The notes below the pieces were generated by a model. That model saw nothing but the letters and a program-made list of their open reading frames with translations. It ran no database searches and was not told the origin of the DNA. From Thermovibrio sp. (GTDB taxonomy: Bacteria; Aquificota; Aquificia; Desulfurobacteriales; Desulfurobacteriaceae), in contig WFYG01000041.1 in the NCBI GenBank assembly GCA_015490195.1, positions 1 through 50,810 on the forward strand: DNA of 50,810 nt. The letters are read 5' to 3'. Shown piece after piece: positions 1 through 50,810 of the stretch. How positions within the stretch are numbered: the stretch's first letter is position 1; each line of letters opens with the position of its first letter. The position numbers were made by a program, and so were the translations under genes.

Positions 1-1008
1 TTTTTAAAGGGCATTAACTTTAAATTAAAATTAAAAAAACTAGATAAAGAATCAGCAGGAATTACTATAAATAGTGAAAATTTGATAGAAGTTCAATCTT
101 ACAAGCCATTTTCACTAATAACCGATATTTCCCCAGTTAACTATCAGGTTATAATCCCTGCAGAATATGTCCCAAAATTTATTGATAAAGTAATTGAAGA
201 GTATGATAGAAACTTTAAGTATGTATACGGTAAACTACCTTTGCATATCGGCATCATAACTTCTCACTATAAAAAGCCTCTTTACGTAAGTTTAAAAGCT
301 CTAAGGAGAATAAGAAGAGGTAACATTAACACTGATAAGCTCTGGCAGAAAAAAGATGTCAATGAATTTTGCCAATTGCAGAAGAAAAAACTCAAACATG
401 CAACCTCTGAAGAACTTGTGAATAAAACAGAGGAATACTATTCACTCTATTTTGATAACCCGGACAGAAAAGAATACCAGTTTTACATAAAACCAGATGA
501 AAACTGGAAAAAGTGGATCAGTACAATTTCAGAGTTCCCATTAAACTCCCAGGTAGAGATAATCCCCAACACTTTTGATTTTGAGTTTATGGATACGAAT
601 ACCAGAAGAAATGACATTTTCTACGATGAAAAAAATCACTACAAAAGAGCACTACCATTGAAATCTAACAGACCTTATGAGTTAGAAATTTACTGGCCTA
701 AATTTAAGGAATTTTATGAAATTTTCAAAGATAAGAACAAATCAGCCAAGCTTCATAGACTTATAGAACTTCTTTACGAGAAAGCTCAGAACTATAATGA
801 AGCATTTAAGCCACTTTTAGCATCGGCTTTTGTAAATATTCTTGAGCTAAGAAAGGATAATGAAACGTTAGAAAGAATACAAAGAATCTTTGACCTTAAT
901 ACTGAGTTAGATATTTTAAAGGCACTTGAGGAGAAATTAACAGAAGAAAATTTAAAACTCTTCATTGATATGTTTGAATTCTGGCATACCGCTTTTAAGG
1001 GGGTTTAA
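1..1008 (+). CDS. Type III CRISPR Cas10-like subunit (Csx11-type), C-terminal part, 5' truncated by window edge
   Basis: Frame 1 is open from base 1 to the TAA at 1006-1008, so at least 335 residues belong to a gene that starts outside the window; the TTG at 82 is not a convincing start. The C-terminal block with IPAEYVPKFIDKVIEEYDRN followed by GKLPLHIGI and KKPLYV is the kind seen at the end of Cas10 proteins of the Csx11 group, the large subunit of type III effector complexes. The HD and GGDD cyclase regions would lie upstream, so nuclease or cyclic-oligoadenylate activity cannot be judged. Two RAMP genes and a small-subunit gene follow on the same strand, which fits a type III operon. The region is AT-rich compared with the DNA after 3494. 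Assignment to Csx11 rests on recall of the family; membership in a type III complex is firmer. Confidence 0.7.
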   Translation, partial: FLKGINFKLKLKKLDKESAGITINSENLIEVQSYKPFSLITDISPVNYQVIIPAEYVPKFIDKVIEEYDRNFKYVYGKLPLHIGIITSHYKKPLYVSLKALRRIRRGNINTDKLWQKKDVNEFCQLQKKKLKHATSEELVNKTEEYYSLYFDNPDRKEYQFYIKPDENWKKWISTISEFPLNSQVEIIPNTFDFEFMDTNTRRNDIFYDEKNHYKRALPLKSNRPYELEIYWPKFKEFYEIFKDKNKSAKLHRLIELLYEKAQNYNEAFKPLLASAFVNILELRKDNETLERIQRIFDLNTELDILKALEEKLTEENLKLFIDMFEFWHTAFKGV

Positions 1009-1009
1009 A

Positions 1010-2128
1010 ATGACTGAAAATGTAAAGGAATTAAACATATTCGCCTTAGCAATGGATCCAGTATACATAGGGACAGGTGGTTATACAATTGGTAGAGTTG
1101 ACAACACAATAGTTAGAGACCCTATAACAAATGTTCCTAAAATTCCAGGAAGCAGCTTGGCTGGAACTTGGAGATACTATGTAGTACTAGAAACTTTAAA
1201 GGATATAAAAGATAAACAGCCAAGTTGGGAAGATATAAAAGAATCTCCTGGAAAAATTATAGGAGAGAAAATTAAAGAAACTCCATGGAAAGAGCCTGTT
1301 AGGGATATAAAGAAATGGAAGCTATTTGATGGAAACAAAGTTATGAAAATAACCTGTGCGGGGCAGGATAATTTACCTCAAGTGAGTTATGAAGAAGCTC
1401 CTAAAGAAAAAAATGGAAAAACCGGACATTGCGGACATTGCATTGTCTGTAAAGGATTCGGCTTTACAAAAAAAGATATAAGCTGGCAGGGGCAAATTTT
1501 CTTTAGCGATTTAAGTATTATTCTATTTCCTGTTTTTACAATGAAAGGAACTAAGTGGGTAACAACTGAAAGGATAATAAATGAGCTTGACAAAACTATA
1601 AAAAACGAACCCGAAGAGACAGAAAACAATAATACTGTATATAAAGTTTACCTCAAAGATGATAATTCAGAGGAAGGACATGTAAACCTTGGATGGCTGT
1701 ATTTACCCTATAAGAAAGAGGAAAATAAAAAAGTAAAAAAATTACTAAGCAGACTTGAATTTGATAATCTTCAATTAAATACTGAAGATATAGTTATAGT
1801 TCCAGAAGACTTATTCGCCCACATTGTTAATTCAAATTTAGAAGTAAGAACATCTGTTTCTATAGATCCAATAACAGGAGCGGCTAAGGAGGGAGCTCTC
1901 TTTACATCTGAAGCTATCCCAAGGGGAACGATCTTTCACGGAAAAATAAGGATTTCTGATAAAAGCGTTTACCAAGAAATAGAGAAAAGACTACAACCAC
2001 TTCCTGATGCTGACTTACTTATCAATGCCTTAAATGATAGCAGACACTACTATGAAACATTAGGTATCGGAGGAATGACAACCAGGGGTTTTGGAAGAAT
2101 AAAAATTTCTAAGCTTGATGGTGCTTAA
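1010..2128 (+). CDS. Type III CRISPR RAMP superfamily protein (Cas7-like, Cmr4/Csm3 group)
   Basis: A 372-residue protein. The ATG at 1010 is chosen over an upstream ATG at 965 because AAGGGGG lies just before it and it follows the previous stop by one base. The N-terminal segment DPVYIGTGGYTIGRVDN, PKIPGSSLAGTWR and the C-terminal glycine-rich GIGGMTTRGFGRIKIS are RAMP signatures; the last is the G-rich loop of Cas7-type backbone subunits. ITGAAKEGALFTSEAIPRGT also fits Cmr4/Csm3-type proteins. Around residues 140-155 sits HCGHCIVCKGFGF, a cysteine/histidine cluster likely to bind zinc. Such proteins line the crRNA in type III complexes and can carry the target-RNA cleaving aspartate. Which backbone position it occupies is not clear from sequence alone. 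Confidence 0.75.
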   Translation: MTENVKELNIFALAMDPVYIGTGGYTIGRVDNTIVRDPITNVPKIPGSSLAGTWRYYVVLETLKDIKDKQPSWEDIKESPGKIIGEKIKETPWKEPVRDIKKWKLFDGNKVMKITCAGQDNLPQVSYEEAPKEKNGKTGHCGHCIVCKGFGFTKKDISWQGQIFFSDLSIILFPVFTMKGTKWVTTERIINELDKTIKNEPEETENNNTVYKVYLKDDNSEEGHVNLGWLYLPYKKEENKKVKKLLSRLEFDNLQLNTEDIVIVPEDLFAHIVNSNLEVRTSVSIDPITGAAKEGALFTSEAIPRGTIFHGKIRISDKSVYQEIEKRLQPLPDADLLINALNDSRHYYETLGIGGMTTRGFGRIKISKLDGA

Positions 2129-2149
2129 TCTGGTACAAAGGAGGAAGTA

Positions 2150-2575
2150 ATGAGTAATAAGAATGCGGAATGCAAGAATATAGAGTATTTAATAACCCAA
2201 ATATCTTATGAACTGGTACATGATGTTTCCCTAAAGGGAAATGATATAGATAAACTACTGGGAATTTTATCAAGAGATGGTGTTTACGCCATGTGGGTAT
2301 GGTCAAAGAAGCAGTTCAAGAAAAAAAATAACTCCTCTGATCAAGATAAACCAGCTGTTGATAAAATATTCGGAAAATTTGTAGACCTATTAAAGTTGGT
2401 AGATAATAATTTGCTACAGTCGCTCCAGGAAGAGAATAACTACAATTACGAAGAATTCTTCCAAAAAATTTCTGAAGATCTTACAAAGCTCCTTTTCCTT
2501 AAACAATTAATGGAAAAAACCCTTATTTATGCCAGATATCACGCTAAAGCCTTAGACTCTGACGAAGAGGAATAG
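2150..2575 (+). CDS. Type III CRISPR small subunit (Cas11/Cmr5-like), putative
   Basis: A 141-residue, strongly helical, charged protein between two RAMP genes. The ATG at 2150 is preceded by AAAGGAGGAAG, a strong ribosome binding site. Its size, lack of obvious enzymatic motifs, DGVYAMWVWSKKQ segment and position in the operon match the small subunit (Cas11; Cmr5 or Csm2) that fills the belly of type III complexes. Sequence similarity to named Cmr5 families is weak by eye, so the call relies mostly on operon context. It ends one base before the ATG of the next RAMP gene, implying translational coupling. Confidence 0.55.
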   Translation: MSNKNAECKNIEYLITQISYELVHDVSLKGNDIDKLLGILSRDGVYAMWVWSKKQFKKKNNSSDQDKPAVDKIFGKFVDLLKLVDNNLLQSLQEENNYNYEEFFQKISEDLTKLLFLKQLMEKTLIYARYHAKALDSDEEE

Positions 2576-2576
2576 A

Positions 2577-3491
2577 ATGGGAAAATGGATTAAGTTGGTT
2601 TTTAAACAAAATCAACCTATACATATAGGATCAGTAAGATGGGGTGTTGTTAATGAAACGGAAATCTTCATTCCCGGCTCTACTATGTGGGGAGCTTTAA
2701 CAAATTTGTATTTACAAGTACAGGCAAAGGCAGATGAAGTTAACTTTAAGGAATCAGACGACTTGGAAAGAGTCAGTTCTCTCTTTAAGGAAATATCAAA
2801 TTTCTACCCTTGTACTGACCCAGAAGGAGAAAACATTCTTTTCCCTAACTACAAAGAAGGTTCTTTCTATCTGGATAATATCTCAGAAGACAAATTTAGA
2901 CACTATCTAACAGATGTTATAGTTCAAACAGCTGTGGAACCAGTTAGTAGAAAAGCAAAAGACGAAAGTTTACACGAGTTTGAGTTTATACTTCCTCAGC
3001 CTAAGACCTATAAAGGAAACGATACATTAGGATTTAAAAATCTCTACTGGGTAGGTGTGATCAGATTAGAAGAAAATAGTAACTCTATAAAGTTCCTTGA
3101 TAGATGCATAAGAGAAAAACTGCCGCTTTTTATTGGTGGGGATGTAAAGTATGGATTTGGCGAAGTTGAATTAATAGAGAAGAAAGAGTTAACAAAAGAA
3201 GAAGCTAAAAAGTGGTGGATTGATGAAGAAGGAAATATTTCAATACATGAAGGTGAACCTTCTCCCTATTTTATTAATCTTAAATGTGTAGACATCAAAG
3301 AGGGGGAAATTGTTATAGTTCCAGAAATGGAATTCAGGAAAAGCACACCTACTCTACGTGAGGCTATATTCTGTGCTTCAATAGGAAGTAGAGTTAAGAA
3401 AAAAGATAGCATTCCTGAGTTTCAACTGATTAAAGGAAAATTAACCGTTCCAAATAACGAAAACGCATCACATAAAAATAACGAAACATAA
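2577..3491 (+). CDS. Type III CRISPR RAMP superfamily protein
   Basis: A 304-residue protein. The N terminus, WIKLVFKQNQPIHIGSVRWG followed by EIFIPGSTMWGALTNLY, is the classic RAMP opening (PIHIG plus an IPGSTxxGAL motif). A glycine-rich stretch, LPLFIGGDVKYGFGEVEL, near residues 182-200 is the second RAMP hallmark. It probably forms the Cas5-like or terminal Cas7-like subunit of the type III complex encoded by the preceding genes. It is the last gene of the operon on this side; its stop lies three bases from the convergent rsmH stop, with no terminator hairpin between them. No cas6, cas1, cas2 or repeat array is visible, so those must lie left of the window or elsewhere. Confidence 0.7.
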   Translation: MGKWIKLVFKQNQPIHIGSVRWGVVNETEIFIPGSTMWGALTNLYLQVQAKADEVNFKESDDLERVSSLFKEISNFYPCTDPEGENILFPNYKEGSFYLDNISEDKFRHYLTDVIVQTAVEPVSRKAKDESLHEFEFILPQPKTYKGNDTLGFKNLYWVGVIRLEENSNSIKFLDRCIREKLPLFIGGDVKYGFGEVELIEKKELTKEEAKKWWIDEEGNISIHEGEPSPYFINLKCVDIKEGEIVIVPEMEFRKSTPTLREAIFCASIGSRVKKKDSIPEFQLIKGKLTVPNNENASHKNNET

Positions 3492-3493
3492 AC

Positions 3494-4399
3494 TCAAAGT
3501 TTTTCTAAAACTCTCAGTTTGGCGCTTCTGGCTGCGGGGTTTTGGGAGATTTCTTCTTCTGTTGGTTCAACAGGTTTTTTGGTTACGATTTTAAAGCCCT
3601 CTGGTTCAAGTTTTTTAAAGAGGTTTTTGACGAGTCTATCCTCTAAAGAGTGGAATGTTATTACAACCAACCTGCCGCCGCTTTTTAGAAGATGTGCAGC
3701 TTTAGGAATGGCAGTTTCTATCTCTTCAAACTCTTTATTAACATAAATCCTTATAGCCTGAAAAGTTTTTATAGCAGGGTGTTTTTTCCTCCCAGCCCAG
3801 AGTTTTTTGGGAATTACCTCCTCAACGATTTTTGCAAGCTCTGTTGTCGTCTCTATCGGTTTTGTTTTTCGTCTTCTAACGATTTCTCGGGCGATTTTCC
3901 TTGCAAACCGCTCCTCTCCGTATTTGAAGATTATTTCTGCAAGTTTTCTCTCGGGAAGTTCGTTAACAACCTCTCTTGCGGTCAGCTTCTGGTTTCTGTC
4001 CATTCTCATATCTAAGGGCTGTTCCTGCCAGACTGTAAACCCTCTTTCTCCACGGAGGTGGAAGTGGGAGACTCCAAGGTCAAAGAGGACTCCGTTAACC
4101 TCTGAAACACCTTCGGCTTCCAGAACTTTATCTATTTGAGAAAAGTTTGCGTGATAGACGGCAATTCTGTCTCCGTAGGGCTCAAGCCTTTTGAGAGCCC
4201 TCTCTATGGCCTCCTCGTCTCTGTCTATGGCAATTACTCTATTTTCCGGATTAGCCCTCAGTATGGCCTCTGTGTGGCCGCCACCTCCTAAGGTTGCATC
4301 AACAAATACGCCTCCCTTTTCAGCGTTGAGGTAGTGAATAGACTCTTTCAGCAGAACAGGAGGGTGGTAAATCTCTCTCTCCACGGCATCTCCCTGCAC
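3494..4399 (-). CDS. rsmH: 16S rRNA (cytosine-1402-N4)-methyltransferase RsmH
   Basis: A 301-residue SAM-dependent methyltransferase that N4-methylates C1402 in the decoding centre of 16S rRNA. The N terminus carries YHPPVLLKE and DATLGGGGHTEAIL, the SAM-binding signature of RsmH/MraW. DLGVSHFHL, PLDMRMD and the C-terminal VITFHSLEDRLVK complete the family pattern, and the length is typical. In most bacteria the gene leads the dcw cell-division cluster; here it stands alone, convergent with the CRISPR operon and divergent from amt. Confidence 0.95.
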   Translation of the reverse strand: MQGDAVEREIYHPPVLLKESIHYLNAEKGGVFVDATLGGGGHTEAILRANPENRVIAIDRDEEAIERALKRLEPYGDRIAVYHANFSQIDKVLEAEGVSEVNGVLFDLGVSHFHLRGERGFTVWQEQPLDMRMDRNQKLTAREVVNELPERKLAEIIFKYGEERFARKIAREIVRRRKTKPIETTTELAKIVEEVIPKKLWAGRKKHPAIKTFQAIRIYVNKEFEEIETAIPKAAHLLKSGGRLVVITFHSLEDRLVKNLFKKLEPEGFKIVTKKPVEPTEEEISQNPAARSAKLRVLEKL

Positions 4400-4483
4400 A
4401 AAATTTATGCAAATTTGAGGTTCTAATACTAAACTGTGTGCAGTTTCAATGGGAAATTAGGGCGGAGCTCCCCCCATTTCAAT

Positions 4484-4500
4484 TTGGCACGCTTGTTGCA
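4484..4500 (+). promoter_or_regulatory. Sigma-54 (RpoN) -24/-12 promoter upstream of amt
   Basis: TTGGCACGCTTGTTGCA matches the sigma-54 consensus TGGCACG-N4-TTGCW at every defined base, with ten bases between the -24 GG and the -12 GC. Transcription would start near 4511, about 25 bases before the amt ATG at 4536, leaving room for the GAGGAGG ribosome binding site. Nitrogen-regulated ammonium transporter genes are classic RpoN/NtrC targets. The upstream activator site is not obvious; half-sites TGCAC at about 4393 and GTGCA near 4437 are only suggestive. Confidence 0.8.
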
Positions 4501-4535
4501 TAAAAAGGAGCTGAACTTCCAGAGGAGGTTTTAAG

Positions 4536-5822
4536 ATGAAGAGAGCTCTCCTGAGAGGAACACTCCTCTCTCTGATACCAGGCCTTGCACTGGCCGGAGA
4601 AAGCCAGAAACTTAACAGCGGAGACACAGCCTGGATGCTGGTTGCAACCGCCCTTGTAATGCTGATGACTCCTGCAGGCCTTGCACTCTTCTACGGAGGA
4701 ATGACGAGAACAAAAAACATCCTTAACACAATAGGAATGAGCTTTCTGGCCTACTGTATAGTATCTGTTGTGTGGGTTCTGTGGGGTTACACTCTGGCAT
4801 TTGGCCCCGACTTTCACGGAATTATAGGTAACCTATCAAAGCTCTTTATGAGGGGAATAACTCCAGAAACCCTTAACGGAACGATCCCTGAGTTTCTCTT
4901 TGCTGCTTTTCAGGGAACCTTTGCCGCAATAACTGTAGCCCTTGCAAGCGGTGCCGTTGTTGAGAGGCTCAAGTTCTCAACCTGGCTGGTATTTTCAGTT
5001 ATCTGGGCAACCCTTGTTTACGCTCCGGTAGCCCACTGGGTGTGGGGAGGAGGTTTCTTAGCCCACGACGGAGCACTTGACTTTGCAGGAGGAACAGTCG
5101 TCCACATAAACGCAGGTATTGCAGGCCTGGTTATGGCTGTTCTCCTTGGAAAGAGAAGAAGTTACGGAAGAACCGCTTTTTTCCCCTCTTCTGTTGTCCT
5201 AACAGTTCTGGGAGCAGCCCTCCTGTGGTTCGGGTGGTTCGGGTTTAACGCCGGTTCTGCTCTGGCGGCCAACGGCTCTGCAGCAACAGCTCTCCTGGTT
5301 ACAAACGTAGCCGCCTCAATAGCAGCCATCTCGTGGCTGGTTACAGAGTGGGTTATCCTCAAAAAGCCCACACTGCTTGGAGCAGCGTCTGGAGCCGTTG
5401 CAGGCCTTGTAGCTATAACTCCAGCAGCCGGATACGTTAACGTTTTTGGAGCTCTCGTAATAGGACTCGTCGCCGGTGTTCTCGGCTGGTTCGGGGTTTT
5501 CGTCCTGAAGAAGAAGTTGGGATACGACGATTCACTTGACGCTTTTGGAGTTCACGGAATTAACGGGATCTGGGGAGCTATAGCAACCGGAATTTTTGCA
5601 GTTAAGGATATAGGAGGAACTCCCGGAGTTCTTGAAGGAAACCTTCCTCTCCTCTGGATACAGATTAAAGCGGTTCTGGTTACCGTTATCTTCTCTGCCG
5701 TTATGACAGCAGTGGTGTTTGAAGTCGCTTCACTGATTACAGGAGGTGCAAGGGTAACTGAAGAGGTTGAAATAGAAGGTCTTGACTCTGCAGTTCACGG
5801 AGAGAAAGGGTTCAACCTGTAA
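4536..5822 (+). CDS. amt: Ammonium transporter Amt
   Basis: A 428-residue Amt/MEP/Rh channel that moves ammonium across the inner membrane. It has an N-terminal signal-like helix (residues 1-20, ending ALAGES) and then about eleven hydrophobic helices. Family signatures are visible: GLALFYGGMTRTKN, WVLWGYTLAF, DFAGGTVVHINAGIAGL containing the first pore histidine, and DDSLDAFGVHGINGIWGAI with the second. The ATG follows GAGGAGG. No glnK/glnB gene lies beside it, unlike the usual amt-glnK pair. A porin gene follows 43 bases downstream, so the sigma-54 promoter may drive both. Confidence 0.95.
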   Translation: MKRALLRGTLLSLIPGLALAGESQKLNSGDTAWMLVATALVMLMTPAGLALFYGGMTRTKNILNTIGMSFLAYCIVSVVWVLWGYTLAFGPDFHGIIGNLSKLFMRGITPETLNGTIPEFLFAAFQGTFAAITVALASGAVVERLKFSTWLVFSVIWATLVYAPVAHWVWGGGFLAHDGALDFAGGTVVHINAGIAGLVMAVLLGKRRSYGRTAFFPSSVVLTVLGAALLWFGWFGFNAGSALAANGSAATALLVTNVAASIAAISWLVTEWVILKKPTLLGAASGAVAGLVAITPAAGYVNVFGALVIGLVAGVLGWFGVFVLKKKLGYDDSLDAFGVHGINGIWGAIATGIFAVKDIGGTPGVLEGNLPLLWIQIKAVLVTVIFSAVMTAVVFEVASLITGGARVTEEVEIEGLDSAVHGEKGFNL

Positions 5823-5828
5823 GAAAAA

Positions 5829-5850
5829 GGGGGCGGGAGCTCCCGCCCAA
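5829..5850. terminator. GC-rich perfect palindrome between amt and the porin gene
   Basis: GGGCGGGAGCTCCCGCCC (5831-5848) is a perfect 18-base palindrome centred on GAGCTC. It is flanked by A-runs on the plus strand, so a U-run follows the hairpin only on the minus strand, where no gene needs terminating. On the plus strand it may act as an mRNA-stabilising or partially attenuating hairpin between amt and the porin. It is also a member of the window-wide GAGCTC family. Confidence 0.45.
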
Positions 5851-5865
5851 AAACAGGAGGAAAAG

Positions 5866-6882
5866 ATGAAAAGGCGCGCAGAGCTAATTTTAGCAGGCCT
5901 TTTAACGCTCTTCTCCTGCCCCTCTAAAGGGGATGAACTGCAGCTCCCCCTGCCGAAGTTGAAACTCAACGGCGGTATATCGGCAACGGCTTTCAGAGAG
6001 AGCAGAACAGACAGGGGAACAGAGAGCTCCCTCAAAATAGAAGACCTTGTTCTGGAACTCTCAGGAAGCGGAAACGCTGGCGGTTTTGACGTTGCAGTGG
6101 GAACGCTGCTTCTACCAACCGTTTTAGAGAGTTCCCAGAAAGAGAACAGAGGAAACTTCGGACTAGGAAATGAAAACGACCGTTTCGGCCTTCTGTGGGG
6201 GTATGCAAAAGTTAAACCTTCTGAAAAACTTGAGATAGACGCCGGCGTTCTCACAACAAACGTGGGATACGAGCTTCCAGAAAGCTACAGAAACTTCAAT
6301 GTAACCTACGGACTGGTCTGGAACGGGCAGCCCTTCATCTACAGGGGAGTAAGAGCTACCTACACGGTAAACAGATCCCTTCAGGTTTACGGAGAGTACG
6401 ACAGGGGAGAGGAGTTAAACGGCAACCCTAAAGACCACGCCTTCGGAGTTGGAGCAGGGGGAACCCTTGGAGTCTTCTACTACACGGCAAACTACTTTGA
6501 CTACGGAAACTACAAAAACCTTGTTGACATTTCTCTCTCAACGGAGTGCAGAGATATAAAACTGGGAATAAACGGAGACTACCAGTGGCTTGACAAAGAG
6601 AGCAAGAAAGCAGGGTACGGAGTTGCCCTTTATGCAGTTCCAGAACTGGGGAAGTTCTCACTACCTGTAAGGCTAGAGTACGTAAAGGACAGGAACAACT
6701 CTGGGATTTACGGGTTCAATGGTAAAGGAACCTACTCAGTAACCGTAACTCCAACTTACAGGCTCTCAGATCACGCAGCAATAAGGACGGAACTTAGCTA
6801 CGTTAAGAGTAACTACAGTAAAGCATTCAACGGAAAAAGTAGCAAAGAGATCCTCTCCTTCCAGATATCCTACGCCTTTTAG
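5866..6882 (+). CDS. Outer-membrane beta-barrel porin, putative
   Basis: A 338-residue protein. The ATG at 5866 is preferred over one at 5782, which lies inside amt, because AGGAGG precedes it and the protein then begins with a signal peptide (MKRRAELILAGLLTLFSC). The mature part is rich in alternating hydrophobic/polar stretches with Tyr, Gly and Asn, typical of barrel strands, and ends in SFQISYAF with the terminal phenylalanine used for BAM-mediated insertion. It resembles porins that form diffusion channels in the outer membrane; the substrate is unknown. Because it sits directly behind amt and lacks a clear promoter, a role in nutrient entry under nitrogen limitation is a reasonable inference. 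Confidence 0.7.
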   Translation: MKRRAELILAGLLTLFSCPSKGDELQLPLPKLKLNGGISATAFRESRTDRGTESSLKIEDLVLELSGSGNAGGFDVAVGTLLLPTVLESSQKENRGNFGLGNENDRFGLLWGYAKVKPSEKLEIDAGVLTTNVGYELPESYRNFNVTYGLVWNGQPFIYRGVRATYTVNRSLQVYGEYDRGEELNGNPKDHAFGVGAGGTLGVFYYTANYFDYGNYKNLVDISLSTECRDIKLGINGDYQWLDKESKKAGYGVALYAVPELGKFSLPVRLEYVKDRNNSGIYGFNGKGTYSVTVTPTYRLSDHAAIRTELSYVKSNYSKAFNGKSSKEILSFQISYAF

Positions 6883-6896
6883 GTACCTCCTCCTTA

Positions 6897-6920
6897 TGCC
6901 CCTTTCGGGGCAGTCTTTTT
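6897..6920 (+). terminator. Rho-independent terminator after the amt-porin operon
   Basis: TGCCCC-TTTC-GGGGCA forms a six-base-pair stem with a four-base loop. It is followed after GTC by TTTTT (6916-6920) and begins 14 bases after the porin stop. Confidence 0.85.
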
Positions 6921-6934
6921 GATAGAATTCTTCT

Positions 6935-7582
6935 ATGGAACCACTAACAAAAAGATACCCATGGGTAAAGAGAAAAACAGCTTACTGGGTATGGCTTAAA
7001 ACAGTTGCCCGTGCTATAGGTAAACTCTGCCGCCTTACGGTGGAAGGAAGGGAAAACATTCCCTCCGAAGGTCCGGTTCTCCTGATGGCAAACCACAGAA
7101 GCTACTTAGACCCTCCGCTAGTTGCCTATGCAGTCTACAAAAGGCCTGTTTTCTTTATGGCAAAGGCGGAGCTCTTCACAACGCCAGTGCTAGGAAGCCT
7201 TATAAAACATTGGGGAAATGCCTTTCCGGTAAAGAGGGGAAGAGCAGACCTCACCGCCCTTAAAACGGCACTTGAGGTTCTAAGTAAAGGAGAGCTCGTC
7301 TGTATATTTCCAGAGGGTCAGAGAGCTCCCGCCGGGAAATTCGTAAGGCCTAAATGGGGAGCTGGAATGGTGGCTCTAAAATCAAAGGTTCCCATCGTTC
7401 CGTGCCTCATAGAGGGAAGCGAGGCGGTAATAGGAAAGGAAGGATTAATAACAGGAATTCCAAAGGTAAGAATTGCATTTGGAAAAACTTTCCAATTAGA
7501 TTTAGAAGATAAGAAGGAAAACTACCAGAAAGCTGCAGACCTGATAATGGAGAAGATAAAGGAGCTGAGAAGTGGAAATTAA
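6935..7582 (+). CDS. plsC: 1-acyl-sn-glycerol-3-phosphate acyltransferase PlsC
   Basis: A 215-residue membrane-associated acyltransferase that adds the second acyl chain to lysophosphatidic acid to make phosphatidic acid. The catalytic HX4D box is NHRSYLDP (His54, Asp59), and the substrate-binding FPEGQRAPAG motif lies near residue 125. The length is typical. There is no clear Shine-Dalgarno sequence before the ATG; a -10-like TAGAAT sits only seven bases upstream, so a leaderless transcript is possible. The gene overlaps ispH by 11 bases, so the two are probably translated together. Confidence 0.9.
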   Translation: MEPLTKRYPWVKRKTAYWVWLKTVARAIGKLCRLTVEGRENIPSEGPVLLMANHRSYLDPPLVAYAVYKRPVFFMAKAELFTTPVLGSLIKHWGNAFPVKRGRADLTALKTALEVLSKGELVCIFPEGQRAPAGKFVRPKWGAGMVALKSKVPIVPCLIEGSEAVIGKEGLITGIPKVRIAFGKTFQLDLEDKKENYQKAADLIMEKIKELRSGN

Positions 7583-8462
7583 AATAGCAAAGAGCGCCGG
7601 ATTCTGCTGGGGAGTTAAAAGAGCCGTAAACATGGCCGTTGAAGCCGTTGAAAAAGGCAGGGGGAGAGCTCTCTGCCTGGGAGAGCTCATTCACAACAGG
7701 AGAGAGATAGAAAGGTTAAAAAAGCTGGGAATGAGCTTCATTGACGACATGGAAAGCGTTAGAGAGGGAGACACTGTAGTTATCAGATCTCACGGCGTGG
7801 CTCCCCAGGTTGTTGAGTTCCTCAGGAGAAAAGGAGCAGGGATCGTTGACGCAACCTGCCCGTTTGTAAAAGACGTTCAGGAGAAAGCCCTGAAGCTACA
7901 GAAAGGAGGCTACCCCGTTCTGATACTGGGTAACCCAAAACACCCTGAAGTAATAGGGATAGCCGGCCACGTAAGGAATCCGATGATAATAAACACACTC
8001 AAGGAACTTGAGGAGCTCCCCAAAATGGCAAAACTGGGAGTTGTCTGCCAGACAACCCTCAACCTCAACTTCTTCAGAGAGGCAATTGCTATATTATCCC
8101 TTAAAGTAAAAGAACTGAAGGTATACAATACTATATGCAGTGCAACTTCTATAAGGCAGAAAGAGGCCAGAGAGCTGGCAGAAAAAGTTGACGTAATGCT
8201 GGTAGTGGGAGGTAAAAACAGCTCAAACACCACAAAGCTCTACCAGATAGCAAAAAGCGTTAACGCGAAGAGCTTTCACATAGAGTCAAAAGAGGAGATA
8301 GAGAGAGAGTGGTTTGAGGGAGCCAGAACAGTTGGCATAACTGCTGGAGCGTCAACCCCCCAGTGGGTAATAGAGGAGATTGTGAAAGAAGTACGAGAGA
8401 TCAGCCAAGGGGGAAACAGGAGTGGAAGGGGAGTTTGCGAAACTGCTGGAAGAGAGCTTTAA
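7572..8462 (+). CDS. ispH: 4-hydroxy-3-methylbut-2-enyl diphosphate reductase IspH
   Basis: A 296-residue [4Fe-4S] enzyme that catalyses the last step of the MEP isoprenoid pathway, making IPP and DMAPP. The three cluster cysteines are Cys12 (AGFCWGVKRAV), Cys96 (DATCPFV) and Cys189 (NTICSAT). SHG and the TAGASTP segment near the C terminus also match. It starts with GTG inside plsC, and its end overlaps the S1-domain gene by 41 bases. In some Clostridia IspH and S1 domains are fused in one polypeptide; here they are separate but overlapping genes. Confidence 0.95.
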   Translation: MEIKIAKSAGFCWGVKRAVNMAVEAVEKGRGRALCLGELIHNRREIERLKKLGMSFIDDMESVREGDTVVIRSHGVAPQVVEFLRRKGAGIVDATCPFVKDVQEKALKLQKGGYPVLILGNPKHPEVIGIAGHVRNPMIINTLKELEELPKMAKLGVVCQTTLNLNFFREAIAILSLKVKELKVYNTICSATSIRQKEARELAEKVDVMLVVGGKNSSNTTKLYQIAKSVNAKSFHIESKEEIEREWFEGARTVGITAGASTPQWVIEEIVKEVREISQGGNRSGRGVCETAGREL

Positions 8463-9441
8463 GAAGCTCAACCAAGAAGTAATAACAGGTACTGTAGTTA
8501 AAGTAACAGACAGAGAGGCCTTTGTTGATTTTGGCTGGAAGTCTGAGGGGGTAGTTCCTATAAAAGAGCTTGGCTATAGGCCAAAAGTCGGCGAAAAGAT
8601 AGAGGTGTGCGTAGTTGAACCTGAAACAGAGGAAGGGTACGCCCTTCTTTCGGTAAACTGCGCAAGGTCAATAAAAGAGTGGGAGAGAATAGCAGACGAA
8701 ATAGAGAAAAAGGGCATTGTAAAGGGAAGAATAAGACAGAAAGTAAGGGGAGGTTACAAAGTTCAGCTGGAAGAGGGAATTACCGTTTTCCTTCCCATGT
8801 CTCAGGTTGACATAATGCCGGTTACAAAGCCGGACGAGTGGTTAGACAGGGAGATTGAAGCGAAAGTTCTATCTGTAGACAGAAAGAGAAGAAGCATTGT
8901 TATATCAAGGAGAAAGCTGTTAGAAGAGGAGAGAGCCAAAAAGAGGAAAGAGATCCTTAAAAGGCTAAAAGAGGGAGACATCGTTGAAGGAACCGTTAAG
9001 AACATCGTTGACTTTGGAATATTCGTTGATGTTGACGGCGTTGATGGACTTGTTCACAAGAGCGACATCTCCTGGTCTGGACTAAAAACTCCCTTTGACG
9101 TTGCAAAGATAGGAGACAGAATAAAGGTAAAAATCAAGAAGATTGAAAAAGACAAAGAGAGGCTTGTTCTCTCACTGAAAGATGTAAACCCCGATCCGTG
9201 GGAGAGAATAGAGGAACTCTATACGCCGGGAATGGAGGTTAAAGGAGAAGTTGTAAAAGAAGATAAGAGAGGCGTCTGGGTATACCTTCCCCACGACGTT
9301 GCCGGTTTCCTTCCTGCCGAAAGTCTGCCGAAAGGAGTAAGACTCAAGTATAAACACAGGTATAAATTCATAGTTGACAAAATTGACAGAGAGAACAGGA
9401 GAGTTATTCTGAGATGGCAGGAGGAAACACGCCAGAAATAA
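8422..9441 (+). CDS. rpsA: S1 RNA-binding domain protein, ribosomal protein S1-like
   Basis: A 339-residue protein with four S1/OB-fold repeats, at about residues 18-85, 98-165, 183-252 and 268-335. The third is the most canonical (GDIVEGTVKNIVDFGIFVDV followed by GLVHKSDIS). S1 binds mRNA on the 30S subunit and helps unstructured leaders initiate. Four repeats make a short S1 compared with the six of E. coli, as seen in many non-proteobacteria. The GTG start lies within ispH, and the end overlaps smpB by 28 bases, placing it in a plsC-ispH-rpsA-smpB run. Confidence 0.85.
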   Translation: MEGEFAKLLEESFKKLNQEVITGTVVKVTDREAFVDFGWKSEGVVPIKELGYRPKVGEKIEVCVVEPETEEGYALLSVNCARSIKEWERIADEIEKKGIVKGRIRQKVRGGYKVQLEEGITVFLPMSQVDIMPVTKPDEWLDREIEAKVLSVDRKRRSIVISRRKLLEEERAKKRKEILKRLKEGDIVEGTVKNIVDFGIFVDVDGVDGLVHKSDISWSGLKTPFDVAKIGDRIKVKIKKIEKDKERLVLSLKDVNPDPWERIEELYTPGMEVKGEVVKEDKRGVWVYLPHDVAGFLPAESLPKGVRLKYKHRYKFIVDKIDRENRRVILRWQEETRQK

Positions 9442-9875
9442 AGAACAAGAAGGCCTACTTTGATTACGAGATACTGGAGAAGTACGAGGCCGGAATAGAG
9501 CTTAAAGGAACAGAGGTAAAGTCTTTAAGGGAAGGTAAAGCCAACCTGAGGGACTCCTTCGTAAGAATTGAGAACGGTGAGGCTTTCCTCTTCAACGCCT
9601 ACATAGCCCCCTACACCCACGGGAACCTGTTTAACCACGAACCAACCAGAAAGAGAAGGCTTCTTCTCCACAAGAGAGAGATAAAAAGACTTATGGGGAA
9701 AGTTCAGGAAAAAGGATTAACTATCGTTCCCTTAAGAATGTACTTTAACAACAGGGGAAAGGTAAAGGTTGAGATAGCCCTGGTTAAGGGTAAGAGAAAG
9801 TACGACAAGAGAGAGGCAATAAAGAGACGGGAACTTGAGAGGGAAGCCCAAAAGGCTATGAAGTTCTATAGATAA
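9414..9875 (+). CDS. smpB: SsrA-binding protein SmpB
   Basis: A 153-residue tmRNA partner for rescue of stalled ribosomes. The N-terminal half contains NKKAYFDYEILEKYEAGIEL and GTEVKSLREGKANLRDSF, and the C-terminal tail KGKRKYDKREAIKRRE is the basic helix that enters the mRNA channel. Length and motifs are standard. The ssrA RNA itself is not in the window. The gene ends the plsC-ispH-rpsA-smpB run. Confidence 0.97.
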   Translation: MAGGNTPEIKNKKAYFDYEILEKYEAGIELKGTEVKSLREGKANLRDSFVRIENGEAFLFNAYIAPYTHGNLFNHEPTRKRRLLLHKREIKRLMGKVQEKGLTIVPLRMYFNNRGKVKVEIALVKGKRKYDKREAIKRRELEREAQKAMKFYR

Positions 9876-9879
9876 CCCT

Positions 9880-9995
9880 CCAATTGCGACCTTAAAGCTG
9901 GTGCACTAAATTTAAACACGGCGGTTAGAAGCTGTCTGTGTTCATCGCACTCATACTTCTCTCGCTAGAGCGGTTCTTCGGAACCGCTCCTTTTT
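9880..9995 (+). ncRNA. Structured intergenic RNA, candidate small RNA or rimP-nusA leader
   Basis: The 145 bases between smpB and rimP contain no ORF but fold well. AACAC plus GGCGGTT (9915-9926) pairs with AGCTGTC plus GTGTT (9930-9942), giving a 12-base-pair stem with one bulged T and several G-U pairs. An outer GTGC/GCAC pair (9901-9904 with 9947-9950) encloses it. A strong terminator follows at once. G-U pairs suggest an RNA-level structure. It could be a free small RNA or an attenuator leader for rimP-nusA. It is too short for tmRNA and lacks the conserved SRP-RNA loop. Confidence 0.35.
9968..9995 (+). terminator. Rho-independent terminator with UUCG loop upstream of rimP
   Basis: GAGCGGTTC-TTCG-GAACCGCTC is a perfect nine-base-pair stem closed by the very stable UUCG tetraloop, followed by C and TTTTT. 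It terminates smpB or the RNA before it, and lies only 26 bases before the rimP ATG. Confidence 0.9.
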
Positions 9996-10020
9996 ATTTA
10001 ACCGCAATTTGGGGTTCGTT

Positions 10021-10509
10021 ATGGAAGAGAGAATTCAGGAAATTGTTGATAGGGTAAGAGAGCTCCTACAGCCCATCCTTGAAGAGGGAGGCTTTGAACT
10101 CGTTGACATTGAGTTTGTTAAGGAGCCCGTAGGGTGGGTTTTAAGGATATACGCCGACAGGCCGGAAGGTGGCATAACCATATCGGACTGTCAATGGATA
10201 AGCGAAAGGATAGGAACCGTTCTAGACGTTGAAGACTTGATACACCATCCCTACAACCTTGAGGTCTCCTCTCCCGGCCTTGATAGGCCACTGAAGAGCA
10301 GAAAGGACTTTGAGAGACAAAAAGGTGTTGTCGTGAAGATAAAGACCCACGAGCCAATGGATAACCAGAGGAACTTTAAAGGTGAGGTTATATCGGCCTC
10401 TGAAACGGGAGTTACGATTCACGACGTATCCCGAAACGCAGAAGTTGAAATTCCCTACGAGAACATAAAGAAGGCAAGGGTAGACGTAGACTCCCTTTTC
10501 AATAAGTAA
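10021..10509 (+). CDS. rimP: Ribosome maturation factor RimP
   Basis: A 162-residue factor for late 30S assembly. The ATG at 10021 is preferred to the upstream in-frame TTG at 10009; the family's N terminus aligns with MEERIQEIV. LVDIEFVKE, SDCQWISERI and the signature VSSPGLDRPLK are present. It leads the conserved rimP-nusA-ylxR cluster. Confidence 0.95.
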   Translation: MEERIQEIVDRVRELLQPILEEGGFELVDIEFVKEPVGWVLRIYADRPEGGITISDCQWISERIGTVLDVEDLIHHPYNLEVSSPGLDRPLKSRKDFERQKGVVVKIKTHEPMDNQRNFKGEVISASETGVTIHDVSRNAEVEIPYENIKKARVDVDSLFNK

Positions 10510-10527
10510 AACCGGAGGACTTACTAA

Positions 10528-11667
10528 ATGGAAAGTCTCGGAAAGACCATAGAGCTTCTCTGTAAGGAGAAGGGAATCTCCAAGCAAGACGTAATTGAGG
10601 CCGTTAAGGTCGGGATAATTAACGCGGCAAAGAAGGCAGGATACAGGGGAAATCTGGTAGTTAAGATAGACGAAGACGGCAAAGACTTTGGGATATACCA
10701 GGAAAAGGTTGTTGTTGAAGAGGTAAAAGACCCTGACCACGAGATCTCCCTTGAGGAGGCAAGGGAGATCTTTGGCGACGACGTAAAGCTTGGAGATAAG
10801 GTTTTAATTGAAATAAAAACTGAAGAGTTAGGAAGGATAGCGGCAAAAGCTGCTGCTCAGGTTATCCATGACAAGATAACAGAGGCAGAGAGGAGAGCTC
10901 TCTACGACTACTTTGAAGAGAAGATAGGAGACGTTATCTCTGGAACTGTTAAGGAGATAAGGAGAAACGGAGACATAGTTGTTGACCTTGGAAGGGTTGT
11001 TGGAATCCTTCCTAAAGAGGAGCAAATACCCAAAGAGCGGTACAGAGTTGGAGACAGAGTTAGAACCTACATCTACGACGTCGTCTTTGACTACAAAAGG
11101 TACAACAGGAAGAAACCGAGCAGGCTTGAAGACTATCCACCTCCATACGTCATACTCTCAAGGACTCATCCTAAGTTCCTGAAGAGGCTAATGGAAATTG
11201 AAATACCGGAAGTTGCAGAAGGACTGGTGGAAATAAAAGCGGTAGCAAGAGAACCGGGAGTAAGGGCTAAGGTGGCCGTTGACTCAAAAGTTGACTACGT
11301 TGACCCGGTAGGAGCCTGTATAGGAGTAAAGGGAAGTAGAATTCTGCCGATATCAAAGGAGCTCTCCGGGGAGAAGATAGAGATAATCAGGTGGCACGAC
11401 GACGTTGCAAAACTTGTAGCAGAAGCACTATCTCCTGCAAAGGTTATCCACGCAGAGAGCTACGAAGATGAAAATGGAGACCTGAGGGTTGAAGTCGTTG
11501 TTCCAGACGACCAGCTCTCATTGGCAATAGGAAAGCACGGCGTAAACGCAAGGCTTGCCTCAAAGCTGGCAGCACAGGCCGGTCAGGTTGTGGGAATAGA
11601 CATCATTAAAGAGAGCGATTACAGAAAGCTAGAAGAGCTTGAAAAGGAGATAGAAGAGGAAGAATGA
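10528..11667 (+). CDS. nusA: Transcription termination/antitermination factor NusA
   Basis: A 379-residue NusA that binds RNA polymerase and nascent RNA at pauses. Order: an N-terminal RNAP-binding domain (1-130), an S1 domain (about 132-200), then KH1 with GACIGVKGSRI (about 265) and KH2 with LAIGKHGVNARLAS (about 340). It lacks the C-terminal acidic repeats of E. coli NusA, as in most other phyla. GGAGG precedes the ATG by a short spacer, and the stop overlaps the next gene by four bases. Confidence 0.97.
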   Translation: MESLGKTIELLCKEKGISKQDVIEAVKVGIINAAKKAGYRGNLVVKIDEDGKDFGIYQEKVVVEEVKDPDHEISLEEAREIFGDDVKLGDKVLIEIKTEELGRIAAKAAAQVIHDKITEAERRALYDYFEEKIGDVISGTVKEIRRNGDIVVDLGRVVGILPKEEQIPKERYRVGDRVRTYIYDVVFDYKRYNRKKPSRLEDYPPPYVILSRTHPKFLKRLMEIEIPEVAEGLVEIKAVAREPGVRAKVAVDSKVDYVDPVGACIGVKGSRILPISKELSGEKIEIIRWHDDVAKLVAEALSPAKVIHAESYEDENGDLRVEVVVPDDQLSLAIGKHGVNARLASKLAAQAGQVVGIDIIKESDYRKLEELEKEIEEEE

Positions 11668-12209
11668 GAGCCTGTGCAGGCTGCAGAAAGAGAGATGAAA
11701 ACGAAAACTTCATAAGGTTTGTGGAGTTTGAAGGCCGGCCGGTTCCCGACGTTGCAAGGAAAGCTCCCGGCCGGGGCTTCAACGTCTGCCCGACCTTTGA
11801 CTGCATAAAACAGTTCGTAAAGAGGCAGTTTAAGGGGAAGGTTGACCCAAAAGAGGTTTACGACCAGACCCTCAACGCAATGAAGGAATACTTCCTCCAC
11901 CTCCTCTCCCTTTCCCACAAAACTGGAGTAACGGTTGTAGGACAGGACAACATAAGAGAGCTCCTGCCGGAAAAAGAGGGAACTCTAATCCTTGCCAGCG
12001 ATCTGAGTTCCAGAACAAAAGAAAGGCTTAAAAGGAAGGGAAACTTCACCGTTCTGGAAGACCTGTTTACGTCTGAAGAAATCGGAAACGCACTGAGGAA
12101 GGAGACAAGGGCCGGAGCGGTTTTCGTTGAAAAGGTAGGCCTTGGAAGGAAGCTCCACTCCGTTGCGGAGAAGATAAACTCCCTTCTTGCCTCCCGCCCT
12201 AAGGGTTAA
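11664..12209 (+). CDS. YlxR (RnpM) and L7Ae/YlxQ domain fusion protein
   Basis: A 181-residue protein made of two RNA-binding domains. Residues 1-75 are a YlxR/DUF448 domain with ACAGCRKR and GRGFNVCP. Residues 85-170 form an L7Ae/L30e-like domain (KTGVTVVGQDNI, GTLILASDLSSRT). In Firmicutes these are the separate genes ylxR and ylxQ between nusA and infB; a fused form is known in some Proteobacteria. Here the usual next gene infB is missing and a sugar kinase follows. The start overlaps the nusA stop (ATGA). Confidence 0.85.
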   Translation: MRACAGCRKRDENENFIRFVEFEGRPVPDVARKAPGRGFNVCPTFDCIKQFVKRQFKGKVDPKEVYDQTLNAMKEYFLHLLSLSHKTGVTVVGQDNIRELLPEKEGTLILASDLSSRTKERLKRKGNFTVLEDLFTSEEIGNALRKETRAGAVFVEKVGLGRKLHSVAEKINSLLASRPKG

Positions 12210-12230
12210 AATAGGGATAGGGAGGTGATT

Positions 12231-13205
12231 ATGGGAGATATCTTAGCATTTGGAAGCATAGTTATTGACAACGTTTTGGTTGTAAAGCGGTTTCCATCTG
12301 TAAACGAGACCGTTCAGGCACACAAGTACAGATACACCTACGGAGGAGCAGGAGCAAACGTAGCAGTTGCAGCAGCAAGGCTTGGAGCAAAGAGCGGTCT
12401 TTTTGCCGTTTCCGGAAGCGACTTTGAAAAGACAAACTATAGAAAGCACCTTTTAGGCGAGGGTGTTGCACTTGACGGAATCATACCTGCAGACTTCCTG
12501 ATGCCCAGAAGCTTCATCATCAGCAAAGAGAACAGCGATGACCAGATGCTCTTTTACTATGAGAACAAGAAAGGAGTCAGGGAGCTCCTCTTCAAAAACA
12601 CAGAGAAGGCCGAGAAACTTTCCCACGAGTACAGAATTTGCCACTTCTCAACAGGGCATTTTGAGTTCTACTACCACCTGCTGAAGAGAAGAAAGGTTAA
12701 GAGTGTAGTCAGCTTTGACCCCGGACAGGAGACCTTCTCATACCCCTACAGGGTTGTAAGGCTCCTTCCTTACGTTCACATGCTCTTTATGAACAACCAC
12801 GAAGCAAAGAGGCTGAAAGAAATACTGAAGATAAAGAGCATAAAGGAGATAACCGGCCCCAAACTTATCTGCATCTCCCTGGGTGCTCAGGGTTCCATCG
12901 TTATCTACAGGTGTAAAATCTACAGAATTCCGGCAGTGAAACCAGAAAGGCTGGTTGATCCAACGGGAGCTGGCGATTCCCATAGGGCAGGTTTCCTTGT
13001 TGCACTCCTCAGAGGTTACGACGTTGAGACTGCAGGAAAGATAGCATCCACTGTAGCCTCCTTCACAATAGAGGCTGAGGGAGCTCAAACAAGCCTGCCA
13101 ACATGGGATAAGGTTGTAGAGAGGTACGAGAAGTTCTTCGGTGAGAAGTTTCCTCAGCCCCAGAGGAGCTGGGAAGAGACAGAAAGGGAGCTCCTTTCGC
13201 CGTAA
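12231..13205 (+). CDS. PfkB-family carbohydrate/nucleoside kinase
   Basis: A 324-residue ribokinase-fold kinase. The ATG at 12231 is preceded by GGGAGGTGATT; an in-frame GTG at 12225 overlaps that ribosome binding site and is rejected. YGGAGANVAVAAARLG near residue 40 is the first PfkB signature, and DPTGAGDSHRAGFLVAL near residue 245 is the second, with the catalytic aspartate in GAGD. The substrate (ribose, adenosine, fructose phosphate or another) cannot be fixed by eye. It lies 21 bases after the YlxR-L7Ae gene and could share the nusA transcript. Confidence 0.85.
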   Translation: MGDILAFGSIVIDNVLVVKRFPSVNETVQAHKYRYTYGGAGANVAVAAARLGAKSGLFAVSGSDFEKTNYRKHLLGEGVALDGIIPADFLMPRSFIISKENSDDQMLFYYENKKGVRELLFKNTEKAEKLSHEYRICHFSTGHFEFYYHLLKRRKVKSVVSFDPGQETFSYPYRVVRLLPYVHMLFMNNHEAKRLKEILKIKSIKEITGPKLICISLGAQGSIVIYRCKIYRIPAVKPERLVDPTGAGDSHRAGFLVALLRGYDVETAGKIASTVASFTIEAEGAQTSLPTWDKVVERYEKFFGEKFPQPQRSWEETERELLSP

Positions 13206-13225
13206 ACCGATTGGTCAAAGGGAGA

Positions 13226-13528
13226 ATGTTTTTGAAAGGACAACCAGAGCTTAGAACGGTTGAAGATCTAAAGGAATTTGTAAGAGAGTTTTTCAAAGGA
13301 AAGCCCGTTAAGGTCTACCTTTTCGGTTCAAGGGCAAGGGGAACAAACAGCGAACACTCAGACGTTGACATCGCCATTGATTCAAAGGTTGATATAAGGA
13401 AAGAACTGATACTACTGAGGGAAGTTATTGAGGAGAGCTCCCTCCCCTACAAAGTTGACCTTGTTGATCTTAAGGGAGCTCCCTATTTAAGAGAAACTGT
13501 AGAGAAGGAAGGAAAAAGGTGGCTCTAA
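13226..13528 (+). CDS. MNT-type nucleotidyltransferase antitoxin
   Basis: A 100-residue minimal nucleotidyltransferase. VYLFGSRARGTNSEHSDVDI contains the GSxxxG helix and the DxD metal pair. In MNT/HEPN toxin-antitoxin pairs this protein modifies and neutralises the HEPN ribonuclease. The ATG at 13226 has AAAGGGAG before it. The stop overlaps the start of a HEPN-like reading frame that is broken (next feature), so the antitoxin now stands without an intact toxin. Confidence 0.85.
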   Translation: MFLKGQPELRTVEDLKEFVREFFKGKPVKVYLFGSRARGTNSEHSDVDIAIDSKVDIRKELILLREVIEESSLPYKVDLVDLKGAPYLRETVEKEGKRWL

Positions 13529-13702
13529 AAGAAAGGCTTATCAGTTATGAAAAGGCACTGAACAGGCTTAAAGAGGCATACAGAAAAGCCGTAAATAAAA
13601 GAGAAAACCGCTACTTTCCCTTTTTCAGGGATTCAACACTCCATCGGAAGTTACATTGAACTGATAGAAAAAGTGTTAAATCGCCTAAAGAAGGGAGCTT
13701 AG
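13519..13702 (+). pseudogene. HEPN-domain toxin remnant
   Basis: A GTG at 13519 overlaps the MNT stop and opens a frame encoding VALKERLISYEKALNRLKEA and RYFPFFRDSTL, the N-terminal part of the HEPN partners of MNT proteins. It stops after 46 codons at 13657-13659. From 13640 another frame gives SIGSYIELIEKVLNRLKKGA up to the TAG at 13700, which looks like the C-terminal helix of the same family. The middle, with the RxxxxH active site, is missing. A deletion with frameshift is the simplest explanation. Confidence 0.65.
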
Positions 13703-13719
13703 GAGCTCCCCCTTAGGCA
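13682..13719. terminator. Convergent-gene hairpin
   Basis: GGGAGCT-TAGG-AGCTCCC (13693-13710) is a seven-base-pair stem extended outward by CCTAA/TTAGG. It spans the stop codon of the minus-strand lipoprotein gene and sits at the end of the plus-strand MNT/HEPN pair, so it may terminate both. It lacks a long T-run on either strand. Confidence 0.5.
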
Positions 13720-15009
13720 ATCTAAGTTCTCAAGCCTTACGTCATACTTTTTCCAGAGCTCTTTGAGCTTTTTCTCCTCAAGCTCTCTGAGCTTCTTTTC
13801 TTTAAGGACAAGCCTAGCGTAGCGCTTTACCCTCTTAAAGGGAAGAACACCACCGGGAACGTAGTCCAGAACATTAACAACGGCGTAAGTCTTCTCTCCA
13901 AACTGAGCTATGAGCACTTCACCCTTTTTCGGCTTCCCCTCTGCAAAGAGGAGAGCTCCCACCGGGTCTTTCGTATCCTTAAAGTAGAACTTTGGCTGTG
14001 CCCTAAAGTTTGCAAAGCGTCTGGCAACTTCCTGCCAGGGTTTACCACTCTCAAGGAGCTTCTTAACTTCTTTCGCCTTTTTCTTGCTGTCAACTAAGAT
14101 AACAACAGCCTTTACCCTGTCTGGCATATAAAACTTGTTCCTGTTCTGCTGGTAGAACTCTTTTACCTCATCGGGGGTTATCCTGATACTCTTCTCAAGG
14201 TCTTTCCTGAATACCTCAATAGCCTTACTGGCGAAGTACTCGGTTAACATCCTCTGAAATTCAGGGTTCTTATCAAGTCCGGCCTTTAAAGCCTTTCTGT
14301 AGAAGTACTCCTGGAAGAACCTCTCCTTTAAACGCTCCTTTGCAAACTTTTCCTTCTCTCCTTTTCTTATCTTCTCAGAGAGTTCAATACCGCAACAGCT
14401 AATAGTAAGAACGTCTCCTTTCCTCTTAAACTTCAGTTTCTTCTCCACCTCGCCGTAAATAGAGGCAACAGCTTCGTCGTAGTGTTTTACCTTCAGTTCA
14501 TTCCTTATGAAGTCCTTATCTCCCTTACTCATCTTGGAGGGGTCTTTCTTCGGAAAAAGCTCCTTAAACCGCTCCACTATCTCCTGGTCTGTAACAGGTT
14601 TTACCCGCTTTGCTGCCTCTTCCGACACAAAAAGGCGGGATAGGTAATCTTTCTTAAAGGCCTCAATCTCTTTATCAAGACCGTACTTCTTCGCAAGTCC
14701 GGAATCCTCAACGTACTTCACCACCAACCTGCGGTTAATCATCCTTTTAAGGAGCTCCTCAGGGTGAGCCGAGAAGAAAGATTTAGACTTGTTGCTCAAG
14801 AGACTTTCAACGTATCTATAATCGGCAAGGGTTACCTTTAAGCCTTTTCCCTCTGCAAGAACCGTATCGGGAGAACAGACCTTGTTCTTCTTCTCCTGCT
14901 GAAGGGAGATTTTCTCTGAAACACTTCCACTTTCACTGCTGTGGTTGTTACCCTGCCCCATACAGGCAGATAAGAGAACAAGACAGGAGAGAATCAGGAA
15001 TTTCCTCAT
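13699..15009 (-). CDS. Lipoprotein, SurA/PpiC-like parvulin peptidyl-prolyl isomerase
   Basis: A 436-residue protein with a lipoprotein signal peptide: MRKFLILSCLVLLSAC places Cys16 in an LSAC lipobox. The N-terminal and central helical parts (LKRMINRRLVVKYVEDSGL, KPVTDQEIVERFKELF, ITPDEVKEFYQQNRNKFYMP) are typical of SurA/PpiD/PrsA chaperones. Residues about 290-380 (KKAKEVKKLLESGKPWQEVA followed by PVGALLFAEG) look like a divergent parvulin domain. It would be anchored in the periplasm and help fold exported proteins. It lies just downstream of the giant cytochrome gene on the same strand, separated by a terminator, so a role in folding that cytochrome is possible but unproven. Confidence 0.75.
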   Translation of the reverse strand: MRKFLILSCLVLLSACMGQGNNHSSESGSVSEKISLQQEKKNKVCSPDTVLAEGKGLKVTLADYRYVESLLSNKSKSFFSAHPEELLKRMINRRLVVKYVEDSGLAKKYGLDKEIEAFKKDYLSRLFVSEEAAKRVKPVTDQEIVERFKELFPKKDPSKMSKGDKDFIRNELKVKHYDEAVASIYGEVEKKLKFKRKGDVLTISCCGIELSEKIRKGEKEKFAKERLKERFFQEYFYRKALKAGLDKNPEFQRMLTEYFASKAIEVFRKDLEKSIRITPDEVKEFYQQNRNKFYMPDRVKAVVILVDSKKKAKEVKKLLESGKPWQEVARRFANFRAQPKFYFKDTKDPVGALLFAEGKPKKGEVLIAQFGEKTYAVVNVLDYVPGGVLPFKRVKRYARLVLKEKKLRELEEKKLKELWKKYDVRLENLDCLRGSS

Positions 15010-15040
15010 AGAAACCTCCAGGAGTTTTTAAAAGTATATG

Positions 15041-15075
15041 AAAAAGCCCCGGCCTCTTCTAAAGAGACCGGGGCT
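15041..15075 (-). terminator. Rho-independent terminator of the multihaem cytochrome gene
   Basis: On the minus strand AGCCCCGGTCTCT and AGAGGCCGGGGCT form a long GC-rich stem around a short loop, followed by TTTT. It lies 18-52 bases after the cytochrome stop and before the lipoprotein start. Confidence 0.9.
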
Positions 15076-15092
15076 GAAACCGGAAAACACTC

Positions 15093-18000
15093 TTAGTGCT
15101 TCCTCTTCTTTCTAAAGCCAAAGAGTCCCAGAAGTCCAGAGAGAAGAACTCCAAGGTTCAGAAGGCCGCTTCCGGCAGGTGTAGCAGGAGCAACGGAACA
15201 TCCACCTCCACCGCCACCTGTAACAGTTGTAGTTGTGGTTGTAGGCGTAGTTGCAGCTTCTCCGAGAACAACAGTGATAGGAGTTTCAGCCCTTGTAACA
15301 GCCTTCGTGCAGGGGTAGTTAACAACGAATACACCATCCTTGTAGGTAGGTTTACAGGTAATAGTCTCTCCGTTAACTGTGATGTAAGCAACAGCTTTAT
15401 CCGGGTCAACCAAACCATCAACATTAAACTCTACAGTAAAGCTCTCCTTATCTGTTGTTAGCTCAACTCCAACAACTGCCTTCGTAAGGTTGGTCGTGGA
15501 AACAATCTTCAGAAGCTCTTGAGGCGTAAGAGCTGTAGAAATAACCGCATCTTGAGCCTTAACATAAATCGGAGACTCCTTACCATCAACAACAACTGTT
15601 GCGGTCATCTGGGTTCCATCGTTGTTCTCAACGTTAATATCGGAAGGAACAACAACTTCAGTTCCTAACTTCCTCATGAGTGAGAAAGCAAGCTCTCCCT
15701 CTCCCGGCACCTCTTCAGCCATAGCTGCGGTATTAATTGTAAGAACACCTTCTACCGGATCGTAGGCTGCCCATCCCTTCAGAATCGCATCCTTAACAGA
15801 GATGGAAGCCGGCTGGAACTGTGCCTTATCAACCTCGTAGTAAACATTGCTGCCTTTAGAAACTCTAACCTTATGTATCTTAGCGTAGTTGATGTAGAGA
15901 TCTGCAGGATCTGCAACCTTAAGGTCTGCGAGTTTAAAGTCCATCTTGAGGATGTACTCGGAAGGAATAATTGGAGTAAAGATAGCAACAAGGTCTGACG
16001 TTCCTGCAGAGAGTATCTCGTCTGCAAGGTGCTCAAATCCTAAGAGCTCCGTCATTTCGTTCTTCAGCCTATAGACGAGAGCTCTCCTCGGAACTTCATC
16101 GTTCTCAAGGGCTTCTGTTTCAACTTCTGTTTCAACTCCTTCAATCTTCATCTTCCAGGTAGATTCTTTGCCGGGAAGGGCAAATGCGATACCTTCTATT
16201 CCGGAGCTCTCAACGGGAATCGGAACAAGGTGCCTGTCAATGTCTATTCCGTTTGTAAGAGCATTAACAAGGATGTCTCCCGCAGTTGTATACATAACCT
16301 TAATGTTTTTCTCCTGGCCGGCAACCTTAATTGTCATAGTTCCGTAAACCGGGTTGCCGTTCTCATCTTCAGGAGAGTTGAAGAAGACCCTTACAGCATT
16401 CTTGTAAGCCTCTGTTGGAATTGCAGAAGGAACGGTGACGATTTCTCTACCGAGACCAAAGAACTTAATGTGGCCGTTTGAATCTTTCTTAATCAAAGAA
16501 CTGAGAGTGCTGCTGCTCTGAATGTCAGACATATTGGCTTCAGGAAGTCTTCCGTTCTTAGCATCGTGGCAAACTTCACAGTTGAGTGTTTCACCGTTAA
16601 CCGTTGCACCTGCACCAAGGGCGTACTCTTTGGGAAGAACGCCGTGGTCTATGCTAAAGGGAGCTGTCCAGATGTAGAAGACAGGGTCAGGATTGTGGAC
16701 TCCCTCTTTCTTAAGAACATCTATGAGAGCACTTCTCATTGCTTCATACTCGGCATTTGTATCTATCTCCGGCAGAAGATCTCCGTTGTCGTCACAGATC
16801 CAGTCTCCTTTTATAGTCTTAACACAAACCTTTCCGTTATGGATGTAGTAAGCAGGAACGTTCTTTCCGGCATAGTTAGATTTAACTTCACCATCTAAAG
16901 CGGCGGCGATTTCACGGGTGTAGAGAACTTTTCCTGTTGACTTGTCATACCAGGTTACGAGGGTAAGCGGATCCGCAAGCCTGTACATGAACTTCTGACC
17001 GCCGGGAGTATCTGGCCTGAAGCCGTTGTTGATGATAACCGGCGCCCATGCCCATGGGAAAGAAATGTCTGGAACATCCCATATACCGAAGTTTTTATTT
17101 TCAAGCCTTAAAGCAGCCTGCCTTGGGTCAAAGTCTGCCTGGTAGATTGGAACAACTATATCCTTGCCGTTGTCGGTTCTGGCTATACAGAAGGGCTGAG
17201 GAGCTCCATACCCACCAATTGGCATAAACGGTCCAAATCCGGGTATAAACATGTTCTCTGGAAGCTTTTGAACTGTTTCATTAGCAAGATCATATCCAAG
17301 AATCCTATTGTCAAAGTTGTAGGAGTATCCAAGAACATCATAGAAGGTTCTGAAAGTCCAGTGGGTTTTAAACGGAATATGGCAAACTTCGCAGGAAATC
17401 TTATCCATGTGAATAGCAGCATTCCCTTCCGGGCCAAAAGCACTCCTGTGAACTTCGGCAGCCAACTGTCTTGAACCGCCAAAGTGACAGTCTAAACAGG
17501 TCTTAAGAGACGGGTTGTAGTCTAAGGACTGATCCCAGTGGCCACCCCAGTCGTTTCCTTTCAGGAAATCGTGGTGGATAGGATGGTACTGCTTCTCTTC
17601 CGGAGATAACGTTCCCTCTCCGTGGCAGGAGAGACATGTTAAACCGGCACCATCTTTACTGTCAAAGTGAACGTCATAACCAATTGGAATATCGTCATTT
17701 ATGGAGAGAACAGACTTTGCTGTAATCATCTTCTTATAAGCTGCATCAAATCCTTGAGACTGAAGGGTTTGCTGAAGTTCTGTCGGTTCAAGGTTTTCTC
17801 CGTTATCACTTCCTCTGTGAATATCGTAGGAAAATACATCTCCCCTCTTAACTATCTCAGCAGCAAGGCCTAAAGTTCCTTTTCTTGTAACCCAGGCGTA
17901 TGTATCGCTTCCATCTGGAAGTTTTCCATCTTTGTAGGGAATTGCCATGTGGCAGTAGGAACAGACGTAACCCCAGTCTCTATTAGCATCTGAGCCTTCA

Positions 18001-19691
18001 GCAGGTGTTGTCATCTTTGGATAGGGATAGCTTGCATCTCCAAGTTTCTCAGGAACAGAGTAGTTGTAATTTTCTGGAGGAACTTCTGTTGAAGGTGTAT
18101 CTTTATCTCCAACTCTGTTCTCAAGAATGGGAAGATCAACTTCTCCTTTAGAGTTGAACTCGTCCTTCTCATAGTAAACTTCCGGTTTCCAGACGCCGTC
18201 TTCCTTAACAAAGCGGACATAGGCAAGAGGAACGCCGTCACCATCTGTATCAACGCCCATTAAGTCGGCCGTTGAGATGTATTTGAAGAAGAATCCAGCA
18301 AAAGTTCTATAAACAACATCCCCATTATCATCGTGGAACGTTGCAGCACCGCCGTTTACGTAAACATCTCCGCCATCTTTATCTGCTGTAGATGCAGGGT
18401 GCTCAAAGTAGGCCACCCTTGCAACTTCCCTTGTTGCACCGTTGGCGTTGTTGGGATAGATGAAGAACTTTGACCAGGTTCCATTGTTGTTCTTAATAGC
18501 GTTCAGCTGGTCATCTGAAAGGCCGTAGAGGGTTTTGAGAACAGAAAGTGGAACGGAGTTGTAGTAGGCAGAGTCAACTTTTGCAACCGTTTTATAGATA
18601 GGATTACCGTTTTGATCTTTTCCTACTTCTATTTTTTCACCAACTTTTGGAGGAATTCCAAGAGATAGAACGATAGTTTCACCGTCTGAGGAAATTCCCC
18701 TAAAGACCATAACTCTCGGGTTTGAAGGCATTATGGGTTGCTGAACGTAGCCGTTAATTTCAGTTTTTATTTTTGAATTAGCATCTGCCTTTGAGTGGCA
18801 CATGAAACAGTCTGTATCATTTACACCGGAACGGGCAAAATTGAAGAGCCCAGGCTTTCCTATGTAACCTGCTCCAACTTCGTAGTCAGAGTATCCAAAC
18901 AGGTCTCCATCAAAGGGGATAAAAGAGTTTATCTGAGCAAGGATCTGGTCATCACGAATAAACCAATCCTTAGTTTTAAGCTCATTGAATAAATTCTCTC
19001 CGAGCCTTTCCTTTAAAACTTCATCTAAAGGCTTGTTTTCCCTTCCAAATTCAGCAGCACCACCGCCTGCGTGACATGAGTTACAGGTGATGTTGTGGGT
19101 TGGAGTTCCCATGTCAAAGTTGAAACCTTTGTAGGCAGAAGGGTCTGCAGGGTTGATTCCGTCAACTGCTCCATCTGGAACTGCAGGATCTTGAAGTGGT
19201 TTCTTAGCCGCCAACTGGCGGTAGGAAGGTGGTCACCAGCCCCCGTAGTGGGACTTGGAGCGGAAGTATCTCATCTTGAGAACAACGTTTGTAACGAAGT
19301 CCTTGGCTCCCGTATCATCCCCGTAGGTTTTCCTGTTGTCCATCCATCCCATGTCGTGGAGACCAATAGCTCCGTGGTGAGAAGCTCTGATATCTGTGAT
19401 GATGTTCTCATGACACTGGCCGCAAGTCTTTTCAAAGCTTATGGGAGTTCCTTTGTAAAGGGTTACATCGTTGCCGTCTTTGTCTTTTACAGTGATAGTG
19501 TCTGGAGTTGTGGTTGTATCAAATTGGCTTTTAAAGCTATCTGGGTTGTCAATTACGTTTTTCTCAACGTTTCCGTAGATGTCAATGAGCTTTACAGACG
19601 GGTGCTGTGCCAGACCCTGAGATGATAAAAGTGCAGACATTATAAAGCCTGTCGTCAGGGAGAGGCTACTCCTCTTCCACTTCCTTCCCAT
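15093..19691 (-). CDS. Secreted octahaem c-type cytochrome, probable selenoprotein (in-frame TGA; ExtKL-like)
   Basis: Read through one in-frame TGA at 19235-19233, this is a 1532-residue protein. Residues 1-28 form a signal peptide (MGRKWKRSSLSLTTGFIMSA...). CXXCH haem motifs occur at about residues 90, 203, 295, 575, 685, 731, 766 and 1037 (CGQCH, CNSCH, CFMCH, CSYCH, CLSCH, CLDCH, CEVCH, CEVCH). The TGA codes residue 153 in the context HYGGW-U-PPSYRQLA. It is in the same frame as both flanking parts, and a bSECIS-like hairpin follows at the right distance. The C-terminal third has no haem sites and ends in a Thr-rich linker, GGGGGGCSV, a hydrophobic helix and FRKKRKH, a CTERM-type surface-sorting signal. 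From memory, the family resembles the (seleno)protein ExtKL cytochromes of Geobacter. A role in extracellular or periplasmic electron transfer is inferred. Without recoding, only a 152-residue monohaem fragment would be made. Confidence 0.8.
19208..19221 (-). promoter_or_regulatory. Candidate bacterial SECIS hairpin after the in-frame TGA
   Basis: On the minus strand CCGCC-AGTT-GGCGG is a perfect five-base-pair GC stem with a four-base loop. The loop starts 17 nucleotides after the TGA and has G as its second base. This meets the published bacterial SECIS rules (stem just downstream, a G in the first two loop positions, loop 16-37 nucleotides from UGA). It is inside the coding region, as bacterial SECIS elements are. 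It needs SelB and tRNA-Sec, neither of which is in the window. Confidence 0.65.
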
Positions 19692-19708
19692 AGCTAACCC
19701 TCCAGAAA

Positions 19709-19726
19709 TTTACAAAATGTTTACAA
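19709..19726. promoter_or_regulatory. Direct repeat upstream of the cytochrome gene, candidate operator
   Basis: Two copies of TTTACAA (19709-19715 and 19720-19726) are spaced 11 bases apart start to start, one helical turn, about 20-35 bases upstream of the cytochrome ATG. Such phasing suits a regulator binding one face of DNA. No match to a named operator is claimed. GGAGGG just before the ATG is the ribosome binding site. Confidence 0.35.
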
Positions 19727-19827
19727 TTCCGCTTCTGTCATTTTACCAAAGTTTGATAAAAAGGGAAATATGTTAGGAATTTCTTATATTCTGTGGAAAA
19801 TGGGGAAGTCATTGAGTTGAAATTGAG

Positions 19828-22934
<3,107 letters not shown>

Positions 22935-22963
<29 letters not shown>

Positions 22964-24047
22964 TACCCTCCATCTTTAGACGCAGGTCGTCGGGGTGGGT
23001 AGCGTGCTTTAGAGCCTCTTCTTCAGTTATAAATCCTCTTCTCCAGAGGTCGTAAAGGGACTGGTCAAAGGTCTGAGAACCGTAAACCTCTTTACCTTTC
23101 TCAATGAAATCGGGAATTTCGTCTGTAATCTCCGGGTTCATAATACGCTCTTTCATCGCTTCAGTAACAACCATTACCTCAACCGCAGGAACCCTTCCCT
23201 TTCCGTCTGCTGTAGGAATAAGCCTTTGAGATATAGTAGCCTTTAAAACTGAAGCAAGCTGGAATCTTATGGCCTGCTGTTCGTGGAGTGGGAAAAAGGA
23301 AATAATCCTGTTTATCGTTTCCTTGGCGTCAAGTGTGTGGAGAGTTGAATAAACCATGTGACCGGTTTCAGCAGCGTCAAGGGCAGTTCTAACAGTCTCC
23401 ACGTCCCTCATCTCTCCAACCAGAATAACGTCGGGGTCTTCACGGAGAGCTGCCCTCAAAGCCGAACTGAAACTTTCTGCATCGTCACCTATCTCTCTCT
23501 GGTAGAAGAGGCACTTTTTGTCTCTGTGAAGGTACTCTATAGGATCTTCAATCGTTATAACTACTCGCGAATCTTTCTCGTTCAGCTCTTCAAGCATTGC
23601 AGCAAGAGTAGTTGACTTTCCAGAACCGGTTGTTCCAGTAACGAGAACAAGTCCCCTCTGGTAGAGTGCTATCTCTTTTAGTACTGGTGGAAGGTTAAGC
23701 TCGTCTATTTTAGGCACTCTAACGGGAATTGCCCTCATAACTATGGCAAAAGTCCCTCTCTGACGGAAGATGTTCACCCTGAAGCGGCAAACTCCGGAAA
23801 GAGAGTAGGCCAGGTCGATATCCTTTATGTAGGGAAGCTGTTTCTTCTTCTCCAACGGAAGAACCTGTTTCACGTACTCTAAGATGTCCGACTGCCCCAA
23901 AGGAGGCAGGTCGGTCTTAACGAGCTTTCCGGCAATTCTAAAGATAGGAGGGGCTTTCACCCTCAGATGAACGTCTGAAGCCCCTATAGTAAAAGCCTTT
24001 CTCAGTAAGGAGTTAAGCTCTATCTTCGGTTTCTGATGCTCCGACAC
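22935..24047 (-). CDS. pilT: Type IV pilus retraction ATPase PilT
   Basis: A 370-residue secretion ATPase that powers pilus retraction, twitching and DNA uptake. The N-terminal PAS-like domain contains [20 protein letters not shown]. Walker A is GTTGSGKST near residue 142; the Asp box, Walker B region [16 protein letters not shown] and His box [18 protein letters not shown] follow. The start is GTG, inside the last codons of recA (35-base overlap). Its place between recA and recX is unusual and links pilus retraction to recombination genes. Confidence 0.93.
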
Positions 24048-25035
24048 CTAAGGCCTCCAGAATTTTAGCTTCAAGCTCTCTTGCAACCTCAGGGTTCTCT
24101 TTAAGAAACTGCCTTGCGTTTTCCTTACCCTGACCGAGTCTCATGTCTCCAAAGGAGTACCAGGAACCACTCTTCTTAACGATGCCGAGCTCTTCTCCAA
24201 GGTTCAGAAGGTCTGCTTCCCTTGAAATTCCCTCTCCGTAGTAAACCTCAACGATGGCCTCTCTAAAGGGAGGAGCAAGTTTGTTCTTCACTATTTTCAC
24301 TTTTGCCTTGTGGCCTATTCTCTCGTCTCCCTTACCCTTTATCTGGCCGATGTTTCTTATCTCTATCCTCATTGAGGAGTAGAACTTGAGGGCTCTACCG
24401 CCTGTGGTCGTCTCCTGAGGCCCCCCGTAGCCCATCATTCCAATCTTTTCCCTCACCTGGTTGATAAAGATGAGGGCACAGTTGCTCTTACTTACAGCTG
24501 CAGTCAGCTTTCTAAGAGCCTGAGACATGAGCCTTGCCTGAAGGCCAACGTGGGAGTCTCCCATATCTCCCTGTATCTCAGCTTCAGGTGTGAGGGCAGC
24601 CACCGAGTCAACAACAACAACGTCTACAGCACCGCTGCGAACCAGCGTTTCGGCTATCTCAAGAGCCTGCTCTCCACTGTCTGGCTGGGAAACTAAAAGT
24701 TCTTCAAGGTTTATTCCAAGCTTTTTGGCATACGTTGGGTCTAATGCGTGCTCTGCGTCTATAAAGGCAGCAACTCCACCGTCTTTCTGGGCGTTTGCTA
24801 TAACGTGAAGGGCAAGGGTTGTTTTACCTGAAGATTCAGGTCCGTAGATTTCTGTAATTCTTCCCCGGGGAATTCCACCGATTCCGGTTATCCTATCTAT
24901 TGCGATGGAACCTGTTGAAATGGCGGGAACTTTCTCAACAGGCTTTTCGCCTAAGAACATTACGGAACCTTCGCCGTATTCCTTCCTGATTCTCTTAAGG
25001 GCGTCCTCTAAAACTTTCCTTCTCTCTTCCTGCAT
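24013..25035 (-). CDS. recA: Recombinase RecA
   Basis: A 340-residue RecA. Walker A is GPESSGKTT near residue 65, Walker B is [12 protein letters not shown], and the DNA-binding loops include [27 protein letters not shown]. The ATG at 25035 follows AAGGAGTG; the longer frame beginning at 25107 runs through the tRNA-Ser gene and is not real. It lies 24 bases downstream of the tRNA-Ser CCA end. Confidence 0.98.
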
Positions 25036-25059
25036 AAACACTCCTTCAATTGAGGTTAG

Positions 25060-25154
25060 TGGCGGAGAGGGCGGGATTTGAACCCGCGGTGCGGGGGTTA
25101 CCCGCACACCCGATTTCGAGTCGGGCCCGTTAAGCCAGGCTCCGGCACCTCTCC
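25060..25154 (-). tRNA. tRNA-Ser (CGA)
   Basis: The acceptor stem is GGAGAGG/CCTCTCC with discriminator G and an encoded CCA (25062-25060). The anticodon loop CTCGAAA gives anticodon CGA, reading UCG. A long variable arm (GTGTGCGGG...CCCGCAC) and T arm GCGGGTTCAAATCCCGC confirm the class II serine form. It sits between tadA and recA on the same strand. Confidence 0.95.
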
Positions 25155-25161
25155 GCTCTAT

Positions 25162-25611
25162 TTAGGTTCTAAGCCTTTTAAAGAACTCTTTTAAGAGCTC
25201 TGCAGCTTCGGGGAGCTCCACCTTTTCAACAACCGGCCTGTGGTTGTTCCTCTCGTCTGAGAGTATTGAGTAGAGGCTCTCAACCCCTCCGAACTTCGGG
25301 TCTGGAACCGAATAAACGACCCTGCTTATCCTTGACTGAATTATAGCACCGCAACACATAACGCAGGGTTCAACCGTTGAGTAGAGGGTGCAGCCGTTCA
25401 GCCTCCAGGAGTTGAGCTTCCGTGAAGCCTCTCTGATTGCCAGAATCTCGGCGTGGGCGGTTGGATCCTGGAGGAACTCCTTTCTGTTGAAAGCCCTTGA
25501 AATTATCTCTCCATCTTTAACCACGAGAGCTCCGATGGGGACTTCGCCGTAGGAAAAGGCTTTTCTGGCCTCAGAGAGAGCCTCTTGAAGGAAGTGGAGG
25601 TCGGACTTCAT
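25162..25611 (-). CDS. tadA: tRNA-specific adenosine deaminase TadA
   Basis: A 149-residue zinc deaminase that converts A34 of tRNA-Arg(ACG) to inosine. HAE (His53, Glu55) and PCVMC (Cys83, Cys86) form the zinc site and proton shuttle. EVPIGALVV and RISRVVYSVPDPKFGG fit TadA rather than cytidine deaminases. The gene lies between tRNA-Ser(CGA) and its own presumed substrate tRNA-Arg(ACG), only 24 bases after the latter, and is likely transcribed with both. Confidence 0.93.
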   Translation of the reverse strand: MKSDLHFLQEALSEARKAFSYGEVPIGALVVKDGEIISRAFNRKEFLQDPTAHAEILAIREASRKLNSWRLNGCTLYSTVEPCVMCCGAIIQSRISRVVYSVPDPKFGGVESLYSILSDERNNHRPVVEKVELPEAAELLKEFFKRLRT

Positions 25612-25635
25612 GGAGCTCCGAAGAAAGGTTTAAAG

Positions 25636-25712
25636 TGGCGCGCCCGGCAGGAGTCGAACCTGCAACCTTGGGATCCGTAGTCCCACGCTCTATCCAGTTG
25701 AGCTACGGGCGC
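25636..25712 (-). tRNA. tRNA-Arg (ACG)
   Basis: GCGCCCG/CGGGCGC acceptor stem, discriminator G and encoded CCA at 25638-25636. The anticodon stem TGGGA/TCCCA encloses CTACGGA, giving anticodon ACG. The T arm is GCAGGTTCGACTCCTGC. A34 must be deaminated to inosine to read CGC and CGA codons, and the enzyme gene tadA follows directly. Confidence 0.96.
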
Positions 25713-25725
25713 CCAGCCGGGTATA

Positions 25726-25753
25726 AATTTATCCCCGCCGTTTAAGTTTTCAA
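25726..25753 (-). promoter_or_regulatory. Candidate promoter for the tRNA-Arg/tadA/tRNA-Ser/recA cluster
   Basis: On the minus strand TTGAAA (25753-25748) and TAAATT (25731-25726) are separated by 16 bases and lie 13 bases before the mature tRNA-Arg 5' end. The -10 region is within a TATAAATTTAT palindromic stretch. This fits a sigma-70-type promoter. Confidence 0.5.
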
Positions 25754-25801
25754 CAGATACAAAGTAAAATTTTCCAAACTGTTGAACTGCCGGAGGAAAA
25801 G

Positions 25802-28435
25802 ATGGAAATGGAACCGACATACAATCCCCAACTCTTTGAGGATAAATGGTATAGAGAATGGCTTGAAAAAGGATACTTCCACGCCGACGAGAAAAAAGTT
25901 CTTTCCGGAGAGAAAAAGAAGTTTAGCGTAGTTCTCCCTCCGCCAAACGTTACAGGAGTTCTCCACGTAGGCCACGCCCTCAACTCAACACTTCAAGACG
26001 TTATCTGCCGCTGGAAGAGGATGAAGGGTTACGAGGTCTGCTGGGTTCCGGGAACAGACCACGCAGGAATTGCAACCCAGTGGGTTGTAGAGAGGGAGCT
26101 GGCGAAAGAGGGACTGACGAGGCACGACGTTGGAAGGGAAGAGTTCTTAGAGAGAGTCTGGGAGTGGAAAGAGCAGTACGGAAGCAGAATTATCAACCAG
26201 CTTAAGAAACTGGGGACTTCCTGCGACTGGGATAGAGAAAGGTTCACAATGGACGAGGGCTTTTCAAAGGCAGTTAGAAGAGCCTTCGTTACCCTTTATA
26301 GAGAAGGTTTAATCTACAGGGGAAAGAGGCTCATAAACTGGTGCCCAAGGTGTCACACAGCCCTTTCAGACCTTGAGGTTGAACACGAAGAAGAACAGGG
26401 AAAACTCTGGTACATAAAGTACCCTCTGGTTGATGGAGAAGGTTACATAGTTGTAGCCACAACAAGGCCTGAAACCCTTTTAGGAGACGTCGCCGTTGCC
26501 GTTAACCCGAACGATGAGAGGTATAAACACCTCATAGGCAAAAAGGTTCGCCTTCCCATAGTTGGAAGGGAGATTCCCATAATTGCAGATGAATACGTTG
26601 ACCCTGAGTTTGGAACGGGAGCCGTTAAGATAACTCCTGCCCACGACTTCAACGACTTTGAGGTAGGCCAGAGGCACGGCCTTGAGGCCATTCAGGTAAT
26701 GGACGACTGGGGAAGAATAACCGTCCCTCCGTTTAAGGGAATGGACAGGTTTGAAGCAAGAGAGGCCATTGTTTCACTTCTTAAAGAAGAAAAACTCCTT
26801 GAGAAGGAAGAACCCCACACACACGCGGTAGGCCACTGCTACAGGTGTAAAACCGTTGTTGAACCTTACCTTTCAGATCAGTGGTTTGTGAAGACAAAAC
26901 CCCTTGCAGAAAAGCCGATAGAGGCTGTTAAGTCGGGAGAAGTCAAGTTCATTCCAAAGCAGTGGGAGAACACATTCTTTGACTGGATGTACAACATAAA
27001 GGACTGGTGCATCTCAAGGCAGATCTGGTGGGGCCACAGAATTCCAGCCTGGTACTGCTTAGACTGCGGCCACGTAAACGTTTCAGAGGAAGAGCCTGAA
27101 AAGTGTGAAGCCTGTGGAAGTAAAAACTTGAAGCAGGATGAGGACGTTCTTGACACCTGGTTCAGCTCGTCTCTCTGGCCTTTCGGAGTTTTCGGTTGGC
27201 CTGAGGAAACAGACGACCTTAAAGCCTTCTACCCGACAGACCTTTTAGTTACAGGATTTGACATCATCTTCTTCTGGGTAGCCCGTATGATGATGATGGG
27301 TTATCACTTTACAGGTAAAAGGCCGTTTGCAGACGTTTACGTCCACGCCCTCGTAAGAGATGAGAAAGGCCAGAAGATGAGTAAAACAAAGGGGAACGTT
27401 ATTGATCCGTTGGAGATGGTAGAGAAGTACGGAGCCGACACTCTAAGGTTTACCCTTACGGCTCTGGCTGCTCAGGGAAGGGATATAAGGCTCTCAGAGA
27501 GAATAATTGAAGGCTACAGACACTTCGCAAACAAAGTGTGGAACGTTGCAAGGTTCGTTCTAACTGCAACAGAAGGAATTAAAGAGAACGGCACAGTAGA
27601 CTACGCCCCTGAGGATGAGTGGATCCTTACAAAGCTCTCTGAAACTGTAGAAGCCGTTGACAGAGAACTCTCTGCCTACAGGTTCAACGACGCAGCCAAG
27701 GCTATATACCAGTTTATCTGGAACGAGCTTGCAGACTGGTACGTTGAGTTCACAAAACAGAGACTCTACAGGGGAAGCGATAAGGAGAAGAGAGCTGCAG
27801 CCCATACACTACTAAGGGTTTTAAGGGATGCGATGAAGCTCCTCCACCCCATAATGCCCTTCATAACTGAGGAGATTTACCAGAAACTTCCCAACAGAGA
27901 TGCAGAATCTATCGTTATAGCACCATGGCCCAGCGATACCTGCTGCAGGTTCCCGGAAACGGCGGAGCTTGTTGAAACGGTTAAAGAGATAATAAGAGGA
28001 ATAAGGAATGTTAAGGCAGAGCTGAACATACCGCCTTCTACAGAGGTTGAGGTTGGAGTAAGAACGAACAACAACAAACTATTAGAAGTTATAGGGAAAA
28101 TGGCTCCGTCCATAAAACAGATGGCAAGGGTAGGGGAGCTCCACAAAGTGGAAGAGCCACCGCCGGGAAGCGTCTCATTCTTCCTTCCGGGTGTTGAAGT
28201 TTACGTTAAGGTCGGAGAGCTGATAGACGTTGAGAAGGAGATTGAGAGGATTAAGAAGAAGTTAGAGAAGCTCCAGAAAGAGGTTGCAAAGCTTGAGAAG
28301 AAGCTCTCAAACAGGAATTTCTTAGAGAGAGCTCCAAAAGAGGTTGTTGAGAAGAACAAAGAGGAGCTGAGAGAACTGTCTGAAGTTGTGAAGAAACTTG
28401 AAGGAACACTCCGTCAGCTGAAGAACATGAAATAA
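25802..28435 (+). CDS. valS: Valyl-tRNA synthetase
   Basis: A full-length 877-residue class I synthetase. The HIGH box is HVGH in PPPNVTGVLHVGHALN, and KMSKS appears as KMSKTKGN. The CP1 editing domain carries VATTRPETLLGDVAVAV. The C terminus after residue 810 is the long valyl coiled coil (EKEIERIKKKLEKLQKEV...). The ATG follows CCGGAGG. It diverges from the tRNA-Arg cluster. Unlike its neighbours, this gene contains only one GAGCTC in its first 2.3 kb. Confidence 0.98.
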   Translation: MEMEPTYNPQLFEDKWYREWLEKGYFHADEKKVLSGEKKKFSVVLPPPNVTGVLHVGHALNSTLQDVICRWKRMKGYEVCWVPGTDHAGIATQWVVERELAKEGLTRHDVGREEFLERVWEWKEQYGSRIINQLKKLGTSCDWDRERFTMDEGFSKAVRRAFVTLYREGLIYRGKRLINWCPRCHTALSDLEVEHEEEQGKLWYIKYPLVDGEGYIVVATTRPETLLGDVAVAVNPNDERYKHLIGKKVRLPIVGREIPIIADEYVDPEFGTGAVKITPAHDFNDFEVGQRHGLEAIQVMDDWGRITVPPFKGMDRFEAREAIVSLLKEEKLLEKEEPHTHAVGHCYRCKTVVEPYLSDQWFVKTKPLAEKPIEAVKSGEVKFIPKQWENTFFDWMYNIKDWCISRQIWWGHRIPAWYCLDCGHVNVSEEEPEKCEACGSKNLKQDEDVLDTWFSSSLWPFGVFGWPEETDDLKAFYPTDLLVTGFDIIFFWVARMMMMGYHFTGKRPFADVYVHALVRDEKGQKMSKTKGNVIDPLEMVEKYGADTLRFTLTALAAQGRDIRLSERIIEGYRHFANKVWNVARFVLTATEGIKENGTVDYAPEDEWILTKLSETVEAVDRELSAYRFNDAAKAIYQFIWNELADWYVEFTKQRLYRGSDKEKRAAAHTLLRVLRDAMKLLHPIMPFITEEIYQKLPNRDAESIVIAPWPSDTCCRFPETAELVETVKEIIRGIRNVKAELNIPPSTEVEVGVRTNNNKLLEVIGKMAPSIKQMARVGELHKVEEPPPGSVSFFLPGVEVYVKVGELIDVEKEIERIKKKLEKLQKEVAKLEKKLSNRNFLERAPKEVVEKNKEELRELSEVVKKLEGTLRQLKNMK

Positions 28436-28456
28436 GGGGGGACTTTCCTCCCCCTT
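28434..28456 (+). terminator. Hairpin after valS
   Basis: AAGGGGG and CCCCCTT pair around a nine-base loop directly at the valS stop codon, with T-rich sequence further on. The T-run is interrupted, so efficiency is uncertain. Confidence 0.6.
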
Positions 28457-28528
28457 TACTAAATTAAAAAATTTTTATGATAGACTTTATATTAGAATAG
28501 TAGCAGGAAAACCGGGTAGGGGAAGTTT

Positions 28529-30565
28529 GTGGAGAAAACCGATCCAAAAAAACTGCAGGGGATACTCAACAGGATATTTAACTTATTTTACCACAACCTG
28601 TTAAACCTTCCACACCTCTCCTCATTTTTTCCGTCCCCACACATGTTCAAAGGACTCGTTCAGAAGCAGTCTTCTCTAATGGCGAACCTCCTCCTTGATA
28701 AGGAAAATTCCCTGAAAAACTACGAAAGCGTAATCCTTCTGCACCACAAAATAGGGCTACCGCAGGAAGACTTCATAGACTCAATGGAATTCATAAAAGG
28801 GCAGCTTCTGAACCTGTCGGAAAAGGGGAAAATTCCCGCCTCGCCTCAGAAGATTGAATCACTGTTCCACGAACTTACAGAGCTCAGCTACGAGATATAC
28901 CTGACGGAAGACTTTAAAGAGCTGAGGAAAACCTGGGAGAAGTTCTTAGCCTACATTCCCGAGATAGCATCAGACCAGATTAAACTCCTTGAAGCTTTAG
29001 AGCAGGCCTGTTTAATAAGGGGAGAGGAGAAAAGCCAGACAGCTCAGGAACTGATAGCGTTTCTTATAAAAAACGTCTCCTGCTTTGAGGCCAACCACTA
29101 CTTCTCGTCTGCCGATTTTCTCCTGAAATCCTACAGCGCAAGGGACGTGAGCCTGGCACTTCAAAAACTGAACGAGGAGCTCTACAATCTGGTCTGCCAC
29201 TTAACAAAATACATCAGGAACAGAAACTACAAGTATGCCTACAGAACCTGGGCAAGGCTTTCGGAAAAGTCTAAACTGTTGCTCCTTTACTCCATATTTC
29301 TCAAGTATAAGTGGGAAGTCAGCAAAGAAAAATCTCTGAGCGAATTCCTCCTTGACCCTCTGTTTGAGGAAAAGATATTCAGCCTAATTTTCATTCCAGC
29401 AGATATAGACAAAATCGCAATAAGAGTTTTTAAGATATTCTCGTTAAATCTGATAAAACTCATAAATGAAAGTAGCTACGGTATAGGAACTGCCTTTATC
29501 CACGAAGACAGAGAAAGGGAAATATACAGATGCTACGTTATTTACTTAACAGAAAGGGAAAAAAGAGATTGGATAAAATCTTCCATTAAGAAAGCAGAAG
29601 AGATAACCTGCCAGAAACTCTCAATATCTGAAGAACAGCTAAATAAATACATTAAAGCGGTAGTTATTTCAGGAGATACTGTAAAGCTTTCAGCCATAGC
29701 CCGAGAGGATTTCCCGATTTTCATAGACTCAATAGAGGAAACTGTTAAGGAGAATTTCCCATCAAAAACAGTTGTTGAGATATCAGACCTTTCAGAAACA
29801 ATAAACGAGTTTCAGGAAGTAATTGCCGCCGTAAAATTATTAAAAGAACCTGAAACCGAAAACTACCTTAAACTCTACGGCCAGCCGATAATAAACCTTA
29901 AATCGGAAGAGAGAGAGGGAATAGAAGTTCTCTCAAGAATCGTTCTACTAAACAGAAAACTAATTCCTCCGTATAAGTTCCTGAAGATTGTTAAAAAGTT
30001 AAAACTCACATCCAACTTTGACAGAGCAGTCCTCCACAAGCTTAAACAGTTTATTGAAAACTGCGACGAAAAAGAAAACTGCAAAATCTTTGTTAATCTC
30101 TACCCAACCTCCTGCTACAACCACGAAGTTCTTGAGAAACTCAATCAGGTTAAAGAGATAGCCTCTAAAAGAGGTATAGAAGTATTGGCTGAAGTTATAG
30201 AGACGGAAGACGTTGACATAGGAAAAGTAATCCCCTCTTTAACTTCTCACAACTTTCAGATTGCCATTGACGATTTTGGAACGGGATACTCCAACTTTGA
30301 AAGGATTGCACAGCTCGTAGAGTATGAGAGCCTGAAATACATAAAAATAGACGGAAGCCTCGTTAAAAAGGCAAAAAAAGATAAGGTGTTTAAAGCTATT
30401 GTAGAAACGATAACCTCCCTTGCAAATAAACTAGGTAAAAACGTGATTTATGAATTTATTGAAGATGAGGAGCTCCTCTCAACACTCAAGAAAATAGGAA
30501 AGGGAAGTGCCCTGGGGCAGGGCTACTTCCTCGGGAAACCTGAACCTATTGAAAACTTCCTTTAA
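28529..30565 (+). CDS. EAL-domain cyclic-di-GMP phosphodiesterase with globin-like N-terminal sensor
   Basis: A 678-residue cytoplasmic protein starting at GTG after GGGGAAG. Residues 1-110 resemble a globin-coupled sensor domain: LPHLSSFFPS, LVQKQSSLMANLLL and LLHHKIGLPQEDFIDSMEFI, with a candidate proximal haem histidine in HHKIGL. The middle (130-440) is helical and unassigned; no GGDEF motif is seen. Residues about 449-678 are an EAL domain: the EAL triad reads EVL, followed by FVNL, EVIETE, IDDFGTGYS (about 579), IKIDGSLV and LGQGYFLGKP. Most metal and substrate residues persist, so c-di-GMP hydrolysis is likely. It may couple oxygen, NO or CO sensing to attachment or motility. The globin assignment is tentative. 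Confidence 0.75.
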   Translation: MEKTDPKKLQGILNRIFNLFYHNLLNLPHLSSFFPSPHMFKGLVQKQSSLMANLLLDKENSLKNYESVILLHHKIGLPQEDFIDSMEFIKGQLLNLSEKGKIPASPQKIESLFHELTELSYEIYLTEDFKELRKTWEKFLAYIPEIASDQIKLLEALEQACLIRGEEKSQTAQELIAFLIKNVSCFEANHYFSSADFLLKSYSARDVSLALQKLNEELYNLVCHLTKYIRNRNYKYAYRTWARLSEKSKLLLLYSIFLKYKWEVSKEKSLSEFLLDPLFEEKIFSLIFIPADIDKIAIRVFKIFSLNLIKLINESSYGIGTAFIHEDREREIYRCYVIYLTEREKRDWIKSSIKKAEEITCQKLSISEEQLNKYIKAVVISGDTVKLSAIAREDFPIFIDSIEETVKENFPSKTVVEISDLSETINEFQEVIAAVKLLKEPETENYLKLYGQPIINLKSEEREGIEVLSRIVLLNRKLIPPYKFLKIVKKLKLTSNFDRAVLHKLKQFIENCDEKENCKIFVNLYPTSCYNHEVLEKLNQVKEIASKRGIEVLAEVIETEDVDIGKVIPSLTSHNFQIAIDDFGTGYSNFERIAQLVEYESLKYIKIDGSLVKKAKKDKVFKAIVETITSLANKLGKNVIYEFIEDEELLSTLKKIGKGSALGQGYFLGKPEPIENFL

Positions 30566-31491
30566 GGCCTACTCTTTCTAACAAGCTTCAGGATAAGGGC
30601 CTTCTGGGTGTGGAGCCTGTTCTCTGCCTGATCCCAGACAACTGAACGCTCACCTTCAATCACTTCGTCTGCAACTTCCTCACCCCTGTGGGCGGGGAGG
30701 CAGTGCATAAAGAGGAAGTCCGGCTTTGCGTGTTTAACAAGTTCAGAGTTGACCTGATAGGGCATAAATATTCTCTTTCTCTTCTCGGCTTCCTCTTCCT
30801 GACCCATTGATGCCCAAACGTCTGTATAGACAACGTCTGCATCTTTTACAGCTTCAATAGGGTCGTGGGTAACAACTATTTCAGCTCCTGTCTCTTTAGC
30901 TATCTCTTTAGCAGCCTCAACGTATTTTGGAAGAGGCTCATAACCTTCAGGAGTTGCTGCGTAGAACTTCATCCCCGTGTATGCTGCACCTACGAGCCAG
31001 GAGTTGCACATGTTGTTCCCATCGCCAAGGTAGGCAACTTTTAAGCCTTCAAGTTTTCTCTTATACTCCCAGATGGTAAAGAGGTCTGCAAGAACCTGAC
31101 AGGGGTGTTCTTCATCGGTTAAGGCGTTTATGACTGGAACGTCTGAGTAGCGGGCAAGCTCCTCAACCCTTTCCTGACCGAAAGTTCTGATGACTATAAG
31201 GTCAACGTAGCGGGAGAGAACCCTTGCTGTGTCCTTTATCGGTTCGCCACGGCCTAACTGGGAGCTCCTCGTATCCATATAAACGCCGTGCCCCCCAAGC
31301 TGGTAAACCCCAACTTCAAATGAAACCCTCGTTCTGGTAGAGGGTTTCTCAAAGATGAGGGCGGCGGTAAAGCCGTCTAAAGGTCTGTAGATTTCTCCCT
31401 TTTTTACCTTCTCCTTCAAAAACGCAGAGAGCGACAGTATGTTCTCTATGAATAACCTGTCGGCGTCAAGCATGGATATAAAATCTTTCAT
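30562..31491 (-). CDS. argF: Ornithine carbamoyltransferase
   Basis: A 309-residue anabolic OTCase that makes citrulline in arginine synthesis. The carbamoyl phosphate loop is EKPSTRTRVSFE; HPCQVLADL and FMHCLPAHRGEEV are the other active-site motifs. The start codon overlaps the stop of the preceding small gene (TAATG), and the 3' end overlaps the convergent EAL gene by four bases. It is the last gene of a four-gene minus-strand run. Confidence 0.96.
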   Translation of the reverse strand: MKDFISMLDADRLFIENILSLSAFLKEKVKKGEIYRPLDGFTAALIFEKPSTRTRVSFEVGVYQLGGHGVYMDTRSSQLGRGEPIKDTARVLSRYVDLIVIRTFGQERVEELARYSDVPVINALTDEEHPCQVLADLFTIWEYKRKLEGLKVAYLGDGNNMCNSWLVGAAYTGMKFYAATPEGYEPLPKYVEAAKEIAKETGAEIVVTHDPIEAVKDADVVYTDVWASMGQEEEAEKRKRIFMPYQVNSELVKHAKPDFLFMHCLPAHRGEEVADEVIEGERSVVWDQAENRLHTQKALILKLVRKSRP

Positions 31492-31733
31492 TACTCTCTC
31501 CTCCTGAGTCCTGTAAGGAGAATCTTAACCTGATTCTGGAGGAACTCAAGGCCACTTTCAAGCTTCTCTACGTGGGTATTAAGTTCACTTATTCTACTTA
31601 CCACTCTTAAGTACTCCGCTTCCAGCTCTTCTAACCTTTCTGCCAGCTGTTTCAGCGAGTAGAAGAGAGCTCCCACCACAAAAAAGACAAGAGCAACTAC
31701 TATAAGGTTTAGTATGAGTAATAACTGAACCAT
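31491..31733 (-). CDS. Small membrane-anchored coiled-coil protein, unknown function
   Basis: An 80-residue protein with one N-terminal transmembrane helix (LLLILNLIVVALVFFVVGALF) followed by a coiled coil (LAERLEELEAEYLRVVSRI...LEKLESGLEFLQNQVKILL). It overlaps the prepilin gene by 25 bases and touches argF. No family is recognised. Its shape resembles small envelope or assembly proteins, but nothing more can be said. Confidence 0.7.
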   Translation of the reverse strand: MVQLLLILNLIVVALVFFVVGALFYSLKQLAERLEELEAEYLRVVSRISELNTHVEKLESGLEFLQNQVKILLTGLRRRE

Positions 31734-32197
31734 TCAACTATCCTCCCCTTTCCCACCTTATCCTTTAGCGTATCGGCTTCTGCCTGAGATAGATTATAAA
31801 AAAGCGTTTCTCCTGCAGGAAAGGTAAAGAGGATAGAGGGATATTTACCTCCATTCTCAGAAATAATCACTCCATAGGTTAATCCTTTCAGATCAAAACA
31901 GTACCTGGTCACAGATTCCGAGGAGACAACTCTACCGGGAAGAACCAGAGATTCTATCTTCCAGGGGAACTTTACGTTTTCTTCCCCAACTTTTAAACTG
32001 TTTTTCTTAAAATTTATACAAACTTCTTTGGAACTTCCCGGAGTAAAGGCAGAAGAAAACAGAGAAGAGATTTTTATTTTAAAACTGCTATCGGAGTTCA
32101 AATCCGATTTAACAATAACGGGGAACAGGAGAGTCAGAAGTAGAGAGAGAAGAGTAAGAACTATAACCAGCTCAAGAAGCGTAAATCCTCTCCTCAA
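31709..32197 (-). CDS. Type IV prepilin/pseudopilin-like protein
   Basis: A 162-residue protein with a classic class III signal: MRRGFTLLELVIVLTLLSLLL, where prepilin peptidase would cut before Phe5 and Glu10-equivalent is present in LLELV. The rest is a short globular domain with a Cys pair (EVCINF, YCFDLKG) similar in size to GspH/FimT minor pilins. It overlaps neighbours on both sides (ATGA with the upstream gene), so it is part of the same operon. PilT is encoded elsewhere in this window. Confidence 0.8.
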   Translation of the reverse strand: MRRGFTLLELVIVLTLLSLLLTLLFPVIVKSDLNSDSSFKIKISSLFSSAFTPGSSKEVCINFKKNSLKVGEENVKFPWKIESLVLPGRVVSSESVTRYCFDLKGLTYGVIISENGGKYPSILFTFPAGETLFYNLSQAEADTLKDKVGKGRIVEWFSYYSY

Positions 32198-33072
32198 GTA
32201 TCTATCTCCACCTTTTTAGAGGTTACAACAACCTTTCCGTCAACGCAGAAGTTGGAGACCGGACATTCGTTCAGTTTAGGCCTTTCTCCGTCTTTCCTGT
32301 AGTGGCAGCCGTGCTTGGAGAGAAGCCACAAAGGTCTAAACATCTCTATCGGGGCAATTCCCGTTCCCTTCAGCCCCTCTCTCCAGACCTCTATCACCTT
32401 TTTCTTAACGGTCTCTGTTATTCCTTTTGAGGAATATTTTCCCGTTATACAGCCGGTTGTAAATGTAGCCCTCGTAACATGGACATCTACAGGTATGGGG
32501 AGCTCCTCCACCCTTTTAAGAGGCAGTTGAACTTTCTCCTTCAGGCTTCTTATCCAGTGGGGAAAAATTTTTGTACCAGAAAGGGAGGGAAACTCCTCTT
32601 TTCTGTTCTTCAGGAAATCCTCAAACATAGAAACTGTATCGTACTCGTACTCTTCAAAGAGAGTAGTAATACTACCATTATACTTCTCTGAAAGTGTTCT
32701 GGAAATGGTAAACCAAATGTCTGTATCTTTATTCTTTTTCTTGGCAAGGCCGTGTTTTGTAAGTGCCTTCAAAAGTTCGTCCCTTCCTCTTTCAACAACG
32801 GCAGACGGATTAAAAACCCAGTTAACTTCGTCATCCTGAAGTGTGTTAAGGGAGCTCTGCCAGAGTTCCTCGGCGTTCCTCATGTAGTCAAGGGCTGTTG
32901 TGTAGGTAACGACCAGAAGAAAACCCTCTCTGTCAAGCTTTTCTGCCAAGTTTTTAACTACGTCGTCGGGGAGTTCCTTATGCCCAAAAATACCCTCTCC
33001 TTTAAGAGCATCCAAGAGATGAAGCCCCACCTCCTTAGCCCTATCGGGATTAAGCACAAGATTGGCCTTCAT
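32194..33072 (-). CDS. Divergent HhH-GPD-like DNA glycosylase with cysteine cluster, putative
   Basis: A 292-residue protein. LPIPVDVHVTRATFTTGC (about 191-208) resembles the VDTHVxRVxxRLG segment of HhH-GPD base-excision glycosylases, where the Asp (here Asp196) is catalytic. SLSGTKIFPHWIRSL before it could be the helix-hairpin-helix. Cys256, Cys270 and Cys276, perhaps with Cys208, form a C-terminal cluster like the [4Fe-4S] site of endonuclease III, though with altered spacing. A role in DNA repair is an inference from these motifs. It heads the operon with the prepilin and argF, diverging from the TPR gene. Confidence 0.45.
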   Translation of the reverse strand: MKANLVLNPDRAKEVGLHLLDALKGEGIFGHKELPDDVVKNLAEKLDREGFLLVVTYTTALDYMRNAEELWQSSLNTLQDDEVNWVFNPSAVVERGRDELLKALTKHGLAKKKNKDTDIWFTISRTLSEKYNGSITTLFEEYEYDTVSMFEDFLKNRKEEFPSLSGTKIFPHWIRSLKEKVQLPLKRVEELPIPVDVHVTRATFTTGCITGKYSSKGITETVKKKVIEVWREGLKGTGIAPIEMFRPLWLLSKHGCHYRKDGERPKLNECPVSNFCVDGKVVVTSKKVEIDT

Positions 33073-33102
33073 TTTTTAAACTCCAGTTAAGGTTTACTGT
33101 AA

Positions 33103-33108
33103 TATAAT
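33103..33108 (+). promoter_or_regulatory. TATAAT -10 element upstream of the TPR gene
   Basis: A perfect TATAAT occurs about 31 bases before the TTG start at 33139, within a 66-base divergent intergenic region. No good -35 hexamer is seen at 16-18 bases, so the promoter call is modest. Confidence 0.4.
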
Positions 33109-33138
33109 ACACTGATACCCTTTCCTCCGGGGGGAATA

Positions 33139-34623
33139 TTGGGCTTACTTGACTTTTTCAGGAAAAAAGGTGAAGAAGACCTCTTCCTGGAAGCTGTAAA
33201 AGACCAGGACTACATGACCGTAGTAAAGCTGGGAAGAGCCCTCCTTGAGAAGAATCCCGACAACATCTCAGTTCTCAACCCCTACGTTGACGCTCTGGTT
33301 AAACTGGGAAGGAAAGACGAGGCCGTTTCAACCCTTATATCGTTTGCCGAAAGAAAGTTAGAAGAAGAGTATTACGACGTAGCAATACCTATACTCAAAA
33401 AAGCTCTAAGAATAGATCCTTTCAACCTGAAGATCATTAAGCTCCTTGTTAATTCCTTCTGGAGGAAGGAGCTTTACTACGACGCGTTTAACGTTCTCCT
33501 TGAAGCATTCAGGAAACTGGACGAGTCGGGGGTGAACACCTCACTCCTTCGGGATATGATAGAAAACTTTCTGAAGGATACATTCCATCCCGTTTTTTAC
33601 GAAAAGTACGGCGATGTTCTCCTTGAAAAAGGAAATAGCGAAAATGCCCTTGTAAACTTCATCCTTGCCGGAAACATGTACATCAACCTTAAAAACTACC
33701 CAGCAGCACTTAGAACTTTCCTGAAAGCCAGAAAGATCAGACCGACTGAAGCCCTTGACAAACACCTCATTGAAACCGTCTCTTACATGGACAACCCGGA
33801 AGTTAAATCAATCCTGATTACGCTGCTTCAGGAACACAAAGACGACTTCAATTTCCTGACATTTACCGTTTCTCAGTTCAAAGAGACAGGAAAATTGAGC
33901 TACCTTAAATCAATAGTTTCCAGCATACCCATTCCAAAACTGAAATATACCCTGCTGGCGCTGATTAACTACGAGTTAGGAGAAGTTGAAGAAGGACAAG
34001 AGTACCTGAATAAGATTCAGCTGATAGACAGAAACCTCTACGAAAGAATCGTAGGTTATCTGAAGGCTCAGAAACTGGAAGAGACTTTCTCCTTCTCAGC
34101 TGAACCGACCCAGGAGGAGCTCCCCGAACCTGAGCAGATTCTAGAGGTTCTGGACCAGGTTCTTGACATAAACGAGCTGGTTAACGACTTCCTGAAGAAG
34201 GAGGTAGAGGAACCTCCTAAGAAGATAAAAGAGGAAGTTTTAACACTTAAACAAAACAAAGACGGCAAGAGGCTCCTCTCCGCCGCTGAAGCTCTCATGG
34301 GAATTGGAAACCTTGAGAAGGCAGAGGAAGAAGCGAGAGAAGCCCTTGATACAGAGTCCAGACCACGGGCTGCAGTGTTGCTCTCCGAGATACTGAAACA
34401 GCAGAAAAGAGAGAAAGATGCAATAGTGTTCCTCATTGACGAGCTGAAGAGGAGCGACTACTCTGAAGAAGAGAAAGCAAGGCTGAAGGTTAAACTCGGA
34501 GAGATATACCAAAGCATGGGAGATAGGGATAGAGCTCTCTCCTGGTACAGAGAAGCTCAGAAAGTTCTCAACGACGAAGTTCTTAAGGAAAAGATAGAGG
34601 AACTTGAAAAGGAAACAGTTTAA
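33139..34623 (+). CDS. Tetratricopeptide-repeat protein
   Basis: A 494-residue soluble protein without a signal peptide, starting at TTG after a GGGGGGA site. TPR-like helix pairs fill it: for example YMTVVKLGRALLEKNPDN, VLNPYVDALVKLGRKDEAV, YDVAIPILKKALRIDPFN and the C-terminal GNLEKAEEEAREALD and GDRDRALSWYREAQK. TPR proteins act as protein-binding scaffolds; partners are unknown. The 3' end overlaps hemW by 20 bases. Confidence 0.8.
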   Translation: MGLLDFFRKKGEEDLFLEAVKDQDYMTVVKLGRALLEKNPDNISVLNPYVDALVKLGRKDEAVSTLISFAERKLEEEYYDVAIPILKKALRIDPFNLKIIKLLVNSFWRKELYYDAFNVLLEAFRKLDESGVNTSLLRDMIENFLKDTFHPVFYEKYGDVLLEKGNSENALVNFILAGNMYINLKNYPAALRTFLKARKIRPTEALDKHLIETVSYMDNPEVKSILITLLQEHKDDFNFLTFTVSQFKETGKLSYLKSIVSSIPIPKLKYTLLALINYELGEVEEGQEYLNKIQLIDRNLYERIVGYLKAQKLEETFSFSAEPTQEELPEPEQILEVLDQVLDINELVNDFLKKEVEEPPKKIKEEVLTLKQNKDGKRLLSAAEALMGIGNLEKAEEEAREALDTESRPRAAVLLSEILKQQKREKDAIVFLIDELKRSDYSEEEKARLKVKLGEIYQSMGDRDRALSWYREAQKVLNDEVLKEKIEELEKETV

Positions 34624-35728
34624 ATCCCTCTACGTTCACGTTCCGTTCTGCAGAAAGAAGTGTAAGTACTGTGACTTCTTCTCTGGTAACTTTCCTCAGT
34701 TTAAGCCACACTACCGGAGAGCACTTCTGAGGGAGCTCTCCCTCAGAAGCCCTGAATTCTCACAGTTCCCTACTATCTACTTTGGCGGTGGAACACCTTC
34801 AACCATGGAGCCCAACTTCTTTGAGCCCATACTTGCCAAAGTGGGACAGTTCTCTGAAGTAACTGTTGAGTTCAACCCAGAAGACGTCGCGAAGTGGAAG
34901 CTGAGGGAGCTCTCCCTTATAGGCGTAAACAGAATCAGCCTTGGAGTTCAAAGTTTCTCCAAAGAGAGACTCAAAGTTCTGGGAAGGGTACAGACCCCTC
35001 AGGAGAACCTGAAAGCCGTTGAAACGGTCTGTTCCATCTTTAGAAACGTCTCTATTGACCTCATCTACGGCATTCCCGGCCAGACAGTTGAGGAGTTCCT
35101 GAAAGACCTAAAAACAGCAGTTTCCTTCCCCATAAAGCACATCTCCCTTTACGCACTAACCGTTTATGAGGAGACCCCTCTCTTTAGAGAAGTTGCCTCT
35201 AAAAGGGTGGAGCTCCCCCCCGAAGAAACGGTATTCAAAATGTACTCCGAGGCTGTTTCACTCTTAGAATCTCATGGGTTAAAACGCTACGAAATATCAA
35301 ACTTTGCAATTCCCGGATTTGAAAGTAAACACAACCTTACCTACTGGAAACTTGAAAACTACTTGGGGATAGGAGCGTCTGCCGCCTCGTTCCAGACGAA
35401 CAGGTACTGGAAAAATGCAGGCAACCTTGAAAGATACGTGGAGAGCCTGGAAAGGGATGAGCTTCCCGTTGAAGAAGAAGAGACCTACACGGAAGAAGAG
35501 GTTCTAAAGCTTAAACTCATTATGGGTCTGAGACTCACAGAGGGAGTCAACCTCAAAGATTTGAAACTTGCAGAAAAGTTTGAAGAGGCAGTAGAAAAAT
35601 CAGAAAGAATAAAAAGCATTCTGGAAGAAGGACTTGCAGAGTATAGAAACGGCCAGCTGAAGCTGAAAGGTAGAGGCTTCTTCGTCTCAAACTCAGTGAT
35701 ATCTGAGCTGGTAGAGTTCCTTTTTTAA
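34604..35728 (+). CDS. hemW: Radical SAM protein HemW (coproporphyrinogen dehydrogenase-like haem chaperone)
   Basis: A 374-residue radical SAM protein. CRKKCKYC (Cys16, Cys20, Cys23) with the following DFF is the HemW-type cluster motif. FGGGTPSTM, ISLGVQSF and YEISNFA are also typical of HemW, which is thought to transfer haem to respiratory proteins rather than oxidise coproporphyrinogen. The TTG start lies within the TPR gene. Haem delivery is relevant to the many-haem cytochrome in this window, although the two are not linked in one operon. Confidence 0.88.
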   Translation: MKRKQFKSLYVHVPFCRKKCKYCDFFSGNFPQFKPHYRRALLRELSLRSPEFSQFPTIYFGGGTPSTMEPNFFEPILAKVGQFSEVTVEFNPEDVAKWKLRELSLIGVNRISLGVQSFSKERLKVLGRVQTPQENLKAVETVCSIFRNVSIDLIYGIPGQTVEEFLKDLKTAVSFPIKHISLYALTVYEETPLFREVASKRVELPPEETVFKMYSEAVSLLESHGLKRYEISNFAIPGFESKHNLTYWKLENYLGIGASAASFQTNRYWKNAGNLERYVESLERDELPVEEEETYTEEEVLKLKLIMGLRLTEGVNLKDLKLAEKFEEAVEKSERIKSILEEGLAEYRNGQLKLKGRGFFVSNSVISELVEFLF

Positions 35729-35777
35729 GACGCATTTAGTCTTAAAAGAGGGTTAAGATTTAAAAGAGGAGGTTAAA

Positions 35778-36200
35778 GTGGAGAGAAGAGAGGCTGAAGA
35801 GATACTTAAGGAAGAAGCTTCAAAAATAACAAAAGAAGATGTTGAAAAGGTCTTAAAGAAACAACCACAGATAGAGAAGAAGCTCAAAGGCCCACTTAAG
35901 CGGTTCTTTACAGACGTGAAAGACCTTTTCTCACTCTTGAAAGACTTCCTATCTGGAGAGTACAAAGAGGTTCCGTGGCTTACTGTGGCAGCGGCTGCTG
36001 CTGCGCTCCTCTATATACTTAACCCCTTTGACGTCATCCCCGACTTCATACCTGTAATCGGCCAGGTTGACGATGCCCTTGTTGTAAGCGTCTGCCTCTA
36101 CCTGATAGAAGAAGACCTTGAGAGGTACAGACGCTGGAAGAGGAGAAGAGGAAATGGTAAGGTGGATTCTGAAGGAGGCAATAAAGCTTCTGGGGAATAA
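35778..36200 (+). CDS. DUF1232 (YkvA-like) small membrane protein
   Basis: A 140-residue protein with a charged N-terminal helix (1-55) and the DUF1232 core NPFDVIPDFIPVIGQVDDAL. This core follows a hydrophobic alanine-rich helix at residues 68-85, so it is probably membrane-bound. The function of the family is unknown. It starts at GTG after AAGAGGAGG. A TTAAGAC/GTCTTAA hairpin lies at 35726-35746 between hemW and this gene. The end overlaps the zinc-ribbon gene by 47 bases. Confidence 0.8.
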   Translation: MERREAEEILKEEASKITKEDVEKVLKKQPQIEKKLKGPLKRFFTDVKDLFSLLKDFLSGEYKEVPWLTVAAAAAALLYILNPFDVIPDFIPVIGQVDDALVVSVCLYLIEEDLERYRRWKRRRGNGKVDSEGGNKASGE

Positions 36201-36345
36201 AAGCGTGAAAGTTCCTGTCTTTGGAGTGTGCCCCCGGTGTGGCCACTCACTCTACCTGGTGACAACGGCAATAGGAAACTACATAGTCTGCTCAAACCCG
36301 AAGTGTAGCTATTTCTCAAAGGTAAAGAGCCAGGCTTCTAACTGA
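36154..36345 (+). CDS. Small zinc-ribbon protein
   Basis: A 63-residue protein. The ATG at 36154 is chosen, with GAGGA before it, over one at 36118. It has a short amphipathic N terminus and a four-cysteine ribbon, VCPRCG and CSNPKC, with an intervening beta hairpin. No named family is recognised. Its gene is coupled to the DUF1232 gene and its end overlaps the convergent double-zinc-motif gene by eight bases. Confidence 0.6.
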   Translation: MVRWILKEAIKLLGNKSVKVPVFGVCPRCGHSLYLVTTAIGNYIVCSNPKCSYFSKVKSQASN

Positions 36346-36646
36346 GCCTGATCCAGACATGTGAACCACCAGACGGACATCCAGAAGAATAAGGAATTAC
36401 AGAGCAGTAAACAACCTTCCCGCACTTCTTACACTGGTACGGATGAGTTCCCGGTTTCGGAGTAATCCCTCCTCTGTTACAGACCCTGTGCCAGTAGTGG
36501 GAACCGAAAGAACAGCATGAAGAGACAGGAACTCCTGTACTTTCAACGACAGCTCCGCAACGGGAACAGATAAAAACTGCCACAGCCCCCTCCTTTAAAA
36601 TCTTTTCTCTCAGTTTAAGAGCCCAATACCCCGGAATGCGGCTCAT
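36338..36646 (-). CDS. Small protein with two tandem zinc-binding modules
   Basis: A 102-residue protein built from an internal duplication. Each copy follows C-x2-C-G-x-V-V ... P-x-S-S-x-C ... G-S-H-x-W: Cys27/Cys30/Cys45/His50 and Cys72/Cys75/Cys90/His96. This predicts two CCCH zinc sites. No named family is recognised. The start overlaps the stop of the WYL regulator gene by four bases, so the two are cotranscribed and translationally coupled. Confidence 0.65.
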   Translation of the reverse strand: MSRIPGYWALKLREKILKEGAVAVFICSRCGAVVESTGVPVSSCCSFGSHYWHRVCNRGGITPKPGTHPYQCKKCGKVVYCSVIPYSSGCPSGGSHVWIRLS

Positions 36647-37737
36647 AACCGGAGTTTTTTCAGGAGGGAGCTCCTCACATCAAAAAACCTCTTAAGCTCT
36701 TTCTTAAAGGCCCCAAACCTTTCCCTGTTGACTTTCAGGCTGTAGCTCAGCCCGGGAAACTCTCTCTTTATCTTCTTCTCCTTAGCTACCTCTATGTCAT
36801 CCTCAGTTGGGGGGGAGACGGAGAGGAGCTCGTCTAAAATAAGCCAGCTGACAAACCGGTAGCTGGGATAACCCACAAGAAGAACTTCCACCTCATCTTC
36901 AAAGAGCCTGTAGTTGAACTGGGTGGGGTAAAGGAGTATTCCGTGTTCAGGCCTGACGTCTCTGTAGTAGTCGGCAGGAAGGCGAACCTTCAGGATAAAT
37001 GGCTCCCTGTCAAAGAGGAAAAAAACATCTTTAAACTTCTGCCTGTAGTAGTCTGGAAGGTCTACATCTGTAAAACTCAGGGCTTTCATCTTCTGAACGA
37101 GTAGAGATCTGTGCTGTTTTGTCTTTAAATCAACACTTGAAAGGTAAAAAACGCCGTTGTAGGTAAAGAGCTTTATCGGGAAAATCTCTTTCTGATAGCC
37201 TGCATAGTTAACGATAAGCCCTCTCTTTCCAACTATAGCCTTAAAAATCATCTGAAGGGTCCCGTTTGAGATAAAGGCAAACCTCTCTACGGGAACTGGA
37301 AGGTAGTCAAAGGACTCCTTTGCAATCTCTTTCTTTTCCCGATCTAAACTCTTTCCCAGCCGCTCTACAGCCCTTAAAGCAGGCTTTAAAACCTCAATCT
37401 CCCTGTATTTCCTTGGAACAAAAGAGATTAAGGTAAAGAGGGAGATGAGCTCTTCCTCAGAGTATGAAACGAAATAGGGAAAGGCCTTAAGGTTTATCCT
37501 CCACTCGTCAGGCTTTTTACCTTTTGTCCTAAAGAACCGCCTCTCAACGTACCCACCCTCTAAAAGGTCAGAGAGTGCCCTCTGAAGCCTTTTTCTTTCA
37601 GCCCGCTCCTTTCCGGAGTTTCCATTCAGAACTCTTTTCTTAACCAGCTCTTTGAAAATCTCCGTTGTTGTTATAAATTTCCCTCCCCTCTCAGAAAGAA
37701 CTTTAAGTACTTCAACAATCAGGCTGACCTTTTGCAA
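36643..37737 (-). CDS. WYL-domain transcriptional regulator
   Basis: A 364-residue regulator. Residues 1-80 form a winged helix (ITTTEIFKELVKKR, LQRALSDLLEGGYVERRF). A WYL-like ligand-binding domain spans about 155-240 (LIVNYAGYQKEIFPIKLFTYNGVFYLSSVD, where the WYL triad reads FYL), followed by a WCX-like C terminus. WYL proteins sense nucleic acid or nucleotide ligands and often regulate defence genes. Its likely operon partner is the double zinc-module protein. A divergent small membrane gene starts 50 bases upstream. Confidence 0.8.
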   Translation of the reverse strand: MQKVSLIVEVLKVLSERGGKFITTTEIFKELVKKRVLNGNSGKERAERKRLQRALSDLLEGGYVERRFFRTKGKKPDEWRINLKAFPYFVSYSEEELISLFTLISFVPRKYREIEVLKPALRAVERLGKSLDREKKEIAKESFDYLPVPVERFAFISNGTLQMIFKAIVGKRGLIVNYAGYQKEIFPIKLFTYNGVFYLSSVDLKTKQHRSLLVQKMKALSFTDVDLPDYYRQKFKDVFFLFDREPFILKVRLPADYYRDVRPEHGILLYPTQFNYRLFEDEVEVLLVGYPSYRFVSWLILDELLSVSPPTEDDIEVAKEKKIKREFPGLSYSLKVNRERFGAFKKELKRFFDVRSSLLKKLRL

Positions 37738-37786
37738 CTTCTCCCTCCCGGAAGAATATTTTAAATCAACCCTTAAAGGAGGAAAA

Positions 37787-38038
37787 TTGGAGAGGACAAA
37801 GTTTCAGAAAGTTCTGGAAATAGCGGCTTCTGTAATCGGGGTTCTGGCTCTTTTGATAACCGCCCTTGGCTACCCTCAGGTGGGCTTCGTTGTTGCTCTT
37901 TTTGCCTCAGCACTATACGCCACTTACGGCTACCTTACAAAACAGTACGGAATAATGGTCAGCTCACTCATATACGGAGCCGTTGAAGTTGTAGGTATAA
38001 TCAGGTGGGTTTTCCTGGGAGTCAACAATGGAAGTTAA
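37787..38038 (+). CDS. Small integral membrane protein, unknown function
   Basis: An 83-residue protein with three predicted helices: EIAASVIGVLALLITALG, VGFVVALFASALYATYGYL and IMVSSLIYGAVEVVGIIRW. The TTG start at 37787 follows AAAGGAGG; the upstream ATG at 37652 lies inside the divergent WYL gene. The layout resembles half-size transporters such as PnuC or SemiSWEET relatives, but no signature confirms it. It overlaps surE by 11 bases. Confidence 0.6.
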   Translation: MERTKFQKVLEIAASVIGVLALLITALGYPQVGFVVALFASALYATYGYLTKQYGIMVSSLIYGAVEVVGIIRWVFLGVNNGS

Positions 38039-38786
38039 AAAGCTGAAAATACTGCTTTCAAACGACGACGGAATAAGGTCTGACGGTTTAAAGGCGCTTT
38101 ACGAGGTACTTTCTGAGTTTGCAGACGTTGTTGTTGTTGCCCCCGACAGAGAGAGAAGCGCCATAGGTAGAGCTCTCACTCTCCACAGGCCTTTAAGGTG
38201 TGAACAGGTTGACGAGAACTGGTTTGCAGTAGACGGAACGCCAACCAGCTGCGTTTACATAGGTATCCACGCCATAATGAAAGGCCAGAAGCCCGATATG
38301 GTAATCGGCGGGATAAACAGGGGTCCCAACCTTGGGGAAGATATAACCTACTCTGGAACCGTCTCCATCGCCATGGAGGGAGCTCTCCTTGGCATCCCTT
38401 CAATCGCCTTTTCACTTGCAACATTTAAAGACTTTCTCTGGAAGGATGCAGCAGAGTGGGCAAAGAGGATAACCCTTAGAGCCTACAGTCAGGGAATTCC
38501 TGAAGGGTGCTGTTTAAATGTAAACATTCCAAACCTGCCAAAGGATGAGATAAAGGGAGTTCAGATAACTAAACAGGGAAGAAAGGACTATACAGAAAAG
38601 GTTGAAGAGAGGAGAGACCCGTGGGGGAGGGTATACTACTGGATAGGGGGAGAGGAACCAAACTGGAAGGCAGAACCGGGAACCGACTACTGGGCCGTTA
38701 AAAACGGCTACGTTTCTATAACGCCTATACACTTAGACCTTACAGACTACAGGGCACTGGAAATTCTTAAAAAATACGAGTGGTAG
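38028..38786 (+). CDS. surE: 5'/3'-nucleotidase SurE
   Basis: A 252-residue metal-dependent phosphatase that removes phosphate from nucleoside monophosphates. ILLSNDDGIRSDGL is the DD metal site; VVAPDRERSAIGRALTL, GGINRGPNLGEDITYSGTV and AMEGALLGIPSIAFS complete the family pattern. The length is standard. It is followed immediately (no gap) by the VTT-domain gene. Confidence 0.96.
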   Translation: MEVKKLKILLSNDDGIRSDGLKALYEVLSEFADVVVVAPDRERSAIGRALTLHRPLRCEQVDENWFAVDGTPTSCVYIGIHAIMKGQKPDMVIGGINRGPNLGEDITYSGTVSIAMEGALLGIPSIAFSLATFKDFLWKDAAEWAKRITLRAYSQGIPEGCCLNVNIPNLPKDEIKGVQITKQGRKDYTEKVEERRDPWGRVYYWIGGEEPNWKAEPGTDYWAVKNGYVSITPIHLDLTDYRALEILKKYEW

Positions 38787-39368
38787 ATGGAATTCCTGTC
38801 AATAGCTTTCTGGAAGAGTTTAGCCCTCAAATACGGAGTTTACGCACTGGCCTTAAACGCCTTTATTGAGGCCATCTTCTTCCCCATTCCTCCAGACGTT
38901 CTACTCTTAACACTCTCAATAACAAACCCTAAAGGTGCCTTCCTCTACGCCGCCGTAGCTACCCTCTTTTCAGCCCTGGGGGGAGTTGTTGGCTACTACG
39001 TCGGTTATTTCGGTGGGAAACCGTTGGCGGAGAGGTTCTTCGGAAAGGAGAAGGTTGCAAAAGTCCACAGGCTCTACGAGTCTTACGAGAGCTTAATCAT
39101 CCTCCTTGCAGGGTTTACACCGCTACCCTACAAGCTCTTTACAGTTACGTCGGGAGTCCTCTTTGCATCTTTAAAAAAGCTCTTCATCTTCTCTCTAATC
39201 GGAAGGGGAAGTAGATTTTTCGCCGAGGCCGCCATCATCTACTTCTTCGGAAAAGAGGTTCAGGAATTCGTTATCAGGAACATTAATATACTTTCACTTG
39301 TAGGGGGAGCTCTCCTCCTGCTGGCCTTTCTAATCTACAGAAGGTACAGAAAAGGAGTTCTGCCGTGA
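38787..39368 (+). CDS. VTT/DedA-like membrane protein, YqaA family
   Basis: A 193-residue inner-membrane protein with the VTT (SNARE-associated) core: FFPIPPDVLLL, GGVVGYYVGYFGGKPL and FTPLPYKLFTVTSGV, including the re-entrant-loop residues. Members of this superfamily move lipids such as undecaprenyl phosphate or phosphatidylethanolamine. The short YqaA subgroup is not functionally defined. It begins one base after the surE stop and overlaps the ferredoxin gene. Confidence 0.85.
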   Translation: MEFLSIAFWKSLALKYGVYALALNAFIEAIFFPIPPDVLLLTLSITNPKGAFLYAAVATLFSALGGVVGYYVGYFGGKPLAERFFGKEKVAKVHRLYESYESLIILLAGFTPLPYKLFTVTSGVLFASLKKLFIFSLIGRGSRFFAEAAIIYFFGKEVQEFVIRNINILSLVGGALLLLAFLIYRRYRKGVLP

Positions 39369-39919
39369 GCAGGAGACGGTTCTTTAAGATGCTTGGGAAA
39401 TCCTTAGTTCAGGCAGCTGCAGAGTTTACCTACGAGGTTTCAAAGCCTAACAAAACTTTCATAAGGCCGCCGGGAAGCGCCAACGAGGAGACCTTTTTAG
39501 CCCTCTGTAACAAGTGTGGAAAGTGTATAGAAGCCTGCCCTACGGGTGTTCTTGACAGGGTAAAGGAGATGAACCCGATAGTTTTTGACACCCCTTTTAT
39601 GAACTTTGAGAGCAACTACTGCGAGCAGTGTTACGCTTGTACAGAGGCCTGCCCTTCGGGAGCTCTTTCTAAGGAGAACCTAAAAAAATTCAGATACGTT
39701 GCAAAACTTGACAAAAACAGGTGCGTTGCCTTTCAGGACGTTTTCTGTCAGAGCTGCTACTGGAGCTGCCCGGAAATGGACAAGGCAATAACGTTAATAG
39801 ACTTTAACTACCCGGAGTTCCACTCAGAACACTGTAAGGGGTGTGGCAGGTGTGCACACGCCTGTCCGACAATACCAAAGTCAATAACCATCGTAAAGGT
39901 AAAGAATGAAAACTCTTAA
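39365..39919 (+). CDS. Ferredoxin-type protein with four iron-sulphur motifs (NapF/NapG/MauM-like)
   Basis: A 184-residue protein. SRRRFFKMLGKSL at the N terminus is a Tat-like twin-arginine signal. Cluster motifs appear in order: CNKCGKCIEACP, CEQCYACTEACP, CQSCYWSCP (irregular) and CKGCGRCAHACP. This architecture matches the NapG/NapF/MauM ferredoxins that carry electrons between quinol and periplasmic reductases. No catalytic subunit is nearby. The 3' end overlaps holA by 14 bases. Confidence 0.8.
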   Translation: MSRRRFFKMLGKSLVQAAAEFTYEVSKPNKTFIRPPGSANEETFLALCNKCGKCIEACPTGVLDRVKEMNPIVFDTPFMNFESNYCEQCYACTEACPSGALSKENLKKFRYVAKLDKNRCVAFQDVFCQSCYWSCPEMDKAITLIDFNYPEFHSEHCKGCGRCAHACPTIPKSITIVKVKNENS

Positions 39920-40847
39920 AGTTCAGGAAGCCCTTAAGGAGTTAAAAGGGAAGTGGCGCTGGAAAAAGGTGCTCATCTACGGAGAGGAGAGCTACCTTAC
40001 AGACCAGTTCCTCAAAAAACTTGAAGAGAGAGAAAAACTTGAGAAGTTCTACCCCGACTCCTTAGAGGAGTTCTTCAGCTTCACAGGGAGCTCCATCTTC
40101 GGAGACTCCTCCGTTCCCGTAGTTGTTCATGCAGAGGAGCTCCCGGGAAAACTCAGAAAAAAGGCAGAGAGAGAAAGATTCGTTAAAAAACTGAAAAGCC
40201 TTGATTCCTTTGTGGTTGCAGCCTTCAGCAACTTAGACTACAGAACGCTAAAGGGAGAGCTCTTCTCGGCAATCTCCGAAGTAGTAGATGTTACAGTAAT
40301 CTCTGAACCGCTATCCCAAAAGACAACGCTGGGGTTGATAAAGAAAAAGCTGTCTCAGAAGGGAACAGTAAAGCCTGAGGTTCTAACGATAATAGCAGAG
40401 AAAGTCGGGAACGACCTTTGGGAACTGAAGAACGAAACAGACAAACTCCTCTGCTATCCCGGAGAGCTAACCGAAGAGGTGGTGGAGCTCCTTCTAACAA
40501 GCACTCCGAAATTTGACCCGTTTGAAATCCTCTACACTCTGCTAGAGGGAAAGAGAGACCAGTTCATCTCCCGAGTTTTATACCTTATCGCCGAAGGAAC
40601 AGACCCACTCCAGCTGATAGGACTGCTCCAGACTCAGGTTCGCCAGCTGGTAAAGGTTGCGTCAGGTCAAACGGTAAAGCTGCCACCTCAGGCGTTAAAC
40701 AGAGTAAAACAGTACAGCAGGAAACTGGGAGTTAAAAAAGGGTTGAAACTTCTTAAACTCCTAAACGAGACAGAGTTTGCGATAAAAACCGGAAAGTCAA
40801 CGGGAGAAGAAGCTTTAACTTCTCTGGCCTTCAAAGACGTTGACTGA
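39906..40847 (+). CDS. holA: DNA polymerase III subunit delta
   Basis: A 313-residue clamp-loader subunit. KVLIYGEESYLTDQFLKKLE near residue 22 is the degenerate P-loop of HolA, and LIKKKLSQKG, GNDLWELKNETDKL and the C-terminal LGVKKGLKLLKLLNETEFAIKTG stretch match the three-domain delta fold. The delta subunit opens the beta clamp. It starts inside the ferredoxin gene. Confidence 0.88.
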   Translation: MKTLKVQEALKELKGKWRWKKVLIYGEESYLTDQFLKKLEEREKLEKFYPDSLEEFFSFTGSSIFGDSSVPVVVHAEELPGKLRKKAERERFVKKLKSLDSFVVAAFSNLDYRTLKGELFSAISEVVDVTVISEPLSQKTTLGLIKKKLSQKGTVKPEVLTIIAEKVGNDLWELKNETDKLLCYPGELTEEVVELLLTSTPKFDPFEILYTLLEGKRDQFISRVLYLIAEGTDPLQLIGLLQTQVRQLVKVASGQTVKLPPQALNRVKQYSRKLGVKKGLKLLKLLNETEFAIKTGKSTGEEALTSLAFKDVD

Positions 40848-40883
40848 AACTATAAATTTCCTTCAAAACCTTAAGGAGGTTAT

Positions 40884-42164
40884 ATGCACACACTCCTTGC
40901 TTTCGTAGTCGCCCTCGGAATTCTCATATTCGTCCATGAGCTCGGTCACTTTATTGCCGCAAGGCTTTTCGGAGTTAGAGTAGAAACGTTCTCCATCGGA
41001 TTCGGTCCCAAACTTTTTAAGTTCCGCTGCTGTGAAACTGAATTTGCAGTTAGCCTTATTCCACTTGGTGGATACGTAAAAATGGCCGGAGAAGACCCGG
41101 ACAAGCCGGCAAAGTCCCCCGACGAGTTCTACGCAAAACCGCCCTGGCAGAGAATTGTAATAGCCCTTGCAGGTCCCATCATGAACCTCCTTTTAGCCGT
41201 CATCTTCTTCGCAACCTCGTACACAATCGGCAGGTACATCCCCTCCTATCAGGTTGAAGCTGCAAAGGTGGGGTTCGCCCTCTCTAAAGGAGTTCCGCTA
41301 AAGCCGGGAGACGTTATAGTTGAGGCAAACGGAAAGCCGGTTAAGAACTGGAAGGAACTCCAGCAGATAGTAGCCCTGAATCCCAACAGGGAGATTACTC
41401 TGGAGGTAAAGAGAGACGGAAAACTTGAAGAGGTGAAAGTTCACACCGGAATGGACAAAAACGGCGTGGGGACTCTTCCGGTAATTCCAGCAATAAAGCC
41501 AACAATAGGAAAGGTCATAAAGGGTTCTCCTGCAGAAAACGCCGGACTGAAACCAGGAGACGTTATCCTGAAGATAAACGGAAAAGAAATAACCCGGTGG
41601 GAACAGGTTGTTGAACTGATAGGGAAGAGTAAAGGGAAGCCTGTTAAACTCTTGATTTTGAGAAACGGGAAAACCCTTAAGATAACTGTAAAGCCCCACC
41701 TGAACGAAAAACTGGGAAGGTACACGATTGGAATCGTTCCAAAAATCAACCTGGTATTTGTAAAGTACTCTCCACCAGAAGCCCTAAAGAAGGGAATAGA
41801 GGAGTTTAAGAACCAAACGGTTCTCTTCTTTACGTTCCTCTACAAACTGATTACAGGCCAGGCCTCCATTAAGAGCCTTGGAGGTCCCATACTCATTGCA
41901 GAGGTTGCAGGAAAAGCTGCAGAGGCTGGAATCTCAAACTTCATCTACTTCATGGGCTTCATCAGCCTCCAGTTAGGTTACTTCAACCTGCTACCCCTTC
42001 CCGTTTTAGACGGTGGACTGATACTCCTGTTCCTTATAGAGCTCCTCAGAAGAAAGCCTGTATCTCCTCAGTTTAGAGAGAAGTTCCAGCAGGTTGGACT
42101 TGCCCTGATAGGCCTTCTTATGGCAATAGTCTTCTACAACGACATTATGAGGCTGGTTCACTGA
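40884..42164 (+). CDS. rseP: Site-2 zinc metalloprotease RseP
   Basis: A 426-residue intramembrane protease that cleaves anti-sigma factors and leftover signal peptides. The zinc motif HELGHF (His18, Glu19, His22) is in the first helix. FSIGFGPKL and LIPLGGYVKMAGED follow. Two PDZ domains lie at about 125-195 and 200-275, and the second metal motif is NLLPLPVLDGG near residue 370. The ATG follows AAGGAGG, and the stop overlaps the tlyA start by one base. Confidence 0.95.
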   Translation: MHTLLAFVVALGILIFVHELGHFIAARLFGVRVETFSIGFGPKLFKFRCCETEFAVSLIPLGGYVKMAGEDPDKPAKSPDEFYAKPPWQRIVIALAGPIMNLLLAVIFFATSYTIGRYIPSYQVEAAKVGFALSKGVPLKPGDVIVEANGKPVKNWKELQQIVALNPNREITLEVKRDGKLEEVKVHTGMDKNGVGTLPVIPAIKPTIGKVIKGSPAENAGLKPGDVILKINGKEITRWEQVVELIGKSKGKPVKLLILRNGKTLKITVKPHLNEKLGRYTIGIVPKINLVFVKYSPPEALKKGIEEFKNQTVLFFTFLYKLITGQASIKSLGGPILIAEVAGKAAEAGISNFIYFMGFISLQLGYFNLLPLPVLDGGLILLFLIELLRRKPVSPQFREKFQQVGLALIGLLMAIVFYNDIMRLVH

Positions 42165-42985
42165 TGGGAAAGAAAGAGAGGTTAGATAAAGTTTTAGTTG
42201 AAAAAGGGCTTGTTAAGAGCCGTGAGAGGGCAAAAGCCCTGATAATGGCGGGAAAGGTCCTTGTTGACGGGAAAGTTGTTGACAAGGCGGGAGCTCCTGT
42301 CTCCCCAGATTCAAAAATTGAGATTAAGGGAGAGGACATCCCTTACGTTTCCCGTGGAGGCCTTAAGTTAAAAACGGCAATAGACGAGTTCGGCCTCAAC
42401 GTTGAGGGCTTCACCTGCTTAGACGTTGGAGCCTCCACCGGCGGGTTTACAGACTGCCTCCTCCAGCACGGAGCAAAAAAGGTTTACGCGGTAGACGTTG
42501 GAAAGGGACAGCTTGACTGGAAGCTGAGAAACGACGAGAGAGTAATCTCAATTGAGGGTTTCAACGCAAGGTATTTAACGGAAAAAGATGTTCCGGAAAA
42601 GGTTGACCTGATAGTTATTGACGTTTCATTTATCTCTTTAGAGAAGATCCTTCCGGTAGTTAAACAGTTTTTAAAACCGGGGGCAAAAATCGTTGCACTG
42701 ATAAAGCCCCAGTTTGAGCTGACAAAGAGGGAGGTTGACAGGGGTAAAGGAGTGATAAGAGAACCGGAGCTCCACAGAAAGGCCATACTAAAAATTCTCA
42801 ACTTTGCCCGTTCAATCGGCCTCTACCCCGAAAAACTGACCCTATCAAAACCCCGAGGCCCTAAAGGGAACAAAGAGTTTTTAGTCCTTCTCTCTCAAAG
42901 AGCTGAAGACAATAAAATAAGCGAAAAAACTGTAGAAAGAGTAGTTTATAATGATCATAATTTAACAGAAAATTTAAAGTTATGA
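42164..42985 (+). CDS. tlyA: TlyA-family rRNA 2'-O-methyltransferase
   Basis: A 273-residue protein with an S4 RNA-binding domain (residues 4-60, RLDKVLVEKGLVKSRERAK) and an FtsJ-like methyltransferase (LDVGASTGGFTDCLLQHGA, SFISLEKILPV, ALIKPQFE). TlyA methylates 16S and 23S rRNA and sets capreomycin sensitivity in mycobacteria. The C terminus after about residue 245 is AT-rich and lacks family features, possibly a junction extension. Confidence 0.9.
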   Translation: MGKKERLDKVLVEKGLVKSRERAKALIMAGKVLVDGKVVDKAGAPVSPDSKIEIKGEDIPYVSRGGLKLKTAIDEFGLNVEGFTCLDVGASTGGFTDCLLQHGAKKVYAVDVGKGQLDWKLRNDERVISIEGFNARYLTEKDVPEKVDLIVIDVSFISLEKILPVVKQFLKPGAKIVALIKPQFELTKREVDRGKGVIREPELHRKAILKILNFARSIGLYPEKLTLSKPRGPKGNKEFLVLLSQRAEDNKISEKTVERVVYNDHNLTENLKL

Positions 42986-43370
42986 ATTCCCATAGTTCAG
43001 GTGGAAAAATATCACTGTTAGGAACAGCTATAGCTGCTATCATAGCTGTATCCATGTCAGAAAGGTGTTTTTCTTGAAAATAATAGCTCACGATTTAAAA
43101 GATTTTGCCCAAAAAGGAAAAAATGCATAAAAATCCTTTGGGCAGGAATAACTTCTTTTGGAGCCATTTGTATTTTTGCTTGATGCGATATCCTGTAGTA
43201 TAGTGGAACTATGTTCCAATAATCAGTTTAATAGCTGGTATGATATTCTTATCATGCCAACTGTTTCCTTAGGAGAGTTTGTTTACTTAAAAATTTGGGT
43301 AATTTTTACAATACTTTCCTATTTTTATTTGAGCTTAAATCCCTCAAATTCTGAAAAGAAAAATACATAA
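42982..43370 (+). pseudogene. Decayed AT-rich small membrane-protein gene
   Basis: An ATG at 42982 overlaps the tlyA stop (ATGA) and encodes 31 residues with a hydrophobic helix (SLLGTAIAAIIAV) before a TGA at 43075. A neighbouring frame then gives a basic stretch and a second helix (ILWAGITSFGAICIFA), and a third frame (the one containing 43158-43370) gives a third helix (IWVIFTILSYFYLSL). Joined by two frameshifts these would form a roughly 125-residue three-helix protein. The stretch is much more AT-rich than its surroundings. It accounts for the only stretch over 300 bases (42986-43324) without an intact gene. A set of separate tiny ORFs is the alternative. Confidence 0.4.
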
Positions 43371-44584
43371 ACATTGTGAAATCCCCTTCTTCTGTTCCTG
43401 TCGGCTCCCCTGAAGATTACAACGTCTATTCCAAGCTCTCTACAGACAGGGCAGCTGCACTTTTTCCAGATTTTGCTCTCAAGGAGCTCCCTATAGAGCT
43501 CCCTGTATCTCTCCTCTTTAAACTCGTTCCTCAAAAAGAGCCTGTCGTAGGCGATTATCTCCTCAAGGAGCTCCCCGTAGTCCTTTAACTCTCCCCTGTC
43601 ATACTCCCTCAAGCCCTTTAAAATCCTCCTCTCCATCTCTTCAACGTTTAAAGGGAGCTCCCTTGCCTTTTTCCTGAGCCTGGGGTTTTTACAGTCTGGA
43701 ACCCTTATAGATGAGTACCAGTTTCCGTCAACTCCTAAATAGTTCTTCGTTGCCTTGAGCCAGGCTTTCCTTAAATAAGAAGCGCTGTCAAAACTGTAGA
43801 TTGACAGATCTCTCATAAGAGGAAGGAGCTCCCTCCTCAAAACCCCCAAAAGGTGGAACTTCGCCTTTTTCAAAAGCCCTTTCTCTTTCAGAGCTAAAAG
43901 GAGCTCCGCAATAAACTCCGTTCTCCTTGGAACAAGCCCCCCAAGGGCTATAAAGTCGTATCCCATATCTATCAGGTTTCCAACGCTGTCTGTGTAGGTC
44001 TCAACTGAGTAGCCCTGAGCTGCCCCAACTGGGTGAAAACCTTTAGCCTTCTTTAAGAACTCCTCTCCGTTTTCAAGGCTTATCTGCCTTCTGAACTCAA
44101 GCTCCTCCTCAGAGAGCTCTATCTTTACCTTTCCCCTGCTCCTCTTTTTGCTCTTATAAGAAAAAACCTCTTCTTTCCCCTCTTCAACTAAAATCACGTC
44201 TGAACAGATGTGATCAACGGAAATTCCGTAAGAAAAACCTAAAAGGGAGTAAGTCTTAACCGCCTCATCAACAGATAAGAGAGGCTCCTTTTCGTTAACG
44301 TAGGTAAAGGCCCCGCAGTCTCCCATAACGGGAAAACCCAAAGAGTCAACCCTCAAATACTCCTTAACGTTCTCAATCCCCCTTATTGTCGGCCTTCCGT
44401 TAACCTTTAAGAGTTTCAGCTTGAATTCAAACATACCAAGGCTCAAGAGGATTCCGTCGTAGGGGGGCGGTTTAAATATCTCGTGGGCAAAGAGAGAGTT
44501 CTCATAGCCTCCAGAGTAGGTATCTGTAATCGGGTCAAAATCTCTGTGAACCCAGTCTTCCCAGTAGGGGAGGAAGAACTTCAT
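43325..44584 (-). CDS. dpdA: DpdA-like transglycosylase for 7-deazaguanine insertion into DNA
   Basis: A 419-residue relative of tRNA-guanine transglycosylase. MKFFLPYWEDWV, GDCGAFTYVNEKEP (Asp89, matching the general acid/base Asp of TGT), ALGGLVPRR (about 213-221) and YSFDSASY (Asp266, matching the TGT nucleophile) are present. The zinc site is Cys376, Cys378, Cys381 and His403, ending in RNRRRGFHNVYVF, a stretch typical of DpdA rather than tRNA enzymes. DpdA exchanges guanine in DNA for preQ0-type bases in phages and in bacterial dpd islands. It is the last gene of a three-gene operon behind a helicase-nuclease and a DUF6884-like gene. The precursor would have to come from host queuosine genes outside the window. 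All catalytic residues appear intact. Confidence 0.8.
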   Translation of the reverse strand: MKFFLPYWEDWVHRDFDPITDTYSGGYENSLFAHEIFKPPPYDGILLSLGMFEFKLKLLKVNGRPTIRGIENVKEYLRVDSLGFPVMGDCGAFTYVNEKEPLLSVDEAVKTYSLLGFSYGISVDHICSDVILVEEGKEEVFSYKSKKRSRGKVKIELSEEELEFRRQISLENGEEFLKKAKGFHPVGAAQGYSVETYTDSVGNLIDMGYDFIALGGLVPRRTEFIAELLLALKEKGLLKKAKFHLLGVLRRELLPLMRDLSIYSFDSASYLRKAWLKATKNYLGVDGNWYSSIRVPDCKNPRLRKKARELPLNVEEMERRILKGLREYDRGELKDYGELLEEIIAYDRLFLRNEFKEERYRELYRELLESKIWKKCSCPVCRELGIDVVIFRGADRNRRRGFHNVYVFFFSEFEGFKLK

Positions 44585-44599
44585 CGGCCACTCCCGGCT

Positions 44600-47365
44600 T
44601 TAAGTGGCCTGAATTATATCTCTCCCTTTAGGACAGCAGAACCTGAAATCACACGCTTTACAGGTCTTTACGTCTGGGGCTTCAGGGAAAGGCCAGCTGT
44701 TCTTACTTTTACACTCCTCAATCTTCTTCAGAACCCCCTTAACCTCCTCCCAAAATCCCTCTTCCTGTTCAGGGTCAAAGAACTCCAGCGGTTCAGGGTC
44801 TTTTTCCAGGTATTCGTTCAGAAAACAGAGAGCTAATCTGCTGACTTTCTTCCCCTTCTGAGAAAGCATCATACCGTAGAACTTGAGCTGCTTCTGGTAG
44901 GTCTCAAGGAGTCTCTCCCTCCCTTCCCTTTTCGGGTTCTTCATAGACTTGAAGTCCCAGATTTCCAGGCCTCCTTCCCCTCTTAAGAGAACGTCTATAA
45001 CTCCTTTCAGGTAAAAGCCCTCTTTTTTGACGCTAACGGGGAGCTCCGCCCTCTCCACCCTCCCGTAAAACTCCTCACCTTTAACCTCAACAAACTTCTT
45101 AACAATCGAAAAAGCCCTTTTAACCTTATCTTCTTCAGGCCTTGGAACTCCGGCAACCTCTAAAGAAGAGCAAACAACCTTGAAAAGTTCCTCAATTTCA
45201 TCTTCAGAGGGAACCCTTCCGTTCTTCTTGAAGAAGATGTAAACCTGCCGGAGGGTTCTGTGGATTGCCGTTCCAAACCACTCCTGAACGGCAGAAGATG
45301 AGGCAAAGTTGTAGAACTTCCTGTAGCCATAGAGCCTTGGGCAGAGGAGGAAAGAGACAACGTCTCCCGTAAACGAGTAGAGCCTCGGCTTCCCCTTCAA
45401 AGACCTGCCTGAAAAATCTTTAAACTCAAGCTCGCTGAGCTTCAGCTTCCCACTTCCTCCCCTGTATGCCTTCCTCTTCCTCTCGTCCCCTCCCGGGTAG
45501 ATTGAAGAGAACTCTCCCTTTTTAACTTTTTCCCTTCCGTCAAGGATTATCAAAAGCTGCTGAGCCCTTGAGTAGGCAACGTAGAGCTTCCTCTTTATGG
45601 TGTTTATATCCACCGGCGGGGGGAGGAGCTCCGCCACCTCGTCATCAACGTAAGGTCTTATCAGCTCGTTAACCTTCTCTATCTCTTCCTCTTTAAGCCA
45701 GTCAACGGCAACGAAAACAACGGGAAACTCAAGCCCCTTAGCCTGGTGAATCGTCATAACGGGAAAGTGGTTTTCAAGGAGGAATTCAGGGGGAATCTCA
45801 GGGTCATCAATACTCTCAACAAAAGGAACGAAGACGGAGGAGAACTTCTCGGGGAGCTCCCCCCTCTCGTAAACATCCTCAAGCTGAGAGATAAAACCGG
45901 AAAGGTGTGAAACGTCAAAGAGAACCTCAGGGTCTTCACTGTCTAAGTAGCCCAAAAGTGAGGCAACTCTGTAGTAGGCCTCAAGGAGGTTTGTATTTCC
46001 ATCGTCATAATCCCTTTTTATCCTTTTAACCTCTTCCTTCTCGTCGTCTCTCAAATCAAAGAGCTTACTCTTATCTCCCCTTAAAACAAAGTCCAGAAGC
46101 CTCAGAAGTTTCCTGCTCCTCTTCTTCCTGCCGAAACTCCTTGACCTCGGGTTATAAACTTTTATTCCCCTCTTCTCCAGCTCCTTCTTGAGCTTTAAGA
46201 CGAACGAAGACTCCTCCTCCTTAGCAGACGGAACCAAAAGAACAGCATCTGAAAACTTTGTAATGCGCCTACTATCCTTCAGGAACTGAACTATATCTGC
46301 AACTTTTTTGGCAAGCTCCTCCTTGTTTCCTTTCCTCAGGTATTCCACCCGAACTCCATCTCCTTCAGGGCCAAAGTGGGCAAGTTTCACCTTTCCTTTA
46401 ACCCTTTCTGGCCGGAGCTCTGAAAACTCATTGATGTAGTAGTTCAGAAAATCAACGATATCTTTAACAGACCGGTAGTTCTTCATTAGAAAGATTTTTT
46501 TAAAGGGCTTTTTCAGCTTCCTCTTTACTCTCTCCTCAAACTTTATGAAGCTCTTAACGGTTGCTCCCCTAAAGCTGAAGAGGGACTGGTCTTCATCTCC
46601 AACAACAACAAAGCTCTTACACCGGGAAGCGATTTTAAAGTAGATAGACTCATCCAGCGGGTTTGTGTCCTGATACTCGTCAACCAAAAGGTGGTCTAAC
46701 TGTGAAAGGAACCTCTCTCCCGGTTCTGAAGCTAAAAATTTCAGGAAGAGCTTTTCAACGCCGTTAAAGTCAATAAAGCTGTTTCTCTCAAGGAAATCCT
46801 CATAAATCCTGTAAATCTCTGCCCCCTCCCGAACCGCCGGGTTTTCTGAACGCTCCATCTCTTCAAGGTCGGGGCTGTAGAGGGAAATTCTCTCTATCAG
46901 TGTCTCTACCTTTCCAAACAGCAGCCTTTTCTCCTTTCCAGCCCAATCCTCACCGAAAGAATAGGAGAAGAAGTTTGGAAAATCGGAAAACCTGTCCTTA
47001 AAGAGGTCGTAGAGGAGAACCCTTCGGCCAAAGTCCTCAAGGAGCCTTCTCTTCTGAATCTCCTCATAGCCGAACTCTTCCATTACCTGAAAGCAGAGGG
47101 AGTGGAGAGTTCCGCAGTAAACACCTAAAGGGTCAACACCCTCATCCTGAGCCTTTTCCAAGAGCCTTACCTCAAACTCCTCGGCCGCTTTCCTTGTGAA
47201 CGTGACTATCATTATGGATTCAGGGAGAGTTCCCTTTTTAAGGAGCTCCACAACCCTGCTTACAAGGGCTTCCGTCTTTCCAGTCCCCGGCCCTGCAACA
47301 ACCTGAAGAACTCCCTCTTCAAACTCAACAACTGCCTTCTGTTCAGCGTTCAGCTTCAAAGCCAA
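44600..47365 (-). CDS. UvrD/Rep-type helicase fused to a Cas4/AddB-like iron-sulphur nuclease
   Basis: A 921-residue protein. The SF1 helicase part has Walker A AGPGTGKTEALVSR (about 23-36), TFTRKAAEEF, Walker B LLVDEYQDTN, GDEDQSLFSFRGA, TIHQAKGLEFPVVFV and YVAYSRAQQLLIIL. From about residue 670 a PD-(D/E)XK nuclease follows: SFLLCPRLYGYRKFY holds the first cluster cysteine, GVIDVLL and EIWDFKS supply the Asp and Asp-x-Lys residues, and CKACDFRFCC closes an AddB/Cas4-type [4Fe-4S] site. Such enzymes unwind and degrade DNA. It overlaps the DUF6884-like gene by 23 bases and lies 15 bases from dpdA, so a joint function on modified or unmodified DNA is likely. Confidence 0.88.
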   Translation of the reverse strand: MALKLNAEQKAVVEFEEGVLQVVAGPGTGKTEALVSRVVELLKKGTLPESIMIVTFTRKAAEEFEVRLLEKAQDEGVDPLGVYCGTLHSLCFQVMEEFGYEEIQKRRLLEDFGRRVLLYDLFKDRFSDFPNFFSYSFGEDWAGKEKRLLFGKVETLIERISLYSPDLEEMERSENPAVREGAEIYRIYEDFLERNSFIDFNGVEKLFLKFLASEPGERFLSQLDHLLVDEYQDTNPLDESIYFKIASRCKSFVVVGDEDQSLFSFRGATVKSFIKFEERVKRKLKKPFKKIFLMKNYRSVKDIVDFLNYYINEFSELRPERVKGKVKLAHFGPEGDGVRVEYLRKGNKEELAKKVADIVQFLKDSRRITKFSDAVLLVPSAKEEESSFVLKLKKELEKRGIKVYNPRSRSFGRKKRSRKLLRLLDFVLRGDKSKLFDLRDDEKEEVKRIKRDYDDGNTNLLEAYYRVASLLGYLDSEDPEVLFDVSHLSGFISQLEDVYERGELPEKFSSVFVPFVESIDDPEIPPEFLLENHFPVMTIHQAKGLEFPVVFVAVDWLKEEEIEKVNELIRPYVDDEVAELLPPPVDINTIKRKLYVAYSRAQQLLIILDGREKVKKGEFSSIYPGGDERKRKAYRGGSGKLKLSELEFKDFSGRSLKGKPRLYSFTGDVVSFLLCPRLYGYRKFYNFASSSAVQEWFGTAIHRTLRQVYIFFKKNGRVPSEDEIEELFKVVCSSLEVAGVPRPEEDKVKRAFSIVKKFVEVKGEEFYGRVERAELPVSVKKEGFYLKGVIDVLLRGEGGLEIWDFKSMKNPKREGRERLLETYQKQLKFYGMMLSQKGKKVSRLALCFLNEYLEKDPEPLEFFDPEQEEGFWEEVKGVLKKIEECKSKNSWPFPEAPDVKTCKACDFRFCCPKGRDIIQAT

Positions 47366-47771
47366 CTTCCCTTAAAACCTCCTCCAGTTTCCCTATGTCT
47401 CCCATGTTCCCGTAGCCGAAAACTATTAGCTCTTTGCCAAGGAGCTCCGCCGCCTTCTCTATACAGTTCAGATACTCCTTCCTTGCCCCTCCCCTATAGT
47501 AAACGATAACGTCAAAGTTTTTCAGACAGGAAAGGAGGGTTGGGAGGAGCTCCCCGCACCTCTCTTCCGTCATTACCGCCTCATACGGCTCAATCTCCTC
47601 ATCGCCTGAAATAAGGCCGTAACCGGCACTCAGAATAAAAAAAGGAACTCCAAGCTCCTTAGACCTTCTATAAAGGTGCCTTATCCTTGCAGACTTGTAG
47701 AGCTTCCCTGCCGGAAGTTTCCTGTCTTCCTTCTTCCCTCCACAGGCCGTAACAAGTGCAATCTTCTTCAA
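47343..47771 (-). CDS. DUF6884-like protein
   Basis: A 142-residue protein. ALVTACGGKKEDRKLPAGKL at the N terminus, followed by PFFILSAGYGLISGDEEIEPYE, matches the DUF6884 pattern as I recall it (a conserved C-x-x-K-K start and an S-A-x-Y-G-L-I core). The core also resembles the lyase-type domains of archaeosine-synthase enzymes, which would suit a step acting on a 7-deazaguanine base, but this is an inference. It heads the operon with the helicase-nuclease and DpdA. Confidence 0.65.
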   Translation of the reverse strand: MKKIALVTACGGKKEDRKLPAGKLYKSARIRHLYRRSKELGVPFFILSAGYGLISGDEEIEPYEAVMTEERCGELLPTLLSCLKNFDVIVYYRGGARKEYLNCIEKAAELLGKELIVFGYGNMGDIGKLEEVLREVGFEAER

Positions 47772-47820
47772 TTTTCTCCTCAGAAATCACAGTTTTTTAT
47801 TTTTAAAAACCGGAACATAC

Positions 47821-48072
47821 TTACTTCACTACTTTAAACTGTTCACCAAAATGTTCCTTCAATAACTTTATAGCTTCTTCTTTTAGTTCCGGAGACGTAA
47901 ACTCAACAGTAATTTGGAATCTCCTTTCAGTTCCTAACTTTTTAATAGAATTTTTCGCCGTTTCTTCAACCAAGATTTTCCACTTATCAAAATCTTCAAC
48001 TCTTTTAGCATTCTCAATGTTATCTTCTATCTCCTTCTCATACTGGTCAAGCCTTATTTTCTCCCAATCCAT
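47821..48072 (-). CDS. Antitoxin of a BrnT-like pair, putative
   Basis: An 83-residue protein with a highly charged N-terminal helix (LDQYEKEIEDNIENAKRVED) and a short beta-rich end. The start overlaps the toxin gene by 26 bases, the usual toxin-first arrangement of this family. There is no clear DNA-binding fold. The partner and position make it the likely antitoxin. Confidence 0.6.
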   Translation of the reverse strand: MDWEKIRLDQYEKEIEDNIENAKRVEDFDKWKILVEETAKNSIKKLGTERRFQITVEFTSPELKEEAIKLLKEHFGEQFKVVK

Positions 48073-48343
48073 CTTTTCCTCTTAAATAGCGTTTAGTATA
48101 CTTCCGGCTCGGATAAGCTGTTATCAATCTTAATTTATCACCTCGTTTCTCAAAGGGAACAACCCACACATAACCCTTAAGTTTTACTATCAACAACTTC
48201 TGCTTCGGATACTTTTCTCTGTTAGGATGGTAAAGAATATCTATTAAACCACCTGAAGCTAAGGCTCTTACAACTTCCTCAAAAGAGACGTTTCTCTCCC
48301 TTTTCAGTTTTTCATTCTTCTTTTCATCCCATTCAAACACCAT
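48047..48343 (-). CDS. BrnT-like toxin
   Basis: A 98-residue protein beginning MVFEWDEKKNEKLKRERNVSFEEVV, the BrnT-family opening (a FEWDxxKN motif then a VSFEE helix). LIVKLKGYVWVVPFEKRGDKLRLITAYPSRKYTKRY is the characteristic beta sheet ending in the SRK-type C terminus. BrnT toxins are RelE-fold ribonucleases that stop growth until neutralised. Fusion-free and apparently intact. Confidence 0.75.
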   Translation of the reverse strand: MVFEWDEKKNEKLKRERNVSFEEVVRALASGGLIDILYHPNREKYPKQKLLIVKLKGYVWVVPFEKRGDKLRLITAYPSRKYTKRYLRGKDGLGENKA

Positions 48344-48411
48344 AAATCCCTTTTTCTGTCTCTTTAGAGTTTAATAATTTAACCCAAACTGCCCTTTTTC
48401 AAGGAGAGACT

Positions 48412-49191
48412 ATGAGGCTGAGCTTTCCTCTGCCGGGAAGTGTAGGGAGCTCCGTTATCTACACCTACTACGCCTTTACGCTTATCTGCATAGTGGCCTC
48501 AACCTACATCTACCTTTCGTTCTGGGAGCTCCTCAAAATCATAATTTTCTACTACTTCGGCAAATTCCTTTTTAAGCAGGGATACAAACTCTCAATAAAA
48601 CTCTACTGCATGAACCTGATAAGAAAACTGAAAAAGACGGCAAACTACAAGGAGAAAATAAGAGTAATCGTTTTAGACGTTCCCATTCCCAACGCATTCG
48701 CCTTTAGAAGCGAGGGAACTTTCGGAATTTTTGGAAAACACAAAAAATACATAGCGGTAACAACAGAAATCGTAAAAATGTCAAACAAAGACGAGCTCAA
48801 CTTCGTTCTAGCCCACGAGTTTGCCCATCACTACAAAAACCACATAATTGTTGCGGCAATCTCCTACGCCCTCTCTCAGGTTTCACTGGCTCAAATTCTC
48901 CTCTATCCCCTCTCCATCTTCTCTCTCCTCTCAACCGCCGTAATAGCAATCACCGCCGTTATATCAAGAAGACAGGAAAAAGAGGCCGACAGGCTCGCCG
49001 CAGAGTTCCTGAAAAAAGCCAAACTCCCCTGCCACGGCGGAATAACCCTCTTTAAGAAATTCAAAAAATTTGAGGAAAAAGCCAGCGACAGCATACTCTC
49101 AAAAATCATTGACTTCTTCACGGCAGACCACCCGACATTAGAGGAGAGAATACGGGAGCTCTCCACCCTCTGCCAGAAAAAGAAACCATGA
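48412..49191 (+). CDS. M48-family membrane zinc peptidase
   Basis: A 259-residue protein with an N-terminal hydrophobic stretch (TYYAFTLICIVASTYIYLSFWELL), a catalytic domain with VLAHEFAHHYKNH (HExxH near residue 135), a second hydrophobic hairpin (LSQVSLAQILLYPLSIFSLL), the third zinc ligand region RRQEKEADRLAAEF and the C-terminal DHPTLEERIREL. It is HtpX/Ste24-like and probably acts in membrane-protein quality control. It diverges from the toxin-antitoxin pair. Confidence 0.88.
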   Translation: MRLSFPLPGSVGSSVIYTYYAFTLICIVASTYIYLSFWELLKIIIFYYFGKFLFKQGYKLSIKLYCMNLIRKLKKTANYKEKIRVIVLDVPIPNAFAFRSEGTFGIFGKHKKYIAVTTEIVKMSNKDELNFVLAHEFAHHYKNHIIVAAISYALSQVSLAQILLYPLSIFSLLSTAVIAITAVISRRQEKEADRLAAEFLKKAKLPCHGGITLFKKFKKFEEKASDSILSKIIDFFTADHPTLEERIRELSTLCQKKKP

Positions 49192-49234
49192 TAAAATACA
49201 TATTAATTACTCTATTAGAAAATAGAGGAATAAG

Positions 49235-50095
49235 TTGAACCTTGAAAAACTATTTAAATTTCCATTTTACAGGATATTTTTCTCGCTAATCATTGGTATC
49301 ATAGCATTAGAAGGTTTCATTTTGGGCTATAATTACAAGTTTAAAAATAACAATCAAACAATTGATGGTATTCTAGTCAAAATACAAGAACAATATTCAA
49401 AGAGTAAATATAAAAAGAAAGATGATACAGAGGAAAAAGATAAAAAGAAAGATACAGAGATTAAAAGGAAACCTGAGAATTTAAAGGTAGAAATCGGTAA
49501 GTATAAAGTATACATAAAATTTAATTCGTGGTCAGGTTATGTTTTCTTTACATATTGTTTATTTACTACATTAGTAGGAGAAATATTTTGTTCTACGGCA
49601 GATATACTTTTGGGTTTTCTTTTCGGATACAATCCAATTTTCTGTGAAGATTTTTTAGAAAATTGTCTCCCTTGGGAAGAAAATTCAGGAAATTCTGAAG
49701 ACAAAAATACAAACTTAAAAATCAAAGTATCCGATCTTAAAAATTTAGAAGAAAAAATTTTAGAATTTTCAGAAATGCATTTCATTTTATCAAGGAATAT
49801 GGCAGGTCTAGCACTTGTATTATCTATTCTTTTCAGCCTATTAAGCCCAACAGGATTGATAATTACTATTGCAAATTTATCATTTCTAATACTACATGCT
49901 ATCTATAGAGATAGCTACAGCGCAGTTATTATTAGTATTATAACCATAGTATCTATAATCTATCTCCTAACACAAACAGTAATATTAGGAATCTTTACTT
50001 CCTTTATTCTAGGCTTAGAAATACTAAGTATTATTTACAGAATCCAAGCAAACAGAATAATTATTCATAGCATAAATAAAGAACGAATCAGTTAA
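49235..50095 (+). CDS. AT-rich membrane protein, unknown function
   Basis: A 286-residue protein starting at TTG after AGAGGAATAAG. It has an N-terminal helix (FFSLIIGIIALEGFILGY), a very lysine-rich charged segment (about 53-82), a central hydrophobic part (VFFTYCLFTTLVGEIF), and three or four C-terminal helices after residue 190. No family is recognised. Base composition is much more AT-rich than the preceding genes, and there is no GAGCTC site. Its end overlaps the convergent beta-helix gene by eight bases. Confidence 0.65.
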   Translation: MNLEKLFKFPFYRIFFSLIIGIIALEGFILGYNYKFKNNNQTIDGILVKIQEQYSKSKYKKKDDTEEKDKKKDTEIKRKPENLKVEIGKYKVYIKFNSWSGYVFFTYCLFTTLVGEIFCSTADILLGFLFGYNPIFCEDFLENCLPWEENSGNSEDKNTNLKIKVSDLKNLEEKILEFSEMHFILSRNMAGLALVLSILFSLLSPTGLIITIANLSFLILHAIYRDSYSAVIISIITIVSIIYLLTQTVILGIFTSFILGLEILSIIYRIQANRIIIHSINKERIS

Positions 50096-50810
50096 GAAAC
50101 TTTCTCTTTAAATCATTAACCATTCTTAAGTATAAAGATTTAGCTTCCTCATATTTACCGTTCTCTATAAGCCTTAAACAACTTTTAAGATACTTATTCC
50201 AGATATCTACGTAAACTTTGTACTTCTCAGGAAGAGGATTAATTGATTCAACAATCAAAGGAGCAACGGTATAATACTCCTCAATCAGTTTTTCTCCATC
50301 TGGCTGTTTTAAAAGCCATTCATCTCTAAATCTTCTAAACGTATTAAGCTCGTAGCAGTTATCTCCTTTACCAAGAGAAAGACAGGTTGCTGTAGTTATA
50401 AAACAACCGCCTACATCCTGCCAGCTGTTAACCGTTGAATTCCGAACAGTCGGTTTCTTACTTTCCCCATTATATTTTACTAATTTAACATTTGAGTTAG
50501 TAACCACAACAAATGAAGAATTTACAAAAAGGACATCTATAAATGAGTTTTCAACTGTTAACTTGGCATTGTTTTGAACCTCAATTCCTCTTTGATTTTC
50601 AAGAAACTGGCAGCTATAAACCTCTGCTGCGCTGTCATTAAAACATACTATTCCTAGCCCCTTACCATCAGGAGCTTTGTGTTTTTCAAACTTTGAGTTC
50701 TTGACTTTTAATTTGGCACTTTTCTGGATATTAATCCCTCTTTGATTTTCAAGAAACTGGCAGCTATAAACCTCTGCTGCGCTGTCATCAAAACATACTA
50801 TTCCAGAACC
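50088..50810 (-). CDS. Beta-helix repeat protein with CFI-box C terminus, truncated by window edge
   Basis: The frame is open from the right edge of the window to the TGA at 50090-50088; the GTG at 50507 is internal. The N-terminal visible part contains repeats of the form VCFNDSAAEVYSCQFLENQR with NAKLTVENS-type rungs, typical of right-handed parallel beta-helix (pectate-lyase-like) proteins. The C-terminal part has GGCFITTATCLSLGKGDNCY and LNTFRRFRDEWLL, the CFI-box domain found at the end of many surface or adhesin-like proteins, then a helical tail. The 5' end lies beyond the window. It may be an exported repeat protein; no signal can be seen. Confidence 0.7.
   Translation of the reverse strand, partial: GSGIVCFDDSAAEVYSCQFLENQRGINIQKSAKLKVKNSKFEKHKAPDGKGLGIVCFNDSAAEVYSCQFLENQRGIEVQNNAKLTVENSFIDVLFVNSSFVVVTNSNVKLVKYNGESKKPTVRNSTVNSWQDVGGCFITTATCLSLGKGDNCYELNTFRRFRDEWLLKQPDGEKLIEEYYTVAPLIVESINPLPEKYKVYVDIWNKYLKSCLRLIENGKYEEAKSLYLRMVNDLKRKFLN
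50587..50806 (-). repeat. 150-bp coding tandem repeat
   Basis: A stretch of about 70 bases (50587-50656) recurs almost identically at 50737-50806, exactly 150 bases away (50 codons). The copies differ at only a few bases, for example T/C in the segment encoding N/D of VCFNDSA. The spacing is a multiple of three and the reading frame is kept, so this is a recent duplication within a beta-helix protein. Confidence 0.85.

Follow-up and report, generated by a model that had tools for sequence, protein, structure and literature searches.

A predicted selenocysteine-containing octahaem cytochrome of Thermovibrio sp., distantly related to octahaem tetrathionate reductase

The closest described systems are multihaem c-type cytochromes. 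ExtKL is a periplasmic pentahaem protein; its TGA comes after the haem-bearing part, with a short C-terminal segment beyond it (PMC6148476, PMC5877670). A selenocysteine (Sec)-containing "tetrathionate reductase family octaheme c-type cytochrome" (WP_331457571.1, GenBank annotation) has also been listed (PMC13188914). In octahaem tetrathionate reductase (OTR), the enzyme haem is marked by ligation with lysine rather than histidine (PMC11024163). For Thermovibrio ammonificans, which belongs to the same bacterial family as the genome analyzed here, the routes of sulfur and nitrite reduction have been described as unclear (PMC5441870).

The DNA analyzed here, which we will call the window, is a stretch of 50,810 nucleotides from Thermovibrio sp. 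(Desulfurobacteriaceae; contig WFYG01000041.1). It carries an octahaem cytochrome gene of 1532 codons on the minus strand (coding 15096-19691, stop TAA 15093-15095), in which codon 153 is the sole in-frame TGA. The product is likely a secreted and probably surface-attached Sec octahaem cytochrome, a distant relative of OTR in which Sec153 probably sits at a catalytic haem 2. The features of the gene, with their basis, are as follows.

15093..19691, minus strand: complete gene through the TGA, predicted 1532-aa octahaem c-type cytochrome with one Sec (ORFs and orthologues of identical architecture)
19608..19691, minus strand: signal peptide-like N-terminus, residues 1-28 (sequence; start conserved in orthologues)
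19410..19424, minus strand: haem 1 motif CGQCH, residues 90-94 (sequence)
19233..19235, minus strand: predicted Sec codon 153, TGA, in the context GGW[U]PPSYRQLA (sequence and homologue alignments)
19208..19221, minus strand: putative bSECIS upper stem-loop CCGCC-AGUU-GGCGG (conservation and published bSECIS criteria)
19071..19085, minus strand: haem 2 motif CNSCH, followed by AGGG, residues 203-207, proposed catalytic haem (sequence and homologue comparison)
18795..18809, minus strand: haem 3 motif CFMCH, residues 295-299 (sequence)
17949..17963, minus strand: haem 4 motif CSYCH, residues 577-581 (sequence)
17847..17849, minus strand: Lys615 in VKRGD, aligned with Lys153 of OTR (VKHGD), the haem-2 ligand in OTR (alignment; role in OTR from PMC11024163)
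17622..17636, minus strand: haem 5 motif CLSCH, residues 686-690 (sequence)
17484..17498, minus strand: haem 6 motif CLDCH, residues 732-736 (sequence)
17379..17393, minus strand: haem 7 motif CEVCH, residues 767-771 (sequence)
16566..16580, minus strand: haem 8 motif CEVCH, residues 1038-1042 (sequence)
15096..15233, minus strand: C-terminal sorting-like tail, GGGGGGCS, a hydrophobic stretch and RKKRKH (sequence; IPTL-CTERM score 17.2 bits, below the cut-off of 20.5)

As ORFs, the gene appears in two parts: an N-terminal ORF of 152 aa (19233-19691) with one CXXCH and the signal peptide-like start (MGRKWKRSSLSLTTGFIMSALLSSQGLAQ), and a downstream ORF of 1373 aa (15093-19214) with seven CXXCH and a TTG start. 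The first-pass annotation had taken the two for one frame split by one TGA and six sense codons, the downstream piece having only a TTG start, and both the ORF list and inspection of the frame agree: the ORFs are interrupted by the TGA alone, and the six sense codons lie between it and the TTG. Since this TTG is the leucine codon 160 inside the downstream hairpin, it is not credible as a start. Sec153 lies between haems 1 and 2, with one haem before it and seven after. The neighbors of the gene are a PpiC-type isomerase lipoprotein and alaS, and neither a porin nor electron-transfer genes are found beside it in this genome. A C-terminal tail similar to that of the window protein is present in other Desulfurobacteriaceae families of octahaem cytochromes.

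Comparison of the sequences indicates that UGA codon 153 is almost certainly recoded as Sec. TGA occupies this column in 14/14 orthologues (64-90% identity), in all loci of two paralogous families (13 and 9 loci), and in relatives from Calditrichota and Deltaproteobacteria/Desulfobulbaceae; judged by the shared TGA of the orthologues and paralogues, the split is far beyond chance. In 14 homologues, spread over many phyla that include Bacteroidota, Acidobacteriota, and Planctomycetota, the residue is Cys; Asp and Ser are found in two homologues each. Alignment of the flanks of residue 153 therefore gives the Sec or Cys by which the first-pass annotation had proposed to recognize recoding. Ser occupies the column in a fourth family of Desulfurobacteriaceae (L063, L064) in which haem 2 is retained, so this haem does not require Sec or Cys.

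By profile comparison, the nearest known family is OTR, of which the window protein is a distant, larger relative. A direct PDB sequence search with the window protein gave no match, and OTR is reached by profile only: profile E-values go down to 1e-19, and hmmsearch matches 1SP3 at 1.7e-11. In global mode, hhalign of compact relatives against OTR gives probabilities of 99.2-99.9 with the eight haems in the same order, and places Lys615 on OTR Lys153. OTR is also the top Foldseek match of both structure models, though a weak one. Membership in OTR fails, as the window protein scores 30.2 bits with TIGR04315 against a curated cut-off of 375 bits, and no curated protein family covers it yet. Sec153 and OTR Cys64 share the interval from haem 1 to haem 2 without being column-aligned by hhalign, and stand about 30-50 and 10-13 residues before haem 2, respectively. 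In a related class, that of G105, bona fide OTRs have an in-frame TGA exactly at Cys64 and a SECIS of their own.

In two Chloroflexi homologues (L113 and L117), the Sec/Cys, the haem-2 CXXCH, and the lysine are all lost, while all three are retained in the other 41 rows (Lys615 in 41/43). Because they vanish together, the three suggest one OTR-like active site, though the joint loss in these two rows may be a single event, and a figure for it that treats the rows as independent is not taken as a probability. Modelled on the understood working of OTR and its active-site Cys64, Sec153 would sit distal to the catalytic haem 2, ligated by Lys615, and attack or bind the substrate, with the other haems supplying electrons to this site; by this analogy, the arrangement is probable. 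The AlphaFold models of the window core and a compact Cys homologue have mean pLDDT values of 67.6 and 58.7 with low confidence at the Sec site, and no active-site geometry is claimed because the models are poor there.

The same poor definition of the Sec site leaves some room for a Sec that is real but non-catalytic at haem 2. It would then act as a selenylsulfide or redox switch, ligate a haem axially, or bind a metal or selenium, and the protein would do no more than pass electrons on to minerals or other acceptors outside the cell. The sorting-like tail would suit such a conductor, and related deltaproteobacterial genes have a 12-haem cytochrome and a beta-barrel-like protein as neighbors, as in an electron conduit. 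Against this stand the loss of Sec/Cys jointly with haem 2 and its lysine, the Cys or Sec that OTR proper uses between haems 1 and 2 and close to haem 2, and the fact that in OTR a lysine ligand in place of histidine is the mark of an enzyme haem (PMC11024163). A non-catalytic role is improbable.

For the catalytic reading, kinship with OTR and the nature of the hosts would fit S-S or S-O sulfur species (sulfur/polysulfide, tetrathionate) or nitrite/hydroxylamine as the substrate. Whether the cytochrome is delivered to the cell surface is, in our judgment, evenly balanced. A broader and rather doubtful proposal is a class of extracellular selenoenzymes, in which Sec octahaem reductases displayed on the surface would be responsible for the sulfur/polysulfide (or nitrite) reduction that still lacks an explanation in Desulfurobacteriaceae and, joined to a porin and a 12-haem cytochrome, in vent Deltaproteobacteria. 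Sec at the lysine-ligated haem would then be a shared catalytic device of the OTR-like superfamily, exchanged with Cys several times.

The genome contains the genes that Sec insertion calls for and that the first-pass annotation had wanted searched: selA (605 bits), selB (439 bits), tRNA-Sec (81.7 bits, anticodon tca), and selD (376 bits), the last with an in-frame TGA itself. Beyond Desulfurobacteriaceae, 16/16 genomes with the Sec form have selB, in one of them as a split, sub-cut-off fragment. The relation is one-way only, and selB was rejected as a strict divider of Sec and Cys genomes, since 7/14 genomes with the Cys form also carry it above cut-off.

SelB and tRNA-Sec would be directed to UGA codon 153 by a hairpin formed by codons 157-161 (Y R Q L A), whose loop starts 16 nt after the UGA. 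Nowhere else in the gene do three or more consecutive codons stay synonymously invariant. The invariant core dodecamer (CGCCAGTTGGCG, 19209-19220) is unchanged in 53 distinct sequences, and the base pair next to it changes from C-G to U-A in L146. The Cys homologues L102 and L107 have the same RQLA residues in different codons. The genome has two copies of the dodecamer, each at a Sec octahaem gene and 12 nt after such a TGA. The published bSECIS criteria are a loop of 3-9 nt, a stem of 4-16 bp, a distance of 16-37 nt from the UGA, and an MFE <= -7.5, further with G in the first two loop positions (PMC13188914). With the loop AGUU, 5 bp, 16 nt, and -10.6 kcal/mol, the window hairpin lies within all four published constraints; the first-pass annotation had placed the start of this AGTT-loop hairpin in the range required of a bacterial SECIS. 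Its MFE ranks 63 of 1520 positions in the gene, so free energy alone is not distinctive and it is conservation that singles the SECIS out.

Downstream hairpins can stimulate readthrough as well, and the TGA could in principle be read as Trp or another standard residue, or serve mainly as a selenium-dependent stop giving a short mono-haem product. None of the tool results favors this, homologues without recoding carry Cys and not Trp at the column, and the presence of selA, selB, selC, and selD together with a hairpin of bSECIS form argues for Sec, making such readings very improbable. A plain nonsense mutation, pseudogene, or sequencing error that cut the cytochrome in two has a true counterpart in the same genome, where a Ser-type octahaem gene (at C19) has two TAG codons at positions that are Trp and Gln in its orthologue and is, by this comparison, a genuine nonsense decay; for the window gene it is refuted to near certainty by a TGA found in >50 distinct sequences from several phyla with fully open flanks, by the synonymous freezing just downstream of it, and by Cys at the column elsewhere. 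An altered genetic code was rejected because TGA is the normal stop of 8/30 long ORFs in the window.

Sec recoding, which the first-pass annotation had called probable, is thus strongly supported by the Sec/Cys of homologues, the Sec genes, and the hairpin, whereas its suggested resemblance to Geobacter ExtKL did not hold: each is a multihaem cytochrome that carries one Sec (PMC5877670), but the NF040886 profile finds nothing in the protein or genome at E<=10, the haems are eight against five, Sec lies between haems 1 and 2 and not after the haem part (PMC6148476), and the ext gene cluster (rhodanese, porin ExtI, ExtM-S) is not found around the window gene. At the level of curated models, ExtKL membership is refuted.

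Gene callers split such genes, and very large cytochromes of vent bacteria are therefore easily misannotated, with a likely catalytic residue hidden. The conservation of this family across phyla, with Cys counterparts, points to one testable spot of the protein, formed by Sec/Cys, haem 2, and the lysine. The Sec octahaem cytochrome is also a concrete candidate for the sulfur and nitrite reduction routes described as unclear in T. ammonificans.

Among known systems, OTR (Shewanella oneidensis SO4144, PDB 1SP3; NCBIfam TIGR04315) shares with the window protein the order of its eight haems, the conserved lysine that ligates haem 2 in OTR, and a Cys/Sec conserved in the interval from haem 1 to haem 2. 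On the other hand, the window protein has 1532 residues against about 440, large insertions, and the sorting-like tail, its Sec stands about 50 residues before haem 2 as against 10-13, and its SECIS loop is AGUU where the TGA-carrying OTRs of the G105 class have AGGU. WP_331457571.1, compared by annotation, is likewise an octahaem selenocytochrome of the same superfamily but is assigned to TIGR04315, and the window protein falls far short of the cut-off of that model. MmcA, the heptahaem cytochrome of methanogenesis (TIGR04314), has an OTR-related core to which relatives of the window protein give weak profile matches. It is without haem 2 and its lysine (PMC11024163), as are the Chloroflexi homologues, and unlike in the window protein, Sec is not reported for it (PMC11024163). 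ExtKL (Geobacter sulfurreducens GSU2937-2936, NF040886) is also a multihaem c-type cytochrome with a predicted Sec and is encoded beside a porin in Geobacter, a setting that some relatives of the window gene seem to share, but its homology to the window protein is not detectable and its Sec follows all five of its haems.

The octahaem cytochrome gene lies on the minus strand at 15093-19691. Both open reading frames named in the first-pass annotation are present as described and form a single frame broken only by the TGA at codon 153, very probably a selenocysteine codon (Sec153). Joined, they encode a protein of 1532 residues with eight CXXCH motifs, a signal-peptide-like N-terminus and a C-terminal tail of GGGGGGCS, a hydrophobic stretch and RKKRKH. 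The TTG start of the downstream frame is codon 160, within the hairpin that follows the TGA. The host genome is 1.68 Mb and 99.8% complete, the window being its contig 41. The closest public orthologues are found in Desulfurobacteriaceae genomes, such as 'Thermovibrio sp.' WFNZ01000001.1 (92%) and JALTBO010000112.1 (96%) over the core.

Window 19233-19235, minus strand: TGA codon 153, sole interruption of the joined frame
Residues 90, 203, 295, 577, 686, 732, 767 and 1038: starts of the CXXCH motifs of the window octahaem

The TGA is conserved well beyond this gene. Fourteen orthologues in 101 genomes (own copy included; 64-90% identity) carry one TGA each at the identical place. The organisms with orthologues also have a second family, ~37-45% identical and with its own copy in the window's genome (G000:C8), and there is a third family of ~820 residues; in both, the TGA lies in the corresponding motif [WL][U]PP[SA]YRQLA. 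A scan of 84,980 genomes, using an alignment with the TGA column left open, identified a TGA in the same motif in one Calditrichota genome, many genomes of Deltaproteobacteria/Desulfobulbus/Thermodesulfobacteriota and a more remote protein from Desulfobulbaceae (L146). At this column, cysteine stands in homologues from Bacteroidota, Ignavibacteria, Acidobacteriota, Planctomycetota, Spirochaetota, Sumerlaeota and other groups. A fourth octahaem family member in the window's genome (L062; G000:C19:10000-16500, minus strand) has two in-frame stops, the first TAG for TGG, at a Trp and a Gln of its orthologue L063, and is otherwise open. These stops look like recent nonsense mutations, making them a helpful comparison for the conserved TGA.

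The selenocysteine machinery, proposed earlier as a genome check, is complete: selA (605 bits), selB (439 bits), selD (376 bits) and a tRNA-Sec, the selC product (81.7 bits, anticodon tca), have all been found. The selD product (L048, G000:C43) is itself a Sec protein, whose SG[U]GAK motif contains an in-frame TGA. Outside Desulfurobacteriaceae, selB accompanies the Sec forms in 16 of 16 tested genomes, 15 of them above the cut-off; in the Calditrichota Sec-form genome it is present as contig-edge pieces just below the cut-off. Among 14 genomes with Cys homologues, seven have no selB above the cut-off.

The hairpin agrees with all four bSECIS constraints of PMC13188914. It has a 4-nt AGUU loop with G at position 2, an upper stem of 5 bp, a UGA-to-loop distance of 16 nt and a folding energy of -10.6 kcal/mol, which alone would not single it out. 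Across 13 orthologues, 47 of the 610 degenerate columns with an invariant amino acid also have an invariant codon, and a run of at least three such codons occurs just once, at codons 157-161 (Y R Q L A), four codons past the UGA. Across all families, 53 distinct sequences share the twelve bases CGCCAGTTGGCG unchanged while the codons on both sides vary. This dodecamer occurs exactly twice in the window's genome, each time 12 nt past the TGA of an octahaem gene. The Cys homologues L102 and L107 encode the same RQLA residues with different codons. The base pair after the dodecamer is C-G in most sequences, broken (C-C) in the third family and U-A in L146, which reads as a compensatory change. 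A Cys octahaem (TGT) of a Thermodesulfobacteriota MAG, L103, close to L146, retains the exact 18-nt hairpin TTTCGCCAGTTGGCGAAA of that Sec form, a probable relict SECIS.

A maximum-likelihood tree built from 36 rows groups the window family and its sister family with the Calditrichota form and most deltaproteobacterial Sec forms in one branch (100/100). L146 and the 820-residue family fall outside it; because of long branches, the positions of L146, L063 and the third family are uncertain. The Sec label needs three changes on this tree and, therefore, Sec has probably been gained or lost more than once.

The window gene is flanked by alaS and a PpiC-type isomerase lipoprotein gene. No electron-transfer genes have been seen beside it in the window genome, and the second Sec octahaem of this genome likewise stands alone. 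In three Deltaproteobacteria loci, the Sec octahaem follows a barrel-like protein (465-513 aa, without a family match, with an outer-membrane-barrel-like end) and a 12-haem cytochrome.

L080, 4362-6774: Sec octahaem gene following a barrel-like protein and a 12-haem cytochrome
L083, 144-2465: same layout
L089, 4401-6750: same layout

This arrangement is possibly that of a porin-cytochrome conduit, as yet without a name. The glycine-rich GGGGCS-hydrophobic-basic tail is common to several Desulfurobacteriaceae cytochrome families (L009-L021, L030, L053-L060, L063). Such tails do not reach the cut-offs of known CTERM sorting models and may represent an undescribed sorting signal. The sorting-like tail and the conduit layout together suggest that window-type Sec octahaems may reside at the cell surface or outer membrane. 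How Thermovibrio ammonificans reduces sulfur and nitrite has been described as unresolved (PMC5441870), so sulfur species or nitrite are reasonable candidate substrates.

In NCBIfam and Pfam, the window octahaem matches multihaem families weakly and only in part; its best NCBIfam match is TIGR04315, octahaem tetrathionate reductase (OTR), with 30 bits where the cut-off is 375. A profile of compact relatives finds OTR (PDB 1SP3) with E=1.7e-11, and hhalign against an OTR alignment gives probabilities of 99.2-99.9. Run in global mode, hhalign matches all eight haems of the compact relatives to those of OTR in order. OTR is also the top Foldseek match, though weak, for both structure models. Based on this kinship, the window family belongs to the OTR-like octahaems as a distant branch of enlarged proteins, outside TIGR04315 by the curated criterion. 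Between haems 1 and 2, OTR has Cys64 (INNFCVAI in 1SP3), a residue of the active site.

In hhalign, the window Lys615 (VKRGD) pairs with OTR Lys153 (VKHGD). The second haem of OTR is catalytic, with a conserved lysine as ligand (PMC11024163). The lysine, the haem-2 CXXCH and Sec/Cys occur together in 41 of 43 aligned rows. All three are missing from the Chloroflexi/Chloroflexota rows L113 and L117, which have Asp at the Sec/Cys column; L113 also carries a fused membrane domain resembling cytochrome b561. This joint loss is probably one evolutionary event and is thus suggestive rather than statistical proof. The Ser-type L063 and L064 keep haem 2 without Sec/Cys. Sec most likely acts as a nucleophile or ligand at a lysine-ligated catalytic haem 2, with the seven other haems supplying electrons.

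The resemblance to the Geobacter selenoprotein ExtKL suggested in the first-pass annotation is not borne out. ExtKL (NF040886) has no match in the window octahaem or its genome. It is a periplasmic pentahaem protein in which the TGA separates off a small C-terminal piece (PMC6148476), whereas the window octahaem has one haem before Sec and seven after. Literature text searches, with subscription papers and preprints outside their scope, have found no description of the window family. A 2026 review lists ExtKL and a TIGR04315 octahaem as selenoprotein families, the latter from GenBank annotation only (PMC13188914). Among 46 genomes of the class of genome G105, an in-frame TGA falls exactly at Cys64 in all five above-cut-off OTRs and in one partial gene (L151-L156), in the motif NNF[U]V..S..CRCTSCHAGYGWKD, followed by a strong SECIS hairpin of its own (CTGGTGC-AGGT-GCACCAG; AGGU loop at 24 nt). 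The window Sec153 and OTR Cys64 columns are not aligned by hhalign. Given the TGA both at Cys64 in OTRs and in window-type octahaems, two branches of the superfamily appear from their genes to place Sec, or alternatively Cys, in the segment between haems 1 and 2.
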